From assembly GCA_002483145.1 (NCBI GenBank), contig DLHJ01000014.1:434001-498000 (forward strand): 64,000 bases of DNA, written 5' to 3'. Made by a program: the position numbers and the translations under genes. The notes below the pieces were generated by a model. The model was given only the letters and a program-made list of their open reading frames with translations, had not been told where the DNA came from and did no database searches. The DNA is from Cellvibrio sp. UBA7671 (GTDB lineage: Bacteria > Pseudomonadota > Gammaproteobacteria > Pseudomonadales > Cellvibrionaceae). Shown in pieces: positions 1 to 64,000 of this stretch (the first letter of the stretch is position 1; the number at the start of each line of letters is the position of its first letter).

Positions 1-68
1 TATCCCTCGTGATGAATCAGTGGTTATGTGAATATTTAAGTGAATAATTGAACAATCAAGTAAGTAGT

Positions 69-97
69 TAAGTGAAATCAAAGCGCGCTACTATAGA
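69..97 (+). promoter_or_regulatory. possible pgm promoter region
   Basis: A TATAGA hexamer at 92-97 could be a -10 element about 65 bases before pgm. No good -35 is visible. Two copies of TTAAGTGAA (36-44 and 68-76) lie 32 bases apart just upstream, about three helical turns, and could be activator sites. This is weak, pattern-based evidence only. Confidence 0.25.
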
Positions 98-163
98 CTC
101 TGACAACATCATAATGACAGCAACGCATTTCAAGCAGCTAATCCGTACAATTCAGGAGTTTTT

Positions 164-1804
164 ATGTCTACAAGCCCCTTGGCTGGCCAACTCTTACCCG
201 CAGACCTGCTGGTAGATCTCCCCAAACTTATCGATGCCTATTACACCAATAAGCCTGATGTCGGCATTGCCGAACAACGGGTCAGCTTCGGCACTTCCGG
301 CCATCGCGGCTCATCATTCAATACCAGCTTCAACGAAAACCATGTACTGGCCATTAGCCAGGCGATTTGCGACTACCGCAAACAAGCTGGTATTACCGGC
401 CCACTCTATGTGGGTATCGACACTCACGCGCTCTCTGAGCCAGCGCAAATCAGCGCCGTAGAAGTGCTCGCTGCAAATGGCATTGAGATTATGCTCGCTA
501 AAGATGGTGAATACACACCCACTCCGGCAATTTCCCATGCAATCCTCACCTACAACCGTGGCCGCACTTCTGGCTTGGCCGATGGCATCGTCATTACTCC
601 ATCGCACAACCCACCCGATAACGGTGGTTTTAAATACAACCCCCCCAATGGTGGCCCAGCCGATAGCGACATCACCAATTGGATGCAAGCGCGCGCCAAT
701 GAATTACTGGAAAATAATCTGCGCGATGTAAAACGCATGGACTACCACCAGGCGATTAAATCAGCTACCACCCATTATCACGACTATGTACACAACTATG
801 TAAAAGATTTGATTAACGTGGTGGATATGGAAGCGATTCGCGGCGCGAATGTGCATATGGGTGCAGACCCTCTAGGTGGCGCTGGCGTTAATTACTGGAG
901 CGCTATTGCCGATCACTACCAAGTAAATTTAAAAGTACTCAACACCGCTGTCGATAAGACCTTTTCATTTATGACGGCGGATTGGGATGGAAAAATACGC
1001 ATGGATCCATCATCCGCTTACACCATGCAAGGTATGGTTGAGCGTCGCAATTTATTTGATGTCGCCTTCGCATGCGATGCCGATCACGACCGTCACGGCA
1101 TAGTTGCACCTAGCTGTGGCCTGTTGCCGCCAAATCATTATCTCGCAGTCGCGATTGAATATTTATTTCAAAATCGCCCGCAATGGCGCGCTGATACCGC
1201 AATTGGTAAAACTGTTGTGAGCAGTGCGATGATCGATAAAGTCGCCAAAAAAATTGGCCGCCGTTTATATGAAGTACCCGTAGGATTTAAATGGTTTGCG
1301 CCAGGTTTATTTGACGGATCACTCGGCTTTGGCGGTGAAGAAAGTGCAGGCGCTTCTTTCCTGCGTATTGATGGCAGCGTCTGGACAACAGATAAAGATG
1401 GCATTATTCCTTCATTACTCGCAGCAGAAATTAAAGCGAAAACCGGCCGCGACCCTGGTGAGTGCTATAAGTTGCTTGCCGATGAATTTGGCCATGCAGC
1501 TGAAGCCCGCGTAGAAGCACCGGCCAATACAGCGCAGAAAAAAGCGCTGTCAAAGTTATCACCCGAGCAAATTACGTCCACTGAATTAGCAGGCGACAAA
1601 ATCGAAACCATCCTAACAAATGCACCGGGCAATAATGCCAGCTTTGGCGGCATTAAAGTGATGAGTAAAAATGGTTGGTTTGCGGCGCGTCCATCGGGCA
1701 CTGAAGAGATTTATAAAATTTATGCGGAAAGTTTTAAAGGAAAAGAACATCTACAGCAGTTGATCGCGGAAGCCCAGGTGATCGTGGATAAAGCAATTTC
1801 GTAA
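164..1804 (+). CDS. pgm: phosphoglucomutase, alpha-D-glucose phosphate-specific
   Basis: Cytoplasmic enzyme that interconverts glucose 1-phosphate and glucose 6-phosphate, linking glycogen or exopolysaccharide precursors to glycolysis. The 546 residues equal the usual length of the bacterial Pgm family. Visible motifs in order: the phosphoserine loop TPSHNP near residue 143, the metal-binding loop DADHDRHG near 305, the sugar-binding loop GGEESAG near 390, and the C-terminal phosphate-binding loop RPSGTEEIYK near 510. The start ATG has AGGAG at 154-158, five bases upstream. The gene stands alone on the plus strand and ends in a strong hairpin terminator shared with the convergent pirin gene. 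Identification is secure. Confidence 0.96.
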   Translation: MSTSPLAGQLLPADLLVDLPKLIDAYYTNKPDVGIAEQRVSFGTSGHRGSSFNTSFNENHVLAISQAICDYRKQAGITGPLYVGIDTHALSEPAQISAVEVLAANGIEIMLAKDGEYTPTPAISHAILTYNRGRTSGLADGIVITPSHNPPDNGGFKYNPPNGGPADSDITNWMQARANELLENNLRDVKRMDYHQAIKSATTHYHDYVHNYVKDLINVVDMEAIRGANVHMGADPLGGAGVNYWSAIADHYQVNLKVLNTAVDKTFSFMTADWDGKIRMDPSSAYTMQGMVERRNLFDVAFACDADHDRHGIVAPSCGLLPPNHYLAVAIEYLFQNRPQWRADTAIGKTVVSSAMIDKVAKKIGRRLYEVPVGFKWFAPGLFDGSLGFGGEESAGASFLRIDGSVWTTDKDGIIPSLLAAEIKAKTGRDPGECYKLLADEFGHAAEARVEAPANTAQKKALSKLSPEQITSTELAGDKIETILTNAPGNNASFGGIKVMSKNGWFAARPSGTEEIYKIYAESFKGKEHLQQLIAEAQVIVDKAIS

Positions 1805-1826
1805 ATTTTTTTCTTTTTTCGCAGAT

Positions 1827-1860
1827 AAAAACGCCCGATAATGTCGGGCGTTTTTATTTT
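1827..1860. terminator. bidirectional intrinsic terminator between pgm and pirin
   Basis: A 12-base perfect stem (1827-1838 with 1844-1855) has a GC core CGCCCGA/TCGGGCG and a five-base loop. A T-run follows on the plus strand and an A-run precedes it, so it can stop transcription from both convergent genes. Confidence 0.9.
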
Positions 1861-1927
1861 ACTCTTAGCTTTATGCAGGGCATTTTCTTGTTCTCAAACG
1901 AAGCTTGAAAGCGAGATGGCGGCATCA

Positions 1928-2785
1928 TTAACTAATCGTCGGCAATGGAATCCAATCAGTTTCACCCGGCACCATCGCAAAACCACCATTCGTCCAACGC
2001 TCTCCAGCCGCTCGTACTTTTTCACGGGATGAGGCAACAAAATTCCACAAAATAAAGCGCTCACCTACCAAAGGTTCACCACCCAATAACATAATATTTG
2101 CGCCGCTCACTGTAGCGATCACCGAATCTTTATCCAGTACAGCCATATGAAATTCTGGCACCAACTCGCCATTTACCGTGACACTCCCCCAGACAACATA
2201 AATCGCCAATTCCTGCTGAGGAAAATCCGGCGAATACTGCGTATCAGCCCCAAGGGCAATATCAAGATAGGTCGTCACACTCGCAGTTTTAACTGGTGAT
2301 TCAACATCAAATGCTTTACCAATAAGCACTTGGACACTCATGTTCGGTAGATTGATCGAAGGGATAACTTCCGCAGGATAATGTGCAAACGAAGGCTCGC
2401 AATCTTCCACCTCCGTTGGCAAGGCCAACCAAATCTGGATTCCCTCTACGCTCGTATTTTTTTCGCGCACATCATCAGGCAAACGTTCGGAATGCACTAT
2501 TCCGTTACCCGCAGTCATTAAATTAATCGCACCCGGTTCAATACGCTGATGAAAACCTAAACTATCTTTATGCATCATCGCGCCAGAAAATAAATAGGTG
2601 ACTGTTGCCAATCCAATATGCGGATGCTGGCGCACATCACCAGCAGTTGTTCCCGCGTCAAAATGCGCAGGCCCCATGTGATCCACAAAAATAAAGGGCC
2701 CAACACGTTGCTGTAAACGTGATGGCAATAAACGTTTTACGGTGAAACCTATATCTTGTACGCGGGGAGGAATTAATAAAGTCAT
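1928..2785 (-). CDS. pirin family protein
   Basis: Pirin, a bicupin of 285 residues. The N-terminal cupin carries the metal-binding pattern of the family: DHMGP near residue 35, HPHIGLATVTY near 54, and GNGIVHSERLP near 93, which supplies the remaining His/Glu ligands. Some bacterial pirins are quercetin dioxygenases and others are redox-dependent regulators; the sequence does not decide between these. AGAGGAG lies six bases before the ATG. It follows the OsmC-like gene by 24 bases on the same strand, so it is probably the last gene of a stress/redox operon that begins with the acetyltransferase at 4345. Family assignment is firm; the substrate is unknown. Confidence 0.9.
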   Translation of the reverse strand: MTLLIPPRVQDIGFTVKRLLPSRLQQRVGPFIFVDHMGPAHFDAGTTAGDVRQHPHIGLATVTYLFSGAMMHKDSLGFHQRIEPGAINLMTAGNGIVHSERLPDDVREKNTSVEGIQIWLALPTEVEDCEPSFAHYPAEVIPSINLPNMSVQVLIGKAFDVESPVKTASVTTYLDIALGADTQYSPDFPQQELAIYVVWGSVTVNGELVPEFHMAVLDKDSVIATVSGANIMLLGGEPLVGERFILWNFVASSREKVRAAGERWTNGGFAMVPGETDWIPLPTIS

Positions 2786-2809
2786 TGGAATCTCCTCTAA
2801 CCAGTAATA

Positions 2810-3208
2810 TTAGGGTTGATGATACGAGGTGATGTTGATAGTGGCATGGGACAACAATTTATGGATCGGACATTTTTCAATAATACCCAACAATTGTTGT
2901 TTCTGCTCATCACTTAAATTGCCCACAAAGTGGATATTTAAAGCGAGATTGTACTCACCACTTTTTTCTTTGCTGTCATCCCGTTCGATATCTATATTTA
3001 TTCCTTCCAACGGCATACCGCGGCGCTTCGCATACATACTCAACGTAATCGCGGTACAAGCGGCAAGCGATGAATCCAATAAATCATGTGGATCTGGCGC
3101 CGAATCTTCACCGCCAATGCTGTCATCTACATCGGCGAATAATTCATGTGCATCAACACTGATGCGCTGGCGATAAGTACCCGAACTGTCTTTTTGTAAT
3201 TTAATCAT
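2810..3208 (-). CDS. OsmC/Ohr family peroxidase-like protein
   Basis: Small (132 residues) OsmC-fold protein. OsmC/Ohr enzymes reduce organic hydroperoxides with a pair of cysteines. The first cysteine sits in the typical helix, in LAACTAITLSMYAKR near residue 51, and the second in CPIHKLL near 114, where the family expects the resolving cysteine. It resembles the YhfA-like branch more than true Ohr, so the substrate is uncertain. It is 48 bases downstream of the glutaredoxin-like gene and 24 bases upstream of pirin, all on the minus strand, consistent with a shared thiol/oxidative-stress transcript. Confidence 0.88.
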   Translation of the reverse strand: MIKLQKDSSGTYRQRISVDAHELFADVDDSIGGEDSAPDPHDLLDSSLAACTAITLSMYAKRRGMPLEGINIDIERDDSKEKSGEYNLALNIHFVGNLSDEQKQQLLGIIEKCPIHKLLSHATINITSYHQP

Positions 3209-3256
3209 TTACTCACCCGACTCCCGATTTTTACTTACTGATTAACTCACTTGGAA

Positions 3257-3589
3257 TTACAATTTGAGCAGCGCTTTCATTGCATTGGGATCATAGCCGC
3301 GCAACACTTCGCCGCGAATAACGATTAGCGGAATCCCGCTGCTGCGCAGTTGGTCATATTGCGCCTTGCCCTCAGTCGATTTCTCAATATCGTATTCCAC
3401 AAAAGCAACATTATGCTGCCTGAAAAATTCTCGCGTTTTTTTACAGTAACCGCACCAATCAGTCGCATATAAAACCACACCTTCAGGATGCTGCGCAGAA
3501 AAATCGGGGGGAGGACTAAACTCATCACGCAACTTATTCCAATTAAAGAAAATACCCAGCGCTATAAGAACTAACAAATATTTCTTCAT
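3257..3589 (-). CDS. membrane-anchored glutaredoxin-like protein
   Basis: A 110-residue protein with one N-terminal hydrophobic segment (about 3-18, beginning MKKYLLVLIALGIFF), then a glutaredoxin fold. The dithiol active site CGYC lies in TDWCGYCKKTREFF near residue 46, and the cis-proline region is SSGIPLIVI near 87. The anchor would place the domain on the periplasmic side, unlike cytoplasmic Grx, so it may act on envelope or surface thiols. It starts three bases after the pilin-like gene, so the two are probably translated from one message. The target is unknown. Confidence 0.85.
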   Translation of the reverse strand: MKKYLLVLIALGIFFNWNKLRDEFSPPPDFSAQHPEGVVLYATDWCGYCKKTREFFRQHNVAFVEYDIEKSTEGKAQYDQLRSSGIPLIVIRGEVLRGYDPNAMKALLKL

Positions 3590-3592
3590 CGA

Positions 3593-4072
3593 TTAAATCC
3601 GACAATTTAGTGGCATGTCTTTCAATTCCAAATCCGTGCGATTCTCCCCAACCGCTTTCATATTCAGCGGGACTGCCGCTTTACCACAAATCCAGGAAAT
3701 TGGGCTTTCAGGGGACCCCTGCACTGTAATCGGCTGCACACTTAATGTCTTCCCCTTTATATTGGGATGCGCCTTGTTGCCAAAGTGAATATGAAATGCG
3801 CCGTCTTTATAATCGATGCGATCCACATAATTACCTAACAATTTATCGGCAGCAGGAATTCCGGCTTCTTTATTGTCTTTCAAAAAAACCTGCGTACTCT
3901 TGTGATAAAAAGCGACGAGCTTTTTATAATCTTCAATTAACTCCATTGACTCTATCACTTGCTTGCGCGCAATGGTCGGGTCGGGTGATGGCATTGCGAT
4001 CATTGCCAATATGGCGATAATGGCAATCACCACCAGCATTTCTATCAGGGTAAAACCGCTATTTTTTTTCAC
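3593..4072 (-). CDS. orphan type IV pilin-like protein (GTG start)
   Basis: A 159-residue prepilin. The short leader MKKNSG is followed by the cleavage and methylation site FTLIEM with the conserved Glu at position 5 of the mature protein. A hydrophobic helix (VVIAIIAILAMIAMP) follows, then a soluble domain with two late cysteines (Cys129 and Cys157) that could form a pilin-type disulfide loop. The start is GTG, supported by AAAGGA seven bases upstream. No other pilus or type II secretion gene is in the window, so it is an orphan minor pilin or pseudopilin. It lies between an acetyltransferase (18 bases) and a glutaredoxin-like gene (3 bases), which could help form its disulfide; that link is inference. 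Confidence 0.82.
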   Translation of the reverse strand: MKKNSGFTLIEMLVVIAIIAILAMIAMPSPDPTIARKQVIESMELIEDYKKLVAFYHKSTQVFLKDNKEAGIPAADKLLGNYVDRIDYKDGAFHIHFGNKAHPNIKGKTLSVQPITVQGSPESPISWICGKAAVPLNMKAVGENRTDLELKDMPLNCRI

Positions 4073-4090
4073 ACGGATTCCTTTACGTTT

Positions 4091-4345
4091 TTATCGAATA
4101 AATTTTGCTGCATACCAGCAGCTCGCATGTAATTCATAACCCTGCTCCTTTGCCCACCTGATACCGGTGCGCACCAACTTTTCGGCAAACCCCTTGCCGC
4201 GAAATTCCGGGGGCACATAGGTACTATTAAAATCGATCGCCGCCTTAACGCCATTATTAAACAAGCGGTAAGCCAAAAGTGCTTCGCGACCTTCGTGCAC
4301 AATCACAAAACGCTGCTCATCGGGTAAATGCTGGACATCAGCCAT
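4091..4345 (-). CDS. small GNAT-like acetyltransferase (YjdJ type)
   Basis: An 84-residue single-domain protein of the short GNAT_acetyltr_2 family. The acetyl-CoA loop is visible as STYVPPEFRGKGFAEKLV near residues 41-58 (pattern RGKG), and the end of the fold is GYELHASCWYAAKFI. The start ATG has GGAG eight bases upstream. It is the first gene after the rimO terminator and probably the first of the minus-strand group that continues into the pilin, glutaredoxin, OsmC and pirin genes. The substrate is unknown. An overlapping frame at 4069-4302 is a shadow. Confidence 0.8.
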   Translation of the reverse strand: MADVQHLPDEQRFVIVHEGREALLAYRLFNNGVKAAIDFNSTYVPPEFRGKGFAEKLVRTGIRWAKEQGYELHASCWYAAKFIR

Positions 4346-4388
4346 AAAAAGCTCCAGAAATGTTGTACCAGTGTAGAGTAGACCATAA

Positions 4389-4425
4389 AAAAATCCCCCA
4401 GTGCTTGCGCAAATGGGGGATTTTT
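4389..4425 (-). terminator. intrinsic terminator after rimO
   Basis: A stem AAAAATCCCCCA / TGGGGGATTTTT (4389-4400 with 4414-4425) with a 13-base loop. The T-run on the minus strand follows rimO (ends 4461). It separates rimO from the acetyltransferase gene. Confidence 0.88.
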
Positions 4426-4460
4426 CCGATCAAAGACGATGCACCTTTATCCAATGCTAC

Positions 4461-5864
4461 TTAGACCTTGCTACCCCAAAGATCATATTCATCCGAGTGC
4501 TCAATCAATACGTTGACCAAATCACCGGGTTTTACATTTTCTTCACCATTCAGGTAGACGCAACCGTCAATCTCAGGAGCATCCGCAAAACTGCGGCCAA
4601 TTGCGCCTTCGTCATCTACTTCATCGATCAATACCTGCAAGGTCTGCCCTACTTTTTGCTTCAGGCGCTCAGTTGAAATTTGCTGTTGCAACTGCATAAA
4701 GCGATCGTAACGCTCTTGTTTGATGTCGTCAGGCACATGATCCGGCAAGTCATTCGCCTTGGCACCTTCAACCGGCGAATACTGGAAGCAGCCGACGCGA
4801 TCCAATTGCGCTTCCTGCAAGAAGTCGAGCAATTGCTGGAAATCATCTTCTGTTTCGCCGGGGAAGCCGACAATAAAGGTCGAGCGGATGGTCAAGTTAG
4901 GCACTTGCTCGCGCCAGCTTTTAATACGCTCCAGTGTTTTCTCAACTTGACCTGGGCGACGCATTTTGCGCAGCAAGGTCGGACTGGCATGCTGGAACGG
5001 GATATCCAGATATGGCAGCACTTTGCCCGCTGCCATCAATGGCATGACGTTGTCCACGTGGAGATAGGGATATACATAATGCAAACGCACCCAAACACCC
5101 AATTCGCCCAGTGCAGCGGCCAATTGATACATATCGGTCTTAAGCGGGCGGCCATCCCAGAAATCGGTGCGGTGTTTGATATCAACACCGTATGCCGATG
5201 TATCTTGCGAGATCACCAGCAGCTCTTTCACACCCGCTTTCACCAAACGCTCGGCTTCACCCAGCACCTGGCCTATCGGGCGGCTGACCAGCTTGCCGCG
5301 CATATCGGGGATGATGCAGAAACTACAAGAGTGGTTGCAACCTTCTGAAATTTTCAGATAAGCATAGTGACGAGGAGTCAGCTTGATACCTTGCGGTGGC
5401 ACCAGATCAGTAAAAGGGTTGTGAGTTGGGTTCGGTGGCAAGTGCTCATGTACTTGCGACAACACCTCTTCATAAGCGTGAGCGCCAGTAATGCCCAACA
5501 CATTTGGATGAACCTGAATGATTTCGTCTTTCTTGGCGCCCAGGCAACCAGTTACCAGCACTTTGCCGTTTTCGGCCAACGCCTCGCCAATCGCGCCCAA
5601 AGATTCCTGCACCGCAGAATCAATAAAACCGCAGGTATTCACAATCACCATATCGGCATCGTTGTAGGTGGGCACAATGTTGTAGCCTTCCATGCGCAGC
5701 TGGGTGAGGATTCGCTCGGAATCCACTAGATTTTTGGGGCAGCCGAGCGACACAAAACCAATGGTATTTCCCTTGCTACTGGCGATCAGCGACTGGCTGG
5801 CGAGCGACTTAGCGGGAGCATCCAGGGTGGTGGTTTGCGACGGGTCGAAGGTATTTACAGTCAT
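4461..5864 (-). CDS. rimO: ribosomal protein S12 methylthiotransferase
   Basis: Radical SAM enzyme that beta-methylthiolates an aspartate of ribosomal protein S12, using two [4Fe-4S] clusters. The N-terminal cluster cysteines are in GCPKN, NTCGF and TGCLGA. The radical SAM cysteines are in [16 protein letters not shown]-binding domain closes the protein (about the last 65 residues, with [15 protein letters not shown]). The frame stays open upstream to 5933, but the ATG at 5864 gives 467 residues, close to family length, and removes a non-conserved extension. Its Shine-Dalgarno is weak (GAGA). MiaB-type tRNA enzymes are the alternative, but the fit is better to RimO. Confidence 0.93.
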
Positions 5865-6275
5865 AGTGTCTCGTGAGAATGCTGGTACAAATGAGGGGGG
5901 CTTAAAAAAGTGGGCGGATTGTACCTGAAGCAAGCAAAACTTCCACCCAATATCGATTAAAAAACAACCAGAAAATAGCCTATGGTGGAAATACAGGCGT
6001 TTAGGCGAGCCAATGGCAAACCCTCACCCGTGGCGAGCACTTATATCAAGCCTGATAGCTCGACAACTGCCGTTTGATTTCCCCTTTTTTTTGCGAGACT
6101 TCCTCGGCTGAGCGGGGAGGCCGAAATTTCCTGATTCAGATCATCAAGCTGGAAACTGCCGACAATACTTGTTGGATTGGTTTGCCCGAGCCATCGCCCG
6201 CCGCAACGTGGCCTATTAAGATGGCGAATGACGATGAAGGGAATTAATAATGTAGACTACGTAGGAAAACTGTCA
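5865..6275. other. 410-base intergenic region without a convincing gene
   Basis: Upstream of rimO and downstream of the serine-linker lipoprotein. Only very short frames occur here, none with a good ribosome binding site. It presumably holds the rimO promoter, but I see no strong -35/-10 pair on the minus strand. A small TCGGC...GCCGA hairpin occurs near 6103-6124 without a T-run. Confidence 0.5.
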
Positions 6276-6785
6276 TTACATCCGTTCAACTTCAACAAAT
6301 TCACTATAAAGACCATCAACATCAAATACGGCAATTTTAAACTCATATTCACCGCGCAAGTCATCTAAGTAATAAGTGGCCGCATCTTTATCATTAATAA
6401 TAATGCTTGTGAAATAGTTATCAATTTCTCGTTTATAGCGCAACTCATAACCACCTATTTCACCAATATCCATATAGTCACCATTCACGCGCTGATTCGG
6501 TGTAACCCAGTGGATTTCTACAACATTTTTTTCAGAAGATGCAGCGCTACTGAAAATTTCAGAGATAACACTGGAAACCAGAGATGAAGTTGTCGATGAC
6601 ATAGAACTACTAGCCATAAGCGAAGATACAGCCCGGGAGCTTTGCCCAACATAGCTTGTACTGGTCGTACCCGCACTATCGCTTCCACCACCACAAGCAC
6701 TCAGAGCAAGCCCGGCCACAACAACCATGGTCGTTGAATAGCGCTTAAAAAAGGGCGTTTTTAGCCCAAAATTGATAAATAGCAT
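6276..6785 (-). CDS. lipoprotein with serine-rich linker and FN3-like domain
   Basis: A 169-residue predicted surface lipoprotein. The signal peptide ends in the lipobox LSAC (cysteine near residue 31), followed by GGGSDS. A linker of about 45 residues is mostly Ser with some Thr, Ala and Val (residues 36-83). The last 80 residues, starting VEIHWVTP, look like one small beta-sandwich domain of fibronectin type III style (pattern GYELRYKR ... YYLDDLRGEYEFKIAVFD). Serine-rich linkers of this kind join domains in Cellvibrio and Saccharophagus polysaccharide-degrading proteins. GAGGTG lies eight bases before the ATG. No catalytic domain is present. Function is unknown. Confidence 0.75.
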   Translation of the reverse strand: MLFINFGLKTPFFKRYSTTMVVVAGLALSACGGGSDSAGTTSTSYVGQSSRAVSSLMASSSMSSTTSSLVSSVISEIFSSAASSEKNVVEIHWVTPNQRVNGDYMDIGEIGGYELRYKREIDNYFTSIIINDKDAATYYLDDLRGEYEFKIAVFDVDGLYSEFVEVERM

Positions 6786-6947
6786 CTAATTAACACCTCA
6801 ATAAATATCACACTCATTCACTTGATGTTATTTAAATATTACATTCATCTTTGAACATTAATTTTAATAACATAAACAACAATCAGCGCAGACACCTATT
6901 AATTATAATTATTTACAATGCCATTTTATTAAAAGCACTACTCAATT

Positions 6948-8129
6948 TTACAATTCATTGCCTCCTGAAGGAATATTTTTCAAAATACTATTCAAAGCAT
7001 TAATAATAACTACCCTACGCGCACCTATGTTCATCCGCATAAAACCGCTGCCGCCCTCACCAAATACCGTACCGGGATTCATACCTACTTTGCATGAACG
7101 TACAAAAAAATCGCGCAGTTGCGCATCGCCCATGCCCAATCCCCTGCAATCGAGCCACAACAAATAAGTCGCTTCAGGTTTTATCAATTTAATCTGTGGA
7201 ATTTCCCGTGCGATAAAATCGGCGGCAAAATCCCGCGTCGTTTCCAGATACTGCATCAACGCATCCAACCAATGATCACCTTCGCGGTACGCGGCCTCAA
7301 ACGCCGCAATACTCAAGGGGTTGTAATTACCGACATGCAGGGTTTCAAACATATGTTTCATGGCATTGCGTTCGGCTGCATTGGGAATTACCAACGCCGA
7401 CAAACCCAAACCGGGAATATTGAAACTTTTATTAGGTGCAATGGTAGTGATAATTTTATCGCCCGGCTGTGCTAGGCGGCCAAGCATGGTGTGCTTAACG
7501 CCGGAATAGACCAGATCGCAGTGGATATCATCGGAGAGGATCGTTAAATCGTAACGACGACTAATCTCCAATACTTGTTGTAATTCGGCTTCGCTCCACA
7601 CGCGCCCCACCGGATTGTGCGGTGTGCAAAGCATCAATAATGTTGCACCCTGCTGCGCGCACTGCTCAAGGTGTTCAAAATCCATTTCGTAGCGGCCATT
7701 AATTTCACGCAACGGATTATTAATCAGTTTGCGATTATTGGTCGTCACTGCTGAAAAAAATGGAAAATACACGGGGGATTGTACAATCACGCCCTCGCCC
7801 TCTTGAGCAAAAGCCTTAGCTGCCGCAAATAGCGATGGAACAACACCCGGTGCAAATACAATCCACTCCCGCTCAATCGTCCATTGGTGACGGCGCTGGA
7901 ACCAATCAATAATCGATTGATAAATGCTTTCAGGGTAAAGCGTATAACCAAATACCGGATGATTGATACGTTCTTGCAAGGCCCGCGTTACACACTCAGG
8001 CACCGCAAAATCCATATCGGCAACCCACAGCGGCGACACATCGGTAGTCCCGAAATATTGTTGGCGCCCATCGAATTTTACAGAGTGGGTATTTTCGCGC
8101 TGAATTTCTTGATCAAAATTAAAATCCAT
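6948..8129 (-). CDS. MalY/PatB family PLP-dependent aminotransferase / C-S lyase
   Basis: A 393-residue fold-type I PLP enzyme of the MalY/PatB branch, which cleaves C-S bonds of cystathionine or related cysteine conjugates. Visible are the N-terminal WVADMDF, CTPHNPVGRVW near residue 168 that binds the cofactor, and the PLP lysine in APNKSFNIPGL near 235. The C-terminal substrate Arg lies in GFMRMNIGARR. The ATG has AAAGG eight to nine bases upstream. No methionine-biosynthesis gene is adjacent. It lies about 2 kb downstream of ovoA on the same strand, which raises the possibility of the ovothiol sulfoxide lyase step. That is inference; cystathionine beta-lyase is the default call. Confidence 0.88.
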   Translation of the reverse strand: MDFNFDQEIQRENTHSVKFDGRQQYFGTTDVSPLWVADMDFAVPECVTRALQERINHPVFGYTLYPESIYQSIIDWFQRRHQWTIEREWIVFAPGVVPSLFAAAKAFAQEGEGVIVQSPVYFPFFSAVTTNNRKLINNPLREINGRYEMDFEHLEQCAQQGATLLMLCTPHNPVGRVWSEAELQQVLEISRRYDLTILSDDIHCDLVYSGVKHTMLGRLAQPGDKIITTIAPNKSFNIPGLGLSALVIPNAAERNAMKHMFETLHVGNYNPLSIAAFEAAYREGDHWLDALMQYLETTRDFAADFIAREIPQIKLIKPEATYLLWLDCRGLGMGDAQLRDFFVRSCKVGMNPGTVFGEGGSGFMRMNIGARRVVIINALNSILKNIPSGGNEL

Positions 8130-8195
8130 TAATAAACCTTTAGCGATTATTTTTACAACGTGGCCACACGACAGGACCGATAATTTTATTTATGC

Positions 8196-8636
8196 TCAAA
8201 CACGCTGCCGATATAGCAGCCAAACCGCTCTGAGATAACCAACCGCCAAAAACAAGCAAATCACAGATGTAACCAGCATAAAAACCATTTTCTCTTTTAG
8301 TTCCGCCATATAAGACGAATCGGAAAAAAATAACAAAGGCACCGCCAATAAGCCACGCAATAAAAAGATAATGCCTATTATCAGCAAAGCTGTTTTTAAT
8401 AATGGCAACCGACGAATTGACCCAGCGCCAGAAAATGCATAGAGCGACCATATAAATAGCACTGCTGCGATACAAGCAGTTACGATAGCGGGATACCATA
8501 ATCCCTGCTCGCTCATCATCGCCATAGGCTCGCCAGCGCCAAAAAAACGATACCAATCAGGGCCACCAACAATAATTGCCAGATGCAAAAGCGCCGCCGC
8601 AAACACCAGCCAACCAGTAATTTTTAAGAATGTCAT
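8196..8636 (-). CDS. small four-helix membrane protein, unknown function
   Basis: A 146-residue integral membrane protein with four hydrophobic segments: about 5-25, 48-68, 78-100 and 118-140. It has no recognised catalytic motif. The ATG at 8636 is nine bases after AGGAG; an earlier in-frame ATG at 8645 directly abuts that site and is less likely. An overlapping frame at 8140-8556 is a shadow. It is a conserved-hypothetical type of protein, with no functional hint from its neighbours (the PLP enzyme downstream, an anchored protein upstream). Confidence 0.7.
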   Translation of the reverse strand: MTFLKITGWLVFAAALLHLAIIVGGPDWYRFFGAGEPMAMMSEQGLWYPAIVTACIAAVLFIWSLYAFSGAGSIRRLPLLKTALLIIGIIFLLRGLLAVPLLFFSDSSYMAELKEKMVFMLVTSVICLFLAVGYLRAVWLLYRQRV

Positions 8637-8760
8637 TATTCGCATCTCCTTCGATTATTTTCACACCTCGGTTTGTCACCTCAACCGAAAATTGTATCGC
8701 TCTTATAAAAATGTCTCCGTGTCTAAATTTGAAATTACTTTAGCAGCAAAACCCGAACTA

Positions 8761-9468
8761 TTAGTCTCGCGTCAAAAGCACATACCAACCACTAACATTT
8801 TCTTTGCCCGTATCAAAACCATGGGCGCTGCTAGATTGGAACTTCCACCAATCCTGTAAACTCATCTCGGCCTGAATATAACTCCAAACACCGGACTTGC
8901 TTTCATACAACCGGATCTCACAAAAGTTGGCCTTGCACTGAAAAGACTCAATATTTAAAAACTTCGAATAGGGATTACTGGCAATAGCATCTGAAATTTT
9001 ATTCGAAATATCGCTATCTTGACTTGATGGGCTCTCTTGCTCAGAAAACTTGCGATATTTTTCAAGCAATGCTGAGTCATGACCTTTTAGATATTGATTA
9101 AATGGAGCCGGTACGAGCTTATCGATTTGTTCATCGGTTAAGGGTCGCTTCTTGTCCGAACCAGAAGCGTTATTTGTACCAACGGGAGTTGGAGTCGACT
9201 GAGTGTTTGGAATTTGAGCTGATTCAGTTGACGATTGCAAATTGGTAGCAGCATCCACTTTCATTTCTGAATTGCTTTTAGATGCTGAAATTTGATCGAC
9301 TTCTGCAAACTCTTCCATATTTTGTGGAATATCATCACGCTGAATTATCGACTCAGAATTTTTAGTAGATGTTATTTCAGAAGCAACACTACTTGCCGGC
9401 TCTTTTGCGGTAAAGTAACCCGCAACGTAAGCGGCTAATACCATAATTAAAACGACAATATATTTCAC
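8761..9468 (-). CDS. anchored low-complexity protein, unknown (GTG start)
   Basis: A 235-residue protein with an N-terminal membrane anchor or uncleaved signal (residues 2-18), then about 80 residues rich in Ser, Thr, Glu, Asn and Gln that look disordered. The C-terminal domain (about 105-235) includes a cysteine pair in FQCKANFCEIRLYES, suggesting an extracytoplasmic disulfide. The start is GTG, with AAGGAG six bases upstream. An ATG one frame over meets an immediate stop. I do not recognise the family. Confidence 0.65.
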   Translation of the reverse strand: MKYIVVLIMVLAAYVAGYFTAKEPASSVASEITSTKNSESIIQRDDIPQNMEEFAEVDQISASKSNSEMKVDAATNLQSSTESAQIPNTQSTPTPVGTNNASGSDKKRPLTDEQIDKLVPAPFNQYLKGHDSALLEKYRKFSEQESPSSQDSDISNKISDAIASNPYSKFLNIESFQCKANFCEIRLYESKSGVWSYIQAEMSLQDWWKFQSSSAHGFDTGKENVSGWYVLLTRD

Positions 9469-9555
9469 ATAATCTCCTTAATATTATTGGAATAAAAATC
9501 CACTTATAAACTTATTTGAAGCAGTAAGAATTTAATATGCCAGACAAACCGTCCA

Positions 9556-9987
9556 TCACTTGGATTGATAGACATTAGGCTCCCATTTTTCCATGTAATC
9601 GTCCGGATGAGAAATAGCGTCGAACCCAAATTGCTCATATAAGCCGTGAGCATCTTTAGTAACCAATACAAAGCGCCGAAGATTTTGCAAATCCGGGTGC
9701 GCAACAATTTCCTCCATTAACCACTTACTCAAACCTTTGCCCCGATGAGCATCCAGAATAAACACATCTGAAAGATAGGCGAAGGTTGCGGTATCCGTGA
9801 TCACCCGAGCAAAACCAACCTGTTCATTTCGATCAGTGAATACCCCAAAGCACATCGCATAATCGATTGCCTTCTGCATAGTTTCAGCAGGTATTCCTTT
9901 TGCCCAGTAGGTATTTGAAATAAAAGAGTGGATAACGTTGAAATCCAGGTCGGATTTGTTGGCACTGATTTTATAGCCGGATACCAT
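9556..9987 (-). CDS. GNAT family N-acetyltransferase
   Basis: A 143-residue GCN5-related acetyltransferase. Motif A reads YLSDVFILDAHRGKGLSKWL near residues 69-88, with the acetyl-CoA pattern R-G-K-G-L. The end of the fold is HGLYEQFGF near 117-125, typical of the family. The ATG at 9987 is preceded by AAAGG and is preferred to a TTG two codons upstream. Close relatives are annotated only as GNAT; the acceptor is unknown. It lies downstream of the ovoA terminator, so it is probably transcribed separately. Confidence 0.85.
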   Translation of the reverse strand: MVSGYKISANKSDLDFNVIHSFISNTYWAKGIPAETMQKAIDYAMCFGVFTDRNEQVGFARVITDTATFAYLSDVFILDAHRGKGLSKWLMEEIVAHPDLQNLRRFVLVTKDAHGLYEQFGFDAISHPDDYMEKWEPNVYQSK

Positions 9988-10048
9988 TTGCAAGATACCT
10001 TTAAAATTTTTTGATATGACAGCTCAGCATTTATCGATCTAGCAGATC

Positions 10049-10083
10049 AAAACGGCGGAAGCACATAGTGCATTCCGCCGTTT
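10049..10083 (-). terminator. terminator after ovoA
   Basis: A stem AAACGGCGGAA / TTCCGCCGTTT (10050-10060 with 10073-10083) extended by an imperfect GCAC/GTGC inner stem, just downstream of the ovoA stop. A short T-run (four) follows on the minus strand. Confidence 0.75.
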
Positions 10084-10109
10084 ATACACACGATTACAAT
10101 AGATTACAA

Positions 10110-12314
10110 CTAACTGATCCGCTCCCAAAACGTAACCTCAGAAACCGTATGCTGAAATTTACGCTTGGTCTCCCGAATCACAAACGGCACCTCATGTGGA
10201 CCTTTGATTAAGCGGAAGTGCGCTTTCAAATGCGCCTGCAAACCATCTAACGTCGTAAAACTCTCGCCATCTTTTTTGAAGCCGCCGATCCATTCTTCAC
10301 GCGGAGTGTGGTCAGTCAGCCAGGTGTAGGGCGATGTGAGCATAAGCACACCACCGATATTCAGGCGCTCGTGAATACCGCTAAGGAATTTCGCAGGGCT
10401 GTAGAGGCGATCAATTAAATTGGCGGCGAGAATAAAATCGTAGCCGGTAAATTGGGGTTTAAGGTTGCACGCATCACCTTGCGAGAATTCGACTTTTTCT
10501 TTGAATTCACTCAAACCCAAATCGTTAAGTGACCGGGATTTGTAGGAAACCAATTCACCTTCATCGACAAGTGTATAACGCAGAGTCTCGCTGTTGGCGA
10601 GCTGTACACCTTGGCCGATAAAACGGGCAGAAAAATCAATGCCGTTCACGTGATCAAAATACCGCGCCAATTCAAACGTGGCGCGACCGGAGGCACAGCC
10701 TAAATCCAGCGCTTTTGCTTTGGGTTTATCGCCCAACTCTTGCACCGCCAAATCAACCAAGGCTTTAGAGAAATTGGCTACGCCAAAATATTCATCGCCG
10801 TAATGGAACTCGGCGTACTCAGACATTAATTTATCGGTTTCATAATGGGAACTAGGCAAGGGTTTTACATCTCCGGAAACAACATAGCGGAAACCCGCGT
10901 GTTGGAAAAAATGACGGCGGAATGCGTAGCGCGATGAGCGCAATGTTTCATTGCCGCAGGAAATCCATGAGCCACCTTTAATTAAATTGTGGCGCTCATC
11001 GAATGTGGGTGTGGTGAAGTCATCATAAATCGGATGCACTTCAAATCCTTCAAAAGGATAAATCGGTGTTTCAGTCCATTGCCAAACGTTACCGACAACA
11101 TCGTAAAAATCACCTTGGGCGAATTTATTCACCGGGCAAGATGATGCGGCATAATCGAGATGAAGATTGGCTGAAGATTTTTCTGCACCCGCCTCTTTTA
11201 CTCCCGATTCATCGTAAATACGATACCACTCATCTTCTGTAGGTAAACGCACTGACAAACCGGTTTCCGATTTTTTCCAGTTACAAAATGCTTTAGCCTC
11301 GTGATAATTCACTTCTGCTGGCCAATCCCAGGGCATGGCGACTTCTTCGGTCATTAAACGTAAATACCAGCCGTTGGTTTTTTTAACCCAGAATGTTGGA
11401 TGCTGGGCTTTGGTAAACGCGAGCCAGCCTTTACCCTCTTCTTCCCAGTTGTGGGAATTCAAATAACCACCGGCTTCTACAAATTGTAAAAATTCCTGAT
11501 TGCTGACTAAAAACTTAGCAGCTTCAAATGCGTTTACTTCCGCTTCATGAACGCCGTATTCATTGTCCCAGCCATAATGCGGGTCGGCTTTATCTTTAGC
11601 CAAACGCACTTGGCCAGCGCTAACTTTCACTAAGCTATTATTCGGAGCGAAACCAGATTCACGCAGCGGTTGCCAGTGCGGAGAAGTTTTCACGAACTCC
11701 AATTTATGTTGGCGGATTAGTACTGAAGAAGTTTCAAGATGAATGCGCTCATGCTCAATTCCCATGATGATTGCCCACCAGGGGTTTTCCCAATCAACCG
11801 GCGTCTGCAGCGGCGCGTTATCGATTAAATCCAACACCAGAGCGCGCACCTGATCGCGATAAGCTTTTACTTCTGCAGGTGTTGGCCACTGGTAGTGCGC
11901 ATCATTTAAATCATCCCAACTCATTTCATCCACACCAACAGCGAACATAGATTCAAAGCGGTGGTTGATGCGCTCGCTGATCATGCGCGTCAGTAATAAT
12001 TTATTAACAAAAAATGTCGCTGTATGGCCAAAATAAAAAATCAGTGGATGACGCAAACTAATGGGTTTGGTGTAGAAGGCTTTATCGTTAGCGAGGCATT
12101 CAAACAGTGATTCGTAAGTGGTGAAAGTATCCAAAAAATAATGGCGCAAGGCGCGGCGCAGGCTAACTTCGTCGCCATCGCGGAGATTGGGGGTTCTGGC
12201 AAACAATGATGTGCGGGAGAATAAACGTGGGCTTGTTGGCGATAATTCGGTTGCTGCTCCTGATGATCTAGCCTCAGTGGTCTTGCGCAGCGTGGAATGT
12301 CCCGTATGCATCAT
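10110..12314 (-). CDS. ovoA: 5-histidylcysteine sulfoxide synthase / mercaptohistidine methyltransferase
   Basis: Ovothiol biosynthesis enzyme that joins cysteine and histidine with O2 on a non-haem iron; a fused domain methylates the product. From the N-terminus: a DinB-like helical domain with the iron motif HERIHLE (HxxxHxE, about residues 188-194), an FGE-sulfatase domain (VGNVWQWTETP, then GGSWISCGNETLRSSRYAFRRHF), and a C-terminal SAM methyltransferase with LDLGCASGRATFELARYF. The bifunctional length (734 residues) matches OvoA rather than the shorter EgtB. The frame is open to 12425, but the tandem ATGs at 12314 and 12311 follow AGGAG by three or six bases, so the longer start is unlikely. 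The DUF815 ATPase gene is 120 bases upstream. Confidence 0.92.
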   Translation of the reverse strand: MMHTGHSTLRKTTEARSSGAATELSPTSPRLFSRTSLFARTPNLRDGDEVSLRRALRHYFLDTFTTYESLFECLANDKAFYTKPISLRHPLIFYFGHTATFFVNKLLLTRMISERINHRFESMFAVGVDEMSWDDLNDAHYQWPTPAEVKAYRDQVRALVLDLIDNAPLQTPVDWENPWWAIIMGIEHERIHLETSSVLIRQHKLEFVKTSPHWQPLRESGFAPNNSLVKVSAGQVRLAKDKADPHYGWDNEYGVHEAEVNAFEAAKFLVSNQEFLQFVEAGGYLNSHNWEEEGKGWLAFTKAQHPTFWVKKTNGWYLRLMTEEVAMPWDWPAEVNYHEAKAFCNWKKSETGLSVRLPTEDEWYRIYDESGVKEAGAEKSSANLHLDYAASSCPVNKFAQGDFYDVVGNVWQWTETPIYPFEGFEVHPIYDDFTTPTFDERHNLIKGGSWISCGNETLRSSRYAFRRHFFQHAGFRYVVSGDVKPLPSSHYETDKLMSEYAEFHYGDEYFGVANFSKALVDLAVQELGDKPKAKALDLGCASGRATFELARYFDHVNGIDFSARFIGQGVQLANSETLRYTLVDEGELVSYKSRSLNDLGLSEFKEKVEFSQGDACNLKPQFTGYDFILAANLIDRLYSPAKFLSGIHERLNIGGVLMLTSPYTWLTDHTPREEWIGGFKKDGESFTTLDGLQAHLKAHFRLIKGPHEVPFVIRETKRKFQHTVSEVTFWERIS

Positions 12315-12434
12315 AAACTCCTGATCAATATGGTCTTCTGGAAAAATAATCAGGGGAGAGCGTAGGCTTCCCCCCTGTAAGATGCTGTCAACTGTAAATG
12401 CAGTTTCAATAAACGCGAAAACCACTCAATTCGA

Positions 12435-13286
12435 TCAGTCGCGCCCGACAAAATCCCGTGCAAACTGCCATGCCACCCGCCCGCTCCGCGCACCGCGTGT
12501 TCTGTGCCACAACAAAGCGGCATTTTCGGCCTGCTTATTCCATTGGCCACCCAATTGGCTTACCCAATAGTTGGCAGCAGCCAGATAATCATCTTGCGAG
12601 AAGGGATAGAAACTCAACCAAAGGCCAAAACGCTCAGAGAGTGATACCTTCTCTTCAATGCTATCGCTAGGGCGCACTTCGCCATCCTCATCGCTTACAT
12701 CCAGATTGTCGCGCATCTTTTGAGGGATTAGGTGACGGCGGTTGCTGGTGGCGTAGAAAAGCATGTTGGCAGTAGGTGCTGCAATGGAGCCATCTAATAC
12801 GGATTTCAATGCTTTATAACTAATCTCACCCTCTTCGAACGATAAATCATCGCAAAATATAATGAATTTTTCCGTTCGCTCACCGACCAAATCGACGATA
12901 TCGGACAAATGCAGCAAATCCGTTTTATCTACTTCGATGATTTTCAATCCCTGCCCTGCAAACTCATTCCACACAGCCTTGATCAAAGTAGATTTGCCAG
13001 TACCCCGCGCTCCAGTCAAGAGCACATTATTGGCTTCACGAGCGGACATAAATTGGGCGGTGTTACGAACAATTGAAGCCTTCTGAGGCTCTATATTTTT
13101 TAACGCATCAAGGCTCACACGATGCGGATGCTTAACTGCTTGCAAATAGCCAACACCATTTGCCTGTGTGCGCCAACGAAAGGCGCTGGCACTCCAATCA
13201 GCCTTGGGGGGGGGGACAGGTAAAACCGCTTCAACACGATCAAGTATCTGTTCCAGCCGGGAGATGAATACATCAATATTGGACAC
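12435..13286 (-). CDS. DUF815 family AAA-like ATPase (GTG start)
   Basis: A 283-residue P-loop ATPase of the DUF815 family. Walker A is GARGTGKST near residue 92, and Walker B is FIIFCDDLSFE near 142. A sensor-type Asn follows in FYATSNRRHLI, and an Arg-rich lid region ends the protein. The start is GTG, with AAGGAAAT upstream. The family is widespread in Proteobacteria and has no settled role. It is on the same strand as ovoA, 120 bases upstream, and divergent from the response regulator gene. I cannot link it to either function. Confidence 0.85.
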   Translation of the reverse strand: MSNIDVFISRLEQILDRVEAVLPVPPPKADWSASAFRWRTQANGVGYLQAVKHPHRVSLDALKNIEPQKASIVRNTAQFMSAREANNVLLTGARGTGKSTLIKAVWNEFAGQGLKIIEVDKTDLLHLSDIVDLVGERTEKFIIFCDDLSFEEGEISYKALKSVLDGSIAAPTANMLFYATSNRRHLIPQKMRDNLDVSDEDGEVRPSDSIEEKVSLSERFGLWLSFYPFSQDDYLAAANYWVSQLGGQWNKQAENAALLWHRTRGARSGRVAWQFARDFVGRD

Positions 13287-13383
13287 GCTTATTTCCTTCG
13301 GTAATTAAGAACTCAACTAGCCAAGCGACGAGTCTGGACTATATTGAAAGAAGTTTATTATCTCTACAAGTACAAGGTTTTTT

Positions 13384-14055
13384 ATGTTTACCAAACAAGA
13401 ACTACAGGTGATTGGAAAAACATTGGCGCAAAAGCGCGATTGGATAACTAAAAACCTGAACAATGCAGAAATTGAGAAAGCCAAGGCGCAGCTGATGCAA
13501 GACCTGCCACTGATTGAATCCACCTTACAAAAAGTGAGCGATAAGCTGCGCTCCTATGATGAACCGATTACCGAGCGGATCAATCATTACATATCAGCCA
13601 AGGCAGTATCTCCCATCCGCCAAGCAGCATTTGGCCGTCGCCAGGAATTGTTGCCAGGGCAAATCCGAGTGCTGGTTGTAGATGATGACCAGTTGATATG
13701 CGAGCTGATTAACGCATTTTTACGCGCATCAGGTATGTATCAGATTGATTTTGCCAACGATGGTTTGAAGGCGATCGGCGCCATGTACGACGCGAACCCC
13801 ATTTATGATCTGGTACTCTGCGACTGGAATATGCCTACTAAATCCGGCATGGATGTGCACACTGCTATGCGCGCCGCAGAGCGCTACCTGGGTACTGTAT
13901 TTATGCTGGTCACTGCAGTGACCGAAGCCAAACAAATCCGCGCAGCGATTGAAGACGGTGTAGACGATTATGTCGTCAAACCATTGGAGCAAGACAAACT
14001 GATCAAAAAAATTGCCCGCTTTTTTCCACAAGTTAAACTCCCCGATGCGGACTAG
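13384..14055 (+). CDS. single-domain response regulator with N-terminal helical extension
   Basis: A 223-residue protein. Residues 1-75 are highly charged and predicted helical, probably coiled coil. A complete receiver domain follows (about 94-215): the acidic pair in VVDDD at 99-102, phospho-acceptor Asp147 in LCDWNMP, Thr177 in LVTAVTE, and Lys199 in YVVKPL. There is no output domain after the receiver, so it probably signals by protein contact, as CheY-like proteins do. AAGG lies six bases before the ATG. No histidine kinase is nearby, so it is an orphan. The 3' end overlaps a perfect hairpin shared with the convergent mksB gene. Confidence 0.88.
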   Translation: MFTKQELQVIGKTLAQKRDWITKNLNNAEIEKAKAQLMQDLPLIESTLQKVSDKLRSYDEPITERINHYISAKAVSPIRQAAFGRRQELLPGQIRVLVVDDDQLICELINAFLRASGMYQIDFANDGLKAIGAMYDANPIYDLVLCDWNMPTKSGMDVHTAMRAAERYLGTVFMLVTAVTEAKQIRAAIEDGVDDYVVKPLEQDKLIKKIARFFPQVKLPDAD

Positions 14056-14070
14056 ACAGTCCGCATCGGG
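14041..14070. terminator. perfect 13-bp hairpin between convergent genes
   Basis: Arms 14041-14053 and 14058-14070 (CCCGATGCGGACT and its complement) with the four-base loop AGAC. The hairpin includes the response regulator stop codon and ends five bases before the mksB stop. There is no T-run on either strand, so it may act as a 3'-end stabiliser or a weak bidirectional terminator. Confidence 0.55.
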
Positions 14071-14075
14071 CATCG

Positions 14076-17000
14076 CTAACCTTCCACTTCAAGCATAAAA
14101 TCCAAGGCTGCCTGTTGACGAATAGCGCGGCGATGGTTGGCCATCAGCTTCTTAATTTTCTCCTGATCACAAACTTGGCGATCCAGCATCACACGGCTTT
14201 TTAATTCGCCGACCGGTTCAGCAGTTGGGCATTTGCTGAATACAAATTGGTTGGAAATCAAATCCATAAAGGGGCCGGATTTGCTACTCGGCATAATAAA
14301 TAGCAGCTGCAAACCAAGGCTCTCGGTTAAATAGTTAATTACTTCGCGCGAGCGGTGTTCATCCATTTTGGAAAAAGCTTCATCCACCAATACCATACGC
14401 AAATGGCTGTTACCTTCATTAAACCGAAATGCCGACGTAATGGCCGCACTGCGGATGATATACGCAGGCGTTTCTAACTGCCCACCGGAACCAGTACCGT
14501 ATTGGCTCAGCGCAATTGGCGCCTTGCCTTCCGGTTCCTTATAAATTTCATAGCGGCGATAATTGCGATAATCCGCAATACGCGTTAATTCGCGCAGGGC
14601 TTTTTGTTCATCCTCATCGAGCAACATTGTCATCAAGCGCTCGCGCACTTTCTGGTGTTTCTCATCGAGCTTCATGTTGAACAGGGTTTCACCTTCATCC
14701 AAGCTTGGGCTATCAATGACTGCCTTGAAGAACTGCCAATAGTCTTTAAATTCCGGAACCCACTCCCAATCAAAACGGAATCGTTCGCGGTCAGCACCAA
14801 AGCGATGATGCTCCAGCTCTTTGTTTAACTCTTCGAGGATTTTTTTACCGTCGTTGATTGCCTGGTAAATCGAATGACAGAGATTGGTCACAAAGGCGTT
14901 ATTGAAACTTTCACGCAGGGATTCAATCTCTTGATGGCGTTGAGCAAGAATGTGGTTTTTATCGCGATTATAGAGCGCATCAAACTGGCGACGCATATCG
15001 CAGATAGCACGGAAATTCGCACTACCCAAATCATCATTGTAATCAATGTCGAACAAAATCGCATCGCTGGTTGCGCAAAACTGGTTGTGCACCATGGCCG
15101 CTTGTTGCAATCGATGCAAAATAGTTTTTAATTCGGCATTCACACCCGCTAATTGGGATTCAAAATACTGGACGTTGTGTTGCGCCACAGCTTCGTCAGC
15201 CGCTTGCAAACGGGCATCCGCATTAAACTCCGGCCAAAACGCAGTAATACCCTGCACATTAGCTTCGCAGGTATCCGCTTGAGCAAGGGTTTTATCTTGT
15301 TCTGCATCCAACTTGTGGCAAAGGTTATCGGCAAGCTTTAAATCTGCACGGCAATCAACCTGCGCGCTATTCAAGCGAGCATAAAGCTGATTTTGGTCCT
15401 GCAAACGCCGTTGCAACTCCTGCAATTCAGCCTCCAATGCCTTGGTATCACTTAAATCCAACTGTTGTAATTTGGATTCAATCGCCTGGATTTTGTTTTG
15501 CGCCGCAAGCATAGTTTGCAATGTTTCGGCGTAGACAAGCGGTTTGAGCTTATCGATTGCCAATAATAATTCTTGTGTCTCTTCGGCGTAAGTTGTCGAG
15601 GCCTGCCATTCACTTACCAATGCATGGAATTCATTGCGCTTGGCTTCCAGCGCGCGTTCGCGGGCACCCTGGCCGAATACCAATTCGGAGTCAGCCATAT
15701 CACAGCGGAACATGGCGTAATTTCCGGAACCCATTGCATCTTTCGTAATGCCACGGCGGGTATTTTTTAACTCTTTGGCGTTTTCCACTCGCTGTACATA
15801 GCCATAGCTGGCTTTGATGTAAGCCTCTGCAGTGGCATGCGAGAAAGTCATTACCTGAATAATTGAGTTAGCAGGAACGTCATTGGTTTTATCCAAATCC
15901 TTGCGCGCTTTTTCACCCTGGATAATACGTGCGCGGTTGCCCTGCCCCGCCATATTGCGCACTATCGCAATAGCTTCCGCTTCATATTCTGCTTCAACGA
16001 TAATACCGAAACGCGCTGCGCCGATATAACCTTCAATTGCTGCTTGCCATTCGCGATCAATCACATCCACATAATCGCACAGCACGCGCGCATCGGCTTT
16101 GGGACATTGCGCCGCAATTGCATCCAGCGCTGCGCGCACAAAACCTGGATAGCTGACTTGACGGGATTCCAGCGTTTGAATTTCACGACGCTTCACTTCC
16201 GTTTGTTTTTGCAAACGTTCTGCCTGCGCTTTGCGTTTATCGCGCTCTTGCGCCAATTGGTCGCGCAAATTGGTGCGTAATACCGCCGCATTGGCATCTA
16301 CATCAAACAAGGTTGCAACAAAAGCATTGTGCTGTTTTTGCAGCTCAAGCACTTTCGCCAATTGCGGTTCAAGCGGACTCACTTCAATCAGATCGCGGTT
16401 TAGCAACTGGTGAATATCCAGAGTGTCTGTTTCACTGCACAGCATTTTTACCAAATTGGCCAGACTCGTTTCTTTTAATGCAGGCAATTCAACTGCAATA
16501 GAGGTCTGGCGCAGAGCCTGGGCAAATTGCTGCGCTGCCTCCAAATTGGTTTGCAATTGCTGATGCTGTTTACGCAACTCAGAAACTTGAGTCTGGATGA
16601 GTTTTTCTTGCGCGTGTTTTTCTTGCTCTAATTGATCCTTGTCGCGCAGTGCAGGCACACCCAAACGGCGCGCTGTAGCTGCAAGAATCAATTGATTAAT
16701 CTCATCGCGCTGCGCTTCGCAGGTCGCCAACGTTTGTTGATGACTTGCCGAGGTTTCACGCAATAATTGTTGTTTGTGTTTTGCTTCCAAATACAGGGAT
16801 TGCGAATCCGTGTAGCGACGCTTGGCCACCGAATATTGCAGCACCTGCTGCTCCAACCAGTTGGCAATAAAATTATCCGACCACTGACGCCCCTGCGCCA
16901 TACGCTCGATACCCTGACGCAGAGTGCGCGCATCTGCTTCCATGGTATGGATACGTTTCAACATGGTGGAAACAGTGCGGATCGCCTCGCCCAGGTCGCG

Positions 17001-17732
17001 ATATTCCAAAATTTCATTGGCTACAAATTCATCGATACCTTTAATCGGTTTGTAAGCCATAAAGCGAGAAAATGCGCGCGCAGCATTCATGGATTCGCGT
17101 TCGGATATAGCATCTTTTTTTCCGCGCAAAATTCCGTACAAACGACACAAATAAGATTTTTTCTTATCGTATTTCTCAACTTGTTGTTGCCCGTACTGAC
17201 GACGCAACCCGGCGTAGAGTTTATCTAGCGGCACGACGTACTTGTGGGTTTTCTCTTCTTTCAGTAAATCTTTTAAACTGAGTTCAACATCGCTCAGGAT
17301 ATAAAATTGCGTATCATCAAGGCGCGCTACTTTTTGCAGCGATGCGCCCTGCCCGGTGGTTTCCAAAAAGGCACGCATACCGATCAAGGCAGTAAACGGT
17401 TCGCTATTCTCGCCTTGCGTTGGATGGAACACCGCCGCCAAATAACCATCGCAGCCCTGCGGACGCGAATAAGCACCGTCATCGCAACCCAACACATAGG
17501 ATGCAAGCGTACGCACCAACTTTCCACCGCGTCCGCGCTGACTGGATTCGTCCTGACCGGGGTTAAAGTGGAATAGATTGTCATGGGCAGCGGTCATGAT
17601 GGTCTGGATCGCATCTGCTGCTGTCGTTTTACCGGAACCATTGCCGCCCGAAAATAAATTGATCGGGCCAAAATCAAATTCGGTATTGGGGACATTACCC
17701 CAGTTAACATAAATAAATTTTTTAAGGTACAT
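14076..17732 (-). CDS. mksB: MukB/MksB-like SMC ATPase (JetC family)
   Basis: A 1,218-residue SMC-like ATPase, the motor of a three-part bacterial condensin. The N-terminal Walker A is GGNGSGKTT (29-37). Long coiled-coil arms flank a hinge around residues 540-680 (GYIGAARFGIIVEAEYE). The signature SQYGTGSGGQ is near 1076-1085, and Walker B MVLVDEAFSKMD is at 1113-1124. MksB/JetC complexes extrude DNA loops; chromosomal MksB helps segregation, while Wadjet JetC with the JetD nuclease cleaves plasmids. It starts two bases after mksE. No JetD/MksG gene follows: a convergent response regulator closes the operon. I therefore favour a chromosome-organising role over defence, as inference. Confidence 0.87.
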   Translation of the reverse strand: MYLKKFIYVNWGNVPNTEFDFGPINLFSGGNGSGKTTAADAIQTIMTAAHDNLFHFNPGQDESSQRGRGGKLVRTLASYVLGCDDGAYSRPQGCDGYLAAVFHPTQGENSEPFTALIGMRAFLETTGQGASLQKVARLDDTQFYILSDVELSLKDLLKEEKTHKYVVPLDKLYAGLRRQYGQQQVEKYDKKKSYLCRLYGILRGKKDAISERESMNAARAFSRFMAYKPIKGIDEFVANEILEYRDLGEAIRTVSTMLKRIHTMEADARTLRQGIERMAQGRQWSDNFIANWLEQQVLQYSVAKRRYTDSQSLYLEAKHKQQLLRETSASHQQTLATCEAQRDEINQLILAATARRLGVPALRDKDQLEQEKHAQEKLIQTQVSELRKQHQQLQTNLEAAQQFAQALRQTSIAVELPALKETSLANLVKMLCSETDTLDIHQLLNRDLIEVSPLEPQLAKVLELQKQHNAFVATLFDVDANAAVLRTNLRDQLAQERDKRKAQAERLQKQTEVKRREIQTLESRQVSYPGFVRAALDAIAAQCPKADARVLCDYVDVIDREWQAAIEGYIGAARFGIIVEAEYEAEAIAIVRNMAGQGNRARIIQGEKARKDLDKTNDVPANSIIQVMTFSHATAEAYIKASYGYVQRVENAKELKNTRRGITKDAMGSGNYAMFRCDMADSELVFGQGARERALEAKRNEFHALVSEWQASTTYAEETQELLLAIDKLKPLVYAETLQTMLAAQNKIQAIESKLQQLDLSDTKALEAELQELQRRLQDQNQLYARLNSAQVDCRADLKLADNLCHKLDAEQDKTLAQADTCEANVQGITAFWPEFNADARLQAADEAVAQHNVQYFESQLAGVNAELKTILHRLQQAAMVHNQFCATSDAILFDIDYNDDLGSANFRAICDMRRQFDALYNRDKNHILAQRHQEIESLRESFNNAFVTNLCHSIYQAINDGKKILEELNKELEHHRFGADRERFRFDWEWVPEFKDYWQFFKAVIDSPSLDEGETLFNMKLDEKHQKVRERLMTMLLDEDEQKALRELTRIADYRNYRRYEIYKEPEGKAPIALSQYGTGSGGQLETPAYIIRSAAITSAFRFNEGNSHLRMVLVDEAFSKMDEHRSREVINYLTESLGLQLLFIMPSSKSGPFMDLISNQFVFSKCPTAEPVGELKSRVMLDRQVCDQEKIKKLMANHRRAIRQQAALDFMLEVEG

Positions 17733-17734
17733 AA

Positions 17735-18493
17735 CTATTCTTCAGCCGCAAAAAGCGAACGGTTCAAATGCGGAGCGGATTTACGCGCTTTGGGTTCTGC
17801 AGATTCATCTTGCTCTTGCCCATCGGTTTCTTCATCAACCAGCAACAAGTTTTCAGCAAGATGATTGCGAATTTGTTCCAGCCATTCGTTATTCACAAGG
17901 TTGATAATCAGCGGGCGGATTTTGATCCAGCTTTCACTGGAATCAATATCGGACTCAGCAAAGAAGTTAATCAAGCGCAATTGACGCAAACGTTTAAATG
18001 CCTGGCGACGCTCACCCAGATTCTCTGGCAAACTGCGGCGCAATAAACTCTTCATCGCCATCGCAATGGCTTCCAGCGATAAAGTCGCGCAACCCTGCTC
18101 ATCAATACTGCCTTCGCGTAATGCCTTGTCATATTCGGCACGCAACACCAGCACCAGCGCCACTTCATGTTGGTTTAACCGGCTACGCAAACCGGCGTTG
18201 AATGGCTCGTCACTTTCATCATCCATACCCGGCAAACGCGCACCGGGCGGCAATATGCGCACAAAACGGAAATGGCTATCATGTTGGAACCTAACGCCCA
18301 TCAAACTGAGATAATCATTCACTAATTCATGGATGCGAACAAAGCGGTCATAAAGTTCAGCTTCCACTTGGCTGTCGTCACGGCAAAGCACACCGTAATC
18401 CAACAAGCGTTGCACCAGTTCACGCCAGTTATCCAAGCTCAGGTTATGCTTTTCAAGTTGCTCTTGCAGCAACGAACCTAATTGATTACTCAT
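17735..18493 (-). CDS. mksE: MksE-like condensin subunit (DUF4194, JetB family)
   Basis: A 252-residue protein with winged-helix features of the MukE/MksE/JetB group. It is helical at the N-terminus ([18 protein letters not shown]), has a central region with [16 protein letters not shown], and ends in an acidic tail ([16 protein letters not shown]) before a short basic end. In this family the subunit bridges the kleisin and the SMC heads. It overlaps mksF by eight bases and precedes mksB by two, a spacing typical of a stoichiometric complex. The assignment rests on size, context and overall pattern. Confidence 0.82.
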
Positions 18494-19994
18494 GTTCTAC
18501 ACCATCGTCGATCAAGCTAATCACAAACTCGTCGCGCTGTTTAAAATATTTATCGTTATTGACCAAGGGCTGCGCGTGCAGCCAATCGGCGTTTTGAGTA
18601 ATCGCAAAACGATAACGGGATGACAAGTTAGCTGCAGCGCCCACCTCAATTGCGTGGGATAAATTCAGCAGCTCCTGCATATTCTTTGCCTGTAGCTCAC
18701 TACTGTTAATTTGCCCTTTTTGGACCAGGGCGATGTGTACGTAATCGCGCAGGCTGCTGGACTGCAAAATAAACGCTTTATCCAATGCCTGTTGTACAAA
18801 GAGCGCTTTCTGGGCTTCTGCATCAAGGGCTCTATCTTCATCAAGCATAGAGCGCACAACCTGGATATTGCGCGGCGCACGCAATTGAATTTGTGCGGGA
18901 TCAATAAATCCTATCTGGATACTGGCAATCGCCTCACCCTGCTCCAGCAATACCTGATCCTGCTGCTCTGCCGTTAGATTGCCAAGCGATCGGTAGATAT
19001 CCATCAAATCATCTTGCCCGCGGCTATTAATGTAACTGAGCTGGCGAATAATAATGTCGGCGCGCTGGGTAAAGGTATTAAGCGCACGGCGCAATGCGGG
19101 CAACATAATGTCGCAGGCATTTTTTAAACGGGAATCAATTGTTTGCAGTAACGTTTCCAGGAGCGAAATACCGGGCACCACTTTTTGCGGCAAGGCTTTG
19201 CGCAAACGGATTTCCATTACCGCCCGCCAATCTTTTGCAGCAGTTTCAGCATCGCCCAAACCGTATTTACGCTTGCGGCGAATCTTGGTGACGATGTCAG
19301 AAATTTGGTCGCGATATTTTTCTACGCTGTCAGCAGATAAACGAACTTCCAGATCCGGCTTAAACACCGTCTCCATAAAATCAAAAAACTCGTCACTCGC
19401 CTGTTGGATTAATTGACGCGACTCAACCTCGCGCACCAACTGGCGTTTGCGCTCTTCCAGCTCGGCAATCACATCGGTAAAGTCGCTGATAATGCGTTCG
19501 GAATATTCATACGCATCGAGCAAATCATTGATCTCGCCCTGATCGTAAAAGGCTTGCAGGCTATTGCGGGTATTGCGTGTGTTGCGATTGCGCGTGCGGA
19601 ACTGATTGGCATCATTGTCGGCAAAGGGCTGGGTAAACAAACGCCCCATGCGGCTAAACCCATAGCTGCTCTGCAAGCTGGTTTCATCAACTTGTTTTTC
19701 CAACCAACCATTTTCAATCAGGCGATTGATAATAAAACTGGCAAGATCGCGCTGGGTTTTAAAGCGGCCTTCGCTAGTATCATCTGGATCACTGACATCG
19801 GCATCAAGAATAGGCGCGCGGGCAATCGCCTCTTTAAAAATATCCACTAACTGTTCGCGGTTCATGGCGTGGCCATAATCGCGCAAATCGGTATACAGGC
19901 GTTGGTATAACAGGCGCAGGCACTCCGCCACCAGCTCACGGTATTTACCCGTGAGTGGATTAAAAAAGTGCTGACGGGAATCGCTAAAAAACAT
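18486..19994 (-). CDS. mksF: MksF-like kleisin subunit (JetA family)
   Basis: A 502-residue, mostly helical protein that opens [18 protein letters not shown], resembling the JetA/MksF kleisin family. In MukBEF-like complexes this subunit connects the two SMC heads and binds MksE. A coiled-coil segment is visible near 175-210 ([19 protein letters not shown]). It is the first gene of the condensin operon and its end overlaps mksE. No clear Shine-Dalgarno precedes the ATG. The small DUF3012-type gene lies 43 bases upstream on the same strand, so the operon could extend back to hemB. Confidence 0.82.
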
Positions 19995-20037
19995 CAGGAA
20001 TTTTCACAAAGAATAAAGCGGCAAATAGATAACAACA

Positions 20038-20424
20038 TTAGATGCAGTTTTTAGCAAACAGCGACTGCTCTTCTTTGGTCCAATCTTTAGCATCTTTAAC
20101 CATCATTACCTCGCACCAATCAGCGCTGCCCTCTTCTGGAATACGGCCATTTAATGCCGATACTTTCGCAACAGAATCTTCCGGTTTTACATCGGTAATA
20201 GGTACATCAGCGTACACGACGGTTTTTTGCAACTCCTCACTCGCGCTATTGGCAATCACATTCAAGCGCTGCAAAGTCGCTTCTGTTTGTGCTGCTTCTT
20301 TGGCCGCATTATTTGAATAGATGATTAAACCAACACCGAGCAAGAGCACTAACAAACTGCCCAACAACAAACCGGTAAGTAATTTTTGTTCGCGAAAAAA
20401 ATTCATCATGGGTTGAATGTCCAT
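20038..20424 (-). CDS. DUF3012-like small membrane-anchored protein
   Basis: A 128-residue protein with one transmembrane helix (LLTGLLLGSLLVLLLGVGLIIY, about residues 15-36), a helical stretch and a C-terminal motif SADWCEVMMVKDAKDWTKEE followed by FAKNCI. The spacing W-C...M...W-T...FA-x-x-C matches the short DUF3012 domain, whose function is unknown; the two cysteines could form a disulfide outside the cytoplasm. The ATG at 20424 follows the hemB stop by nine bases. A later ATG pair at 20409 and 20406 is possible. It lies between hemB and mksF. Confidence 0.65.
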   Translation of the reverse strand: MDIQPMMNFFREQKLLTGLLLGSLLVLLLGVGLIIYSNNAAKEAAQTEATLQRLNVIANSASEELQKTVVYADVPITDVKPEDSVAKVSALNGRIPEEGSADWCEVMMVKDAKDWTKEEQSLFAKNCI

Positions 20425-20433
20425 CAATAAGCA

Positions 20434-21411
20434 TTAAAGCCAGTCGGCCAGCTTTTCTGCGTAGTAAGTAATAATTAAATCGGCGCCCGCACGTTTAAAT
20501 GCGGTCATGATTTCCAGCACTATGGCTTTCTCATCAATTACACCGGCCGCCGCACCGGCTTTGATCATGGCGTATTCACCACTTACATGATAAACCGCAA
20601 GTGGACGCGCAGAATTCGCGCGGATATGCGCCAGCACATCAAGATAAGCGATGCCGGGTTTAACCATGAGAATATCCGCACCCTCAGCTTCATCCTGCAT
20701 GGATTCAGCAAGCGCTTCACGGGCATTTGCAGGGTCCATTTGATAAGTATTGCGCGTACCTTTAAAACTGCTATCAACCGCATCCCGGAACGGCCCGTAA
20801 AATGCCGAGGCAAATTTGGTGGAGTAAGACATCACCGGAATATGCGTAAAACCTGCAGCGTCCAGCGCTTCACGAATGGCGCTGATCATGCCATCCATCA
20901 TGCCTGATGGGGCGATCATATCAACACCCGCTTGCGCAGCAAGCACCACTTGTTTTTGCAAATTCATCAGTGTCTGATCATTATCAACATCGTCATGCGC
21001 CACTACACCGCAGTGGCCATGGTCAGTGTATTCACAAAAACAATTGTCGCTAATCACCAGCATGTCCGGCTGCGCTTGTTTTGCGGTGCGAATCATACGC
21101 GCTAGCAAACCGTGCTCGCACCAGGTATCGGAACCTTCGTCATCTTTGTGCGTGGAGACACCAAATAAAATGACTGCCTTGATCCCTTTGCTCCAGGCGC
21201 GCTTTACGATTTCCGCCAGCTGATCTTCCGGGTAGCGATACACATCAGGCATGGATTTAATGGCTACAGGCGCAGTGATTCCTTCTTCGATGAAAATCGG
21301 CAGAATAAAATCGCTCATCCGCAGATGAGTTTCGCGCACCAGCTCACGCAATGCAGCGGTTTTACGCAGGCGACGAAAGCGAAAATCCGGTGTCGTTAAA
21401 GGGATTTGCAT
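20434..21411 (-). CDS. hemB: delta-aminolevulinic acid dehydratase (porphobilinogen synthase)
   Basis: Condenses two 5-aminolevulinate molecules to porphobilinogen in haem synthesis. The protein has 325 residues with the start at 21411 (MQIPLTTPDFRFRRLRKT); an upstream in-frame start at 21453 lacks a ribosome binding site. Motifs: the metal-binding cysteine stretch DNCFCEYTDHGHCG near 120, the first active-site lysine in YSTKFASAFYGPFR near 200, and the Schiff-base lysine in MVKPGIAYLD near 250. The cysteine-containing metal site suggests zinc dependence. Haem supply fits functionally with the cytochrome c maturation genes 8 kb away, although they are not co-transcribed. Confidence 0.95.
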   Translation of the reverse strand: MQIPLTTPDFRFRRLRKTAALRELVRETHLRMSDFILPIFIEEGITAPVAIKSMPDVYRYPEDQLAEIVKRAWSKGIKAVILFGVSTHKDDEGSDTWCEHGLLARMIRTAKQAQPDMLVISDNCFCEYTDHGHCGVVAHDDVDNDQTLMNLQKQVVLAAQAGVDMIAPSGMMDGMISAIREALDAAGFTHIPVMSYSTKFASAFYGPFRDAVDSSFKGTRNTYQMDPANAREALAESMQDEAEGADILMVKPGIAYLDVLAHIRANSARPLAVYHVSGEYAMIKAGAAAGVIDEKAIVLEIMTAFKRAGADLIITYYAEKLADWL

Positions 21412-21461
21412 AAATAAATGCCTGATCAAAAATGAATTTAAATACCCAATCAAAAAATAAT

Positions 21462-21887
21462 TTAAATACTCAGCGAACCTTCATGGCTCCATTCACAGCG
21501 CACACGCATATCACCCGAGCCCGGCTTGTGGAAATTGCCATTCGCTTCCCAAGTAAAGGTGTGGGTGCCAGACAATTCCGTCTCCAAATGCACTGTGGCC
21601 GATACCCAATACATACGGCTAAGCAGGGATTCAAATTGTGCGATCCATTGATCCCATTCGTATTCAACAGCTTTGTAAGATGCCCCGAAGTGCATAACTT
21701 CGGTTTGATAATTAAAAAATGGTGAATCCACACTAGGAATTGAAAACATTTCCTGACTTAAAAAGGGCCACTCATCTGCGTGCGGTAGCGACAACATCGC
21801 CGCGCGGTTTATCCGAATACGCTCAGATTCCACCATAGACGGGGATACATCCTTAATACAACCGTAAACAATTGATTCTTGATCCAT
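21462..21887 (-). CDS. hypothetical protein
   Basis: A 141-residue soluble protein without recognised domains. The second half alternates hydrophobic and charged residues in a beta-rich pattern (YWVSATVHLETELSGTHTF, then MRVRCEWSHEG). No signal peptide is visible. The ATG at 21887 has GGAG upstream and is preferred to a GTG two codons earlier. It lies 50 bases upstream of hemB and 49 bases downstream of the transglycosylase-like gene, so it may be co-transcribed with either. Composition resembles the neighbours. Confidence 0.6.
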   Translation of the reverse strand: MDQESIVYGCIKDVSPSMVESERIRINRAAMLSLPHADEWPFLSQEMFSIPSVDSPFFNYQTEVMHFGASYKAVEYEWDQWIAQFESLLSRMYWVSATVHLETELSGTHTFTWEANGNFHKPGSGDMRVRCEWSHEGSLSI

Positions 21888-21936
21888 ACCCACTCCGATA
21901 TTGGTTATCGACTAACAGGATTTCATTCAAACTATA

Positions 21937-22548
21937 TTAAAACGGCCACCACCAACTGCCTTTAAAACGCTCTTCACAGTTGCGCAATTGATATTCGTAT
22001 TGCTGGGAACGGTCTTCCACTTTGCGCGCGGTATTCATTAGCCAATTTTTTTTACGATAGGTTGCACGATTATAACCACCATGCCCTTCGTGATACGCCA
22101 GATAAAGGTTATAGCTATCATTCAAACCAATTCTGCTCCGCTTTTGGCTTTGCTTGTTGTACCAACCAATAAAATCAATCGCATCGCCAAAATTATCGCG
22201 CCGCGACCATCCGTTGCCACTCTGATCCTGGTATTCATCCCAAACATCGTCTTTAGCTTGCGGATAACCAAAAGCATCACTCGGCCTAGGCCCTGGAATC
22301 ACCCATAAAATTTTAGTGCGTGCCGGCCGTGCATTGTGCTTGAACTGGGATTCCTGATACATGATCGACATCATAACTGGCACCGAAGATCCCCAGTGCT
22401 TCTCAGCTTTTTTGGCGTCTTTGTACCAAGAAGGTTTTTCATCGAAAATATCGCAGATATTATTGGAATTTGCCGGTGGTAAACTGGAGCAGCCCGCCAG
22501 TGCCAGTAGCATACCCAATACAAAAATTTTACACGTCGAATACATCAT
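21937..22548 (-). CDS. lytic transglycosylase-like lipoprotein
   Basis: A 203-residue lipoprotein: signal peptide with lipobox LAGC (cysteine at residue 20), then a lysozyme-like SLT fold. The presumed catalytic glutamate is in SIMYQESQFKHNARP near residue 66. The downstream part includes AFGYPQAKDDVWDEYQ and YNLYLAYHEGHGGYNR near 150-165, matching the transglycosylase pattern of a helix with AYHxGxGG. It would cut peptidoglycan from the inner face of the outer membrane. The ATG directly follows the ligA stop codon, so translation is coupled. The substrate is unproven. Confidence 0.8.
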   Translation of the reverse strand: MMYSTCKIFVLGMLLALAGCSSLPPANSNNICDIFDEKPSWYKDAKKAEKHWGSSVPVMMSIMYQESQFKHNARPARTKILWVIPGPRPSDAFGYPQAKDDVWDEYQDQSGNGWSRRDNFGDAIDFIGWYNKQSQKRSRIGLNDSYNLYLAYHEGHGGYNRATYRKKNWLMNTARKVEDRSQQYEYQLRNCEERFKGSWWWPF

Positions 22549-24606
<2,058 letters not shown>

Positions 24607-24713
24607 TTAAATTACCTGATGATTCGGGCTTGGGGCGATGCGCGATTCATGCCTTAGCGTGCAGTTTTCTTACACGTCCCTGTGCAGGATTAATGACTAA
24701 AGAGAGCTGCGAT

Positions 24714-25931
24714 TTAGCGCGGTGCTGGACGACGGAATAAACGCATACGTTCGAAATTGCGAATGCGCTCGCGACAATGTTCCAGCGTTTGCCGCGTCAT
24801 GACGCTACGCTGTTCATCTTTTAATTCACCATCCAATGTCTCGGCTATGGCGCGCGCCGTATCGGCCATCAAATCAAATGATTGCATAGAATCAGCATTA
24901 ATAGGCAGCGTCATAAACAAGCTGACGCCCGGCGTTTCAAACTCGTCCATTGCATCCAGATCAAAAGTACCCGGCTTAACCATGTTTGCCATACTGAAAA
25001 GCAAAGCACCCTCGCCTTTGGTATCGCTGTGGCGATGGAAAATATCCATGCTGCCATAGCGCATACCGCACTGCAAAACGATATCGAGCAAATCAGCACC
25101 GTTAAACATTTCGCCCTTGTGCGCCATGACGTTAATGATTAAAACTTCTTCCGGTTCTGCGGGTTGTTTTTCCGCAAAATTGTTTTGCGCTGTTGATGAA
25201 GATTGAGACTCATCACCTTCATAATCTTCTTCAGAATCATCCTCGTCATATTCTTCTTCATGACGGTATTCATCATCTTCAAATCCTTCGTTTTCTTCCG
25301 GACTCAAATCTCGCTCATCTTCATAATCGCTTTCATCTTGCGCGAGAATATTGCGATCTTCGCCATCATCCAATTCACGGGTATAAGGATGATCATCGCG
25401 CTCATAATCTTCACCTTCATAATCATCATCCTGACGATCATCGTAATCATCATTGAGATCTTCGTCGCGCGAAGCAGAGAAGCTGGGCTCAATACGCTCA
25501 TTATTGGCAACAGCAGATGCTTTGTTATCATCAACCGACTCCATCAACATCGGAACCGATTGACCAAGGTTTAAACTGGTTTGCTGCGGCTCGCGTTGTG
25601 CACGCAGGCTTGATGGCGGTGCAACTGGCTCAGGTTGCTGATGCTTTTCCAAATAAGATTTGGCTTGCGGCTTTTTTTCAATACTGGGGACGCGCGCAGA
25701 AGGATCACGCTGACCAACAACACGAGCGCCGCCATTCGGCAATTCACTAGTATAGCTAGGAGCTTCTGCAGGAGGTTCATCCTCATATTCCGCTTGCTGC
25801 TTTAAACTTTTTTTGAGCGAGCGCGACACCTTGATATTGCCATTGCGCTCGTTGCGCTTGCGCCTGATCCCATCCGCTAATATCAGCAGAATCAGTAAAA
25901 AACCAACAATGATGACCCAATCTTTCCACAT
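24714..25931 (-). CDS. zipA: cell division protein ZipA with hyperacidic linker
   Basis: Inner-membrane anchor for the FtsZ ring. An N-terminal transmembrane helix (about residues 5-22, MWKDWVIIVGFLLILLILAD) is followed by a basic patch. The linker runs about 50-260, and the FtsZ-binding ZipA domain spans about 263-395 (ILIINVMAHKGEMFNGADLL ... SMDIFHRH, where the family binds the FtsZ tail). Family linkers are rich in Pro and Gln; here residues 155-242 are about half Asp or Glu with many Tyr (48 of 88 acidic by my count). It lies between smc and ligA, a conserved arrangement. Confidence 0.93.
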   Translation of the reverse strand: MWKDWVIIVGFLLILLILADGIRRKRNERNGNIKVSRSLKKSLKQQAEYEDEPPAEAPSYTSELPNGGARVVGQRDPSARVPSIEKKPQAKSYLEKHQQPEPVAPPSSLRAQREPQQTSLNLGQSVPMLMESVDDNKASAVANNERIEPSFSASRDEDLNDDYDDRQDDDYEGEDYERDDHPYTRELDDGEDRNILAQDESDYEDERDLSPEENEGFEDDEYRHEEEYDEDDSEEDYEGDESQSSSTAQNNFAEKQPAEPEEVLIINVMAHKGEMFNGADLLDIVLQCGMRYGSMDIFHRHSDTKGEGALLFSMANMVKPGTFDLDAMDEFETPGVSLFMTLPINADSMQSFDLMADTARAIAETLDGELKDEQRSVMTRQTLEHCRERIRNFERMRLFRRPAPR

Positions 25932-25960
25932 AAGGTTATCCGTATTAATTAGTTCAATGT

Positions 25961-28900
25961 TTAAACCGCAGCTAATTCTGCGGCTTCGTCCACATCTACT
26001 GTGACCAAACGCGAAACACCCGGCTCGTGCATGGTAACGCCTAACAATTGGTGTGCCATTTCCATCGCATTTTTATTGTGCGTGATGTAAATAAACTGCA
26101 CTTGTGCCGACATCTCTTCAACCATACGCGCGTAACGACCAACGTTGGCGTCATCAAGCGGCGCATCAACTTCGTCGAGCATACAGAAAGGTGCAGGATT
26201 CAAACGGAAAATCGAAAATACTAACGCAATCGCCGTTAACGCTTTTTCACCACCAGACAACAAATGAATAGTGCTGTTACGCTTGCCCGGAGGGCGCGCC
26301 ATAATCGTAATACCAGTGTCGAGCAACTCTTCGCCAGTCAATTCAAGATAGGCGTGACCACCGCCAAATACTTTGGGGAATAATTCCTGCAAACTTTTGT
26401 TAACCTGGTCAAAGGTTTCTTTAAAACGTGTACGGGTTTCGCGGTCGATGCGTTTAATCGCATTTTCCAAAGTCTCAAGCGCTTCCATCAAATCAGCATT
26501 TTGTGCATCCAGATAATTTTTGCGCTCGGACTCTGTTTTATATTCGTCAATTGCCGCCAGGTTAATTGGACCGAGCCGCGAGATTTTACCCGCGAGACTT
26601 TCCAATTCTTCTTCCAAGGGTTTTACTTCGGTACCTTCTGGCATCTCTGCCAAAATAATATCCAGGTTTAATTCTTCTTCTTGTAATTGCTCAACGATAC
26701 CTGCGCGTTGCACTTCAAACATTTGTGCAGCTAACCGCTCTTGCTCCAAATGCGCGCGCACGGCCTGCACTTCCTGTTCAGCTCGGTTGCGTGCCTGTTC
26801 GGAGTTGCGCAATTCATGCTCGACAGTTTCCAAGGCGCGGCGCGCCTCAGCCAAGGAAGCCTCAACCGAGAGACGCTTGGATAAACTGGCTTCCAACTCT
26901 AGCTTATATTCCTCAACCGGATCGCGGTTATCGGCAATGCTGGCTAGCAATTGCTCACGGCGCTCTTGCAAACGTGAAGCCTGTTCACGCAAACGGCCAA
27001 TACCCAAACGAATAGAATCCAACTGCGTTTTTACCGATTGGTAACGCATGGCGATTTCATGGGCTTTATCTTTATCGTGGCGCGCGCGCTGACGGGCAGT
27101 ATCCAAACCGGTGCGAATGTCATCGCGCTGTTGTAGCAGCGATTCGCGCAGGTCGGTATCCTGCTCCATCATCTCGATGGCTTCACTCAAAATCATGCGC
27201 GCTTCGGACAAATGTTCAGCTTCCTGTTCCATTTGTTCACGCGCCTCGCGGATTTCATTATCCGCGCGCTCGCGGCGCATATTCATTTGTTCAATGCGAA
27301 CTTGTTTGGCACTTAATTGTGAACGCAATTCACCGTATTTGCGGTTTTCTTCATCAACCTGACGACGCAGTATTTCACGGTCTTGCTCCAGGCGTTTAAT
27401 TGCCGCACGCCCTTCTTCCAGTTGGGCATTGAGTGTTTCAATACTTTCTTCTGCAGTTGCAATTGCAGCTGCTAATTCTTCCAACTCTTGACGACGAGCG
27501 ATTACACCCGAGCTTGCATCTGTGTCGCGGGTAACACGCACCCAGTGTGAACTCAACCAAATACCATCGCGGGTGATAACGGATTCATTTGCGGCAAGCT
27601 GTTTGCGCAAAGCGAGCGCGGCAGATAAATCATCCGCAATATAAATTCCGGCGAGCAGACCTTGCGCATCCCAAGGGGCAGTCACTTTTGCACTGAGCAA
27701 TGCGGCTTTTGTCGATGCAGCAGAGGTTGATTTTGCATTGGTATCAAACAACACCAATTCACCCTGGGTGAGATTTTCCAGTAAGCCAGTCACTGCATCG
27801 ACTTGATCTACGCAGACGGCTTGCAGTGCATTGCCCAACACAGTTTCAAGTGCTTTATCCCAACCATCGGCAACACTGATTGAATCAGCCAAGCGCGACT
27901 TATTGGTTAAATCATTTTGTGCCAACCACTGGGTGACGGCTTTATTTTTTTCGCCCATTGCGGCTTGTTGCAATGCCTCAAGCGATGCATGGCGGCCGCG
28001 CATTTTTTGCAATTGACTGCGCGCCTGATCCAATTCATTTACAAAACGATTGTTGTCATTGCGAGTGCTATCCAGCTGCTCAACAAATGCATCCAGCTGC
28101 ATACGTTTTTCATCGGCAACCAAATCCAATTCAGCGAGTTGTTCAGTCAACTCATGAATAGATTCGTCTTCCGAACTATCTTGTAAGTTGGTTTTTTCTT
28201 CGCGCAACTTTTCAATACGCTGCAACAAACGTTGCTGTACTTGTTCAAGATGTTGGATACGCGATTGTTGCACTTCGGCACGTTGGCGGGGCTCGGCCGC
28301 ACGCTGGTTAAAACTGTCCCAATCATTCTGCCAACGCTGCATTGCTTCTTCAGCATCAATCAACGATTCGCCCGAGGTTTCTTCCGCTGCTTTCACCATT
28401 TCCAACTCGGGTTCAAGCTCTAACAGCTCTTCTTCCCAGGCTTCGGTTTTTTGTGTATCGATTAATAAATTTTCTTCAGCTTCTTTGCTGTCGCGGCTGG
28501 TTTGATCCAGATCCGCCTGCAGTTGACGCGCGCGTTCACTGGCGTGTTGGATACTTTGCTCAAGGCGGGCGATCTCCGCTCCTATGGCGTAATAGCGGCC
28601 TTGGACTTCATTGAATTTATCGCCCAGCTCAGTGTATTGGCTACGGTACTTTTCAATTTGGGTGTCTTTGTTTACTTGATCGGTGACAAAAGATTCCATT
28701 CGCAGTTCAAGATCGTGAATACCTGCCTGTTTGGCTTTCGCTTGCAGATCCAGCTGCTGGAATTTAAGTGCCTGCAATTGTGCTTTTAGCAAACGCTCTT
28801 CTTTTTTGTACTCTGCGTATTTTTCAGCAGCCTGTGCCTGACGCTGCAACCGCGATAGCTGGCGCTCCAACTCATCGCGAATATCCGTCAAACGCTCAAG

Positions 28901-29470
28901 GTTTTCCTGCGTGCGGCGCATACGGCTTTCGGTATCGCGGCGGCGCTCTTTGTATTTGGAAATACCCGCCGCTTCTTCGATATAAACACGGAGATCTTCC
29001 GGCTTTGCCTCGATCAGCTTGGAGATCATGCCTTGTTCGATAATAGCGTAGCTGCGCGGACCAAGACCTGTGCCGAGGAAGATATCGGTAATATCACGAC
29101 GGCGGCATTTGGTGCCGTTAAGGTAATAGCTATTGTCACCATCGCGGGAGACTTTGCGCTTGATACTGATTTCAGTGAAAGCGGCGTATTCGCCTAAGAG
29201 GGTGCCATCAGAGTTGTCGAACACCAGTTCGATAGAGGCCTGACCGACAGGTTTACGGCCGCTGGAGCCGTTGAAAATAACGTCAGTCATGTTTTCGCCG
29301 CGCAAGTTTTTAGCGGAGGATTCGCCCATAACCCAACGCACGGCGTCGATAATATTGGATTTACCGCAGCCATTCGGGCCAACAACAGCGCAAAGGTTGC
29401 TGGGGAAGTTGACCGTTGTAGGATCAACAAACGATTTAAAGCCAGCCAGCTTGATGCACTTTAGCCGCAT
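25961..29470 (-). CDS. smc: chromosome segregation protein SMC
   Basis: Structural-maintenance-of-chromosomes ATPase of 1,169 residues. The start is the ATG at 29470, giving the family-typical MRLKCIKLAGFKSF; a GTG four codons upstream is less likely. Walker A is GPNGCGKSN (31-39). Two long coiled coils flank a hinge near 500-650. The ABC signature LLSGGEKALTA and Walker B FCMLDEVDAPLDD are near the C-terminus. It forms SMC-ScpAB, which organises sister chromosomes; scpA and scpB are not in the window. zipA follows after 29 bases. A second condensin (mksFEB) lies 6 kb away. Confidence 0.96.
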   Translation of the reverse strand: MRLKCIKLAGFKSFVDPTTVNFPSNLCAVVGPNGCGKSNIIDAVRWVMGESSAKNLRGENMTDVIFNGSSGRKPVGQASIELVFDNSDGTLLGEYAAFTEISIKRKVSRDGDNSYYLNGTKCRRRDITDIFLGTGLGPRSYAIIEQGMISKLIEAKPEDLRVYIEEAAGISKYKERRRDTESRMRRTQENLERLTDIRDELERQLSRLQRQAQAAEKYAEYKKEERLLKAQLQALKFQQLDLQAKAKQAGIHDLELRMESFVTDQVNKDTQIEKYRSQYTELGDKFNEVQGRYYAIGAEIARLEQSIQHASERARQLQADLDQTSRDSKEAEENLLIDTQKTEAWEEELLELEPELEMVKAAEETSGESLIDAEEAMQRWQNDWDSFNQRAAEPRQRAEVQQSRIQHLEQVQQRLLQRIEKLREEKTNLQDSSEDESIHELTEQLAELDLVADEKRMQLDAFVEQLDSTRNDNNRFVNELDQARSQLQKMRGRHASLEALQQAAMGEKNKAVTQWLAQNDLTNKSRLADSISVADGWDKALETVLGNALQAVCVDQVDAVTGLLENLTQGELVLFDTNAKSTSAASTKAALLSAKVTAPWDAQGLLAGIYIADDLSAALALRKQLAANESVITRDGIWLSSHWVRVTRDTDASSGVIARRQELEELAAAIATAEESIETLNAQLEEGRAAIKRLEQDREILRRQVDEENRKYGELRSQLSAKQVRIEQMNMRRERADNEIREAREQMEQEAEHLSEARMILSEAIEMMEQDTDLRESLLQQRDDIRTGLDTARQRARHDKDKAHEIAMRYQSVKTQLDSIRLGIGRLREQASRLQERREQLLASIADNRDPVEEYKLELEASLSKRLSVEASLAEARRALETVEHELRNSEQARNRAEQEVQAVRAHLEQERLAAQMFEVQRAGIVEQLQEEELNLDIILAEMPEGTEVKPLEEELESLAGKISRLGPINLAAIDEYKTESERKNYLDAQNADLMEALETLENAIKRIDRETRTRFKETFDQVNKSLQELFPKVFGGGHAYLELTGEELLDTGITIMARPPGKRNSTIHLLSGGEKALTAIALVFSIFRLNPAPFCMLDEVDAPLDDANVGRYARMVEEMSAQVQFIYITHNKNAMEMAHQLLGVTMHEPGVSRLVTVDVDEAAELAAV

Positions 29471-29623
29471 AGGTCCATACACTCATATTTCATCAGGCTT
29501 GTATGGTTCGAGCGCCCTACCCCAACCCGCCTGTTCAATAAATAAATCGCCAGCAACCACACATTGCCTAGCTGTTTGATTTTGTTAGTTTTTTTAGCTT
29601 TTATAAAATTCCCGAAAGATGCC

Positions 29624-29679
29624 AAAAAAACCTGTAAGGGCGGGATTCTACACATTTGTGTGCCGCTTTACACCCGCCC
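29624..29679 (-). terminator. possible terminator after ccmI
   Basis: On the minus strand a seven-base GC stem (CCCGCCC 29673-29679 with GGGCGGG 29638-29644) encloses an ACACAAATGTGT inner hairpin. Seven bases later comes a run of seven T (29624-29630). It lies in the 287-base gap between ccmI and smc, but the stem-to-T-run distance is long. Confidence 0.45.
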
Positions 29680-29757
29680 CCGCCAGCAAAAATCATAATG
29701 CCGGACGGTCTGTTTAATTTTCACCCAGAAACTTGGTAATTCGCTAAAGCACCAGGA

Positions 29758-31038
29758 TTATTGCGTTACTTTTTGATCAATCTTGACATTGACATCAGGC
29801 GGTACCGCCTTCATATCCACAGGGCCAAAACTGCCTTGCCAATCGCCCACTTTTGCTGTTGCTGTACCGTCTTGCGAAATGCGGGCAACTACTTCCACAT
29901 TGTCCACCGAGCCCAAACTCATCGCTGGTGTCATTGCCATAGCCTCGGTCAGCACTACCCGCTTGGGCAGCTCGGAAACTGATACGCGCGTAATCGCCAG
30001 TGGCATTTTGGCACCCTGCCAGGTGCGTGCGTACACAAACACGATTTGCTCAGGGCTCGCGGTCACACCCTCGGCCAAACTAACGTTGATAGTTAATTGC
30101 CGGCCGGCACGAGCAGCAGCAAGCGACGCTTCAGTGCCGCCCTCAGCAAAATACAGGGTCGCAGCGCGTTCAATACCGGCAACTAATGCCTGACTACCCG
30201 GGGAATCCTGCCCTGTCAACTTGACAGTGCGTTCCCAGTATTTGATGGCATTGACGTAATCCTTCTTCCCGAACGCATCTATGCCCGCCAAGCCTAACGC
30301 CATAGTGTTGTCGGGCTCAGCTTTAAGCGCTTTTTCAACCAAATCGGTAATCGGCGGACTCATCTTTCGGTCATCGCGCAAAAACATCGCCTGCGCTAAT
30401 TCCGCCATCACCATCGCGGAACTGGCATCGCGCTGCAGTACTTGCTGATAGGCATTAACGGCCTGGCCAAAGTCATTCAAATCCATCTGCATACGCGCAA
30501 GGAAAAACCAGTATTGAAGTTGCTCAGGCTCATCGGCTAAGCGAGCCTGAATCAGCCGCACCATTTCACGCGCGCGCACCGGATCAGGATTGCGGCCAGC
30601 CTCATAGTCCTTGTTATCCAACTCTTGCTTGAGTTCCTGCGCCAAACGAATCTCTACATCAGCACTACTACCCAAATGCTGATAAAGCCCCCAGCTCACT
30701 GCAATGAGCAAAACGCCAATAATACTGAGGGTTTTGAGTCCAGCGCCCAAGGTGCGACTCTGCTGTGCTGCACGAATATCGGCCTCATCCTCCAGCAGCG
30801 CACGCTCTTGCTCCAACTTCAATTGCTCAAACTGCTCCTGGTCGATACGACCTGCAGTTAATTGCACCTCCAACTCCGCAATATGCTCGCGAAACAAGCG
30901 CACATTTTCAGCAAGACGATCAGCAACCACTTCATTCGACTGACCATTTTGCTGCTTGCCGTAACGCACCAATGGCCAAAAAATAAAACCCAACGCCAAC
31001 ACACTCAGTAGCGCAACCCCAACCCACAAGGACATCAT
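29758..31038 (-). CDS. ccmI: cytochrome c maturation protein CcmI (TPR)
   Basis: Apocytochrome c chaperone of System I (CycH). The protein has 426 residues: an N-terminal transmembrane helix (LWVGVALLSVLALGFIFWPL), a cytoplasmic leucine-zipper-like loop (VRLFREHIAELEVQLTAGRI), a second helix (LSIIGVLLIAVSWGLY, about 108-123), then periplasmic TPR repeats (about 165-320) and a beta-rich C-terminal domain. TPRs bind the C-terminal helix of apocytochrome c. The ATG overlaps the ccmH stop (TAATG). This pair is separated from the ccmA-G operon by 4.7 kb. Confidence 0.93.
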   Translation of the reverse strand: MMSLWVGVALLSVLALGFIFWPLVRYGKQQNGQSNEVVADRLAENVRLFREHIAELEVQLTAGRIDQEQFEQLKLEQERALLEDEADIRAAQQSRTLGAGLKTLSIIGVLLIAVSWGLYQHLGSSADVEIRLAQELKQELDNKDYEAGRNPDPVRAREMVRLIQARLADEPEQLQYWFFLARMQMDLNDFGQAVNAYQQVLQRDASSAMVMAELAQAMFLRDDRKMSPPITDLVEKALKAEPDNTMALGLAGIDAFGKKDYVNAIKYWERTVKLTGQDSPGSQALVAGIERAATLYFAEGGTEASLAAARAGRQLTINVSLAEGVTASPEQIVFVYARTWQGAKMPLAITRVSVSELPKRVVLTEAMAMTPAMSLGSVDNVEVVARISQDGTATAKVGDWQGSFGPVDMKAVPPDVNVKIDQKVTQ

Positions 31039-31565
31039 TATTGTTTCTCCTGTTTGGATTTTTTATCCGCGTTTTTAGCAGTTTCTTTATTAGATGGGGG
31101 ATTTAGCAAACTTGCCAGACGCTCGCGCTCAGTAGACGACAGACCTGCATCCACCGCCACATCAAGGCGACGGCGCTTGCGTACTATAAGTAGAAGCATG
31201 ATTACGCCAAAAACCAGTAAAAAGACCGGAGCGCCCCAGAGCAACAGGGTGGCAGGCGATAAACGCGGGCGATACAAAATAAATTCGCCGTAGCGCTCCA
31301 CCATAAAATCCACAATTTCTTTATCCGATTTGCCGTCTTTTATCATGAAAACCAGCTCACGCCGGAGGTCTTCAGCGATGGGCGAATTGGTACCGGCAAG
31401 ATTCTGGTTTTGACATTTGGGGCAGCGCATTTCATCAATAAAGGTTTGGTAGCGCTGGCGATCAACATCGTTATCAAACTCATGTACTTCGATGGCGGCA
31501 AAGCTGGAAAAAGAGAGGAGTAACAATCCGAGACAGGTGCAAAGTCTTATTAGAGTTGCGCACAT
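31038..31565 (-). CDS. ccmH: cytochrome c maturation thiol oxidoreductase CcmH
   Basis: Periplasmic membrane-anchored thioredoxin-like subunit of the haem-ligation complex; it reduces apocytochrome cysteines. Start at 31565 (MCATLIRLCTCLGLL), with GGAAG upstream, gives 175 residues and a signal peptide; the frame is open further upstream to 31652. The hallmark RCPKCQNQNLAGTNS with cysteines spaced CxxC is near residue 48, and a transmembrane helix (LLLWGAPVFLLVFGVIMLLLI) is near 118-140. A TATACT at 31604-31609 on the minus strand, 38 bases upstream, could be its own -10. A separate promoter is needed because the upstream neighbours are plus-strand tRNAs. Confidence 0.93.
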   Translation of the reverse strand: MCATLIRLCTCLGLLLLSFSSFAAIEVHEFDNDVDRQRYQTFIDEMRCPKCQNQNLAGTNSPIAEDLRRELVFMIKDGKSDKEIVDFMVERYGEFILYRPRLSPATLLLWGAPVFLLVFGVIMLLLIVRKRRRLDVAVDAGLSSTERERLASLLNPPSNKETAKNADKKSKQEKQ

Positions 31566-31729
31566 AAACAGGCTTCCGCGGCATTGGATGAAAATTTTTC
31601 GCGAGTATAACAACTCATAAGCGAGAGCGGGAAATTTTGCCACCAAGAGCAAAAACCGATCACAAGTGTTTGTTTCGCAACCGCTTTTTGAATTTTCAGG
31701 AGAAATTTAAAGAATCTGTAAAAAAAAGG

Positions 31730-31757
31730 TTGACCCAAAGTTTTACATGATTAGAAT
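31730..31757 (+). promoter_or_regulatory. promoter of tRNA-Val/tRNA-Asp operon
   Basis: TTGACC (31730-31735) and TAGAAT (31752-31757) are separated by 16 bases and followed by GC-rich ACGCGCC, the discriminator type typical of stringently controlled stable-RNA promoters. It lies 42 bases before tRNA-Val. Confidence 0.8.
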
Positions 31758-31799
31758 ACGCGCCACCAACAAGGTGAGCGCTGAAAAGCGTGAAATCTT

Positions 31800-31875
31800 G
31801 GGCGGTTAGCTCAGTTGGTAGAGCAATGCCCTTACAAGGCATGGGTCACAAGTTCGAGTCTTGTACCGCCCACCA
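31800..31875 (+). tRNA. tRNA-Val (anticodon TAC)
   Basis: A full cloverleaf of 76 bases: acceptor GGGCGGT/ACCGCCC, D arm GCTC...GAGC, anticodon stem ATGCC/GGCAT with loop CTTACAA (anticodon TAC), and T arm ACAAG TTCGAGT CTTGT. The encoded 3' ACCA is present. Confidence 0.96.
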
Positions 31876-31915
31876 CTCTTACTCACAAGGTAGCTGTGGT
31901 TTTTTGTGAAGCTGC

Positions 31916-31992
31916 GGACCGGTAGTTCAGTCGGTTAGAATGCCGGCCTGTCACGCCGGAGGTCGCGGGTTCGAGTCCCGTCCGGTCCGCCA
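31916..31992 (+). tRNA. tRNA-Asp (anticodon GTC)
   Basis: A 77-base cloverleaf: acceptor GGACCGG/CCGGTCC, anticodon stem CCGGC/GCCGG with loop CTGTCAC (anticodon GTC), T arm GCGGG TTCGAGT CCCGT, discriminator G and encoded CCA. It lies 40 bases after tRNA-Val and shares its promoter and terminator. Confidence 0.96.
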
Positions 31993-32005
31993 CTATTTAG
32001 TAATG

Positions 32006-32034
32006 AAAAAAGCCCCACATCTGGGGCTTTTTTT
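32006..32034 (+). terminator. terminator of the tRNA operon
   Basis: A 12-base stem AAAAAAGCCCCA / TGGGGCTTTTTT with a four-base loop, followed by T residues, 14 bases after tRNA-Asp. Confidence 0.92.
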
Positions 32035-32233
32035 ATGGCTGCAATTTCATAGCGACTAAACATCGCTACCACTACCAAACACTATGCCCATCAAACCTCA
32101 CTCATTAGATCGATTTCCCCAGTCAACTTAATCAAATTCCTTTCTGTACTGTGCAGTTAAGTAATTTAGAAAAATCTCCAAAAAAGACCCCAAAAGGAAT
32201 GTTCGCGGATATTTCGCTGGAGATCAAAGCTGA

Positions 32234-32380
32234 TCATACCGCCTTGTTGTTTATCCCCTGATCCGCCTTTGCAGAATCTTCTTTGATATGTTTGTAGGCG
32301 TAGATACCTACATAAGTAATCATGATGCAAGCCAATGCAACTATCACTAGACCATAAAGAACGATTGAATCGATATACAT
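32234..32380 (-). CDS. 48-residue single-helix membrane protein with Anr/FNR-type promoter
   Basis: A short gene: MYIDSIVLYGLVIVALACIM opens the product, followed by ITYVGIYAYKHIKEDSAKAD and a polar tail. A perfect GGAGG (32386-32390 as CCTCC on the plus strand) lies five bases before the ATG. One hydrophobic helix (about 6-29) is followed by a charged C-terminus of about 19 residues, a layout like small oxidase-associated subunits (CcoQ, CydX) or assembly peptides, though I see no family motif. A perfect TTGAT-N4-ATCAA box lies about 40 bases upstream of the predicted start of transcription, so oxygen-limited expression is likely. It sits between the ccm blocks. The product is unidentified; that it is a real gene is well supported by the signals. 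Confidence 0.72.
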   Translation of the reverse strand: MYIDSIVLYGLVIVALACIMITYVGIYAYKHIKEDSAKADQGINNKAV

Positions 32381-32390
32381 AGAAACCTCC

Positions 32391-32413
32391 ATAGACTGAC
32401 ACTATCAGTCTAT
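32391..32413 (-). promoter_or_regulatory. inverted repeat over -10/+1 of the small membrane-protein gene
   Basis: Perfect nine-base arms ATAGACTGA and TCAGTCTAT separated by CACTA, directly abutting the Shine-Dalgarno site. They overlap the predicted -10 (TATAGA) and transcription start, so a repressor operator is more likely than an RNA hairpin. Confidence 0.55.
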
Positions 32414-32448
32414 AAAAGAGTGGGGGCGCTAAAATTGATTCAAATCAA
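32409..32448 (-). promoter_or_regulatory. Anr/FNR box and -10 of the small membrane-protein gene
   Basis: TTGATTCAAATCAA at 32435-32448 is a 14/14 match to the FNR/Anr consensus TTGATNNNNATCAA. A minus-strand TATAGA (32409-32414) would start transcription near 32402, placing the box centre at about -40, the class II activation position. There is no -35 hexamer, as expected for an activator-dependent promoter. Confidence 0.78.
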
Positions 32449-32455
32449 CATGGGG

Positions 32456-35400
32456 CTAATCATCAAGCTCGAATGTGAAACGATTCTTTACTCCACGAGT
32501 GACTTTGGGCACACCATTTTCAATGGAGGGGATATAAACAAATTTTTGTGCAGCACTAATTGCCTCCTCCTCAAAATATCCTTGCGGTTCCGCGCTCATT
32601 ACTTTGATGTTGGTGGTAGTACCGGAATCCGTAACATCGTACTGAACCAATACAATTCCCTCTTGTTTCTCATCCAGAGCCTTGTAAGGATATTTCGGTG
32701 GAGTTTTAATTATCGGCATAGCTTCTGTTGCAATAGCATGTGCACTTAATGATTCCACCCAAATCTGATTTAACTTATATGCAGCAAGCCTTTCTTGCGC
32801 TTTCTCAGAAGCAACACCAAACAAATCTTTTAAAGCATCAGTTTGGGTTTTTATACTCAGATCAAACTCACCATTTGCGGCGTAAGCAGCTGCAAGTACT
32901 TCACGGTTAGCAGGAGTGTCGTGTTTCTTTAAGACTGCACGGATGATTTTTATCGCACGCTTTGGTTTAAGCAGTTCATTATCATCTACAACAGATAGAA
33001 GCCAAGCTAAACGCACTCCCGCAGCCAAATGCCCGGATTCATAAGCTTTGTTGTAAAAATATATCGCCCGCTCGTAATTTCGGGTAACGGAGTTGCCGCT
33101 CTCATATAGTATTGCAAGTGCATAACTCCGCGCTCCAGACTCATCACTTTCATAGAGCAAATTGACTAACCGTTCAACCATTGTATAGATATTGTTCTTT
33201 TTATATTTAATTCGATCTTCAGGTAAAGGAAAAGCTATTCTCAGCTCCTGCCTGACTTTTTCCATTGACCAGTTTTTTTTGAGCTGATTATAAAACTGCT
33301 TATGACCATCAGCCTCTTTTGAAACATATAGAATAAATGGCTCATCATTCTCTGGATAAATCTTTACTACTGCATCATTTGAGTCCTCTGCCTCTTGCGA
33401 AGATAGTTCAATATCTTTTACCTCTGCCAGTGGTAATGACTCATGTTGCAATTCGCCCTCTTCTTCCCAATAAGAAAAAACACTGGTATTGGTAAAGCCA
33501 TTACCGTCTTTGCGTATATCAAGGAGTGCCGAGCTGTAAAAGCGCTGAATGGTTTCGTCTTCCTCAATTAAACCTTTACGCTGCATAAATTTGACGTGAT
33601 ATGACCACAAATGCTTTCCATCTATTACTTTTGTATTGGCAAAAAAACCGGATTCCACACCTATGTAAAGCAACATAAAGGGCAAAAAAAACAAAATGAC
33701 TAGCAAGTGTCTCCAACGAAAGCGCGAGTTATATACATAAATATTGGCATCTTTTTGCGGAATTCTATTGATTTGGATAACCAGGGGGAGCACCAGCAAG
33801 ATACACACCAAAATAGCGGCCACATCGTAAATAGCAGGGGCTTTATTCGCTGCAATATTGGCAACAAAAAATAGCAATGCCAGTGCAGCCGCCAAACCCA
33901 ATGAAGCCGGTAAATAGAGTCGGTTTTTTACCTGCTCATTCGAGATCAAAGCTTGATAGAACGGGTAATACCAAAATGGAGAAAAAAATGCACGCGCAAA
34001 AGGTAAAATTGAACTGTTATCGTTGCGCTTCACATAAATCCAATTGCGCCAGAACCAATAAGATAGGTAAATCCCAAAGGTGAAGACAGATAATACAATA
34101 AATTTCACCACGCTTACCGGAAAAAAGACGGCCGCTAGATTGTACTCTTGCCTTTTTTTATCCCGATACCAACCAATAAACGCCAGCACCAGCAATAATA
34201 AAAAAACAACACATAATGACCAATACAGATAATCTTCGTAGTGAAAACTATTTGCCTGTGCAACTGCTGGCTGGTAAACATTGTAACCAATGTCATCCAT
34301 AACTTTTTTTCTTGCACTGGCATACTCATTGATTTTCTCTGCCGGAACATGATCCTTCTTGGTTTCATATTTATAGATCAAATTCAGAACATTTTTTTCT
34401 GAATCAAAATTGATATTGCTAGAGTAATGAAAAAACTCATTATCCTCGACAACAGTCTCTTGCTCAAAACCCCAGTCGCCTCTTACTTTTACCTGGATTT
34501 TTTGAGTAATCGAATCTGGGTAACGAAGCGCAAAAGGTGAATTGCGATGTAACTCATCGGGTTTAAGAACATTAGTTTCAATAATACTTGCATACACGCC
34601 GGCATACTTTTGATTCTGGTTTGATTCGCTAGTCTGCCAAATATTGGCAATGGAATAGGCCTCTCGCACTTGAAAATGACTTTCACCTGGGTAATCTTTA
34701 AATTCAACCGGTGCAGATGAGTTTATAGTTGGATAGTAGCCTTTGTAAAAATTAAGATATTGATCACCAGTTGAACGGAGATTGGTTTCAGCTGCTTTAT
34801 TTCGCTGGGTTTCAGCCTGGAGTCCTCTGTAATTTGTGGTGATGCGATATGATGCAGGTTTATCAAACGCGCCCGAAAGATCCAACTCCTCTTCAATGAT
34901 CTGTGCTGATATTCGTTTGTGAGTCATTTTCGTCAACGAAGTCGAACCCGGAGCAACTACCAAGGCATAGCCATAATCTGGCTGATAAATATCGGCAAGA
35001 CTGGATTGTTGATGCTGCCTGGTAGGATCTAGCCAGTAATTTTTACCATTCAACTCCACTTTGGTTATGACATGATTAAATGCTGTCGCCGCGGGCAAGC
35101 GATGGATTATCTCTTGCTTATCATCTGTATCAACTAAAGCAGGATAGGCCGCAATTCCCATCTGCCTAAGCAAGGAAATAAACAACACCGTTTTATCTTT
35201 ACAATCGCCGTAGCGCCGCTGCCACGTCTCCCCAGCTTTTGATGGCTTGTGAGAATTTACACCGGTTTCAATACCTAAATAACGAACTTGTGACTGGACT
35301 GCATCCAATGCAGCCTCAATTTGATCTTCCTTAGTGCTGTGTTTGCGCTGGATATCTGCTACCAACTGATCAATTGCACCATCACTTTCAATTGCGGACT

Positions 35401-36229
35401 CGTAGAGTGCCTGGGCCCAGACCACAACATCTGCCCAGTGCGCCACATCTGAAATTTCCACTCTTCCATAAGGGTTATACCAATCAGGGGTCTGATTGTT
35501 GGTCTGCAAAGGCTCAGTGTTTGCAGTCTGATAGATAAATTCTTTTGCGCCACCCAATTGCTTGATAACCGGCTTCAGTGCCGAGTTATTAGTTTTAACA
35601 TAAAGTTCATTTTCGCGCTCCCATAACAGCCTGAAATATAACTGGCGCAAGGAAACTGTCCACTGTGTGTAAAACCGATAATAGAACGCCCCTGCGTGTA
35701 TAGGATTATCACCAGTGATGGAATAACTATATTCAACTACATCACCAACGCGCAGGTCGCTGATAATAATGTTGGCGGTCAAACTGCCATCGTAAAGGGA
35801 GTTTTCCAACTCTTGTTCACGTTGCAGAACCGAGTATTTTATCTTGGGCAAAGCATCAAAAGGTTTGCCATCGCGATGGATTAATAGAGTATGAAATGTG
35901 AAGGTTTGATAACTTGGATCGTAATTAATGTTAACCTGCGAGGATTCCTGCAAACCGGACTGGTTAACAATTTTCTCCGCGTAATGTGAATAGAAAACAT
36001 TCTTTCCCTGCTGTGGAACACGCAACTGCTCATCCACCAAGAGGTAATAAACACCGCTATTAATTTTATCCTGAGGTATTACGTCGACATGAGGCAGAGC
36101 TTGGGGATTGATCCATGACGCAGGAGGAGCCACTTGAAGCTGATCTTTTTGCTCAATTGCAAAACCTTCGCAACTCAACAAAACCACAAACAGAAATGCA
36201 AATTTTATACGCATTATCAATACATCCAT
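32456..36229 (-). CDS. DUF3857-transglutaminase-membrane-TonB fusion protein
   Basis: A 1,257-residue envelope protein. A signal peptide (about 6-24; the ATG at 36214 may be the true start) leads into a DUF3857-like beta domain (about 50-240), then a transglutaminase-like domain with catalytic Cys343 (RRYGDCKDKT), His386 (AFNHVITK) and Asp401 (YWLDPTR). A periplasmic domain follows to 650, then at least five transmembrane segments (about 669-688, 703-726, 773-795, 801-822, 840-860). After these come a charged region, Sel1/TPR-like repeats (about 1030-1130, including NYERAIYFYNKAYESGHLAA) and a TonB-type C-terminal domain (1170-1257: PPKYPYKALDEKQEGIVLVQ). The catalytic triad is intact. It starts 30 bases after ccmG and is probably co-transcribed with ccmA-G. 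The substrate is unknown. Confidence 0.82.
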   Translation of the reverse strand: MDVLIMRIKFAFLFVVLLSCEGFAIEQKDQLQVAPPASWINPQALPHVDVIPQDKINSGVYYLLVDEQLRVPQQGKNVFYSHYAEKIVNQSGLQESSQVNINYDPSYQTFTFHTLLIHRDGKPFDALPKIKYSVLQREQELENSLYDGSLTANIIISDLRVGDVVEYSYSITGDNPIHAGAFYYRFYTQWTVSLRQLYFRLLWERENELYVKTNNSALKPVIKQLGGAKEFIYQTANTEPLQTNNQTPDWYNPYGRVEISDVAHWADVVVWAQALYESAIESDGAIDQLVADIQRKHSTKEDQIEAALDAVQSQVRYLGIETGVNSHKPSKAGETWQRRYGDCKDKTVLFISLLRQMGIAAYPALVDTDDKQEIIHRLPAATAFNHVITKVELNGKNYWLDPTRQHQQSSLADIYQPDYGYALVVAPGSTSLTKMTHKRISAQIIEEELDLSGAFDKPASYRITTNYRGLQAETQRNKAAETNLRSTGDQYLNFYKGYYPTINSSAPVEFKDYPGESHFQVREAYSIANIWQTSESNQNQKYAGVYASIIETNVLKPDELHRNSPFALRYPDSITQKIQVKVRGDWGFEQETVVEDNEFFHYSSNINFDSEKNVLNLIYKYETKKDHVPAEKINEYASARKKVMDDIGYNVYQPAVAQANSFHYEDYLYWSLCVVFLLLLVLAFIGWYRDKKRQEYNLAAVFFPVSVVKFIVLSVFTFGIYLSYWFWRNWIYVKRNDNSSILPFARAFFSPFWYYPFYQALISNEQVKNRLYLPASLGLAAALALLFFVANIAANKAPAIYDVAAILVCILLVLPLVIQINRIPQKDANIYVYNSRFRWRHLLVILFFLPFMLLYIGVESGFFANTKVIDGKHLWSYHVKFMQRKGLIEEDETIQRFYSSALLDIRKDGNGFTNTSVFSYWEEEGELQHESLPLAEVKDIELSSQEAEDSNDAVVKIYPENDEPFILYVSKEADGHKQFYNQLKKNWSMEKVRQELRIAFPLPEDRIKYKKNNIYTMVERLVNLLYESDESGARSYALAILYESGNSVTRNYERAIYFYNKAYESGHLAAGVRLAWLLSVVDDNELLKPKRAIKIIRAVLKKHDTPANREVLAAAYAANGEFDLSIKTQTDALKDLFGVASEKAQERLAAYKLNQIWVESLSAHAIATEAMPIIKTPPKYPYKALDEKQEGIVLVQYDVTDSGTTTNIKVMSAEPQGYFEEEAISAAQKFVYIPSIENGVPKVTRGVKNRFTFELDD

Positions 36230-36258
36230 TTATCTTAACTGGCAGATCGCAACTGAAC

Positions 36259-36810
36259 TTATTGTGTCTGCAATTCTTTTATTATCGGATCCAACACTTT
36301 AGTCCATACATTCTGATTCACATCACCAATATGCTTGTAACGAATCACACCCTGCTTATCTATCACATAGGTTTCCGGTGCGCCAAACACACCGAGATTC
36401 AACCCTAAACGACCCTCTTCATCTACCACGCTAAACACATAGGGATTATGCAATTCCGCCAGCCAGCGCTGCGCATCTTCGGCGTTATCTTTGTAATTAA
36501 TACCGTAGATAAGAATACCCTGCGCTTTTAGCGTATTAAGGAATTCATGTTCTTGCCGACAAGTAGTACACCAGGTTGCCCAAACATTTAACAAGCTGAC
36601 TTTGCCTTTTAGCATATCCTGATTTGCACTGACCAACCCTTGCGGATTTTCCGGCGCTGGCAGCACCGGCAAATCAAATGCAGGAACGGGTTTATTTAGC
36701 AAAGCAGATGGCATCTCGTTAGGATCTAACGAGAGGCCACGCCAAAATAAAACACCAAGCAACACAAAAATGGCTAAGGGAATAAATAAAAATAATCGCT
36801 GTTTATTCAT
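36259..36810 (-). CDS. ccmG: cytochrome c biogenesis thioredoxin CcmG/DsbE
   Basis: Membrane-anchored periplasmic thioredoxin of 183 residues that keeps apocytochrome CxxCH cysteines reduced. N-terminal anchor LFLFIPLAIFVLLGVLFW (about 5-22). The active site is in WATWCTTCRQEHEFL near residue 80 (CTTC, compared with CPTC in many relatives). The CcmG-specific FGAPETYVIDKQG with the cis-proline is near 145. It overlaps the 3' end of ccmF by eight bases. Downstream, where pseudomonads usually have ccmH, comes the 1,257-residue transglutaminase fusion instead. Confidence 0.94.
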   Translation of the reverse strand: MNKQRLFLFIPLAIFVLLGVLFWRGLSLDPNEMPSALLNKPVPAFDLPVLPAPENPQGLVSANQDMLKGKVSLLNVWATWCTTCRQEHEFLNTLKAQGILIYGINYKDNAEDAQRWLAELHNPYVFSVVDEEGRLGLNLGVFGAPETYVIDKQGVIRYKHIGDVNQNVWTKVLDPIIKELQTQ

Positions 36811-38809
36811 TGACTAATTTTCCCACTGGAACTTCTACTGCGGGTGATTCCTGCTTAATCGCTTTGCGATAACGTTTATCAGCAACGGCAAGCACAGCAC
36901 CGAAGCCCATCATTAATGCACCCAACCAAATCCAACGCACAAAGGGCTTGAGATGTACGCGCATTGCCCATGCAGTTTCGGTTAAAGGTTCACCCATAGC
37001 GACGTAAAGATCGCGAAACAAACTTACATCCAATGCCACCTCTGTCATAGTGCTGCCACTGGCGAGATAGCGGCGTTTTTGCGGTTTCATTTCACGCAAA
37101 AATTTGCCGTCTTTCATTACAGTGATCAGCGCTTCTTCTGCGGTGTAATTGGGGCCGTCAATATGGGTAAGTTTGTTGAGGATAAAATCATATTCAACAA
37201 CAGTGACTTTTTGCCCTACTTCCATACGAATATCGCGCTGCTCAGTGTAGATACTCGTCAACCCAACACCTACAGTGGTCGCCGCGATACCAGCATGTGC
37301 AACTACCATGGCAAAGTAACTTAAACTCAGTTTTTTAAGGCCAGCAAAAAACGAATCACTGTTGCGCAAGCGATAAAACAAGTCCGCAAGCAATGCGGTA
37401 ACTATCCAACTTGCGATAAAGACAGTCAACGCGGCGAGGATTTCATATTTGTCGCGATAGATGAGCGGGAATACCAAACCAATCACCAGGCTAATTGCCC
37501 AGGGCTTCCACAAGAGGTTTACCAATTGCAAACCTGTTGTACGCTTCCAATTGGAGAGCGGACCAAATGCCATTAACAAGCAGAGCAACCCCATCAGAGG
37601 CAAAAAGAACAAATTAAAGTAAGGTGGGCCTACGGAAATTTTACCAAGGCTAAGCGCATCAGCAACCAGTGGATAAAGCGTACCCAGCAACACCATAATC
37701 ATAATAATGGTGAGCAAAATATTGTTGGCCAGCAAAAACGTCTCACGCGATAACAAATTAAAACCGGCGGAGCCTTTTACGACAGGAGCGCGCAATGCAA
37801 AAAGTGTTAGCGAACCACCCACCACCACCAGGAAGAAACCGAGAATAAATACGCCGCGCTCTGGATCATTAGCAAAAGCGTGAACAGAGGTAAGCACACC
37901 GGAGCGAACTAAAAATGTTCCCAGCAAACTTAACGAAAACGTAAAGATGGCGAGCAGAATTGTCCAGCTTTTAAATAAGCTGCGCTTTTCTGTCACTGCA
38001 AGCGAGTGAATTAATGCAGTGCCAATCAACCAAGGCAAGAAAGACGCGTTTTCTACCGGATCCCAAAACCACCACCCACCCCAACCCAATTCGTAATACG
38101 CCCACCAGCTTCCCAGTGCGATACCAACGGATAAAAAGCCCCAGGCCATGGTTGCCCAAGGACGTGACCAACGTGCCCAGGCACTGTCTAAACGACCGGT
38201 TAATAACGCGGCAATTGCAAATGCAAACACCACACTAAATCCAACATAGCCCATATACAACACAGGGGGATGAATGATCAGACCAATGTCTTGTAAGAGT
38301 GGATTTAAATCGCTGCCATCTTGCGGCGGAATAGGAAGAATGCGATCAAAGGGATTAGAGGTAAATAAAATAAACGATAGGAATCCAACTGCAACAAAAC
38401 CCATCACTGCTAACACGCGCGCCTGCATATCCAGCGGCAGTGAGCGGCTAAATATGGCAACCGCAAACGTCCAACCGGCGAGCATTAAAATCCAAAGTAG
38501 TAATGAGCCTTCATGTCCGCCCCAGACCGCACTGATTTTGTAATAGTAAGGCAGCAGCGAATTGGAATTAGAGGCAACATATTTGACGGAAAAGTCATCG
38601 TGTAAAAATGAATAAACCAGACAACAAAACGCAAAGGAGACAAAGATAAAAAAACCAGTCGCTAGTGAACGGCCGGATTGCATCAACACATTGCTACCGT
38701 AATGCGCACCCACTAACGGCAATACAAATAGTGCTGCACTTAAGCACAAGGACAATATCAGGGCGAATTGCCCCATCTCCGGTGCTAGCTGAACGAAATC
38801 AAGCGCCAT
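36803..38809 (-). CDS. ccmF: cytochrome c haem lyase subunit CcmF
   Basis: A large polytopic inner-membrane protein of 668 residues that receives haem from CcmE and ligates it to apocytochrome c. The tryptophan-rich WWD haem-handling domain reads GWGGWWFWDPVENASFLPWL near residues 235-254, and an earlier conserved WGGHEGSLLLW is near 94. Many transmembrane helices are evident, with a large periplasmic loop near 510-610 before the final helix. It overlaps ccmE (11 bases) and ccmG (8 bases). Length and motifs are standard. Confidence 0.96.
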   Translation of the reverse strand: MALDFVQLAPEMGQFALILSLCLSAALFVLPLVGAHYGSNVLMQSGRSLATGFFIFVSFAFCCLVYSFLHDDFSVKYVASNSNSLLPYYYKISAVWGGHEGSLLLWILMLAGWTFAVAIFSRSLPLDMQARVLAVMGFVAVGFLSFILFTSNPFDRILPIPPQDGSDLNPLLQDIGLIIHPPVLYMGYVGFSVVFAFAIAALLTGRLDSAWARWSRPWATMAWGFLSVGIALGSWWAYYELGWGGWWFWDPVENASFLPWLIGTALIHSLAVTEKRSLFKSWTILLAIFTFSLSLLGTFLVRSGVLTSVHAFANDPERGVFILGFFLVVVGGSLTLFALRAPVVKGSAGFNLLSRETFLLANNILLTIIMIMVLLGTLYPLVADALSLGKISVGPPYFNLFFLPLMGLLCLLMAFGPLSNWKRTTGLQLVNLLWKPWAISLVIGLVFPLIYRDKYEILAALTVFIASWIVTALLADLFYRLRNSDSFFAGLKKLSLSYFAMVVAHAGIAATTVGVGLTSIYTEQRDIRMEVGQKVTVVEYDFILNKLTHIDGPNYTAEEALITVMKDGKFLREMKPQKRRYLASGSTMTEVALDVSLFRDLYVAMGEPLTETAWAMRVHLKPFVRWIWLGALMMGFGAVLAVADKRYRKAIKQESPAVEVPVGKLVNE

Positions 38810-39263
38810 ACTTCAAGCCCTCGCAGGTTTTTTGATGTTCGCCTTTATCTTTCATTGCTTCAGCAACTTCAGGAGGCGTGTAATTTTCATCGTGTTTGGC
38901 GAGGACTTCACTGGCATTTATCTCGCCCGACTCAGTCACTATGCCGTTGATCACCGCGGCCTCTCCTTCAGCGAATAAATCCGGCAATATTCCATTGAAG
39001 TTAACTTTTACATCTGAAATACCGTCGGTAATTAAGAAGCGAATTTCCAGTGAATCGCTGGCGCGCTGTACGCTGCCCGGTTTCACACAGCCCCCCGCGC
39101 GGATACGGGTATTGTGCGGCACATCGCCCGCTGCAATTTTACTGGGTGGATAAAATAAATTGATATTTTCACGCAAGGCGTAGGCCATTAGGCCTACAGC
39201 GACGCTGGAGAAAACCACAATAAAAATAACGATCATCAAACGTTGTTTGCGAAGCGGGTGCAT
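38799..39263 (-). CDS. ccmE: haem chaperone CcmE
   Basis: Periplasmic haem chaperone anchored by an N-terminal helix (MIVIFIVVFSSVAVGLMAYA). The covalent haem-binding histidine is visible in VLAKHDENYTPPEVAEAM near residue 127 (HxxxY), preceded by the OB-fold core (RIRAGGCVKPGSV). 154 residues is normal. It receives haem from CcmC and hands it to CcmF. It overlaps ccmF and lies 37 bases after ccmD. Confidence 0.95.
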   Translation of the reverse strand: MHPLRKQRLMIVIFIVVFSSVAVGLMAYALRENINLFYPPSKIAAGDVPHNTRIRAGGCVKPGSVQRASDSLEIRFLITDGISDVKVNFNGILPDLFAEGEAAVINGIVTESGEINASEVLAKHDENYTPPEVAEAMKDKGEHQKTCEGLKYGA

Positions 39264-39300
39264 AGGTGTCGCGCTCTATTCAGCTAATACGGAAAGTTAT

Positions 39301-39507
39301 TTATTCAGTCAATTCACTGGCGGAATTATTCGCTTGTGCCAACTTTTGTTGTTTTATCTGTTGCTTTACAAATGCCTTTTTTTGCAATAGCGGGCTGACC
39401 AATAAAAAAATCAGCACAGCGAAGGTGATTGCATAAGACGCCCACACGTACGGGCCGTGGCCGTTCATGGCGATAAAATCAGCAATTGATTCAAACTGGA
39501 ATTTCAT
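39301..39507 (-). CDS. ccmD: haem exporter protein CcmD
   Basis: A small (68 residues) single-helix membrane protein: the amphipathic N-terminus SIADFIAMNGHGPYVWASYA leads into a transmembrane helix (ITFAVLIFLLVSPLL), then a charged tail. It stabilises the CcmABC-CcmE complex for haem release. The ATG at 39507 follows the ccmC stop by two bases, with GAGGG upstream; a GTG two codons earlier is less likely. The YVW-SY pattern is typical of the family. Confidence 0.9.
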   Translation of the reverse strand: MKFQFESIADFIAMNGHGPYVWASYAITFAVLIFLLVSPLLQKKAFVKQQIKQQKLAQANNSASELTE

Positions 39508-39509
39508 TA

Positions 39510-40262
39510 TCACGCCCTCTTATTTGTCGTGCTAATTAAATCATTGACCCACTGGGTGCGATTTTCACGGCGCAGGATTTCAACACGCGTATTGAGTAAC
39601 AACACCAGGGCATAAAATACGTAAAAACCAATCACCATAGTTAACAGCGGATACAGCATCGACGGATCAATACTGGATTTGCTAGTGAATTTAATCGTTG
39701 CAGGTTGATGGAGCGTGTTCCACCAATCGACTGACTTGTAAATGATCGGGATATTCACCATGCCGACCAACGCCAAGACGGCACTGGCTTTATCGGCGGT
39801 ATCGCGGTGTTGAAAGGCCTGCTGCAGGGCGATCATGCCGAGATAGAGGAAAAACAAAATCAACATAGAAGTAATACGTGCATCCCATTCCCACCAGGTT
39901 CCCCAAGTAGGTTTACCCCAGATGGAGCCGGTAACCAGGGATACAAACGTCAGCAAGGCCCCAATCGGAGCAGCAGATTTCATCACCATAAACGGCAACT
40001 TCATTTTCCAGATAAGGCCAACTGCACCGGAAATCGCCATGATGTAATAACCCGCCAAGGCTAAAAATGCGGCGGGAACATGAATATAAATAATGCGGTA
40101 ACTATTGCCCTGCTTAAAATCGGCCGGTGCAAATGCCAGCCCCCAAACGGCAGCAGTCACAATAAGTGCGATGCTGAGTGTGGCTAACCACGGCAGCCAG
40201 GGAGTTGTTTTTTCGTAAAACCAACGGGGAGAACCTAACCGGTGAAACCATTGCCATGCCAT
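39510..40262 (-). CDS. ccmC: haem exporter permease CcmC
   Basis: A six-helix inner-membrane protein of 250 residues that loads haem onto CcmE. The WWD motif WGKPTWGTWWEWDARIT is near residues 121-137, flanked by the expected histidine-bearing loops (YIIYIHVPAAFLALAGYY and WWNTLHQPATIKFTS). It lies 48 bases downstream of ccmB. Length and motifs are typical. Confidence 0.95.
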   Translation of the reverse strand: MAWQWFHRLGSPRWFYEKTTPWLPWLATLSIALIVTAAVWGLAFAPADFKQGNSYRIIYIHVPAAFLALAGYYIMAISGAVGLIWKMKLPFMVMKSAAPIGALLTFVSLVTGSIWGKPTWGTWWEWDARITSMLILFFLYLGMIALQQAFQHRDTADKASAVLALVGMVNIPIIYKSVDWWNTLHQPATIKFTSKSSIDPSMLYPLLTMVIGFYVFYALVLLLNTRVEILRRENRTQWVNDLISTTNKRA

Positions 40263-40310
40263 AGTTGTGAGACCTTGTCGCTGAAGCTGTTAGCTGATCG
40301 TTATTATTAG

Positions 40311-41018
40311 TTAACCATTTGTACTGATACGCAAAGCGCCCAGTGCTGCGATTGGAGCAAGCACTATCGCCAATGCGAGAAATGCACCCAACACTGCGAG
40401 TTGCATGCCAATTGCACCGCCCTGCACAGCAGTCTGTACTGCGCTCGCACCAAAAATCAATACGGGAATATACAGGGGCATCACAATCAGGGACAACAAC
40501 AAACCACCCTTGCGCAGTGAAACTGTTAAGGCTGCACCCACCGCGCCGATCAAGCTCATGGATGCGGTACCCAATGCCAAGGATGCCAACAGTGGCAGAT
40601 AACCTTCGATTGGCAAACTCAACATTAAACCCAACACTGGTGCCAATAGGGTTACAGGCAACCCTGATACCAACCAATGCACCAACACTTTTGCCATCAC
40701 CGTAAAGTACAGTGACTGTGGGCTAATCAACATCTGCTCCAGGGAGCCATCGTCGTAATCGCTGCGAAATAACCCATCGAGCGACAAGAGCGTGGCCAGG
40801 AGCGCCATCACCCAGACAATTCCCGGTGCGAGCAGCGCCAATACCGTTTTTTCCGGGCTGACCCCCAACGGAATCAGGGTTACTGCAATCAGGAAAAATA
40901 CCAGCGGATTGGTCAGCTCCGCTTTATGTCGCGCAGCAATCAATAAGTCGCGACGAAAGCTGGCGATAAATCCACCCAATAGACTCGCCGCTGGGGAATT
41001 ATCACGCATGATATGCAT
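40311..41018 (-). CDS. ccmB: haem ABC exporter permease CcmB
   Basis: A 235-residue permease with six hydrophobic segments that pairs with the CcmA ATPase. Family features: RRDLLIAARHKAELTNPLVFFL at the start and the loop LFRSDYDDGSLEQMLISP near residues 85-102. The start overlaps the ccmA 3' end by 17 bases; an ATG three codons downstream (41009) is also possible. A long overlapping frame at 40114-40677 is a shadow. Confidence 0.94.
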   Translation of the reverse strand: MHIMRDNSPAASLLGGFIASFRRDLLIAARHKAELTNPLVFFLIAVTLIPLGVSPEKTVLALLAPGIVWVMALLATLLSLDGLFRSDYDDGSLEQMLISPQSLYFTVMAKVLVHWLVSGLPVTLLAPVLGLMLSLPIEGYLPLLASLALGTASMSLIGAVGAALTVSLRKGGLLLSLIVMPLYIPVLIFGASAVQTAVQGGAIGMQLAVLGAFLALAIVLAPIAALGALRISTNG

Positions 41019-41706
41019 CCCCGTCGCTCAGACTACCAAGTCCAATTTTAGTTTTATCGCGTGCGGATTGATAATCCTGCAGATTCACCATACGCAGCTG
41101 AGGCAGACTTAAATCCTGATGGGAGGTAAGGATCACCACCCCACCCTTGGCTGACTGTTGGGCGATAAGCGCCTCCAACTGGCTGACGCCCAATTTGTCG
41201 ATAGCGGTAAAAGGCTCATCGAGAATCCAGATACGCGCACAACTTAAATGCAACCTGGCCAAGGCAACCCGGCGCAGCTGCCCTGCCGATAGCTGGTAGC
41301 AGGGCGTATCCTCATAACCATAAAGACCGACCGCTGCCAAAGCATCACCTATAGAAATAGCAGCGCCACTTTGGGCTTTATACCACTCCAGGTTTTCAGC
41401 AGGTGTTAAAGCCTTTTTTATACCCGGTAAATGACCCAGATAAAGACTATCGCCAGCAAACTCCCAAGCTGCTTCCGGCAGGGCCTGTCCAGCGTAGCGA
41501 ATCTGGCCATGAAAATCCGTGCTAATGCCCGCAAGGGCACGCAATAAAGTAGTTTTCCCCGCGCCGTTGGGGCCGCCGATTTGCACCACATCACCGGGAA
41601 ATAGTTGCACATCCAACCCAGAAAATAGCAATCGCTCATCCCGCTCACAGCCAAGATTACGCAGTTCAAGCAGCGGAATTGCCGCCTCAGTTACCGATTC
41701 GGTCAT
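41002..41706 (-). CDS. ccmA: haem ABC exporter ATPase CcmA
   Basis: ATPase that drives release of holo-CcmE from CcmC. 234 residues with Walker A GPNGAGKTT near 40, signature LSAGQLRRVALARL near 141, Walker B IWILDEPFTAID near 161 and the switch histidine in ILTSHQD. It is the first gene of the ccmABCDEFG block and divergent from the FliK-like gene. A minus-strand TATAAT at 41808-41813, 102 bases upstream, may be the -10 of the operon; no convincing -35 goes with it. Confidence 0.95.
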   Translation of the reverse strand: MTESVTEAAIPLLELRNLGCERDERLLFSGLDVQLFPGDVVQIGGPNGAGKTTLLRALAGISTDFHGQIRYAGQALPEAAWEFAGDSLYLGHLPGIKKALTPAENLEWYKAQSGAAISIGDALAAVGLYGYEDTPCYQLSAGQLRRVALARLHLSCARIWILDEPFTAIDKLGVSQLEALIAQQSAKGGVVILTSHQDLSLPQLRMVNLQDYQSARDKTKIGLGSLSDGDAYHA

Positions 41707-41883
41707 GCTTATTATTTGCCTTGGCGTGTATGGTAGCTACAGGAAACGTCTTATGAGCCGCTATACTCTGCAAATCGACCCAGCAAAACGGCTTTTCGAG
41801 GCCGTCGATTATAGCGATCTGCGCATCGGCATAGCACCCCAATTTACGTTTTTGATCACATTAATATCTATTCGAGATAAGCC

Positions 41884-43734
41884 ATGGAGCTGAGTTCCAT
41901 CACCGACAAGCTGGTACAAAACGTCCAGCGCGCGCAGATCGAACAAATAATGTCGATTACCAAAGTGCTCGGCTTAAAAGTAGGCAGCCAATTCCTGGCA
42001 GATGTCCAAAAAGTAACCCAGGCAACACCGGAAGAGCGCGCTCAACTGGTTAAATCCATTGAAGCCAATCTAGCGCAACTCAATAAAAATTCCGCCGCAC
42101 CTGCAATCAAGGCATTGATCAGGGAATTAGAGACACATAAAAATATTGCGCAAACTCCAGGCGTTAAACTTGTCACTCTCACGGTGAATACCCTAGCAAC
42201 TGTGATCCCAAGTGTTCCAGCTACAACAACTCCGCCGGCACCTGTAGCGGCAACACTGCTCACTTACACCAACCAACCTCTGCAAATCGGCCAAACGTTA
42301 TTGATGCAATTAAGTGAAGGGCAAAGACTGCAATTGTTGCAACCTTTGACTAAAGCAGAAATTGCTACTTTCAATGCACTTTTGCAAATCGGAAACTTGC
42401 CAACTACAACAACGCCCAACACCACACAAGCCAACACAAATCCAGTAAATACAAATAACCTTAACCATTCACAATTAGCTACTAGCACCCTATTGAATGA
42501 TGGTGTCATCACCAAAGAAAATGTCTCTGCAGTGCTTGAGCAAAACAAACTTGCAGCAACCAAAACAACTGAAGTAATTGGAGAAACCCTGCGCCGCTTG
42601 TTGCCACAAAAAGATAAAGGGCAAGATTTACTAGCGAGCCTGCCAAAAATCACCCAATTCATTCAACAGCTACCACTTGCAGAGCGAAAAGAGTGGCTCT
42701 CCAGCCAAGTGCAGCAATCACTTAAAACCCTGGCTAACCATATTCGTTTATCAGATCAGCTCACTAATCCCAAATTAGTGGAGATGACGTTAAAAAATAA
42801 CGGCCAGAGTTTCGAACACAAATTAGCGCAATTCGTTACTGGCAAACAAAGTAGTGAGGCAGTATCAACATTCTCTACTGGCGCCCTATTAGCGCAAAAA
42901 AATTCGCCACCCACATCGACCACTCCAGTTAATCCGGCATCCACTGTGAACTCTGCCTTATTAACAACCCATATGTCACCCGGCGCCAACAATAAAACCA
43001 CAATATCCGCGCAAAACCCGGTTGAAAAAATAGCAACCCAGGATTTAAAAGGCGCGCTGCTAGGATTATTACATCAGTTGGATACCGAACTGGAAACCAC
43101 AAAACCTACATTACCCGGATCCCCCCTGGCGACAGAAATAAACAAAAATGTATTGGCAATCGCCCTGCCGCAATTTTTAGGGATGCTCACCCACAAACAA
43201 CAAGGTGAGCTAAGCCAAAAACAATTGCGCACGCAATTGGTCATGCTGATGCATCAATACACCTTGGGCAGCATCGCAAAAATCCAACTGCAACAAGTTC
43301 ACACACTGAATCACCAATTAGGCCAGGCTGATCAAGCACAGCCAACACAATCATGGCAATTTGAAATTCCAGTGCGCCAAGGGCAAGACGTGCACCCATT
43401 GCACATCCAAATTGAACAGCAGTGGGTTGAAGAGCAAAATGAAAATGCGGAAAAAAACAGTGCGCGGGTACGCCAGTGGAATGTCATGCTCAGTTTTGAT
43501 TTGCCCTTAATCGGCCAGTTCTATGCACAGCTCACATTACTCGGTGATAACCTTTCAGCAAAATTTTGGGCAGAAAATGAAAACACATTACAAGAAGCAA
43601 AAAATAAAATTGACGGGTTAAAAACACAATTAGAGCGCGAAGGTATTCAGGTTGCACAAATGCAATGTGTACCTGGCCTGCCGCCCAAACCCAAAATGTC
43701 ATTTAGCTATTCGCTGGTGGATGTAAAAACCTGA
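41884..43734 (+). CDS. FliK-like hook-length control family protein
   Basis: A 616-residue protein. Its last 130 residues form a Flg_hook-type domain (SWQFEIPVRQGQDVHPLHIQ ... RQWNVMLSFDLPLIGQFYAQL ... FWAENENTLQEAKNKIDGLK). Residues 1-480 are low-complexity, rich in Thr, Asn, Gln, Pro and Leu, as in molecular-ruler proteins. In flagellar and type III systems FliK measures length and switches FlhB specificity. No other flagellar genes are here. The ccmA / FliK-like / FlhB-tail order is shared with pseudomonads, so this is the conserved orphan copy rather than necessarily the main FliK. The next gene follows after 11 bases. Confidence 0.82.
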   Translation: MELSSITDKLVQNVQRAQIEQIMSITKVLGLKVGSQFLADVQKVTQATPEERAQLVKSIEANLAQLNKNSAAPAIKALIRELETHKNIAQTPGVKLVTLTVNTLATVIPSVPATTTPPAPVAATLLTYTNQPLQIGQTLLMQLSEGQRLQLLQPLTKAEIATFNALLQIGNLPTTTTPNTTQANTNPVNTNNLNHSQLATSTLLNDGVITKENVSAVLEQNKLAATKTTEVIGETLRRLLPQKDKGQDLLASLPKITQFIQQLPLAERKEWLSSQVQQSLKTLANHIRLSDQLTNPKLVEMTLKNNGQSFEHKLAQFVTGKQSSEAVSTFSTGALLAQKNSPPTSTTPVNPASTVNSALLTTHMSPGANNKTTISAQNPVEKIATQDLKGALLGLLHQLDTELETTKPTLPGSPLATEINKNVLAIALPQFLGMLTHKQQGELSQKQLRTQLVMLMHQYTLGSIAKIQLQQVHTLNHQLGQADQAQPTQSWQFEIPVRQGQDVHPLHIQIEQQWVEEQNENAEKNSARVRQWNVMLSFDLPLIGQFYAQLTLLGDNLSAKFWAENENTLQEAKNKIDGLKTQLEREGIQVAQMQCVPGLPPKPKMSFSYSLVDVKT

Positions 43735-43745
43735 GGTAATGCATT

Positions 43746-44039
43746 ATGGCTTCACAATATTCAACAGCAGAACTGCAAAAAGCCGTCGCACTTTATTACG
43801 ATGGAAAAAATGCACCCCATGTCAGTGCCAAAGGTACCGGCGAAGTGGCGGAACAGATTATCGCCATCGCACAGGAACATGGCGTTCCCTTGTGCGACAA
43901 CTCCGCACTTGTTGATTTGTTGGTAACACTGGAATTAGGCGATGAAATCCCCGAAGCACTGTATATCGCCGTTGCCTACATTATTGCATTTGCCTACCAA
44001 CTTGAAGGCAAAATCCCCGATGCCTGGCAAAACCACTAA
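43746..44039 (+). CDS. FlhB C-terminal-domain-like protein (FhlB/EscU tail)
   Basis: A 97-residue protein that aligns by eye with the cytoplasmic tail of FlhB/EscU: AVALYYDGKNAPHVSAKGTG, then IAQEHGVPLCDNSALVDLL and GDEIPEALYIAVAYIIAFAY. It has no transmembrane part, and in place of the self-cleaving NPTH it begins SQYSTAELQKAVAL, so it corresponds to the fragment after cleavage. Such free tails (FhlB/FhlX) can partly substitute for cleaved FlhB in the specificity switch. GAGG lies 11 bases before the ATG. Pairing with the FliK-like gene supports an interacting pair. Confidence 0.85.
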   Translation: MASQYSTAELQKAVALYYDGKNAPHVSAKGTGEVAEQIIAIAQEHGVPLCDNSALVDLLVTLELGDEIPEALYIAVAYIIAFAYQLEGKIPDAWQNH

Positions 44040-44210
44040 TCCATTCATGATTAACCCCTCCGCGAGTAATCGTCCTTTCTTAGGCACACACCACACAATT
44101 TTTACAAAAAACACACAAAGCGTTCGATTTCCACCCTTCCCAAGCCACCGCTATGATGCGATTATGACGTCACTTTTTTGACATCCCCATACCCATTGCG
44201 CCGCACACTA

Positions 44211-45011
44211 ATGAATCACTTTATCACTAGCGAACAACTCAAAACACAACTGGGCAAGGTTGTGATCTTCGATTGCCGTTTTAACTTGATGAATAAAACC
44301 CTCGGCAGAGAACAATATCGCGCAGGGCATATTCCGGGCGCCTATTTTCTGGACTTGGAAAAAGATCTCTCCAGTGAAACCGGTACCCACGGCGGCCGCC
44401 ACCCCTTACCCGATACAGAAGCGCTCAGTAAAAAATTGCGCTCTGCCGGCGTCAACCAACATTCCCTGATTGTGGTTTACGATGATTCACGTATGGGCTA
44501 TGCCGCTCGAGCGTGGTGGCTGTTACGCTATTTCGGGCATTCGGAGGTGTTGATTCTCGATGGTGGTTTCACAGGTTGGATTAGCGCCGGTGGAGCAATA
44601 GATAGACGCGAACCCACTATCAAAAATGGTAATTTTAAAGCGAGCCTGCAAGCAGACTGGATTGTAAACCGCGACGATATTTTACAAGCAGACCCAAGCT
44701 TCACGCTGATCGACTCGCGCGAAACCAAACGCTACCTCGGTGAGGAAGAGCCTATAGATCCGGTGGCAGGGCACATTCCCGGTGCGCTAAATTATTTTTG
44801 GCAGGATGCTACGACTGAGCAGGGTTTTATCCAATCGGATGAAGTGCAACGCGAGCGTTGGGCGAGTTTACCCTCGCGCGAAAATCTGGTGGTGTACTGC
44901 GGTTCGGGGGTGACAGCTTGTGTGAATCTGCTATCACTGGAGTTAAGTGGAGTAAAAGCAAAACTCTATCCGGGAAGCTGGAGCGACTGGTGCTCCTACT
45001 TACCCAAATAG
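44211..45011 (+). CDS. tandem-rhodanese sulfurtransferase (thiosulfate/3-mercaptopyruvate type)
   Basis: 266 residues with two rhodanese domains. The N-terminal inactive repeat begins VVIFDCRFNLMNK and includes AGHIPGAYFLDLEKDLS; the catalytic C-terminal repeat has LIDSRETKRYLG and the active-site loop YCGSGVTACVN with the persulfide cysteine near 230. The CGSGVTA loop fits the SseA/mercaptopyruvate group. The frame is open to a TTG at 44178, but the ATG at 44211 matches the family; no Shine-Dalgarno is evident there. A strong terminator follows 30 bases after the stop. Confidence 0.92.
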   Translation: MNHFITSEQLKTQLGKVVIFDCRFNLMNKTLGREQYRAGHIPGAYFLDLEKDLSSETGTHGGRHPLPDTEALSKKLRSAGVNQHSLIVVYDDSRMGYAARAWWLLRYFGHSEVLILDGGFTGWISAGGAIDRREPTIKNGNFKASLQADWIVNRDDILQADPSFTLIDSRETKRYLGEEEPIDPVAGHIPGALNYFWQDATTEQGFIQSDEVQRERWASLPSRENLVVYCGSGVTACVNLLSLELSGVKAKLYPGSWSDWCSYLPK

Positions 45012-45040
45012 CGTTGCCCATTACCAAAACAACACGCTAT

Positions 45041-45078
45041 AAAAAAGGCGAGCAACGTTGAGATTGCTCGCCTTTTTT
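45041..45078. terminator. bidirectional terminator between rhodanese gene and photolyase operon end
   Basis: A perfect 15-base stem AAAAAAGGCGAGCAA / TTGCTCGCCTTTTTT with an eight-base loop (45056-45063), with T-runs in both directions. It ends both the plus-strand sulfurtransferase gene and the minus-strand ten-gene operon. Confidence 0.95.
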
Positions 45079-45095
45079 TATTCAGTCAATTCGAA

Positions 45096-45848
45096 CTAAT
45101 TCGTATATTCATACTCAATTCGCACATCCTGTGGGCCACCATTATCATCATCGATATTGGAGCGCCCATGAAAGCGCATAAGATATTTTCCATTTGGATC
45201 GTAGGCAAGATTAATAGGATCCGCAAAAAGCGAGATAACTTTTTGCGCTGGGGTTATGCGGAAATAGATCCACTCACTGCCGAAGTTGGTGTCATACACT
45301 GGTGACTCGGGCCCTTTTATTTTGCGCACTTCTAGCTGCAGACTGCTTAAGCGATTGGGCATTGCAAAATCAAATTTCAACCGCTTGCCGGCAACCAACT
45401 TATCCCAATTGAGTTGAATGTACGCATCAAACCCGGCATCAATTACCATGCGGGCATTATCGTATATGACTTTTTCATTTTGCGCGCTGTTCATGCCATG
45501 GGTAAGCACCAAGCGCGCACCTTGAAATTGCGCCGAAACATATTCGTTGTCCCGCGTGTCTTCATAGTTAAAACTGGGTTGATAGGGTTCGCCCTGATAC
45601 ACCAGTGTTTTTGAGGCAAAAGTGTTGCCCTCTGGCGTTACATAATCCACTCGCACCGATTGATTTTCATCAATGCCGGTATAGAGCTCGCGATAAATCA
45701 GCTGGTTATTTTCAAGATTGTAGGCACTGCCTGCAACGACATAATTGTCTTGCGCCAACGCGGTTGTAGCAGAAAATCCCACCAAAGCTGAGAGCAGGCT
45801 GCAAGCCAAAACATTACGAAGATAATCTGGTCGTTTTACGCTGGACAT
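45096..45848 (-). CDS. secreted protein of unknown family, last gene of the photolyase operon
   Basis: A 250-residue protein with a signal peptide cut near residue 32 (LVGFSATTALAQ) and a predominantly beta mature region. No recognised catalytic motif; stretches such as VRVDYVTPEGNTFASKTLVY and LKFDFAMPNRLSSLQLEV suggest a lipocalin- or carbohydrate-esterase-accessory-like fold, but this is only an impression. The start overlaps the DUF2878 gene by 35 bases, so it is translationally coupled to the operon. In related clusters, as I recall them, other envelope proteins take this place. Function is unknown. Confidence 0.72.
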   Translation of the reverse strand: MSSVKRPDYLRNVLACSLLSALVGFSATTALAQDNYVVAGSAYNLENNQLIYRELYTGIDENQSVRVDYVTPEGNTFASKTLVYQGEPYQPSFNYEDTRDNEYVSAQFQGARLVLTHGMNSAQNEKVIYDNARMVIDAGFDAYIQLNWDKLVAGKRLKFDFAMPNRLSSLQLEVRKIKGPESPVYDTNFGSEWIYFRITPAQKVISLFADPINLAYDPNGKYLMRFHGRSNIDDDNGGPQDVRIEYEYTN

Positions 45849-46353
45849 AAGATAAGACCCTCAAGCTAAGAAAACGATGCAGTGGCAGTACTACCAGCCA
45901 CAGGATCGCTATTATAGGTAAAACGCGAACCAAGGGGCTAGACCATTCCGCCGAAGACAAACTAACGCCCGCAAGATAGCTCAAGGGCGCAGCAATAGCT
46001 CCCAATAAAGCAGACCACAGGGGACGCGAATAGATCCATACCAGAGAGTGATTAAGGGTGATGCCCAACAATGCCCACAAGCAGACTAACCATAGCGGAG
46101 GCAGATAAGCAGATTCAGCAAACTGGATTTGGCCGCTGTGCAAAAGCAGCGAATCATGAAGCAAACCAAGTGCTATTGCTATGAGTACAGCAACCGCATC
46201 ATCGCGTCGTTGCTGCACAATCATGAAATGAAAAGCGATGGCCGCGAGCGTAAATACCCCAGCCCAAAAACTACCGCACAAAATACAAACGAACCAGCCG
46301 ACCTGAAACAATACGGCATTGGTGATGGTAAAAACCAATGCCCTGTTTATCAT
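45814..46353 (-). CDS. DUF2878 family membrane protein
   Basis: A 179-residue integral membrane protein with about six hydrophobic segments, of the DUF2878 type that often accompanies Cfa/DUF1365 clusters. The start at 46353 (MINRALVFTITNAVLFQVGW) overlaps the cfa stop as ATGA, which decides it against the longer frame to 46458. It could be a membrane partner of the lipid-modifying enzymes encoded upstream; that is inference from context. Confidence 0.82.
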   Translation of the reverse strand: MINRALVFTITNAVLFQVGWFVCILCGSFWAGVFTLAAIAFHFMIVQQRRDDAVAVLIAIALGLLHDSLLLHSGQIQFAESAYLPPLWLVCLWALLGITLNHSLVWIYSRPLWSALLGAIAAPLSYLAGVSLSSAEWSSPLVRVLPIIAILWLVVLPLHRFLSLRVLSYVQRKTTRLSS

Positions 46354-47615
46354 TGGAAATAGCCGCTGCGGTACTGTGGTTTTGCTAACAGTACTTGTGC
46401 GGTGCCTATACTGCGCTCGATAAAGCCGCCCTCGCAGTAACAGAGATAAAATTCCCACATACGGATAAAACGATCATCGAAGCCTTGCTCCCGCACTGCT
46501 TCCAATTTAGCGTTAAACGCTTCGCGCCAATGTTTCAGCGTCTGCGCATAATGCGCTCCTATATCTTCAATATGCAGAATATTCATATCCGTTTTACTTT
46601 TTGCAAAATCACTGATCACTGCGATGGAGGGCAGCGAACCACCTGGGAAAATATAGCGTTGGATAAAATCCACTGTCTTGCGCGCCATGTCATAACGCTG
46701 ATCAGCAATCGTAATTGCCTGCAACAACATGAGCCCATTAGGTGCCAACAAGCGCGAGCAGGTAGAAAAATATTGATCGTAGTGCTCGTGCCCTACTGCT
46801 TCAATCATTTCGATAGAAACCAGTTTACTAAACTGGCCGCGTAGATCACGGTAATCATCAAATAACACGGTAATGCGGTCACTTAAACCAGCCTCGGCTA
46901 CTCTAGCCAAAGCATATTCACGCTGTTCACGAGAAATAGTTGTAGTAGTAACACGACACCCATAGTGTTGCGCTGCATAAATTGCCATGCCACCCCAACC
47001 TGTGCCTATCTCAAGCAAGTGATCGTTCGGCGTCAGTTGTAATTTTTCACAAATACGTTTCAACTTATAAACCGATGCTTCCGCCAAAGATGCGTCAGGT
47101 GTTGGATAGATCGCTGCTGAATACATCATGGTGTTGTCGAGAAATAAGCGAAAAAAGTTATTGCCCAAATCGTAGTGAGCAGAAATATTTTTTCGCGATC
47201 CCTCTTTGGTATTGCGATTAAACCAATGAAACATCTTTAACAGATACTGCCCAATAAAAGATTGCTTTGAGTCCATTGCATCAAGTGCATCGATATTGCG
47301 CACAAATAAGCGGGTGACTTGAGTGAGATTCGGCGTTGACCAAAAACCACTCATATAGGCCTCACCTGCGCCAACAGAACCGCCAAATATTACATCTGAA
47401 TAAAGCTGCGCGTCGTGTACATAAATATCGGCCACCAAATCTGTGTGATCTGCTTGTTGGCCAAACTGGAACAGCTCGCCTTGCTCATGGATGCGCAGGC
47501 AACCCTGCTCCAAATCGCGCAGCAATTTAAATAACATCGAACGAGCGATGCTTTGGTTGCGCGTTAAAGATGACACTCGATGTTTTGGCAACAGCCTGAT
47601 ACTAGTGGTTTTCAC
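46350..47615 (-). CDS. cfa: cyclopropane-fatty-acid synthase-like SAM methyltransferase (GTG start)
   Basis: A 421-residue SAM-dependent enzyme that acts on unsaturated acyl chains of membrane phospholipids. SAM motif I is LEIGTGWGGMAIYAAQ near residue 195; NISAHYDLGNNFFRLFLD near 143 is the Cfa N-terminal hallmark; the region QRYIFPGGSLPS near 320 and the active-site cysteine block YLCYCEGGFIERSIG near 395 match the family. GTG start with AGGGG upstream, two bases after the DUF1365 stop. In this cluster type (FAD enzyme-DUF1365-Cfa) the product may be a methylated or furan fatty acid rather than a cyclopropane ring; the sequence cannot tell. Confidence 0.92.
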   Translation of the reverse strand: MKTTSIRLLPKHRVSSLTRNQSIARSMLFKLLRDLEQGCLRIHEQGELFQFGQQADHTDLVADIYVHDAQLYSDVIFGGSVGAGEAYMSGFWSTPNLTQVTRLFVRNIDALDAMDSKQSFIGQYLLKMFHWFNRNTKEGSRKNISAHYDLGNNFFRLFLDNTMMYSAAIYPTPDASLAEASVYKLKRICEKLQLTPNDHLLEIGTGWGGMAIYAAQHYGCRVTTTTISREQREYALARVAEAGLSDRITVLFDDYRDLRGQFSKLVSIEMIEAVGHEHYDQYFSTCSRLLAPNGLMLLQAITIADQRYDMARKTVDFIQRYIFPGGSLPSIAVISDFAKSKTDMNILHIEDIGAHYAQTLKHWREAFNAKLEAVREQGFDDRFIRMWEFYLCYCEGGFIERSIGTAQVLLAKPQYRSGYFQ

Positions 47616-47617
47616 AA

Positions 47618-48460
47618 TTATTCCCCTGTCGTTTTAAGTTCAGTGCTGCTAGCAGCAGGCAAAGGGTTTATGGATTGATGTGTGTAAACAGGCACACCTT
47701 TAACAAACAGGCGCACAGCTTGCCAATAAATGGCAACAGGAACTTTTATCGCAGCCCAAGGTTGCAGCCACAATATTTTATGTAAAAGCGATTTGGACCA
47801 AGGCTGGCGTTTGAGCGTCAGGGTTGCATCCATATGACAGCTGGCGTGCTGGGTAGAATGACTTTGCGAATCCAGAGCGCGCACATGGTTTTCCATGTGC
47901 ACCAACACATTTTCTGCAGGTACGGAACTAACCCAGTGATATTCCATATCCAATGGATTAAAAGGCGATACATGGAATTTTTTATCGAATTGCGAATTGG
48001 CTTTACCGGTTTTTTCATCGCAATGAATGAGATAAGTGTGCCGTTCATTCCATGGAGTGTTGTTGACCTGTGCAAGAATCATTGTCGGCTTATTAGCACC
48101 TGCGTTAAACAGGTAATAAAAAGTGACTGGATTAAAACAAAAACCAAAAATACGTAAGTTTGTCAGCATACGTACGGCGCCATCAGGGCAACGCAGTAAA
48201 TTTTTTTTATCCGCCGTCAACAATGTATTCACTTCACTGCGCACGGCATCTTTCAGAGGCACGGCGGGATCGCCCAAAAAATCCGCACGCCGGAAGCTAC
48301 CAAAATTGGTACCGTTGTATGACCAGCCTCTTACGCCGTCAAACAGTTCGGGCAATTCATCGAGATCGATATAAAACAAAGTCGATGAATAACTAAATTC
48401 ATGATGCTTTGGAAAGAAGCGCCGGTGGCGCAAGTTACCCTGATAAATTGCACTATGCAT
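47618..48460 (-). CDS. DUF1365 family protein
   Basis: A 280-residue protein with the family hallmarks: N-terminal IYQGNLRHRRFFPKHHEFSY, then FGFCFNPVTFYYLFN near residue 110 and HVSPFNPLDMEYHW near 165. DUF1365 proteins nearly always sit next to a FAD-dependent amine-oxidase-like protein and a Cfa-type methyltransferase, as here, and are thought to take part in fatty-acid modification. It lies 33 bases after the FAD gene. The biochemical role is not established. Confidence 0.9.
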   Translation of the reverse strand: MHSAIYQGNLRHRRFFPKHHEFSYSSTLFYIDLDELPELFDGVRGWSYNGTNFGSFRRADFLGDPAVPLKDAVRSEVNTLLTADKKNLLRCPDGAVRMLTNLRIFGFCFNPVTFYYLFNAGANKPTMILAQVNNTPWNERHTYLIHCDEKTGKANSQFDKKFHVSPFNPLDMEYHWVSSVPAENVLVHMENHVRALDSQSHSTQHASCHMDATLTLKRQPWSKSLLHKILWLQPWAAIKVPVAIYWQAVRLFVKGVPVYTHQSINPLPAASSTELKTTGE

Positions 48461-48493
48461 AGCGGAACTCTGATCGGGACTGTAACCGATTCA

Positions 48494-49777
48494 TTACCAC
48501 ATCTCCCCTAACATCTCTGCAACGCGGATCGCTGATACTACGCCATCCTCGTGGAAACCATTACGCCAGTAGGCACCGCAAAAATGTGTGCGGTTGACAC
48601 CACTAATCTCCGCCCAGCGCGCTTGCGCGGCAACCGACTCGCGCGTAAACATCGGATGGCTATATTGATATTCACCGTAGATTTTTTCAGGATCTATCGC
48701 ATTGCCCGCATTGACTGTCACGCAAAATGTAGTTGCCGAGTTCAATTTTTGCAGGATATTCATGTTGTACGTCAAAGCGACACTTTCACTAACTGAATCG
48801 GCTTCGCCATTCTGTAGCAGCATGTAATTCCAGCTCGCCCAACTGCGGCGCAACTTGGGTAGCAAGCGAAGATCACTGTGCAATACTACCTGATTGGATT
48901 GGTAGGGAATTGCAGCGAGAATCTCATGTTCAGCCGATGACGGATCGGCAAGTAATTTCAATGCCTGATCGCTATGGCAGGCAAAAACAACCTCGTCAAA
49001 TAATTGCTCACCGAACAAAGCTGTAGTGACTGCTACCGAGTCAGCATTGCGCTTTACCTTGAGTACCGGACAGTTTGTATAAATGGTGCCTTTATATTTT
49101 GCTGTTAACGGTTGTAAATATTGGTTGGAACCACCTTTGATGGTGTACCACTGTGGCTGTTGGGTAACAGTCAATAGGCCATGGTTGTGGAAAAACCGCA
49201 CAAAAAATGTCAGTGGCATAGCTGCCGCTGTACCAATGGGCGATGACCAGATCGCCGACACCATGGGTAAGATATAAAAATGAATGAATTTTTCGCTGTA
49301 GCCTTGTAGCTGCAAATATTCGCCCAGCGTTTGGTCTTCAGGAATGCAGTTATTCTTATAGAGCAGGGTGCAGGCCGTATTGAATTGCACAATTTCTTTC
49401 AACATGCGCCAGTGGGAAAGATTGAAGATATTTTTGCGCTGGGCAAACACAGCATTCAATGAAGTACCACTGTATTCAAACCCGGTACGCTGGCAGGCAA
49501 CACTAAAACCCATTTCAGTGGGCTGATAAGAAACATTCAATTGCGCAAGCAATTTTAGAAAATTGGGATAAGTGCGATCGTTGAATACGATAAATCCTGT
49601 ATCAACAGCGAGCTTGCCTTCAGGTGCAATAACCATTTTGGTAGCCGTATGCCCACCAATTTCATTCCCGGCTTCAAATACACTCACATCGTGGCGGCGT
49701 GCCAACAAGTAACCGCTCAGTAATCCACTGATTCCCGAACCTATGATAGCGATTTTTTTTCTGGCAACGACAGTCAT
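48494..49777 (-). CDS. FAD-dependent amine oxidase-like oxidoreductase
   Basis: A 427-residue flavoprotein with an N-terminal Rossmann motif IAIIGSGISGLLSGYLLARR and the following GNEIGGHTATK, typical of the COG2907 family. Residues such as DTGFIVFNDRTYPNFLKLL and the C-terminal FAD contact HFCGAYWRNGFHEDGVVSA support this. In Rhodobacter-type photo-oxidative stress clusters, homologues participate in making methylated or furan fatty acids (UfaD-like); here the same neighbours (DUF1365, Cfa) are present. Assigning that reaction is inference. Ten bases separate it from the SDR gene. Confidence 0.88.
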   Translation of the reverse strand: MTVVARKKIAIIGSGISGLLSGYLLARRHDVSVFEAGNEIGGHTATKMVIAPEGKLAVDTGFIVFNDRTYPNFLKLLAQLNVSYQPTEMGFSVACQRTGFEYSGTSLNAVFAQRKNIFNLSHWRMLKEIVQFNTACTLLYKNNCIPEDQTLGEYLQLQGYSEKFIHFYILPMVSAIWSSPIGTAAAMPLTFFVRFFHNHGLLTVTQQPQWYTIKGGSNQYLQPLTAKYKGTIYTNCPVLKVKRNADSVAVTTALFGEQLFDEVVFACHSDQALKLLADPSSAEHEILAAIPYQSNQVVLHSDLRLLPKLRRSWASWNYMLLQNGEADSVSESVALTYNMNILQKLNSATTFCVTVNAGNAIDPEKIYGEYQYSHPMFTRESVAAQARWAEISGVNRTHFCGAYWRNGFHEDGVVSAIRVAEMLGEMW

Positions 49778-49787
49778 GCGTAGACTC

Positions 49788-50582
49788 TTAATGTGAAGTG
49801 CGTGAGATTTTTTGCAATAGCCACACTTGCGCGCGTAGCGGCAAACAGGCGATAGAATTCATCAACCACACCAACGGCCAAGGGAATTGCACCAGCCAAT
49901 GGCGCTTGTTGATGCCCTTCAGAATACTGTCTGCGGCTTCGGCTGTTGTCTGTGCAAAAGGCATGGGAAAGTCATTGCGGTCAGTGAGTGGGGTTTTAAC
50001 AAAGCCTGGACGAACGATGGTGATATCGATGGGTTCGTTAGCCAAATCTACGCGCAATGAATTAAATAGATATTCCATGGCAACCTTGGATGCGCCGTAA
50101 GCTTGCGAGCGCGGCATAGGCAAAATACTAGCCATACTGGATACACCCACCAGTTGCGCTGGCGCTGTCTGCACACTGTTGTCTTGCAACTTTTTTTTAC
50201 GCAGCAAAGGTAAACAAAACAGCAGACTGTTGATAGTGCCCTGCCAATTAATTGCCATTACCTTGTCAAACGGCTCGTGCGACAAATTATTTACATCAAC
50301 ATATTCGCAAGTACCCGCGTTTAAGATAGCGAGATCCAAATATTGTGTTTGTTCATCGATCCATTCACCTGCGCGTTGACTATCACCAGCATCAGAAAGA
50401 TCAACCTTTACTGGCAAACACTGCTGCGGAAATTGTTTGGCCAACTGCTCCAATCGGTCTTCAGAACGCGCCAGTGCAAACACTCTTGCACCCTGCTCCA
50501 GATAACGCAGTGCCAACTCATAACCAATCCCGCTAGAGGCGCCGGTTATTAAAACAGTGTAAGGCGCAAGACTGGTATTCAT
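49788..50582 (-). CDS. short-chain dehydrogenase/reductase
   Basis: A 264-residue classical SDR: cofactor loop TGASSGIGYEL near residue 14, NAG in LAILNAGTCEY near 90, catalytic Ser in GVSSMASILP near 145 and YGASK (YxxxK) near 160. A hydrophobic C-terminal segment (WLVQFPWPLVWLMNSIACLP) suggests membrane association, fitting a lipid substrate. It lies 12 bases after phrB and 10 before the FAD gene. The cofactor is probably NADP(H), since arginine residues follow the second strand; the substrate is unknown. Confidence 0.9.
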   Translation of the reverse strand: MNTSLAPYTVLITGASSGIGYELALRYLEQGARVFALARSEDRLEQLAKQFPQQCLPVKVDLSDAGDSQRAGEWIDEQTQYLDLAILNAGTCEYVDVNNLSHEPFDKVMAINWQGTINSLLFCLPLLRKKKLQDNSVQTAPAQLVGVSSMASILPMPRSQAYGASKVAMEYLFNSLRVDLANEPIDITIVRPGFVKTPLTDRNDFPMPFAQTTAEAADSILKGINKRHWLVQFPWPLVWLMNSIACLPLRAQVWLLQKISRTSH

Positions 50583-50594
50583 GGACTAACTCGG

Positions 50595-52016
50595 TTAGTG
50601 CGCTACGGGCGTCAATTGGGCGAAAAGTGCTATGGTTTCTTTACGGCTCAAATTTAAATCAACAATTGGGCGCGGGTAATTATCGACTGATGGCGGATTG
50701 TGAATCTGTTTATTCGACAAATGCGCCAACTCTGGAATCCAATTACGTATAAAATCACCATTCGGATCAAAACGTTCAGATTGGCTAATAGGATTAAAAA
50801 TGCGGAAATAGGGAGCTGCGTCAGTACCCGTTGATGCGCTCCACTGCCAGCCCCCATTGTTGGCTGTAAACTCACCATCAATTAACTGTGACATAAAATA
50901 ATCTTCGCCCCAACGCCAATCGATTTGGCAGTTTTTAGTCAAAAACATAGCAACCACCATACGCAAACGGTTATGCATCCACCCGGTGGCATTCAATTGG
51001 CGCATAGCCGCATCGACAATAGGAATACCGGTTTTACCCTCACACCAGGCAGCGAAAAGCGTTTTGTCATAGCGCCAGGGAAAAGCTTCCGTATGGGCCT
51101 GCATAGCTTTACGCTTACAGACCTGCGGATAATCCACCGCTACATGCTGATAAAATTCCCGCCAGATTAATTCGCTAATCCAGCAGTTTGCGCCCGCATT
51201 GCCACCCTCCCACTCGCCATGCGTGTAGGCGAGTACAGCGGCAATTGCCTGGCGGGGGGATAGCGAACCTACCGCAAAATACGGGGATAAACTGGAAGTG
51301 CCATCAATGGATGGAAAATCGCGCTGATCCAGATAGCGGGTAATCGATTTTTCAATAAACAAATCCAACCGGCGATAAGCCTCAGCTTCTCCCGCAGGCC
51401 AAAGCTCCGACAAATCGCGCAATTCATGTGCAGAAAATAACTGATTAATATCATCGATAGATACCGTAGTTACACCAGAGACTGCCGCTTGTTTGGCAGG
51501 CGAAGCCAGCGGTTTTATCGCAACCGGCATCATGGTCTGCAGCCATTTCTTTTTAAACGCAGTGAAGACTTTATAAGGATCACCTTGACCATTGCGAATC
51601 ATACCGGGCGGGACTATGCAACGATCGTGACACCGCTTCACCAGAATTCCGTTGTCACGCAGTAATTGGTTAACCGCAAGATCGCGATTCAATTCGTTCA
51701 CGGGATACTCCGCGTTGAAATAGCAATGCCCCGCCTGCACTCGCTGTGCTATGCGCAATAATTCCGGCGCAATTTCAGCTGGTTTTTGTACGCGAACAAC
51801 CAACAGTGGAATATTCAAGCTGGTGAGGTCTTTCGCCATTATATGCAAATGGCGACGCACGAAGTCCAGTTGCGCAGGTGCAATGGTATGGAGGCGCACG
51901 TATGCATCACAATGTACGTAAACAGCTACCACACCTTGCCCTGATTCTGCCGCTTTAAACAAAGCGGGATTATCATGCACACGCAAATCATGACGCAGCC
52001 AAACTAACGCGGTCAT
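50595..52016 (-). CDS. phrB: class I deoxyribodipyrimidine photolyase
   Basis: Light-driven repair enzyme for cyclobutane pyrimidine dimers, 473 residues. The N-terminal antenna-binding domain starts ALVWLRHDLRVHDNPAL. The C-terminal FAD domain has SLSPYFAVGSLSPRQ near 250, WISELIWREFYQHV near 285, the conserved TGWMHNRLRMVVAMF near 340 and NGGWQWSASTGTDAAPYFRIFNP near 390. The ATG overlaps the SnoaL-type gene stop (ATGA). It is part of the MerR-regulated operon, as in pseudomonads, where light induces photolyase. Confidence 0.95.
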   Translation of the reverse strand: MTALVWLRHDLRVHDNPALFKAAESGQGVVAVYVHCDAYVRLHTIAPAQLDFVRRHLHIMAKDLTSLNIPLLVVRVQKPAEIAPELLRIAQRVQAGHCYFNAEYPVNELNRDLAVNQLLRDNGILVKRCHDRCIVPPGMIRNGQGDPYKVFTAFKKKWLQTMMPVAIKPLASPAKQAAVSGVTTVSIDDINQLFSAHELRDLSELWPAGEAEAYRRLDLFIEKSITRYLDQRDFPSIDGTSSLSPYFAVGSLSPRQAIAAVLAYTHGEWEGGNAGANCWISELIWREFYQHVAVDYPQVCKRKAMQAHTEAFPWRYDKTLFAAWCEGKTGIPIVDAAMRQLNATGWMHNRLRMVVAMFLTKNCQIDWRWGEDYFMSQLIDGEFTANNGGWQWSASTGTDAAPYFRIFNPISQSERFDPNGDFIRNWIPELAHLSNKQIHNPPSVDNYPRPIVDLNLSRKETIALFAQLTPVAH

Positions 52017-52447
52017 TTTGCACCCACTTTTTTCTTTATCTGCCGGATCGCAAAACCCACCAGTGGAATATGCTCATAGAGCATGGAGCCTGCATCAAAA
52101 TAATCGCGATGGTAATAAACTTTTTCGTTGAATAGCAGGTGGGTATTACCAGTCAATTCCAAAAGTTTTCCTCCAGCTAGTTTGTTGTGGCGGTAGTGCA
52201 TGGTCCAGAAAAGAATAGCCTCGCCACGGGCAGTCATTTCCATAGAATGATGGAACTCAAAACGGCACTCAACCAAATCATCCATCATGCCAGCATAATA
52301 GTCGGTGAGATTTTTGAGGCCATTGACCGCATGGAGCGGATCGCGAAATTGAATGTCGTCGCTGTAAATATCAACGAGAGAGCCGAGAATTTTTTTATCA
52401 AAACGCAAGTACAAATTGCGTACTTTTTGCGGAACCGTAAGCGTCAT
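52013..52447 (-). CDS. SnoaL/NTF2-like protein
   Basis: A 144-residue alpha+beta barrel protein of the NTF2-like superfamily, in the nuclear transport factor 2 / SnoaL subgroup commonly found beside photolyase and SDR genes. Visible is the N-terminal helix, then DIYSDDIQFRDPLHAVNGLK and the barrel strand RGEAILFWTMHYRHNKL. No catalytic residues can be assigned with confidence. The stop overlaps phrB and it starts nine bases after the MerR gene, so it is tightly embedded in the operon. Confidence 0.85.
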   Translation of the reverse strand: MTLTVPQKVRNLYLRFDKKILGSLVDIYSDDIQFRDPLHAVNGLKNLTDYYAGMMDDLVECRFEFHHSMEMTARGEAILFWTMHYRHNKLAGGKLLELTGNTHLLFNEKVYYHRDYFDAGSMLYEHIPLVGFAIRQIKKKVGAK

Positions 52448-52456
52448 ACAAATGAC

Positions 52457-53371
52457 TCATCCCTTTAATAATTGGTTTATTGTGGTCAGTACTCGTTGCT
52501 GGCTGTCGCAAGCATAATAGCCAGTGCTGAATTCAGGCACTAATGCACGAACAACCCGCGCTACATTTCCCGTCAACACAACAGCCGTAGCAGAACGCTC
52601 CTGCAACAGACTCAAGTGTAGCTGTAGCTCGCTGGTATTTACGGTTTCACTACCAATAATCACCACTATTTTTGTAGCTAGCGCTTCTGCAGCCAGTAAC
52701 GACTCCTTTGCACTCAAATACCCCAAAAATTCAGCCTGATATTGGTTCACCAGAAGCCCATAATTCAACACCGCTGGCAATAAGGGATCCTCGTCCGGAG
52801 CAGCTGACACCATCAGGATTTTCTCCCCTTGGGCTGCATGCCGTTGGCGGCTTTGGGCGGCTTGAATATACTCCAGTAGCACGGCCGTAAAAAACGCTCG
52901 GCGCACGGGTCTACCCGGCTCTTCCCCTTGCAGTTCCGCTATTAATGGCAATAACAAATAATCGGCAATCATTGGCACCGGATAAAGCGAAAACGTTTCT
53001 TCAATCAGGCGCTCCAGCTGGTTGCGGTTAAATGCAGTGATTGTCATTTGAATTTGCTGCGCCAATTGCAACCAGATTGAATCTATTTCAGGGACAAGAT
53101 CGCCGCGCTGTTCATCGGCAAGTAATGCCTTCACTTTGCCAATCGCCAACCCGCGCCCTAACCACACCTGAATTTCTTTAACGCGATCAATATCGGAACG
53201 GCTATATAACCTGTGCCCTTTGGAGGTTCGCTGTGGGATTAATAAACCATAGCGTCGCTCCCATGCACGCAGTGTTACGGTATTCACACCCGTCACGCGT
53301 GAAATTTCACGAATGGGTACGGCGTCTTCTACCAACACACCATCCCCTTCAGTTTCAACAATAATACTCAC
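52457..53371 (-). CDS. MerR family regulator, CarH/LitR-like architecture
   Basis: 304 residues. An N-terminal MerR winged helix (about 18-90: ISRVTGVNTVTLRAWERRYG ... SKGHRLYSRSDIDRVKEI) is followed by a helical region and a Rossmann-like cobalamin-binding-type domain (about 183-304, starting GEKILMVSAAPDEDPLL). In CarH/LitR light sensors, W-x9-EH and DxHxxG bind B12. Here the equivalent stretches read RRAFFTAVLLEYIQ and PDEDPLL, without the histidines, so B12 and light sensing may be lost. GTG start one base into the preceding stop (TAGTG), with AGAG upstream. It probably controls its own operon through the TGTAYA sites at 54339-54404. Confidence 0.87.
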   Translation of the reverse strand: MSIIVETEGDGVLVEDAVPIREISRVTGVNTVTLRAWERRYGLLIPQRTSKGHRLYSRSDIDRVKEIQVWLGRGLAIGKVKALLADEQRGDLVPEIDSIWLQLAQQIQMTITAFNRNQLERLIEETFSLYPVPMIADYLLLPLIAELQGEEPGRPVRRAFFTAVLLEYIQAAQSRQRHAAQGEKILMVSAAPDEDPLLPAVLNYGLLVNQYQAEFLGYLSAKESLLAAEALATKIVVIIGSETVNTSELQLHLSLLQERSATAVVLTGNVARVVRALVPEFSTGYYACDSQQRVLTTINQLLKG

Positions 53372-54330
53372 TAGCTATTCTCTACAATGTGATTACGCAA
53401 CCCGAGCCGTTCCGGATGAGGCGACCAAAAAGTTTGGGATTTTAAATAAGGGTTATCGAGTTTTAACAAATGGTGCTTTAGTAAGGTAAGCGGCACAACC
53501 AAAGGCACCATGCCCGCTTTGTATGAATCAATCAGCTGCGACAGCTCTTGTTTATCCTGAGTGTTTAAATGCTCTTTCAAATAACCACGCAAATGCATAA
53601 TTGCATTGGTATTCCCTTTACGCGAGGCATGGTGCGCAAGCGCCTCCATAAATAAACGGAAAAACTCATCGCTGCTTGTCTGTATATCCCGCCCCGACAA
53701 ATTGGACAGATAGCGACCTATGGTGAAATAGCTGGGCACATGATGCGCCATCACCTGATATTTGTAGCGAGAGTAGAAATCAATCAGTTTTTTTGCGGTG
53801 GGGGCAGCGGCAACATTCGTTTTAAAATCATGATAAGCAAAGACCCGCGCCAGAAAGTTATCGCGCAAACCGGCATCATTCAAACGCCCTGCTTCCTCCA
53901 CGGGTAACAGCGGCATCAATTCCATAAAGCGTTGAGCATAGGCACCGCGACCCTTGCCATCAGCGGTGTAGCCATTATCGCGATAGCGCTTCATGCCAAA
54001 TACGCCGCAACTGGGCGAATTTTGCATGAAAACATAACCACAGATATCGGGCATTTGCTGTGCTGCAAACTCTGCCTGCTCGACCAGCGCATCGGTCACA
54101 TCCAAATCAGGGTTTTGAACGCCGCGCACGCGGGTCTCATCACCGATGATCACCAACCGGATTGGCTTACGCGGTATACCTAAACCAATAGCAACTTCCG
54201 GACACACCGGGCGAAACTCGATGTATTCACTGAGGACGTCAGTGAGGTAACGGTTGCGTTTATGGCCACCATCAAACCGGACCTGTTCACCAAGCAAACA
54301 TTGACTAACACCGAGAGGAATTTTGCTCAT
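53371..54330 (-). CDS. DUF523-DUF1722 fusion protein (TudS-like/YbgA-like)
   Basis: 319 residues in two parts. DUF523 (about 1-150) has candidate Fe-S cysteines in VSQCLLGEQVRFDGG, FRPVCPEVAIGLG and QNSPSCGVFG, as in thiouracil desulfurase TudS. DUF1722 (about 190-305, YbgA type) includes MAHHVPSYFTIGRYLSNL and AIMHLRGYLKEHL. In pseudomonads this fusion is commonly encoded beside MerR and photolyase genes. The ATG at 54330 with AGGG upstream is chosen over a start five codons earlier. It is the first gene of the ten-gene operon, 8 bases downstream of the operator cluster. Function is not established. Confidence 0.87.
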   Translation of the reverse strand: MSKIPLGVSQCLLGEQVRFDGGHKRNRYLTDVLSEYIEFRPVCPEVAIGLGIPRKPIRLVIIGDETRVRGVQNPDLDVTDALVEQAEFAAQQMPDICGYVFMQNSPSCGVFGMKRYRDNGYTADGKGRGAYAQRFMELMPLLPVEEAGRLNDAGLRDNFLARVFAYHDFKTNVAAAPTAKKLIDFYSRYKYQVMAHHVPSYFTIGRYLSNLSGRDIQTSSDEFFRLFMEALAHHASRKGNTNAIMHLRGYLKEHLNTQDKQELSQLIDSYKAGMVPLVVPLTLLKHHLLKLDNPYLKSQTFWSPHPERLGLRNHIVENS

Positions 54331-54338
54331 ATTAACCC

Positions 54339-54404
54339 TATACAAATTATCAATTCTGTATAAGTTTTACATCCAAAACTTGTACAAAGCAATAAAATTG
54401 TATA
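54339..54404 (-). promoter_or_regulatory. putative operators of the photolyase operon (four TGTAYA-type sites)
   Basis: Four six-base sites: TATACA 54339-54344, TGTATA 54357-54362, TGTACA 54381-54386 (inside TTGTACAA) and TGTATA 54399-54404. Centres are spaced 18, 24 and 18 bases, i.e. two pairs. The first pair is an inverted repeat with a 12-base spacer. MerR-family CarH/LitR regulators bind TGTACA-like repeats over promoters, so these are the likely autoregulatory sites. Confidence 0.65.
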
Positions 54405-54503
54405 ATAAAAGGCAAAATAAATAACACGAAGGAAAACTGCAATCGGGATATGAAAATAACAAACAGCATTAACCAGGGCGGCTAACAAATTGATAATTAA
54501 TAA

Positions 54504-54529
54504 AAAAGCCGAACAAGTGTTCGGCTTTT
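54504..54529 (-). terminator. intrinsic terminator after cysB
   Basis: A 12-base stem AAAAGCCGAACA / TGTTCGGCTTTT with a minimal loop, followed by T6 on the minus strand, 16 bases after the cysB stop. Confidence 0.9.
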
Positions 54530-54545
54530 GGAACAATCATTTCGA

Positions 54546-55610
<1,065 letters not shown>

Positions 55611-55657
55611 TTAGATTATTCACTTCTAGAATAGATCACATTACCCGTCTGTGCCCA

Positions 55658-55672
55658 ACAATTATTAATTGT
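55658..55672. repeat. 15-base dyad in the cysB upstream region
   Basis: ACAATTATTAATTGT: seven-base arms around one central base, about 140 bases upstream of the cysB start, in a 287-base gene-free gap. It could be an operator site; no regulator is identified. Nothing else clear is seen in that gap. Confidence 0.4.
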
Positions 55673-55807
55673 GCTACAGGCCAGCCTTGTTACAACTTTA
55701 GACTATATCCCGAAAATTCAAAGTTTTTGACAAAGGAATATTACAAAAACACCAAAAAATAGCAGATGCACACCCTATATTGGGTATATGTCATGAGCCG
55801 CCAACAC

Positions 55808-56713
55808 TCAAGAAACTGGTCGATTGGCTATTCCGTGCGGTACGTGACCGGTAGCAACATGCTCGCGTGCTGACTCGCAATGCATAGGTTGATCATCAAA
55901 AAAAACGTCTGCACCGTAGGCTTTGAGGAAAGTACCTTTGGCGAGCCCGCCCAAAAATAATGATTCATCTATACGGATATTCCAGGCGCGCAAGGTACGG
56001 ATTACCCGCTCATGTGCAGGTGCCGAGCGAGCAGTAACCAATGCTGTACGTATCGGACAGTTTTCACCAAACTCGGCTTGTAAACCTTGAAGCGCGGCCA
56101 AAAATTGTTTGAATGGGCCTCCGCTCAACGGTTCTTTTGCAGACGCTTTTTCGCTTTCAGTAAATGCGGATAGTCCTTGTAATTTATATACCTGCTCTGC
56201 CTCATCAGAAAAAATAACTGCATCACCGTCGAAGGCAAACCGCAATTCATCTTCATTATCAACCTGGTTATTCGATGCAATTAAGGTCGCTGCCGCCATG
56301 CCGTGGTCAAGCGCTTGCCGGACATCATCCGGCTCTGTCGAGAGAAATAAGTGGCAACCAAATGCAGAAGCGTAACGATAAGGTGATGTGCCGCCGCAAA
56401 ACGCAGCGCGGCTGATTTTAAGGCCGTAATACTCAACAGAATTAAACACGCGCAAACCCGTATCCGCACTGTTGCGTGAAAGCAGAATCACTTCCACACG
56501 CGGCTCACCACCTAAACGCTCATTGAGTCGCAACAATTTTTTAACTAGTGGGAATGCATCACCAGGGGCAAGAATTTCATCTTCATGCTCAATTTGATAC
56601 TGGGCATAAGCAGCCAGTCCTTCATTCACATAAACCTGATGACTCTCATCCAGATTAAACAATGCACGCGATGAAATCGCTATCACCAGTTTATCGCCGA
56701 AACCTTTAGGCAT
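55808..56713 (-). CDS. 5'-nucleotidase, cytosolic cN-I-like family
   Basis: A 301-residue protein that resembles the cN-I type 5'-nucleotidase family (PF06189): KLVIAISSRALFNLDESHQVY at the start, then VNEGLAAYAQYQIEHEDEIL, and VEVILLSRNSADTGLRVFNS near 78. The C-terminal part has ALVTARSAPAHERVIRTLR and FLGGLAKGTFLKAYGADVFFDDQ, where acidic residues probably bind magnesium as in HAD enzymes. It would dephosphorylate nucleoside monophosphates in the cytoplasm. The ATG at 56713 (after GGAGAAT) is preferred to the longer frame. It follows the nitrilase-type gene on the same strand. Confidence 0.87.
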   Translation of the reverse strand: MPKGFGDKLVIAISSRALFNLDESHQVYVNEGLAAYAQYQIEHEDEILAPGDAFPLVKKLLRLNERLGGEPRVEVILLSRNSADTGLRVFNSVEYYGLKISRAAFCGGTSPYRYASAFGCHLFLSTEPDDVRQALDHGMAAATLIASNNQVDNEDELRFAFDGDAVIFSDEAEQVYKLQGLSAFTESEKASAKEPLSGGPFKQFLAALQGLQAEFGENCPIRTALVTARSAPAHERVIRTLRAWNIRIDESLFLGGLAKGTFLKAYGADVFFDDQPMHCESAREHVATGHVPHGIANRPVS

Positions 56714-56744
56714 GATCAATATTCTCCGTTGAGACTCACATTCA

Positions 56745-57512
56745 TCACGGCAATATAAACTCATCCGCATCCAAATGGGCCGGAAATCGCTCGCGATATT
56801 CAGTTAATTTTTCAGTGTATAACTCAACCGTTATTAGTTCAGCCTCCTGGCTCGTTGCAATCAACTCGCCCGTTGCTCCATACACACTGGAGTCGCCAGC
56901 ATAATGCTGCCCTGCCTCATCCATACCTACCCTATTGACACCCACCACATAACTTAAATTTTCTATTGCACGCGCTTGCAATAACCGGTTCCAATGTAAA
57001 GCGCGCACACTCGGCCAGTTGGCAACATAAATCGCCAGATCGTAATCGTTGCGGTTGCGGCTCCAAACTGGAAAGCGCAAGTCATAACAAATTAATGGCA
57101 GCACCCGCCAACCTTTTACATTGACCAACAGACGTTTATTACCCATGGCATAACGGGTATGCTCGCCGGCCATCCTGAACAGATGACGTTTATCGTATTC
57201 TGTGTAACTGCCGTCTGGGCGCATCCAAACCAAGCGATTGAAATATTGTTCACCTACCTTAACCACCAAACTTCCAGTGACAACAGCATTGTGCTTAGTG
57301 GCTTGTTGTTGCATCCACTTGTAGGCACGACCATCAACTGCTTCTGCATAACTGCGCGCACTAGCGCAAAAACCAGTGGTAAAAACTTCCGGCAATACAA
57401 TCAAATCAGTTTTGGTAATTGCTGCCATCGATTCAGCAAACACATCGAGGTTATATTGTGGATCGTTGGGAACAATTACTTGCTGCACCAGAGTCACGGT
57501 CAAATTATTCAC
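56745..57512 (-). CDS. nitrilase-superfamily amidase, omega-amidase (YafV) type
   Basis: A 255-residue carbon-nitrogen hydrolase. The Glu-Lys-Cys triad is visible in LIVLPEVFTTGF (Glu near 40), YDKRHLFRM (Lys near 115) and LICYDLRFPVW (Cys near 145). The pattern CYDLRFP and VGVNRVGMDEAG fit the YafV branch, which hydrolyses alpha-ketoglutaramate and related deaminated glutamine (omega-amidase repair). Start is GTG at 57512, with AGAGAGG six bases upstream; it overlaps the MFS transporter stop by eight bases, so translation is coupled. Confidence 0.88.
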   Translation of the reverse strand: MNNLTVTLVQQVIVPNDPQYNLDVFAESMAAITKTDLIVLPEVFTTGFCASARSYAEAVDGRAYKWMQQQATKHNAVVTGSLVVKVGEQYFNRLVWMRPDGSYTEYDKRHLFRMAGEHTRYAMGNKRLLVNVKGWRVLPLICYDLRFPVWSRNRNDYDLAIYVANWPSVRALHWNRLLQARAIENLSYVVGVNRVGMDEAGQHYAGDSSVYGATGELIATSQEAELITVELYTEKLTEYRERFPAHLDADEFILP

Positions 57513-58692
57513 GATGAACCTCTCTTCCAACTTGATGAACAGGATGCAACCAAAAATAACAAAGTACGAACGCAACCAACACTGACACGGCAGCTAACAA
57601 GAATGTTGTTGATGCACTATAGTCCCACAGCAAGCCACCAATCAATGCTCCAGTGGCACCGCCTGCGCCAAAACTGAAAGAGCTATACATTGCCTGCGCC
57701 TGCCCTTGATTAGCCCCCATAAAATGGGTGCGCACCAGCTCAATGGAAACTGCATGGGCGATACCAAAGCTGCACGCATGGAGCAGCTGCGCAAAGAGCA
57801 GTACCGCAAGTGATTCAGCACCATAAGCAATTAACAACCAGCGCCCGCTGGTCACTAGCAAGCTAAACAGCATTAAGGAACGCAAGCTAAACCGGTGCAA
57901 TAATTTATGCATGACAATAAAAATAGCAACTTCAGCAAGTACACCCAGCGCCCACAACAACCCTGTTGCAGTGCTACTGTAGCTGTAATTTTCGACAAGA
58001 TAGAGCGTATAAAATGTGTAGTAAGGACCGTGACTGAGTTGCAATAAAAAACTGGCCGCTAAAAAACACAGAATGGTTGGCTGCCACACCAGGCTTAAAA
58101 AATTCTGCCGCTGCCCATCAGATTTTTTTGCGCTCACGTCTTGTAAACTAAGGCTGGAGAGCCAAATCAAAATCAAAAAAGTGAGGATAAACAACGGTAA
58201 AAAACGGATTGGCATCACATCAAATACCAACCCAAGCCCTACCACTGCCGCCATAAAGCCCACCGAACCCCACAAGCGGATTTGACCATACCTGTGATAG
58301 TTATTGGCTAAATATCCCAGCGTAATCACTTCAAATTGTGGCAGTACCGCATGCCAGAAAAAGGTATAACAACTCACCACCAACACCAGCCACCAATAGC
58401 GTTGGTCAAGCAAAATCCCGGCAAAAATAATACTCGCCGCCAAACTGCCGAGCCGAATAATACGCAGTCTCTGTTGCGTATGATCCGCCAACCAACCCCA
58501 AAAATTCGGTGCAACAATACGGGTCGCCATAATGATGGAACTAATGATGCCAACATCCTGAGAGGAATAACCGAGGGATTTTAGATAAATTCCCCAGTAA
58601 GGAATCAGCGTGCCGACCACGGCAAAATAAAAAAAATAAAATCCGGACAGGCGCCAATAGGGAATTGCTTGCTGCGCAAAAGAAAGGGGCAT
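57505..58692 (-). CDS. MFS transporter (MFS_1-like, HcaT-type)
   Basis: A 395-residue, twelve-helix major facilitator resembling the PF12832-type/HcaT group. Start region MPLSFAQQAIPYWRLSGFYF, then a motif A-like loop in LADHTQQRLRIIRLGSL near residue 70. The ATG at 58692 lacks a strong Shine-Dalgarno; a TTG nine codons upstream is the alternative. It overlaps the amidase gene downstream. The substrate is unknown; the HcaT name reflects overall pattern only. A long inverted repeat precedes the start. Confidence 0.83.
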   Translation of the reverse strand: MPLSFAQQAIPYWRLSGFYFFYFAVVGTLIPYWGIYLKSLGYSSQDVGIISSIIMATRIVAPNFWGWLADHTQQRLRIIRLGSLAASIIFAGILLDQRYWWLVLVVSCYTFFWHAVLPQFEVITLGYLANNYHRYGQIRLWGSVGFMAAVVGLGLVFDVMPIRFLPLFILTFLILIWLSSLSLQDVSAKKSDGQRQNFLSLVWQPTILCFLAASFLLQLSHGPYYTFYTLYLVENYSYSSTATGLLWALGVLAEVAIFIVMHKLLHRFSLRSLMLFSLLVTSGRWLLIAYGAESLAVLLFAQLLHACSFGIAHAVSIELVRTHFMGANQGQAQAMYSSFSFGAGGATGALIGGLLWDYSASTTFLLAAVSVLVAFVLCYFWLHPVHQVGREVHRE

Positions 58693-58722
58693 ATGAAAAC
58701 AACAGAAGGAGTGAATCAAACA

Positions 58723-58755
58723 TTGGATTAGTCCTCACGAAGATGACTAATCCAA
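58723..58755. repeat. 11-base perfect inverted repeat between aroC and MFS gene
   Basis: Arms TTGGATTAGTC (58723-58733) and GACTAATCCAA (58745-58755) with an 11-base loop, 17 bases after the aroC stop and 31 bases before the transporter ATG. There is no T-run, so a regulatory operator or an anti-readthrough hairpin are both possible. Confidence 0.5.
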
Positions 58756-58771
58756 CACACCCTTGGAGAAT

Positions 58772-59872
58772 TTATTTCACGCTGGCAGGAATTACCGGCA
58801 CAGAATGTTTAACAGCACCATTTTGCCCGCGCTGACGCAACAGATGATCCATTAAAACCAACGCCAACATCGCTTCGGCAATCGGCGTTGCACGGATACC
58901 CACACATGGATCGTGACGACCTTTGGTAATTACTTCGACTGCATTGCCATGCACATCTACACTGCGACCGGGAATATGTAAACTCGATGTCGGTTTGAGC
59001 GCAAGATTCGCAATAATATCTTGCCCGGAAGAAATACCACCTAAAATGCCACCTGCATTATTAGATAAAAAGCCCTCAGGGGTCATCTCATCGCGATGCT
59101 GGCTGCCACGCTGGGCAACACAACCAAAGCCCTCGCCGATCTCAACCCCTTTTACCGCATTAATGCTCATCAATGCGTGCGCAATTTCAGCATCTAGGCG
59201 ATCAAAAATTGGCTCACCCAATCCGGGCGGAACATTGGTGGCTACCACGGTAATTTTTGCACCGATAGAATCGCCTTCTTTGTTGAGCGCCTGCATAAAG
59301 GCTTCCATTTCCGGCACCTTGCTGGCATCGGGGCAGAAGAAAGGGTTTTGATGAACCTGGTCCCAATCCACACTGTCAATTTTTATCGGACCAAGTTGCG
59401 ACAAATAACCGCGCACTTCAATACCGTGAAAATCTTTCAAATATTTTTTAGCGATGGAACCCGCTGCAACACGCATTGCTGTTTCACGTGCAGAAGAGCG
59501 ACCACCACCGCGATAATCGCGCACGCCGTATTTTTGCATGTAGGTGTAATCCGCATGCGCGGGGCGGAATTGGTCTTTGATGTTGGAATAATCTTTAGAG
59601 CGTTGATCGGTATTTTCGATCAACATACCAATAGGAGTACCGGTGGTTTTACCTTCAAATACACCGGATAAAATTTTCACCGCATCTTCTTCGCGACGCT
59701 GGGTGGTATAGCGCGATGTGCCTGGCTTGCGACGGTCCAAATCAATTTGGATATCGGCTTCGGTCAATTCAAGGCCGGGTGGACAGCCATCTACGATTGC
59801 GCCCAAGGCCACTCCGTGGCTTTCGCCGAAGGTAGTCACAGTAAACAATTTGCCGTAAGTATTGCCTGACAT
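58772..59872 (-). CDS. aroC: chorismate synthase
   Basis: Last step of the shikimate pathway: EPSP to chorismate, needing reduced FMN. The ATG at 59872 (AGGA upstream) gives 366 residues. Signature motifs: [18 protein letters not shown] at 12-29, the loop RPGHAD-like [15 protein letters not shown] near 105, and [18 protein letters not shown] near 125, and the C-terminal block [17 protein letters not shown] near 330. prmB lies 96 bases upstream on the same strand, a gene pair kept in many gammaproteobacteria. Confidence 0.97.
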
Positions 59873-59968
59873 TAGGGATTTCCTGACAGTAAGAATCCAA
59901 CAAAGGATCAATAAAAAAGTGCGCTGATTATACGTGACTTGCCCAGCCGACGCATCGACATGATTGGC

Positions 59969-60898
59969 CTAGAGCACACCCGCCGCGCGCGCATTGCGCA
60001 AATCCTGAGCGGTCAATACAAATACACCATGACCGCCACGCTCAAACTCTATCCAAGTGAAGGGCAATGTTGGATAAACACCTTCCAATGCTGGCCAGGA
60101 GTTGCCCACTTCCACTACCAAAAGTCCATCTTCCGTTAAATAATCCGCCGCTTCCTTCAGCAGGCGGCGGGTGAAATCCAAACCATCTTCGCCGGACGAA
60201 AGCCCCAACTCAGGTTCCGCATGGAATTCATCGGGCAAGCTCGCCATATCCTCTGCATCCACATAAGGTGGATTGGAGACAATCAAATCAAAACGCTGCC
60301 CTAGCAGGTTTTCAAACAAATCTGACTGCAGTGCAAAGATGCGCTCGGTCATGCCGTGCTGTTGGATATTTTCCTCGGCTACTGCCAGAGCATCATAGGA
60401 AATATCGCTCAATTGCACTTCAGCATCAGGAAATGCGTGCGCGCAGGCGATACCGATACAGCCGCTGCCAGTGCATAAATCAAGAATTTGTTGCGGCTCA
60501 TTAACCAACCAAGGAGCAAAACGTTTTTCGATCAGCTCCGCAATCGGAGAACGCGGTACCAGCACCCGCTCATCAACCACATAGGGCAAGCCCGCAAACC
60601 AGGCTTGGCCGGTGATGTAGGCGGCCGGAATACGCCCTTCAATACGACGCTGGATATTGGCTACTACGCGTTCACGCTCGCTGCGGGTCAGCTGTGCGTC
60701 CAGCCACTCATCGCCGAGTGGAGGTGCCAAATGTATTGCATGTAAAACCAGTTGCTCAGCTTCATCCCAGGGATTATCCGTGCCGTGGCCGTAATAAAGC
60801 TTTGCCGCGATAAACTCACTGGCTGCCCAGCGTAAAAAATCGCGAATCGTTAATAACTCATCGCGCGCTTGATCAAAAATTGTGGTGGAAGCAACCAT
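59969..60898 (-). CDS. prmB: ribosomal protein L3 glutamine methyltransferase
   Basis: SAM-dependent N5-glutamine methyltransferase for protein L3 of the large subunit. 309 residues. The N-terminal helical domain ([17 protein letters not shown]) is typical of PrmB rather than PrmC. SAM motif I is [19 protein letters not shown] near residue 140, and the catalytic NPPY is in [17 protein letters not shown] near 208. It lies upstream of aroC, as in E. coli-like genomes, and divergent from folE. Confidence 0.94.
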
Positions 60899-61041
60899 AA
60901 AAACCTCGAACTGGGCAGAGAGCGGGCATTCTACCCAATAAATCGGCCAAATCAGGATTTATGTTTTCTAGAAATTGGCTGAAAGCGGTAAACTGCCGTT
61001 TTGTGACAGGCAGAGCACTGCTGCCGCTTGAGGAGATTCCA

Positions 61042-61581
61042 ATGAGAGAACATTTTGCGAGCATTATCGCTGGCATTGGTGAAGATTTAACCCGCCCAGG
61101 ACTTCTGGATACGCCGGATCGTGCTGCCAAGGCCTTTCAATTTTTAACCCGCGGCTACCACCAAACACTCGATGAAGTCGTCAACGATGCGCTCTTTCCG
61201 TCTGACTCGGATGAAATGATTATCGTCAAAGATATCGAACTCTATTCGCTGTGCGAACACCATCTTTTGCCATTTATTGGCAAAGCTCATGTTGCTTACA
61301 TACCAACCGGAAAAGTGCTGGGCTTGTCGAAAGTTGCGCGCATCGTTGATATGTTTGCCCGCCGCCTGCAAATACAGGAACAACTTACTGTACAAATTGC
61401 GGAATGCATTCAAGAAATTACCGGCGCATCCGGCGTAGGTGTGATCATCGAAGCAAAACATATGTGCATGATGATGCGCGGCGTTGAAAAACAAAACTCG
61501 TCGATGAAAACATCAGCAATGCGCGGCACTTTCCGCAGTAACCAAGCCACACGCAATGAGTTTTTGTCACTGTTGCGCTAA
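61042..61581 (+). CDS. folE: GTP cyclohydrolase I
   Basis: First step of tetrahydrofolate (and tetrahydropterin) synthesis: GTP to dihydroneopterin triphosphate. The ATG at 61042 follows AGGAG (61031-61035) and gives 179 residues; the frame is open 27 codons further upstream without support. Zinc ligands: [14 protein letters not shown] near residues 70-83 (Cys and His) and the later Cys in [11 protein letters not shown] near 141. The TPxRAAKAF pattern is near 24-31. A strong terminator follows. Confidence 0.96.
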
Positions 61582-61606
61582 CGGCGTTCAATAATACTTG
61601 CTAAAC

Positions 61607-61641
61607 AAAAAGGCGGCATCATTCTGTGATGCCGCCTTTTT
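61607..61641. terminator. bidirectional terminator between folE and DUF4892 gene
   Basis: A perfect 15-base stem AAAAAGGCGGCATCA / TGATGCCGCCTTTTT with a five-base loop (61622-61626), serving two convergent genes. Confidence 0.95.
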
Positions 61642-61674
61642 CATTTTCGTACAACACAATTAACCTACTGCAGC

Positions 61675-62583
61675 TCAATCATTTACTTTTACAACTTCCA
61701 CCCGGGCGCTTCTATCACCCCTACCCGCTGGTGCAAGGCTACCAATACCGTATGTCGTTATGCGCGCAGCAACTATGCCTTTTTCTTGCAGCGCCGCTTT
61801 CAGTTGCGCAGCATAAAGCAGTGAATCTTTTTGTTGCTGTGCAAGAGGGACTGGTGCGTAATCATGCCCGACCAGCGCAAGTCTCCAATCGACTTTTTGT
61901 GTAAGCGCATCAATGAGTGCTTGCAGATGTGCCTGTTTGATTTGGATATTCGTACTGCCCTGCGCATCTTCAGCCACCAAATCGGGGAATACATAATAGC
62001 CGTTGGTTTCAAGTGATTTAATAATCGATTCGGGACTTGACGCTATACCAAGCTCGATAATTTTATCGACATGCAGCACATCCAACTGCACATATACGCG
62101 CTTGTTACCGCGCTGCACGGCGTAAAGCGCGACATAGAAAGGTTTTTCATCCGCTGTCGTCACTTCATAAGCGCCGTATTGCTGGAACTGATCTAACCCG
62201 TAGAGCATCTGAAGCTTGAAATGATTATTGGCCCAGGAGTTACTGGTTCCGCAATCGCGGCTCTTGCAATGGAACAACTCGCGAAAATTAAAATTTTGTA
62301 ATTGATCCAGATAAAAATCAAAACCGTTACTGGCACTGTGCCCCTCCGGTAACTCCAGCGTGTAGCGTGCAAGCGTTCCACTTAAACGCTGCTGGCGATC
62401 TACCCGCCAGCTGCCGGCGATTTTTTTGTAACTTCCTAGCGCCAACACATATTCATCCGTTTCTGCATTGCTTTCAAATATCACTCTGGCATTGTGATAA
62501 TTTTGCACAGGCAATTCCGCTGCAGATAACACACCGGCCATCAATAACAAAAACGCCCCACTGATAAAACGTACAAAATTCAT
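61675..62583 (-). CDS. DUF4892 family periplasmic protein with OmpA-like tail
   Basis: A 302-residue exported protein: signal peptide ending near SAAELP (residue 22), a DUF4892-type domain (about 25-190, with the cysteine pair ELFHCKSRDCGTSNSW), then a C-terminal domain (about 215-300) resembling OmpA peptidoglycan-binding modules (WRLALVGHDYAPVPLAQ ... ARITTYGIGSLAPAGRGDRSARVEV). GAGAG precedes the ATG. Role unknown; the tail suggests anchoring to the cell wall. The OmpA-like assignment is tentative, as the usual NxxLSxxR reads QKDSLLYAAQLK here. Confidence 0.77.
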   Translation of the reverse strand: MNFVRFISGAFLLLMAGVLSAAELPVQNYHNARVIFESNAETDEYVLALGSYKKIAGSWRVDRQQRLSGTLARYTLELPEGHSASNGFDFYLDQLQNFNFRELFHCKSRDCGTSNSWANNHFKLQMLYGLDQFQQYGAYEVTTADEKPFYVALYAVQRGNKRVYVQLDVLHVDKIIELGIASSPESIIKSLETNGYYVFPDLVAEDAQGSTNIQIKQAHLQALIDALTQKVDWRLALVGHDYAPVPLAQQQKDSLLYAAQLKAALQEKGIVAARITTYGIGSLAPAGRGDRSARVEVVKVND

Positions 62584-62623
62584 AAGCTCTCACTAAACAA
62601 TAGCCGTTATTGTTAACTGGGTT

Positions 62624-63496
62624 TTACTTGATGAATTGAGAAAAAAAACGGTTAAGTTTTTCTGCGACCAAATCCACCTCTCGCTCCATATGCAAATGGT
62701 GCCCACCGGATAAGACCTCATAATCCACCTGCGGGAATTGTTCAACTTCGTGTAAATAATTTGCATAGAGCTTTGGCAGACCATCATGTGCCAAAAGCAA
62801 TTTTATCGGTGCACTAACTTGATTGACAAACGCGTGGAGATGCTCACGCGATAATTTAATCATTGAGGGAGCCAGTAAGCGCGGGTCAGTACTCCATGAA
62901 ACGCCACCTGCTTGCGCAACCACACCGCGCTCCGTCAACGCCTTGGCCGCCGCATGCCCAAGCGGAAACATACCACGCTCACGCGCCCTGATTGCAATAC
63001 TCATATCAGGATAAATAGAGGGAATTTTTCGCTGTTGGACGCGCAACCCCTGAATAGCGCTAGCCAGTTGTTTGGGGGCTTCCTCCGCGCGCGCAGGCTC
63101 AGGTAATAAACCTTCAACCAACCCTAGCGCGATAAATCGCTCAGGAAAAGTACCTGCGGCAAGAGTGCCGATAATTGCTCCGCGCGAGTGCCCTAGAAGT
63201 ACAAAACGCTCCCAACCAAAATGATCGGCAACCGCGAGAATATCGTTGATATCATCCCAAGGGGTGTAAGCCATTTGACCGGGGCGATGTTCACTTTGGC
63301 CATGGCCTGCCATATCAAGCGCAACAATATGCAGATTTTTCAAGCGCGGTGCCAAAGCAAAGAAGCTTGCAGCGTTATCCAACCAGCCATGTAATGCAAG
63401 TACAGGTAGCTGTGTTGAATCGCCCCACTCCTGCGCAGCGAAATTCATTCCATTGACGGTAAAACGCAATTCGCGCGGACCGGGTGATTGCGCCAT
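62624..63496 (-). CDS. alpha/beta hydrolase
   Basis: A 290-residue serine hydrolase. Oxyanion region ALHGWLDNAASF near 35, nucleophile elbow GHSRGA near 104 (Ser106), and the catalytic histidine in SGGHHLHMERE near 270; the acid is probably the Asp in LLLAHDGLP. The ATG at 63496 is chosen over a GTG four codons upstream. The substrate is unknown. It lies 47 bases downstream of sixA with an AT-rich hairpin between. Confidence 0.88.
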   Translation of the reverse strand: MAQSPGPRELRFTVNGMNFAAQEWGDSTQLPVLALHGWLDNAASFFALAPRLKNLHIVALDMAGHGQSEHRPGQMAYTPWDDINDILAVADHFGWERFVLLGHSRGAIIGTLAAGTFPERFIALGLVEGLLPEPARAEEAPKQLASAIQGLRVQQRKIPSIYPDMSIAIRARERGMFPLGHAAAKALTERGVVAQAGGVSWSTDPRLLAPSMIKLSREHLHAFVNQVSAPIKLLLAHDGLPKLYANYLHEVEQFPQVDYEVLSGGHHLHMEREVDLVAEKLNRFFSQFIK

Positions 63497-63520
63497 AAAA
63501 AGATCCACAGAGGAAGTAAG

Positions 63521-63544
63521 AAATAAAACACGGTTGTTTTATTT
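63521..63544. repeat. AT-rich 10-base hairpin after sixA
   Basis: AAATAAAACA / TGTTTTATTT with a CGGT loop, touching the sixA stop codon. An all-AT stem is weak as a terminator on its own. Confidence 0.4.
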
Positions 63545-64000
63545 TAGGCGTGATCCAGCCAAAGTAAATCGCCCATATCGGCGGCAACCACTTGCGCGCG
63601 GATCGCCGCGAGGGAACTGGTACCCATTGGATAATAATCACCAGGTTTACCGCACAGCAAATTGACGAGCGCCCCCACCAATGGCTGGTGGCTCACCAGC
63701 AAGAGTGATCGATCAGTGCCAATAAACTGCGCATTGAGTTTATCCAACCAATTCATTAACACTTGCGGATTGGCCTCAGGTACTAACAAATCGGTCGTTT
63801 GGATTTTTAACCCGGGAAAATAACTCAACGCAATTTCTGCTGTTTGTTGTGCACGCACCAAGGGACTCGCCCAGATTTGTACAAGGGGCATATCCGCAAT
63901 GCGCTCCTGCACAATTCTGGCGGTATCATTGCGGCCTTTATTAGTCAGTTGCCGCGCATCATCGGAAGTGATCTGCGCTTCCGCCTGACCGTGACGCAAA
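63544..64000 (-). CDS. sixA: phosphohistidine phosphatase SixA (5' end off the window)
   Basis: Histidine-phosphatase superfamily protein; at least 151 residues are visible. The catalytic RHG is in LRHGQAEAQITSD at the very start, with the leading codon read as Leu, so a few residues lie beyond the right edge. Further active-site elements are ASPLVRAQQTAEIAL near 45 and the second histidine in LLVSHQPLVGALV near 104. SixA removes phosphate from histidine phosphotransfer proteins such as the NPr/PTS-Ntr phosphocarrier. Length and motifs fit SixA. Confidence 0.9.
   Translation of the reverse strand, partial: LRHGQAEAQITSDDARQLTNKGRNDTARIVQERIADMPLVQIWASPLVRAQQTAEIALSYFPGLKIQTTDLLVPEANPQVLMNWLDKLNAQFIGTDRSLLLVSHQPLVGALVNLLCGKPGDYYPMGTSSLAAIRAQVVAADMGDLLWLDHA

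Follow-up and report, generated by a model that had tools for sequence, protein, structure and literature searches.

The short open reading frame and its conservation

At positions 32234–32380 of the window (the whole 64-kb stretch of DNA that was analysed), the minus strand carries a ccoM-like gene of 48 codons plus stop, which was recognised by its open reading frame, its conservation and a profile match. According to the sequence and the ORF list, the ATG lies at 32380–32378 and the stop codon at 32236–32234, and the predicted 48-aa protein begins with MYIDSIVLYG. A Shine-Dalgarno sequence, GGAGG (32386–32390, minus strand; CCTCC on the forward strand), is located 5 bases 5' of the ATG, and GGAGG or a similar motif is visible upstream of most relatives' starts. 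The mechanically assigned start of the ORF at 32392 (52 aa) overlaps this GGAGG, whereas relatives keep the ATG at 32380 as their start. Since the mean hydropathy over 19 residues peaks at 2.66 (residues 6–24 of the 48-residue protein), one membrane helix is predicted.

In a search of 57 related genomes, 33 gave a match at E ≤ 1, and the gene was found in 19 out of the 21 genomes of the genus, that of the window included. In the other two, G002 gave no match and G007 a chance-level match only, and both were negative again with the family profile. Twenty-eight loci (L004–L031) were kept from the matches, while L032, L033 and the remaining rows (second or weak matches) were dropped; in L027, L029 and L031, the start was shifted upstream to the nearest in-frame ATG. 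An alignment of 19 of these 28 loci (A1) was built after omission of five near-duplicate loci and of the four that had diverged most (L027, L029, L030 and L031), a choice that favours a clean profile. A scan of 144 genomes with this family profile gave matches at E ≤ 0.01 in 80; in 64 of these the match reached E ≤ 1e-6, and the other 16 matches were weak and mostly partial.

Over codons 1–35 of the 19 genus copies, pN was lower than pS in all 171 pairs (mean pN of 0.21 versus mean pS of 0.78), and the differences from the window gene were concentrated at third positions. The reading frame was open in all 19 copies over these codons, whereas the other two sense frames were open in 0 and 3. Judged by these comparisons, the short ORF is a real, conserved gene. 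The first-pass annotation, which had described a real short gene with a GGAGG and a single transmembrane helix, is thus borne out, and so is the conservation of the frame in relatives on which it had proposed that the claim be checked.

An Anr/FNR-type promoter

Upstream of the gene, TTGATTCAAATCAA (32435–32448, no strand assigned) is an FNR/Anr box, an exact palindrome with zero mismatches to TTGATN4ATCAA, just as had been noted at first. A -10 hexamer, TAGACT, is present at 32407–32412 on the minus strand, and its TAnnnT geometry is kept in relatives. From the -10 spacing and the box centre at -41.5, transcription is predicted to start (+1) at 32400 on the minus strand, which gives a 20-base leader. 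The class II position of the box that had been proposed therefore stood, with its centre at -41.5 and a conserved geometry, but the reading of the -10 as TATAGA did not, as the hexamer is TAGACT, two bases downstream. The reported absence of a -35 also agreed with a consensus scan, which found no sigma-70-type promoter in 32000–32600.

Within the window, TTGATN4ATCAA occurs exactly at two places, and 8 sites are found at ≤ 1 mismatch versus 4.1 expected, so that the box alone is weak evidence. The second exact occurrence (45660–45673) lies inside an ORF at 45099–45860 on the minus strand and may therefore be a chance match. In the whole genome, 24 exact sites were counted versus 3 for a reversed control pattern.

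Comparison across loci lifts the box above what chance would be expected to give. When the 117 bp upstream of the start were examined in the 28 Cellvibrionaceae loci, the window included, the best box had 0 mismatches in 24, 1 mismatch in 2, 2 in 1 and 4 in 1, and the predicted conservation of the box in relatives was thereby recovered. When 58 upstream regions were each mononucleotide-shuffled 200 times, one mismatch was reached in 0.4% and zero mismatches in none. Furthermore, across the 28 loci there is almost no variation at the ten half-site positions, while all four bases occur at every one of the four spacer positions, a pattern that argues for a binding site and not for recent common descent alone.

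A chance short ORF accompanied by a chance box, and hence no gene at all, would draw on the modest significance of the box alone in the window and on the fact that short ORFs are common. Against this stand the open frame in every genus copy, the uniform excess of pS over pN and of third-position changes, and the conserved half-sites around a variable spacer; conservation refutes this explanation, and its probability is close to nil.

The distance between box and -10 is equally constrained. TAnnnT was found with the box centre at -40.5 or -41.5 in 25 of the 28 Cellvibrionaceae loci, and when nine offsets were scanned in these together with the CcoM loci described below, all 51 matches fell at -40.5 or -41.5. 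The gene is thus preceded by the layout of a class II FNR/Anr promoter, namely an exact box, a TAGACT placing its centre at -41.5 and a conserved geometry. To judge from this layout, the promoter is built for switching on by the oxygen sensor Anr/FNR.

An inverted repeat at 32386–32418 (15 pairs counted), terminator-like in the consensus scan, covers the -10, the predicted start and the GGAGG. A similar, shorter mirrored TAGACT...AGTCTA is located upstream of the start in L014 and L017.

Genomic surroundings, oxidase and regulator

In the genus, ccmG and ccmH flank the gene, and tRNA-Val and tRNA-Asp are encoded on the opposite strand; the placement within a split ccm locus in the first-pass annotation was therefore correct. 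Both ccm neighbours were present in 9 of the 19 loci tested and only ccmH or ccmI in a further 3, while 7 of the 19 gave no ccm match, most of these covering only 1.5 kb of flank. The tRNA-Val/tRNA-Asp pair adjoins the gene in 11/14 Cellvibrionaceae loci (window included) versus 0/15 CcoM loci of other families and is thus a local marker. Similarly, no ccm genes were recognisable at CcoM loci of other families (7 + 3) when the larger flanking ORFs were judged by eye. Because the ccm neighbourhood is found across the genus and was not seen at these other-family loci, the position says little on function; it is a lineage feature and not a sign of work in cytochrome c maturation. A ccm-linked role deduced from position alone was accordingly rejected, given that ccm genes flank both sides in 9/19 loci and none were recognised in the other families. 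The role that had been suggested for the gene is hence retained in part: oxygen-limited respiration is supported by homology to CcoM, whereas the link to cytochrome assembly finds no support.

In the window itself, ccmG is separated from the ccoM-like gene by a 1257-residue gene (32456–36229, minus strand) with DUF3857, transglutaminase core, Sel1-like and TonB C-terminal domains. As this gene was found in 0/19 related loci tested, it looks like an insertion in the window's lineage. At L016 (1432–1617), the ccoM-like ORF (73 codons) extends into sequence antisense to tRNA-Asp, and its tail therefore appears to have been lost or replaced.

The window's own genome encodes the presumed partner elsewhere. 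It contains a single match to ccoN (747 bits; cut-off, 583), a ccoP over the cut-off, a FixQ/ccoQ gene in the cco operon (L080, 4657–4824; PF05545, 34.1 bits; cut-off, 29) and a ccoO recognised by eye in the ORF list, and an exact box is found about 190 bp upstream of the ccoN start. It also carries an Fnr family gene (283–285 bits; cut-off, 228) with a CxxCx5C motif and a later Cys, which we take to be the iron-sulphur ligands. This genome therefore has the oxidase and the regulator as well as a box at each of the two loci.

According to PMC10433244, an Anr/FNR-type regulator controls cbb3 oxidase expression. The same paper describes P. stutzeri proteomics in which CcoN, CcoP and CcoQ were more abundant aerobically than under oxygen limitation, and simple low-oxygen induction may therefore not hold everywhere.

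Relationship to CcoM and to other small membrane proteins

The best NCBIfam match of the predicted protein was CcoM, NF041600 (E of 1.3e-5, 25.6 bits, aligned from residue 1; 24.8 bits in the genome scan). Since the curated equivalog cut-off of this family is 40 bits, above the 25.6 bits of the window protein, the latter is treated as diverged and CcoM-like and not as an over-threshold equivalog. A single-sequence search of solved chains up to E 10 returned only 5djq_N (E of 0.74), and with a profile of 19 relatives this chain, P. stutzeri CcoM, came first of four PDB matches (E of 0.0031). The 19 Cellvibrionaceae sequences were also aligned, profile to profile (hhalign), with 16 CcoM sequences over the cut-off, chosen from 30 loci (alignment A2). 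This gave a stated probability of 98.0% and an E of 1.7e-13, in an ungapped alignment of columns 1–36 to columns 1–36. The score of this 36-column core was 51.7; it did not exceed 15.5 when all columns were shuffled (150 times), or 33.9 when shuffling was restricted to the helix (columns 5–28, 150 times). These helix-column shuffles still reached up to 95% stated probability, which means that part of the signal comes from the start motif and the tail; the 98% figure alone is not decisive. Among the 16 CcoM sequences, hand-picked from the 30 loci, eight positions are invariant (M1, D4, V7, G10, V14, F20, G23 and D31); the window protein keeps five of these eight, without F20, G23 and D31. Three loci of another family (L064, L066 and L069), which are over the CcoM cut-off, combine CcoM and Cellvibrionaceae traits.

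When the 390 genomes of the order were scanned for CcoM, 104 matched at E ≤ 0.01, of which 89 were over the cut-off and some rest on weak partial matches (e.g., G347 and G213); no match was obtained in 14 control genomes. The 30 loci that were read are the best 30, by E-value, among these 89 genomes. In the 117 bp upstream of the start, these best 30 loci showed a box with 0 mismatches in 8, 1 in 18, 2 in 2, 3 in 1 and 4 in 1, and TAnnnT was present in 26 of them, only at -40.5 or -41.5. Hence, these genes share the promoter design of the window gene.

Across the order, the ccoN gene was present in 103 of the 104 genomes with a CcoM match versus 198 of the 286 without (Fisher, 5.6e-13, uncorrected for kinship), and the sole CcoM genome without ccoN (G375) has a completeness of 54%. 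Within a single genus (g44), both genes were found in two genomes (G245 and G265) and neither in three others (G060, G098 and G130). The reverse situation, ccoN with no detected ccoM, concerns those same 198 genomes in the order as well as G002 and G007 in the genus of the window, and the subunit is therefore either dispensable or too diverged to be found. In two genomes of another family (f6), ccoN is followed about 10 kb downstream, on its own strand, by an over-cut-off ccoM that comes directly after fnr (319.7 and 301.7 bits for fnr; cut-off, 228). This arrangement of ccoM behind fnr/anr (L098, 1546–2523; L099, 11093–12080) is located in a region of ttcA and cco genes; in L098, ccoO, ccoP and ttcA were also confirmed.

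Taken together, the product is most likely a diverged CcoM, the known small subunit of the cbb3 oxidase, and we hold with considerable confidence that the locus carries a diverged ccoM which would be activated by Anr/FNR in class II fashion at low oxygen and whose product would join the cbb3 oxidase. Anr binding, induction, association with CcoNOP and the assembly effect are what we infer. When oxygen is low, Anr/FNR in its Fe-S form would bind the box at -41.5 and, acting as a class II activator, contact RNA polymerase, so that a short transcript would begin near 32400. By analogy with CcoM, the 48-residue, one-helix product would then bind the cbb3-type cytochrome c oxidase, whose genes (ccoNOQP) lie at another place in the genome, and might help it to assemble or to stay stable. 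A role of P. stutzeri CcoM in oxidase assembly or stability was reportedly proposed by Kohlstaedt et al. in 2016.

Two other assignments of the protein's partner were weighed. It could be an Anr-controlled membrane protein specific to Cellvibrionaceae, resembling CcoM only in MYxD and a helix and serving a different partner (e.g., the Ccm apparatus or another respiratory complex). Its location between ccmG and ccmH, the score below the CcoM cut-off and the portion of the profile score retained by the helix-shuffled controls would fit this. We nonetheless consider it unlikely, as the true helix columns clearly raise the score above that of any of those shuffles, the three loci over the cut-off bridge both sets of traits, over-cut-off CcoM genes are preceded by the same box and -10, and no ccm genes were recognised by eye at the 10 CcoM loci of other families. 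Alternatively, CcoM may have become a distinct subfamily in Cellvibrionaceae, with a longer charged tail (KHIKED...) and a position beside ccmG, that couples cytochrome c maturation to cbb3 assembly. If true, one Anr-driven small protein would bring newly made c-type subunits to the oxidase, but this is quite improbable.

As a diverged ccoM, the gene thus receives a name and a probable role in spite of falling under the curated threshold, and CcoM is extended to a polysaccharide-degrading family. The gene had been presented as a possible new small subunit or chaperone; sequence, promoter and co-occurrence point instead to the known CcoM, that is, most likely to a kind of protein already described and not to a new one. 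An FNR/Anr box at a fixed distance from the -10 precedes ccoM in Cellvibrionaceae as well as the CcoM genes of other families in the order, and this detached gene would be tied to the regulator that, as stated in PMC10433244, controls cbb3 oxidase expression. No report of Anr control of ccoM was found in the literature searched, which did not include the founding CcoM paper, and such control may be known.

With regard to known systems, DUF2976 and TIGR03745, an integrating conjugative element membrane protein, show weak similarity to the window protein across the hydrophobic stretch (Pfam DUF2976, E of 6.5e-4, 20 bits; TIGR03745, E of 6e-5, 22.8 bits). These scores are, however, below the respective cut-offs (28.2 and 52.5), and in both cases the matched part is a hydrophobic segment inside a longer profile. 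These families comprise longer proteins in a mobile-element context, whereas in the genus the gene keeps a stable position next to tRNA-Val/tRNA-Asp and ccm genes, not within a mobile element. An identity as a conjugative-element protein was rejected on the basis of the scores, and kinship with these families is very improbable. CcoQ/FixQ (PF05545) is likewise a small single-helix cbb3 subunit, but the genome has a separate ccoQ in its cco operon and the window protein gave no PF05545 match up to E 10, and this identity was rejected too.

P. stutzeri CcoM (5djq chain N; NF041600) is the closest counterpart. The window protein differs from it in its length (48 residues, with a longer tail, versus 36), in the replacement of F20, G23 and D31 by M, Y and H, in its score under the curated cut-off and in the location of its gene between ccmG and ccmH, beside tRNA genes. 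Both share the start M-[YF]-x-D, one helix in the same place, an ungapped alignment over residues 1–36 and a short charged tail, and both are encoded outside ccoNOQP in coexistence with ccoN, behind an FNR/Anr-type box at -40.5 or -41.5.
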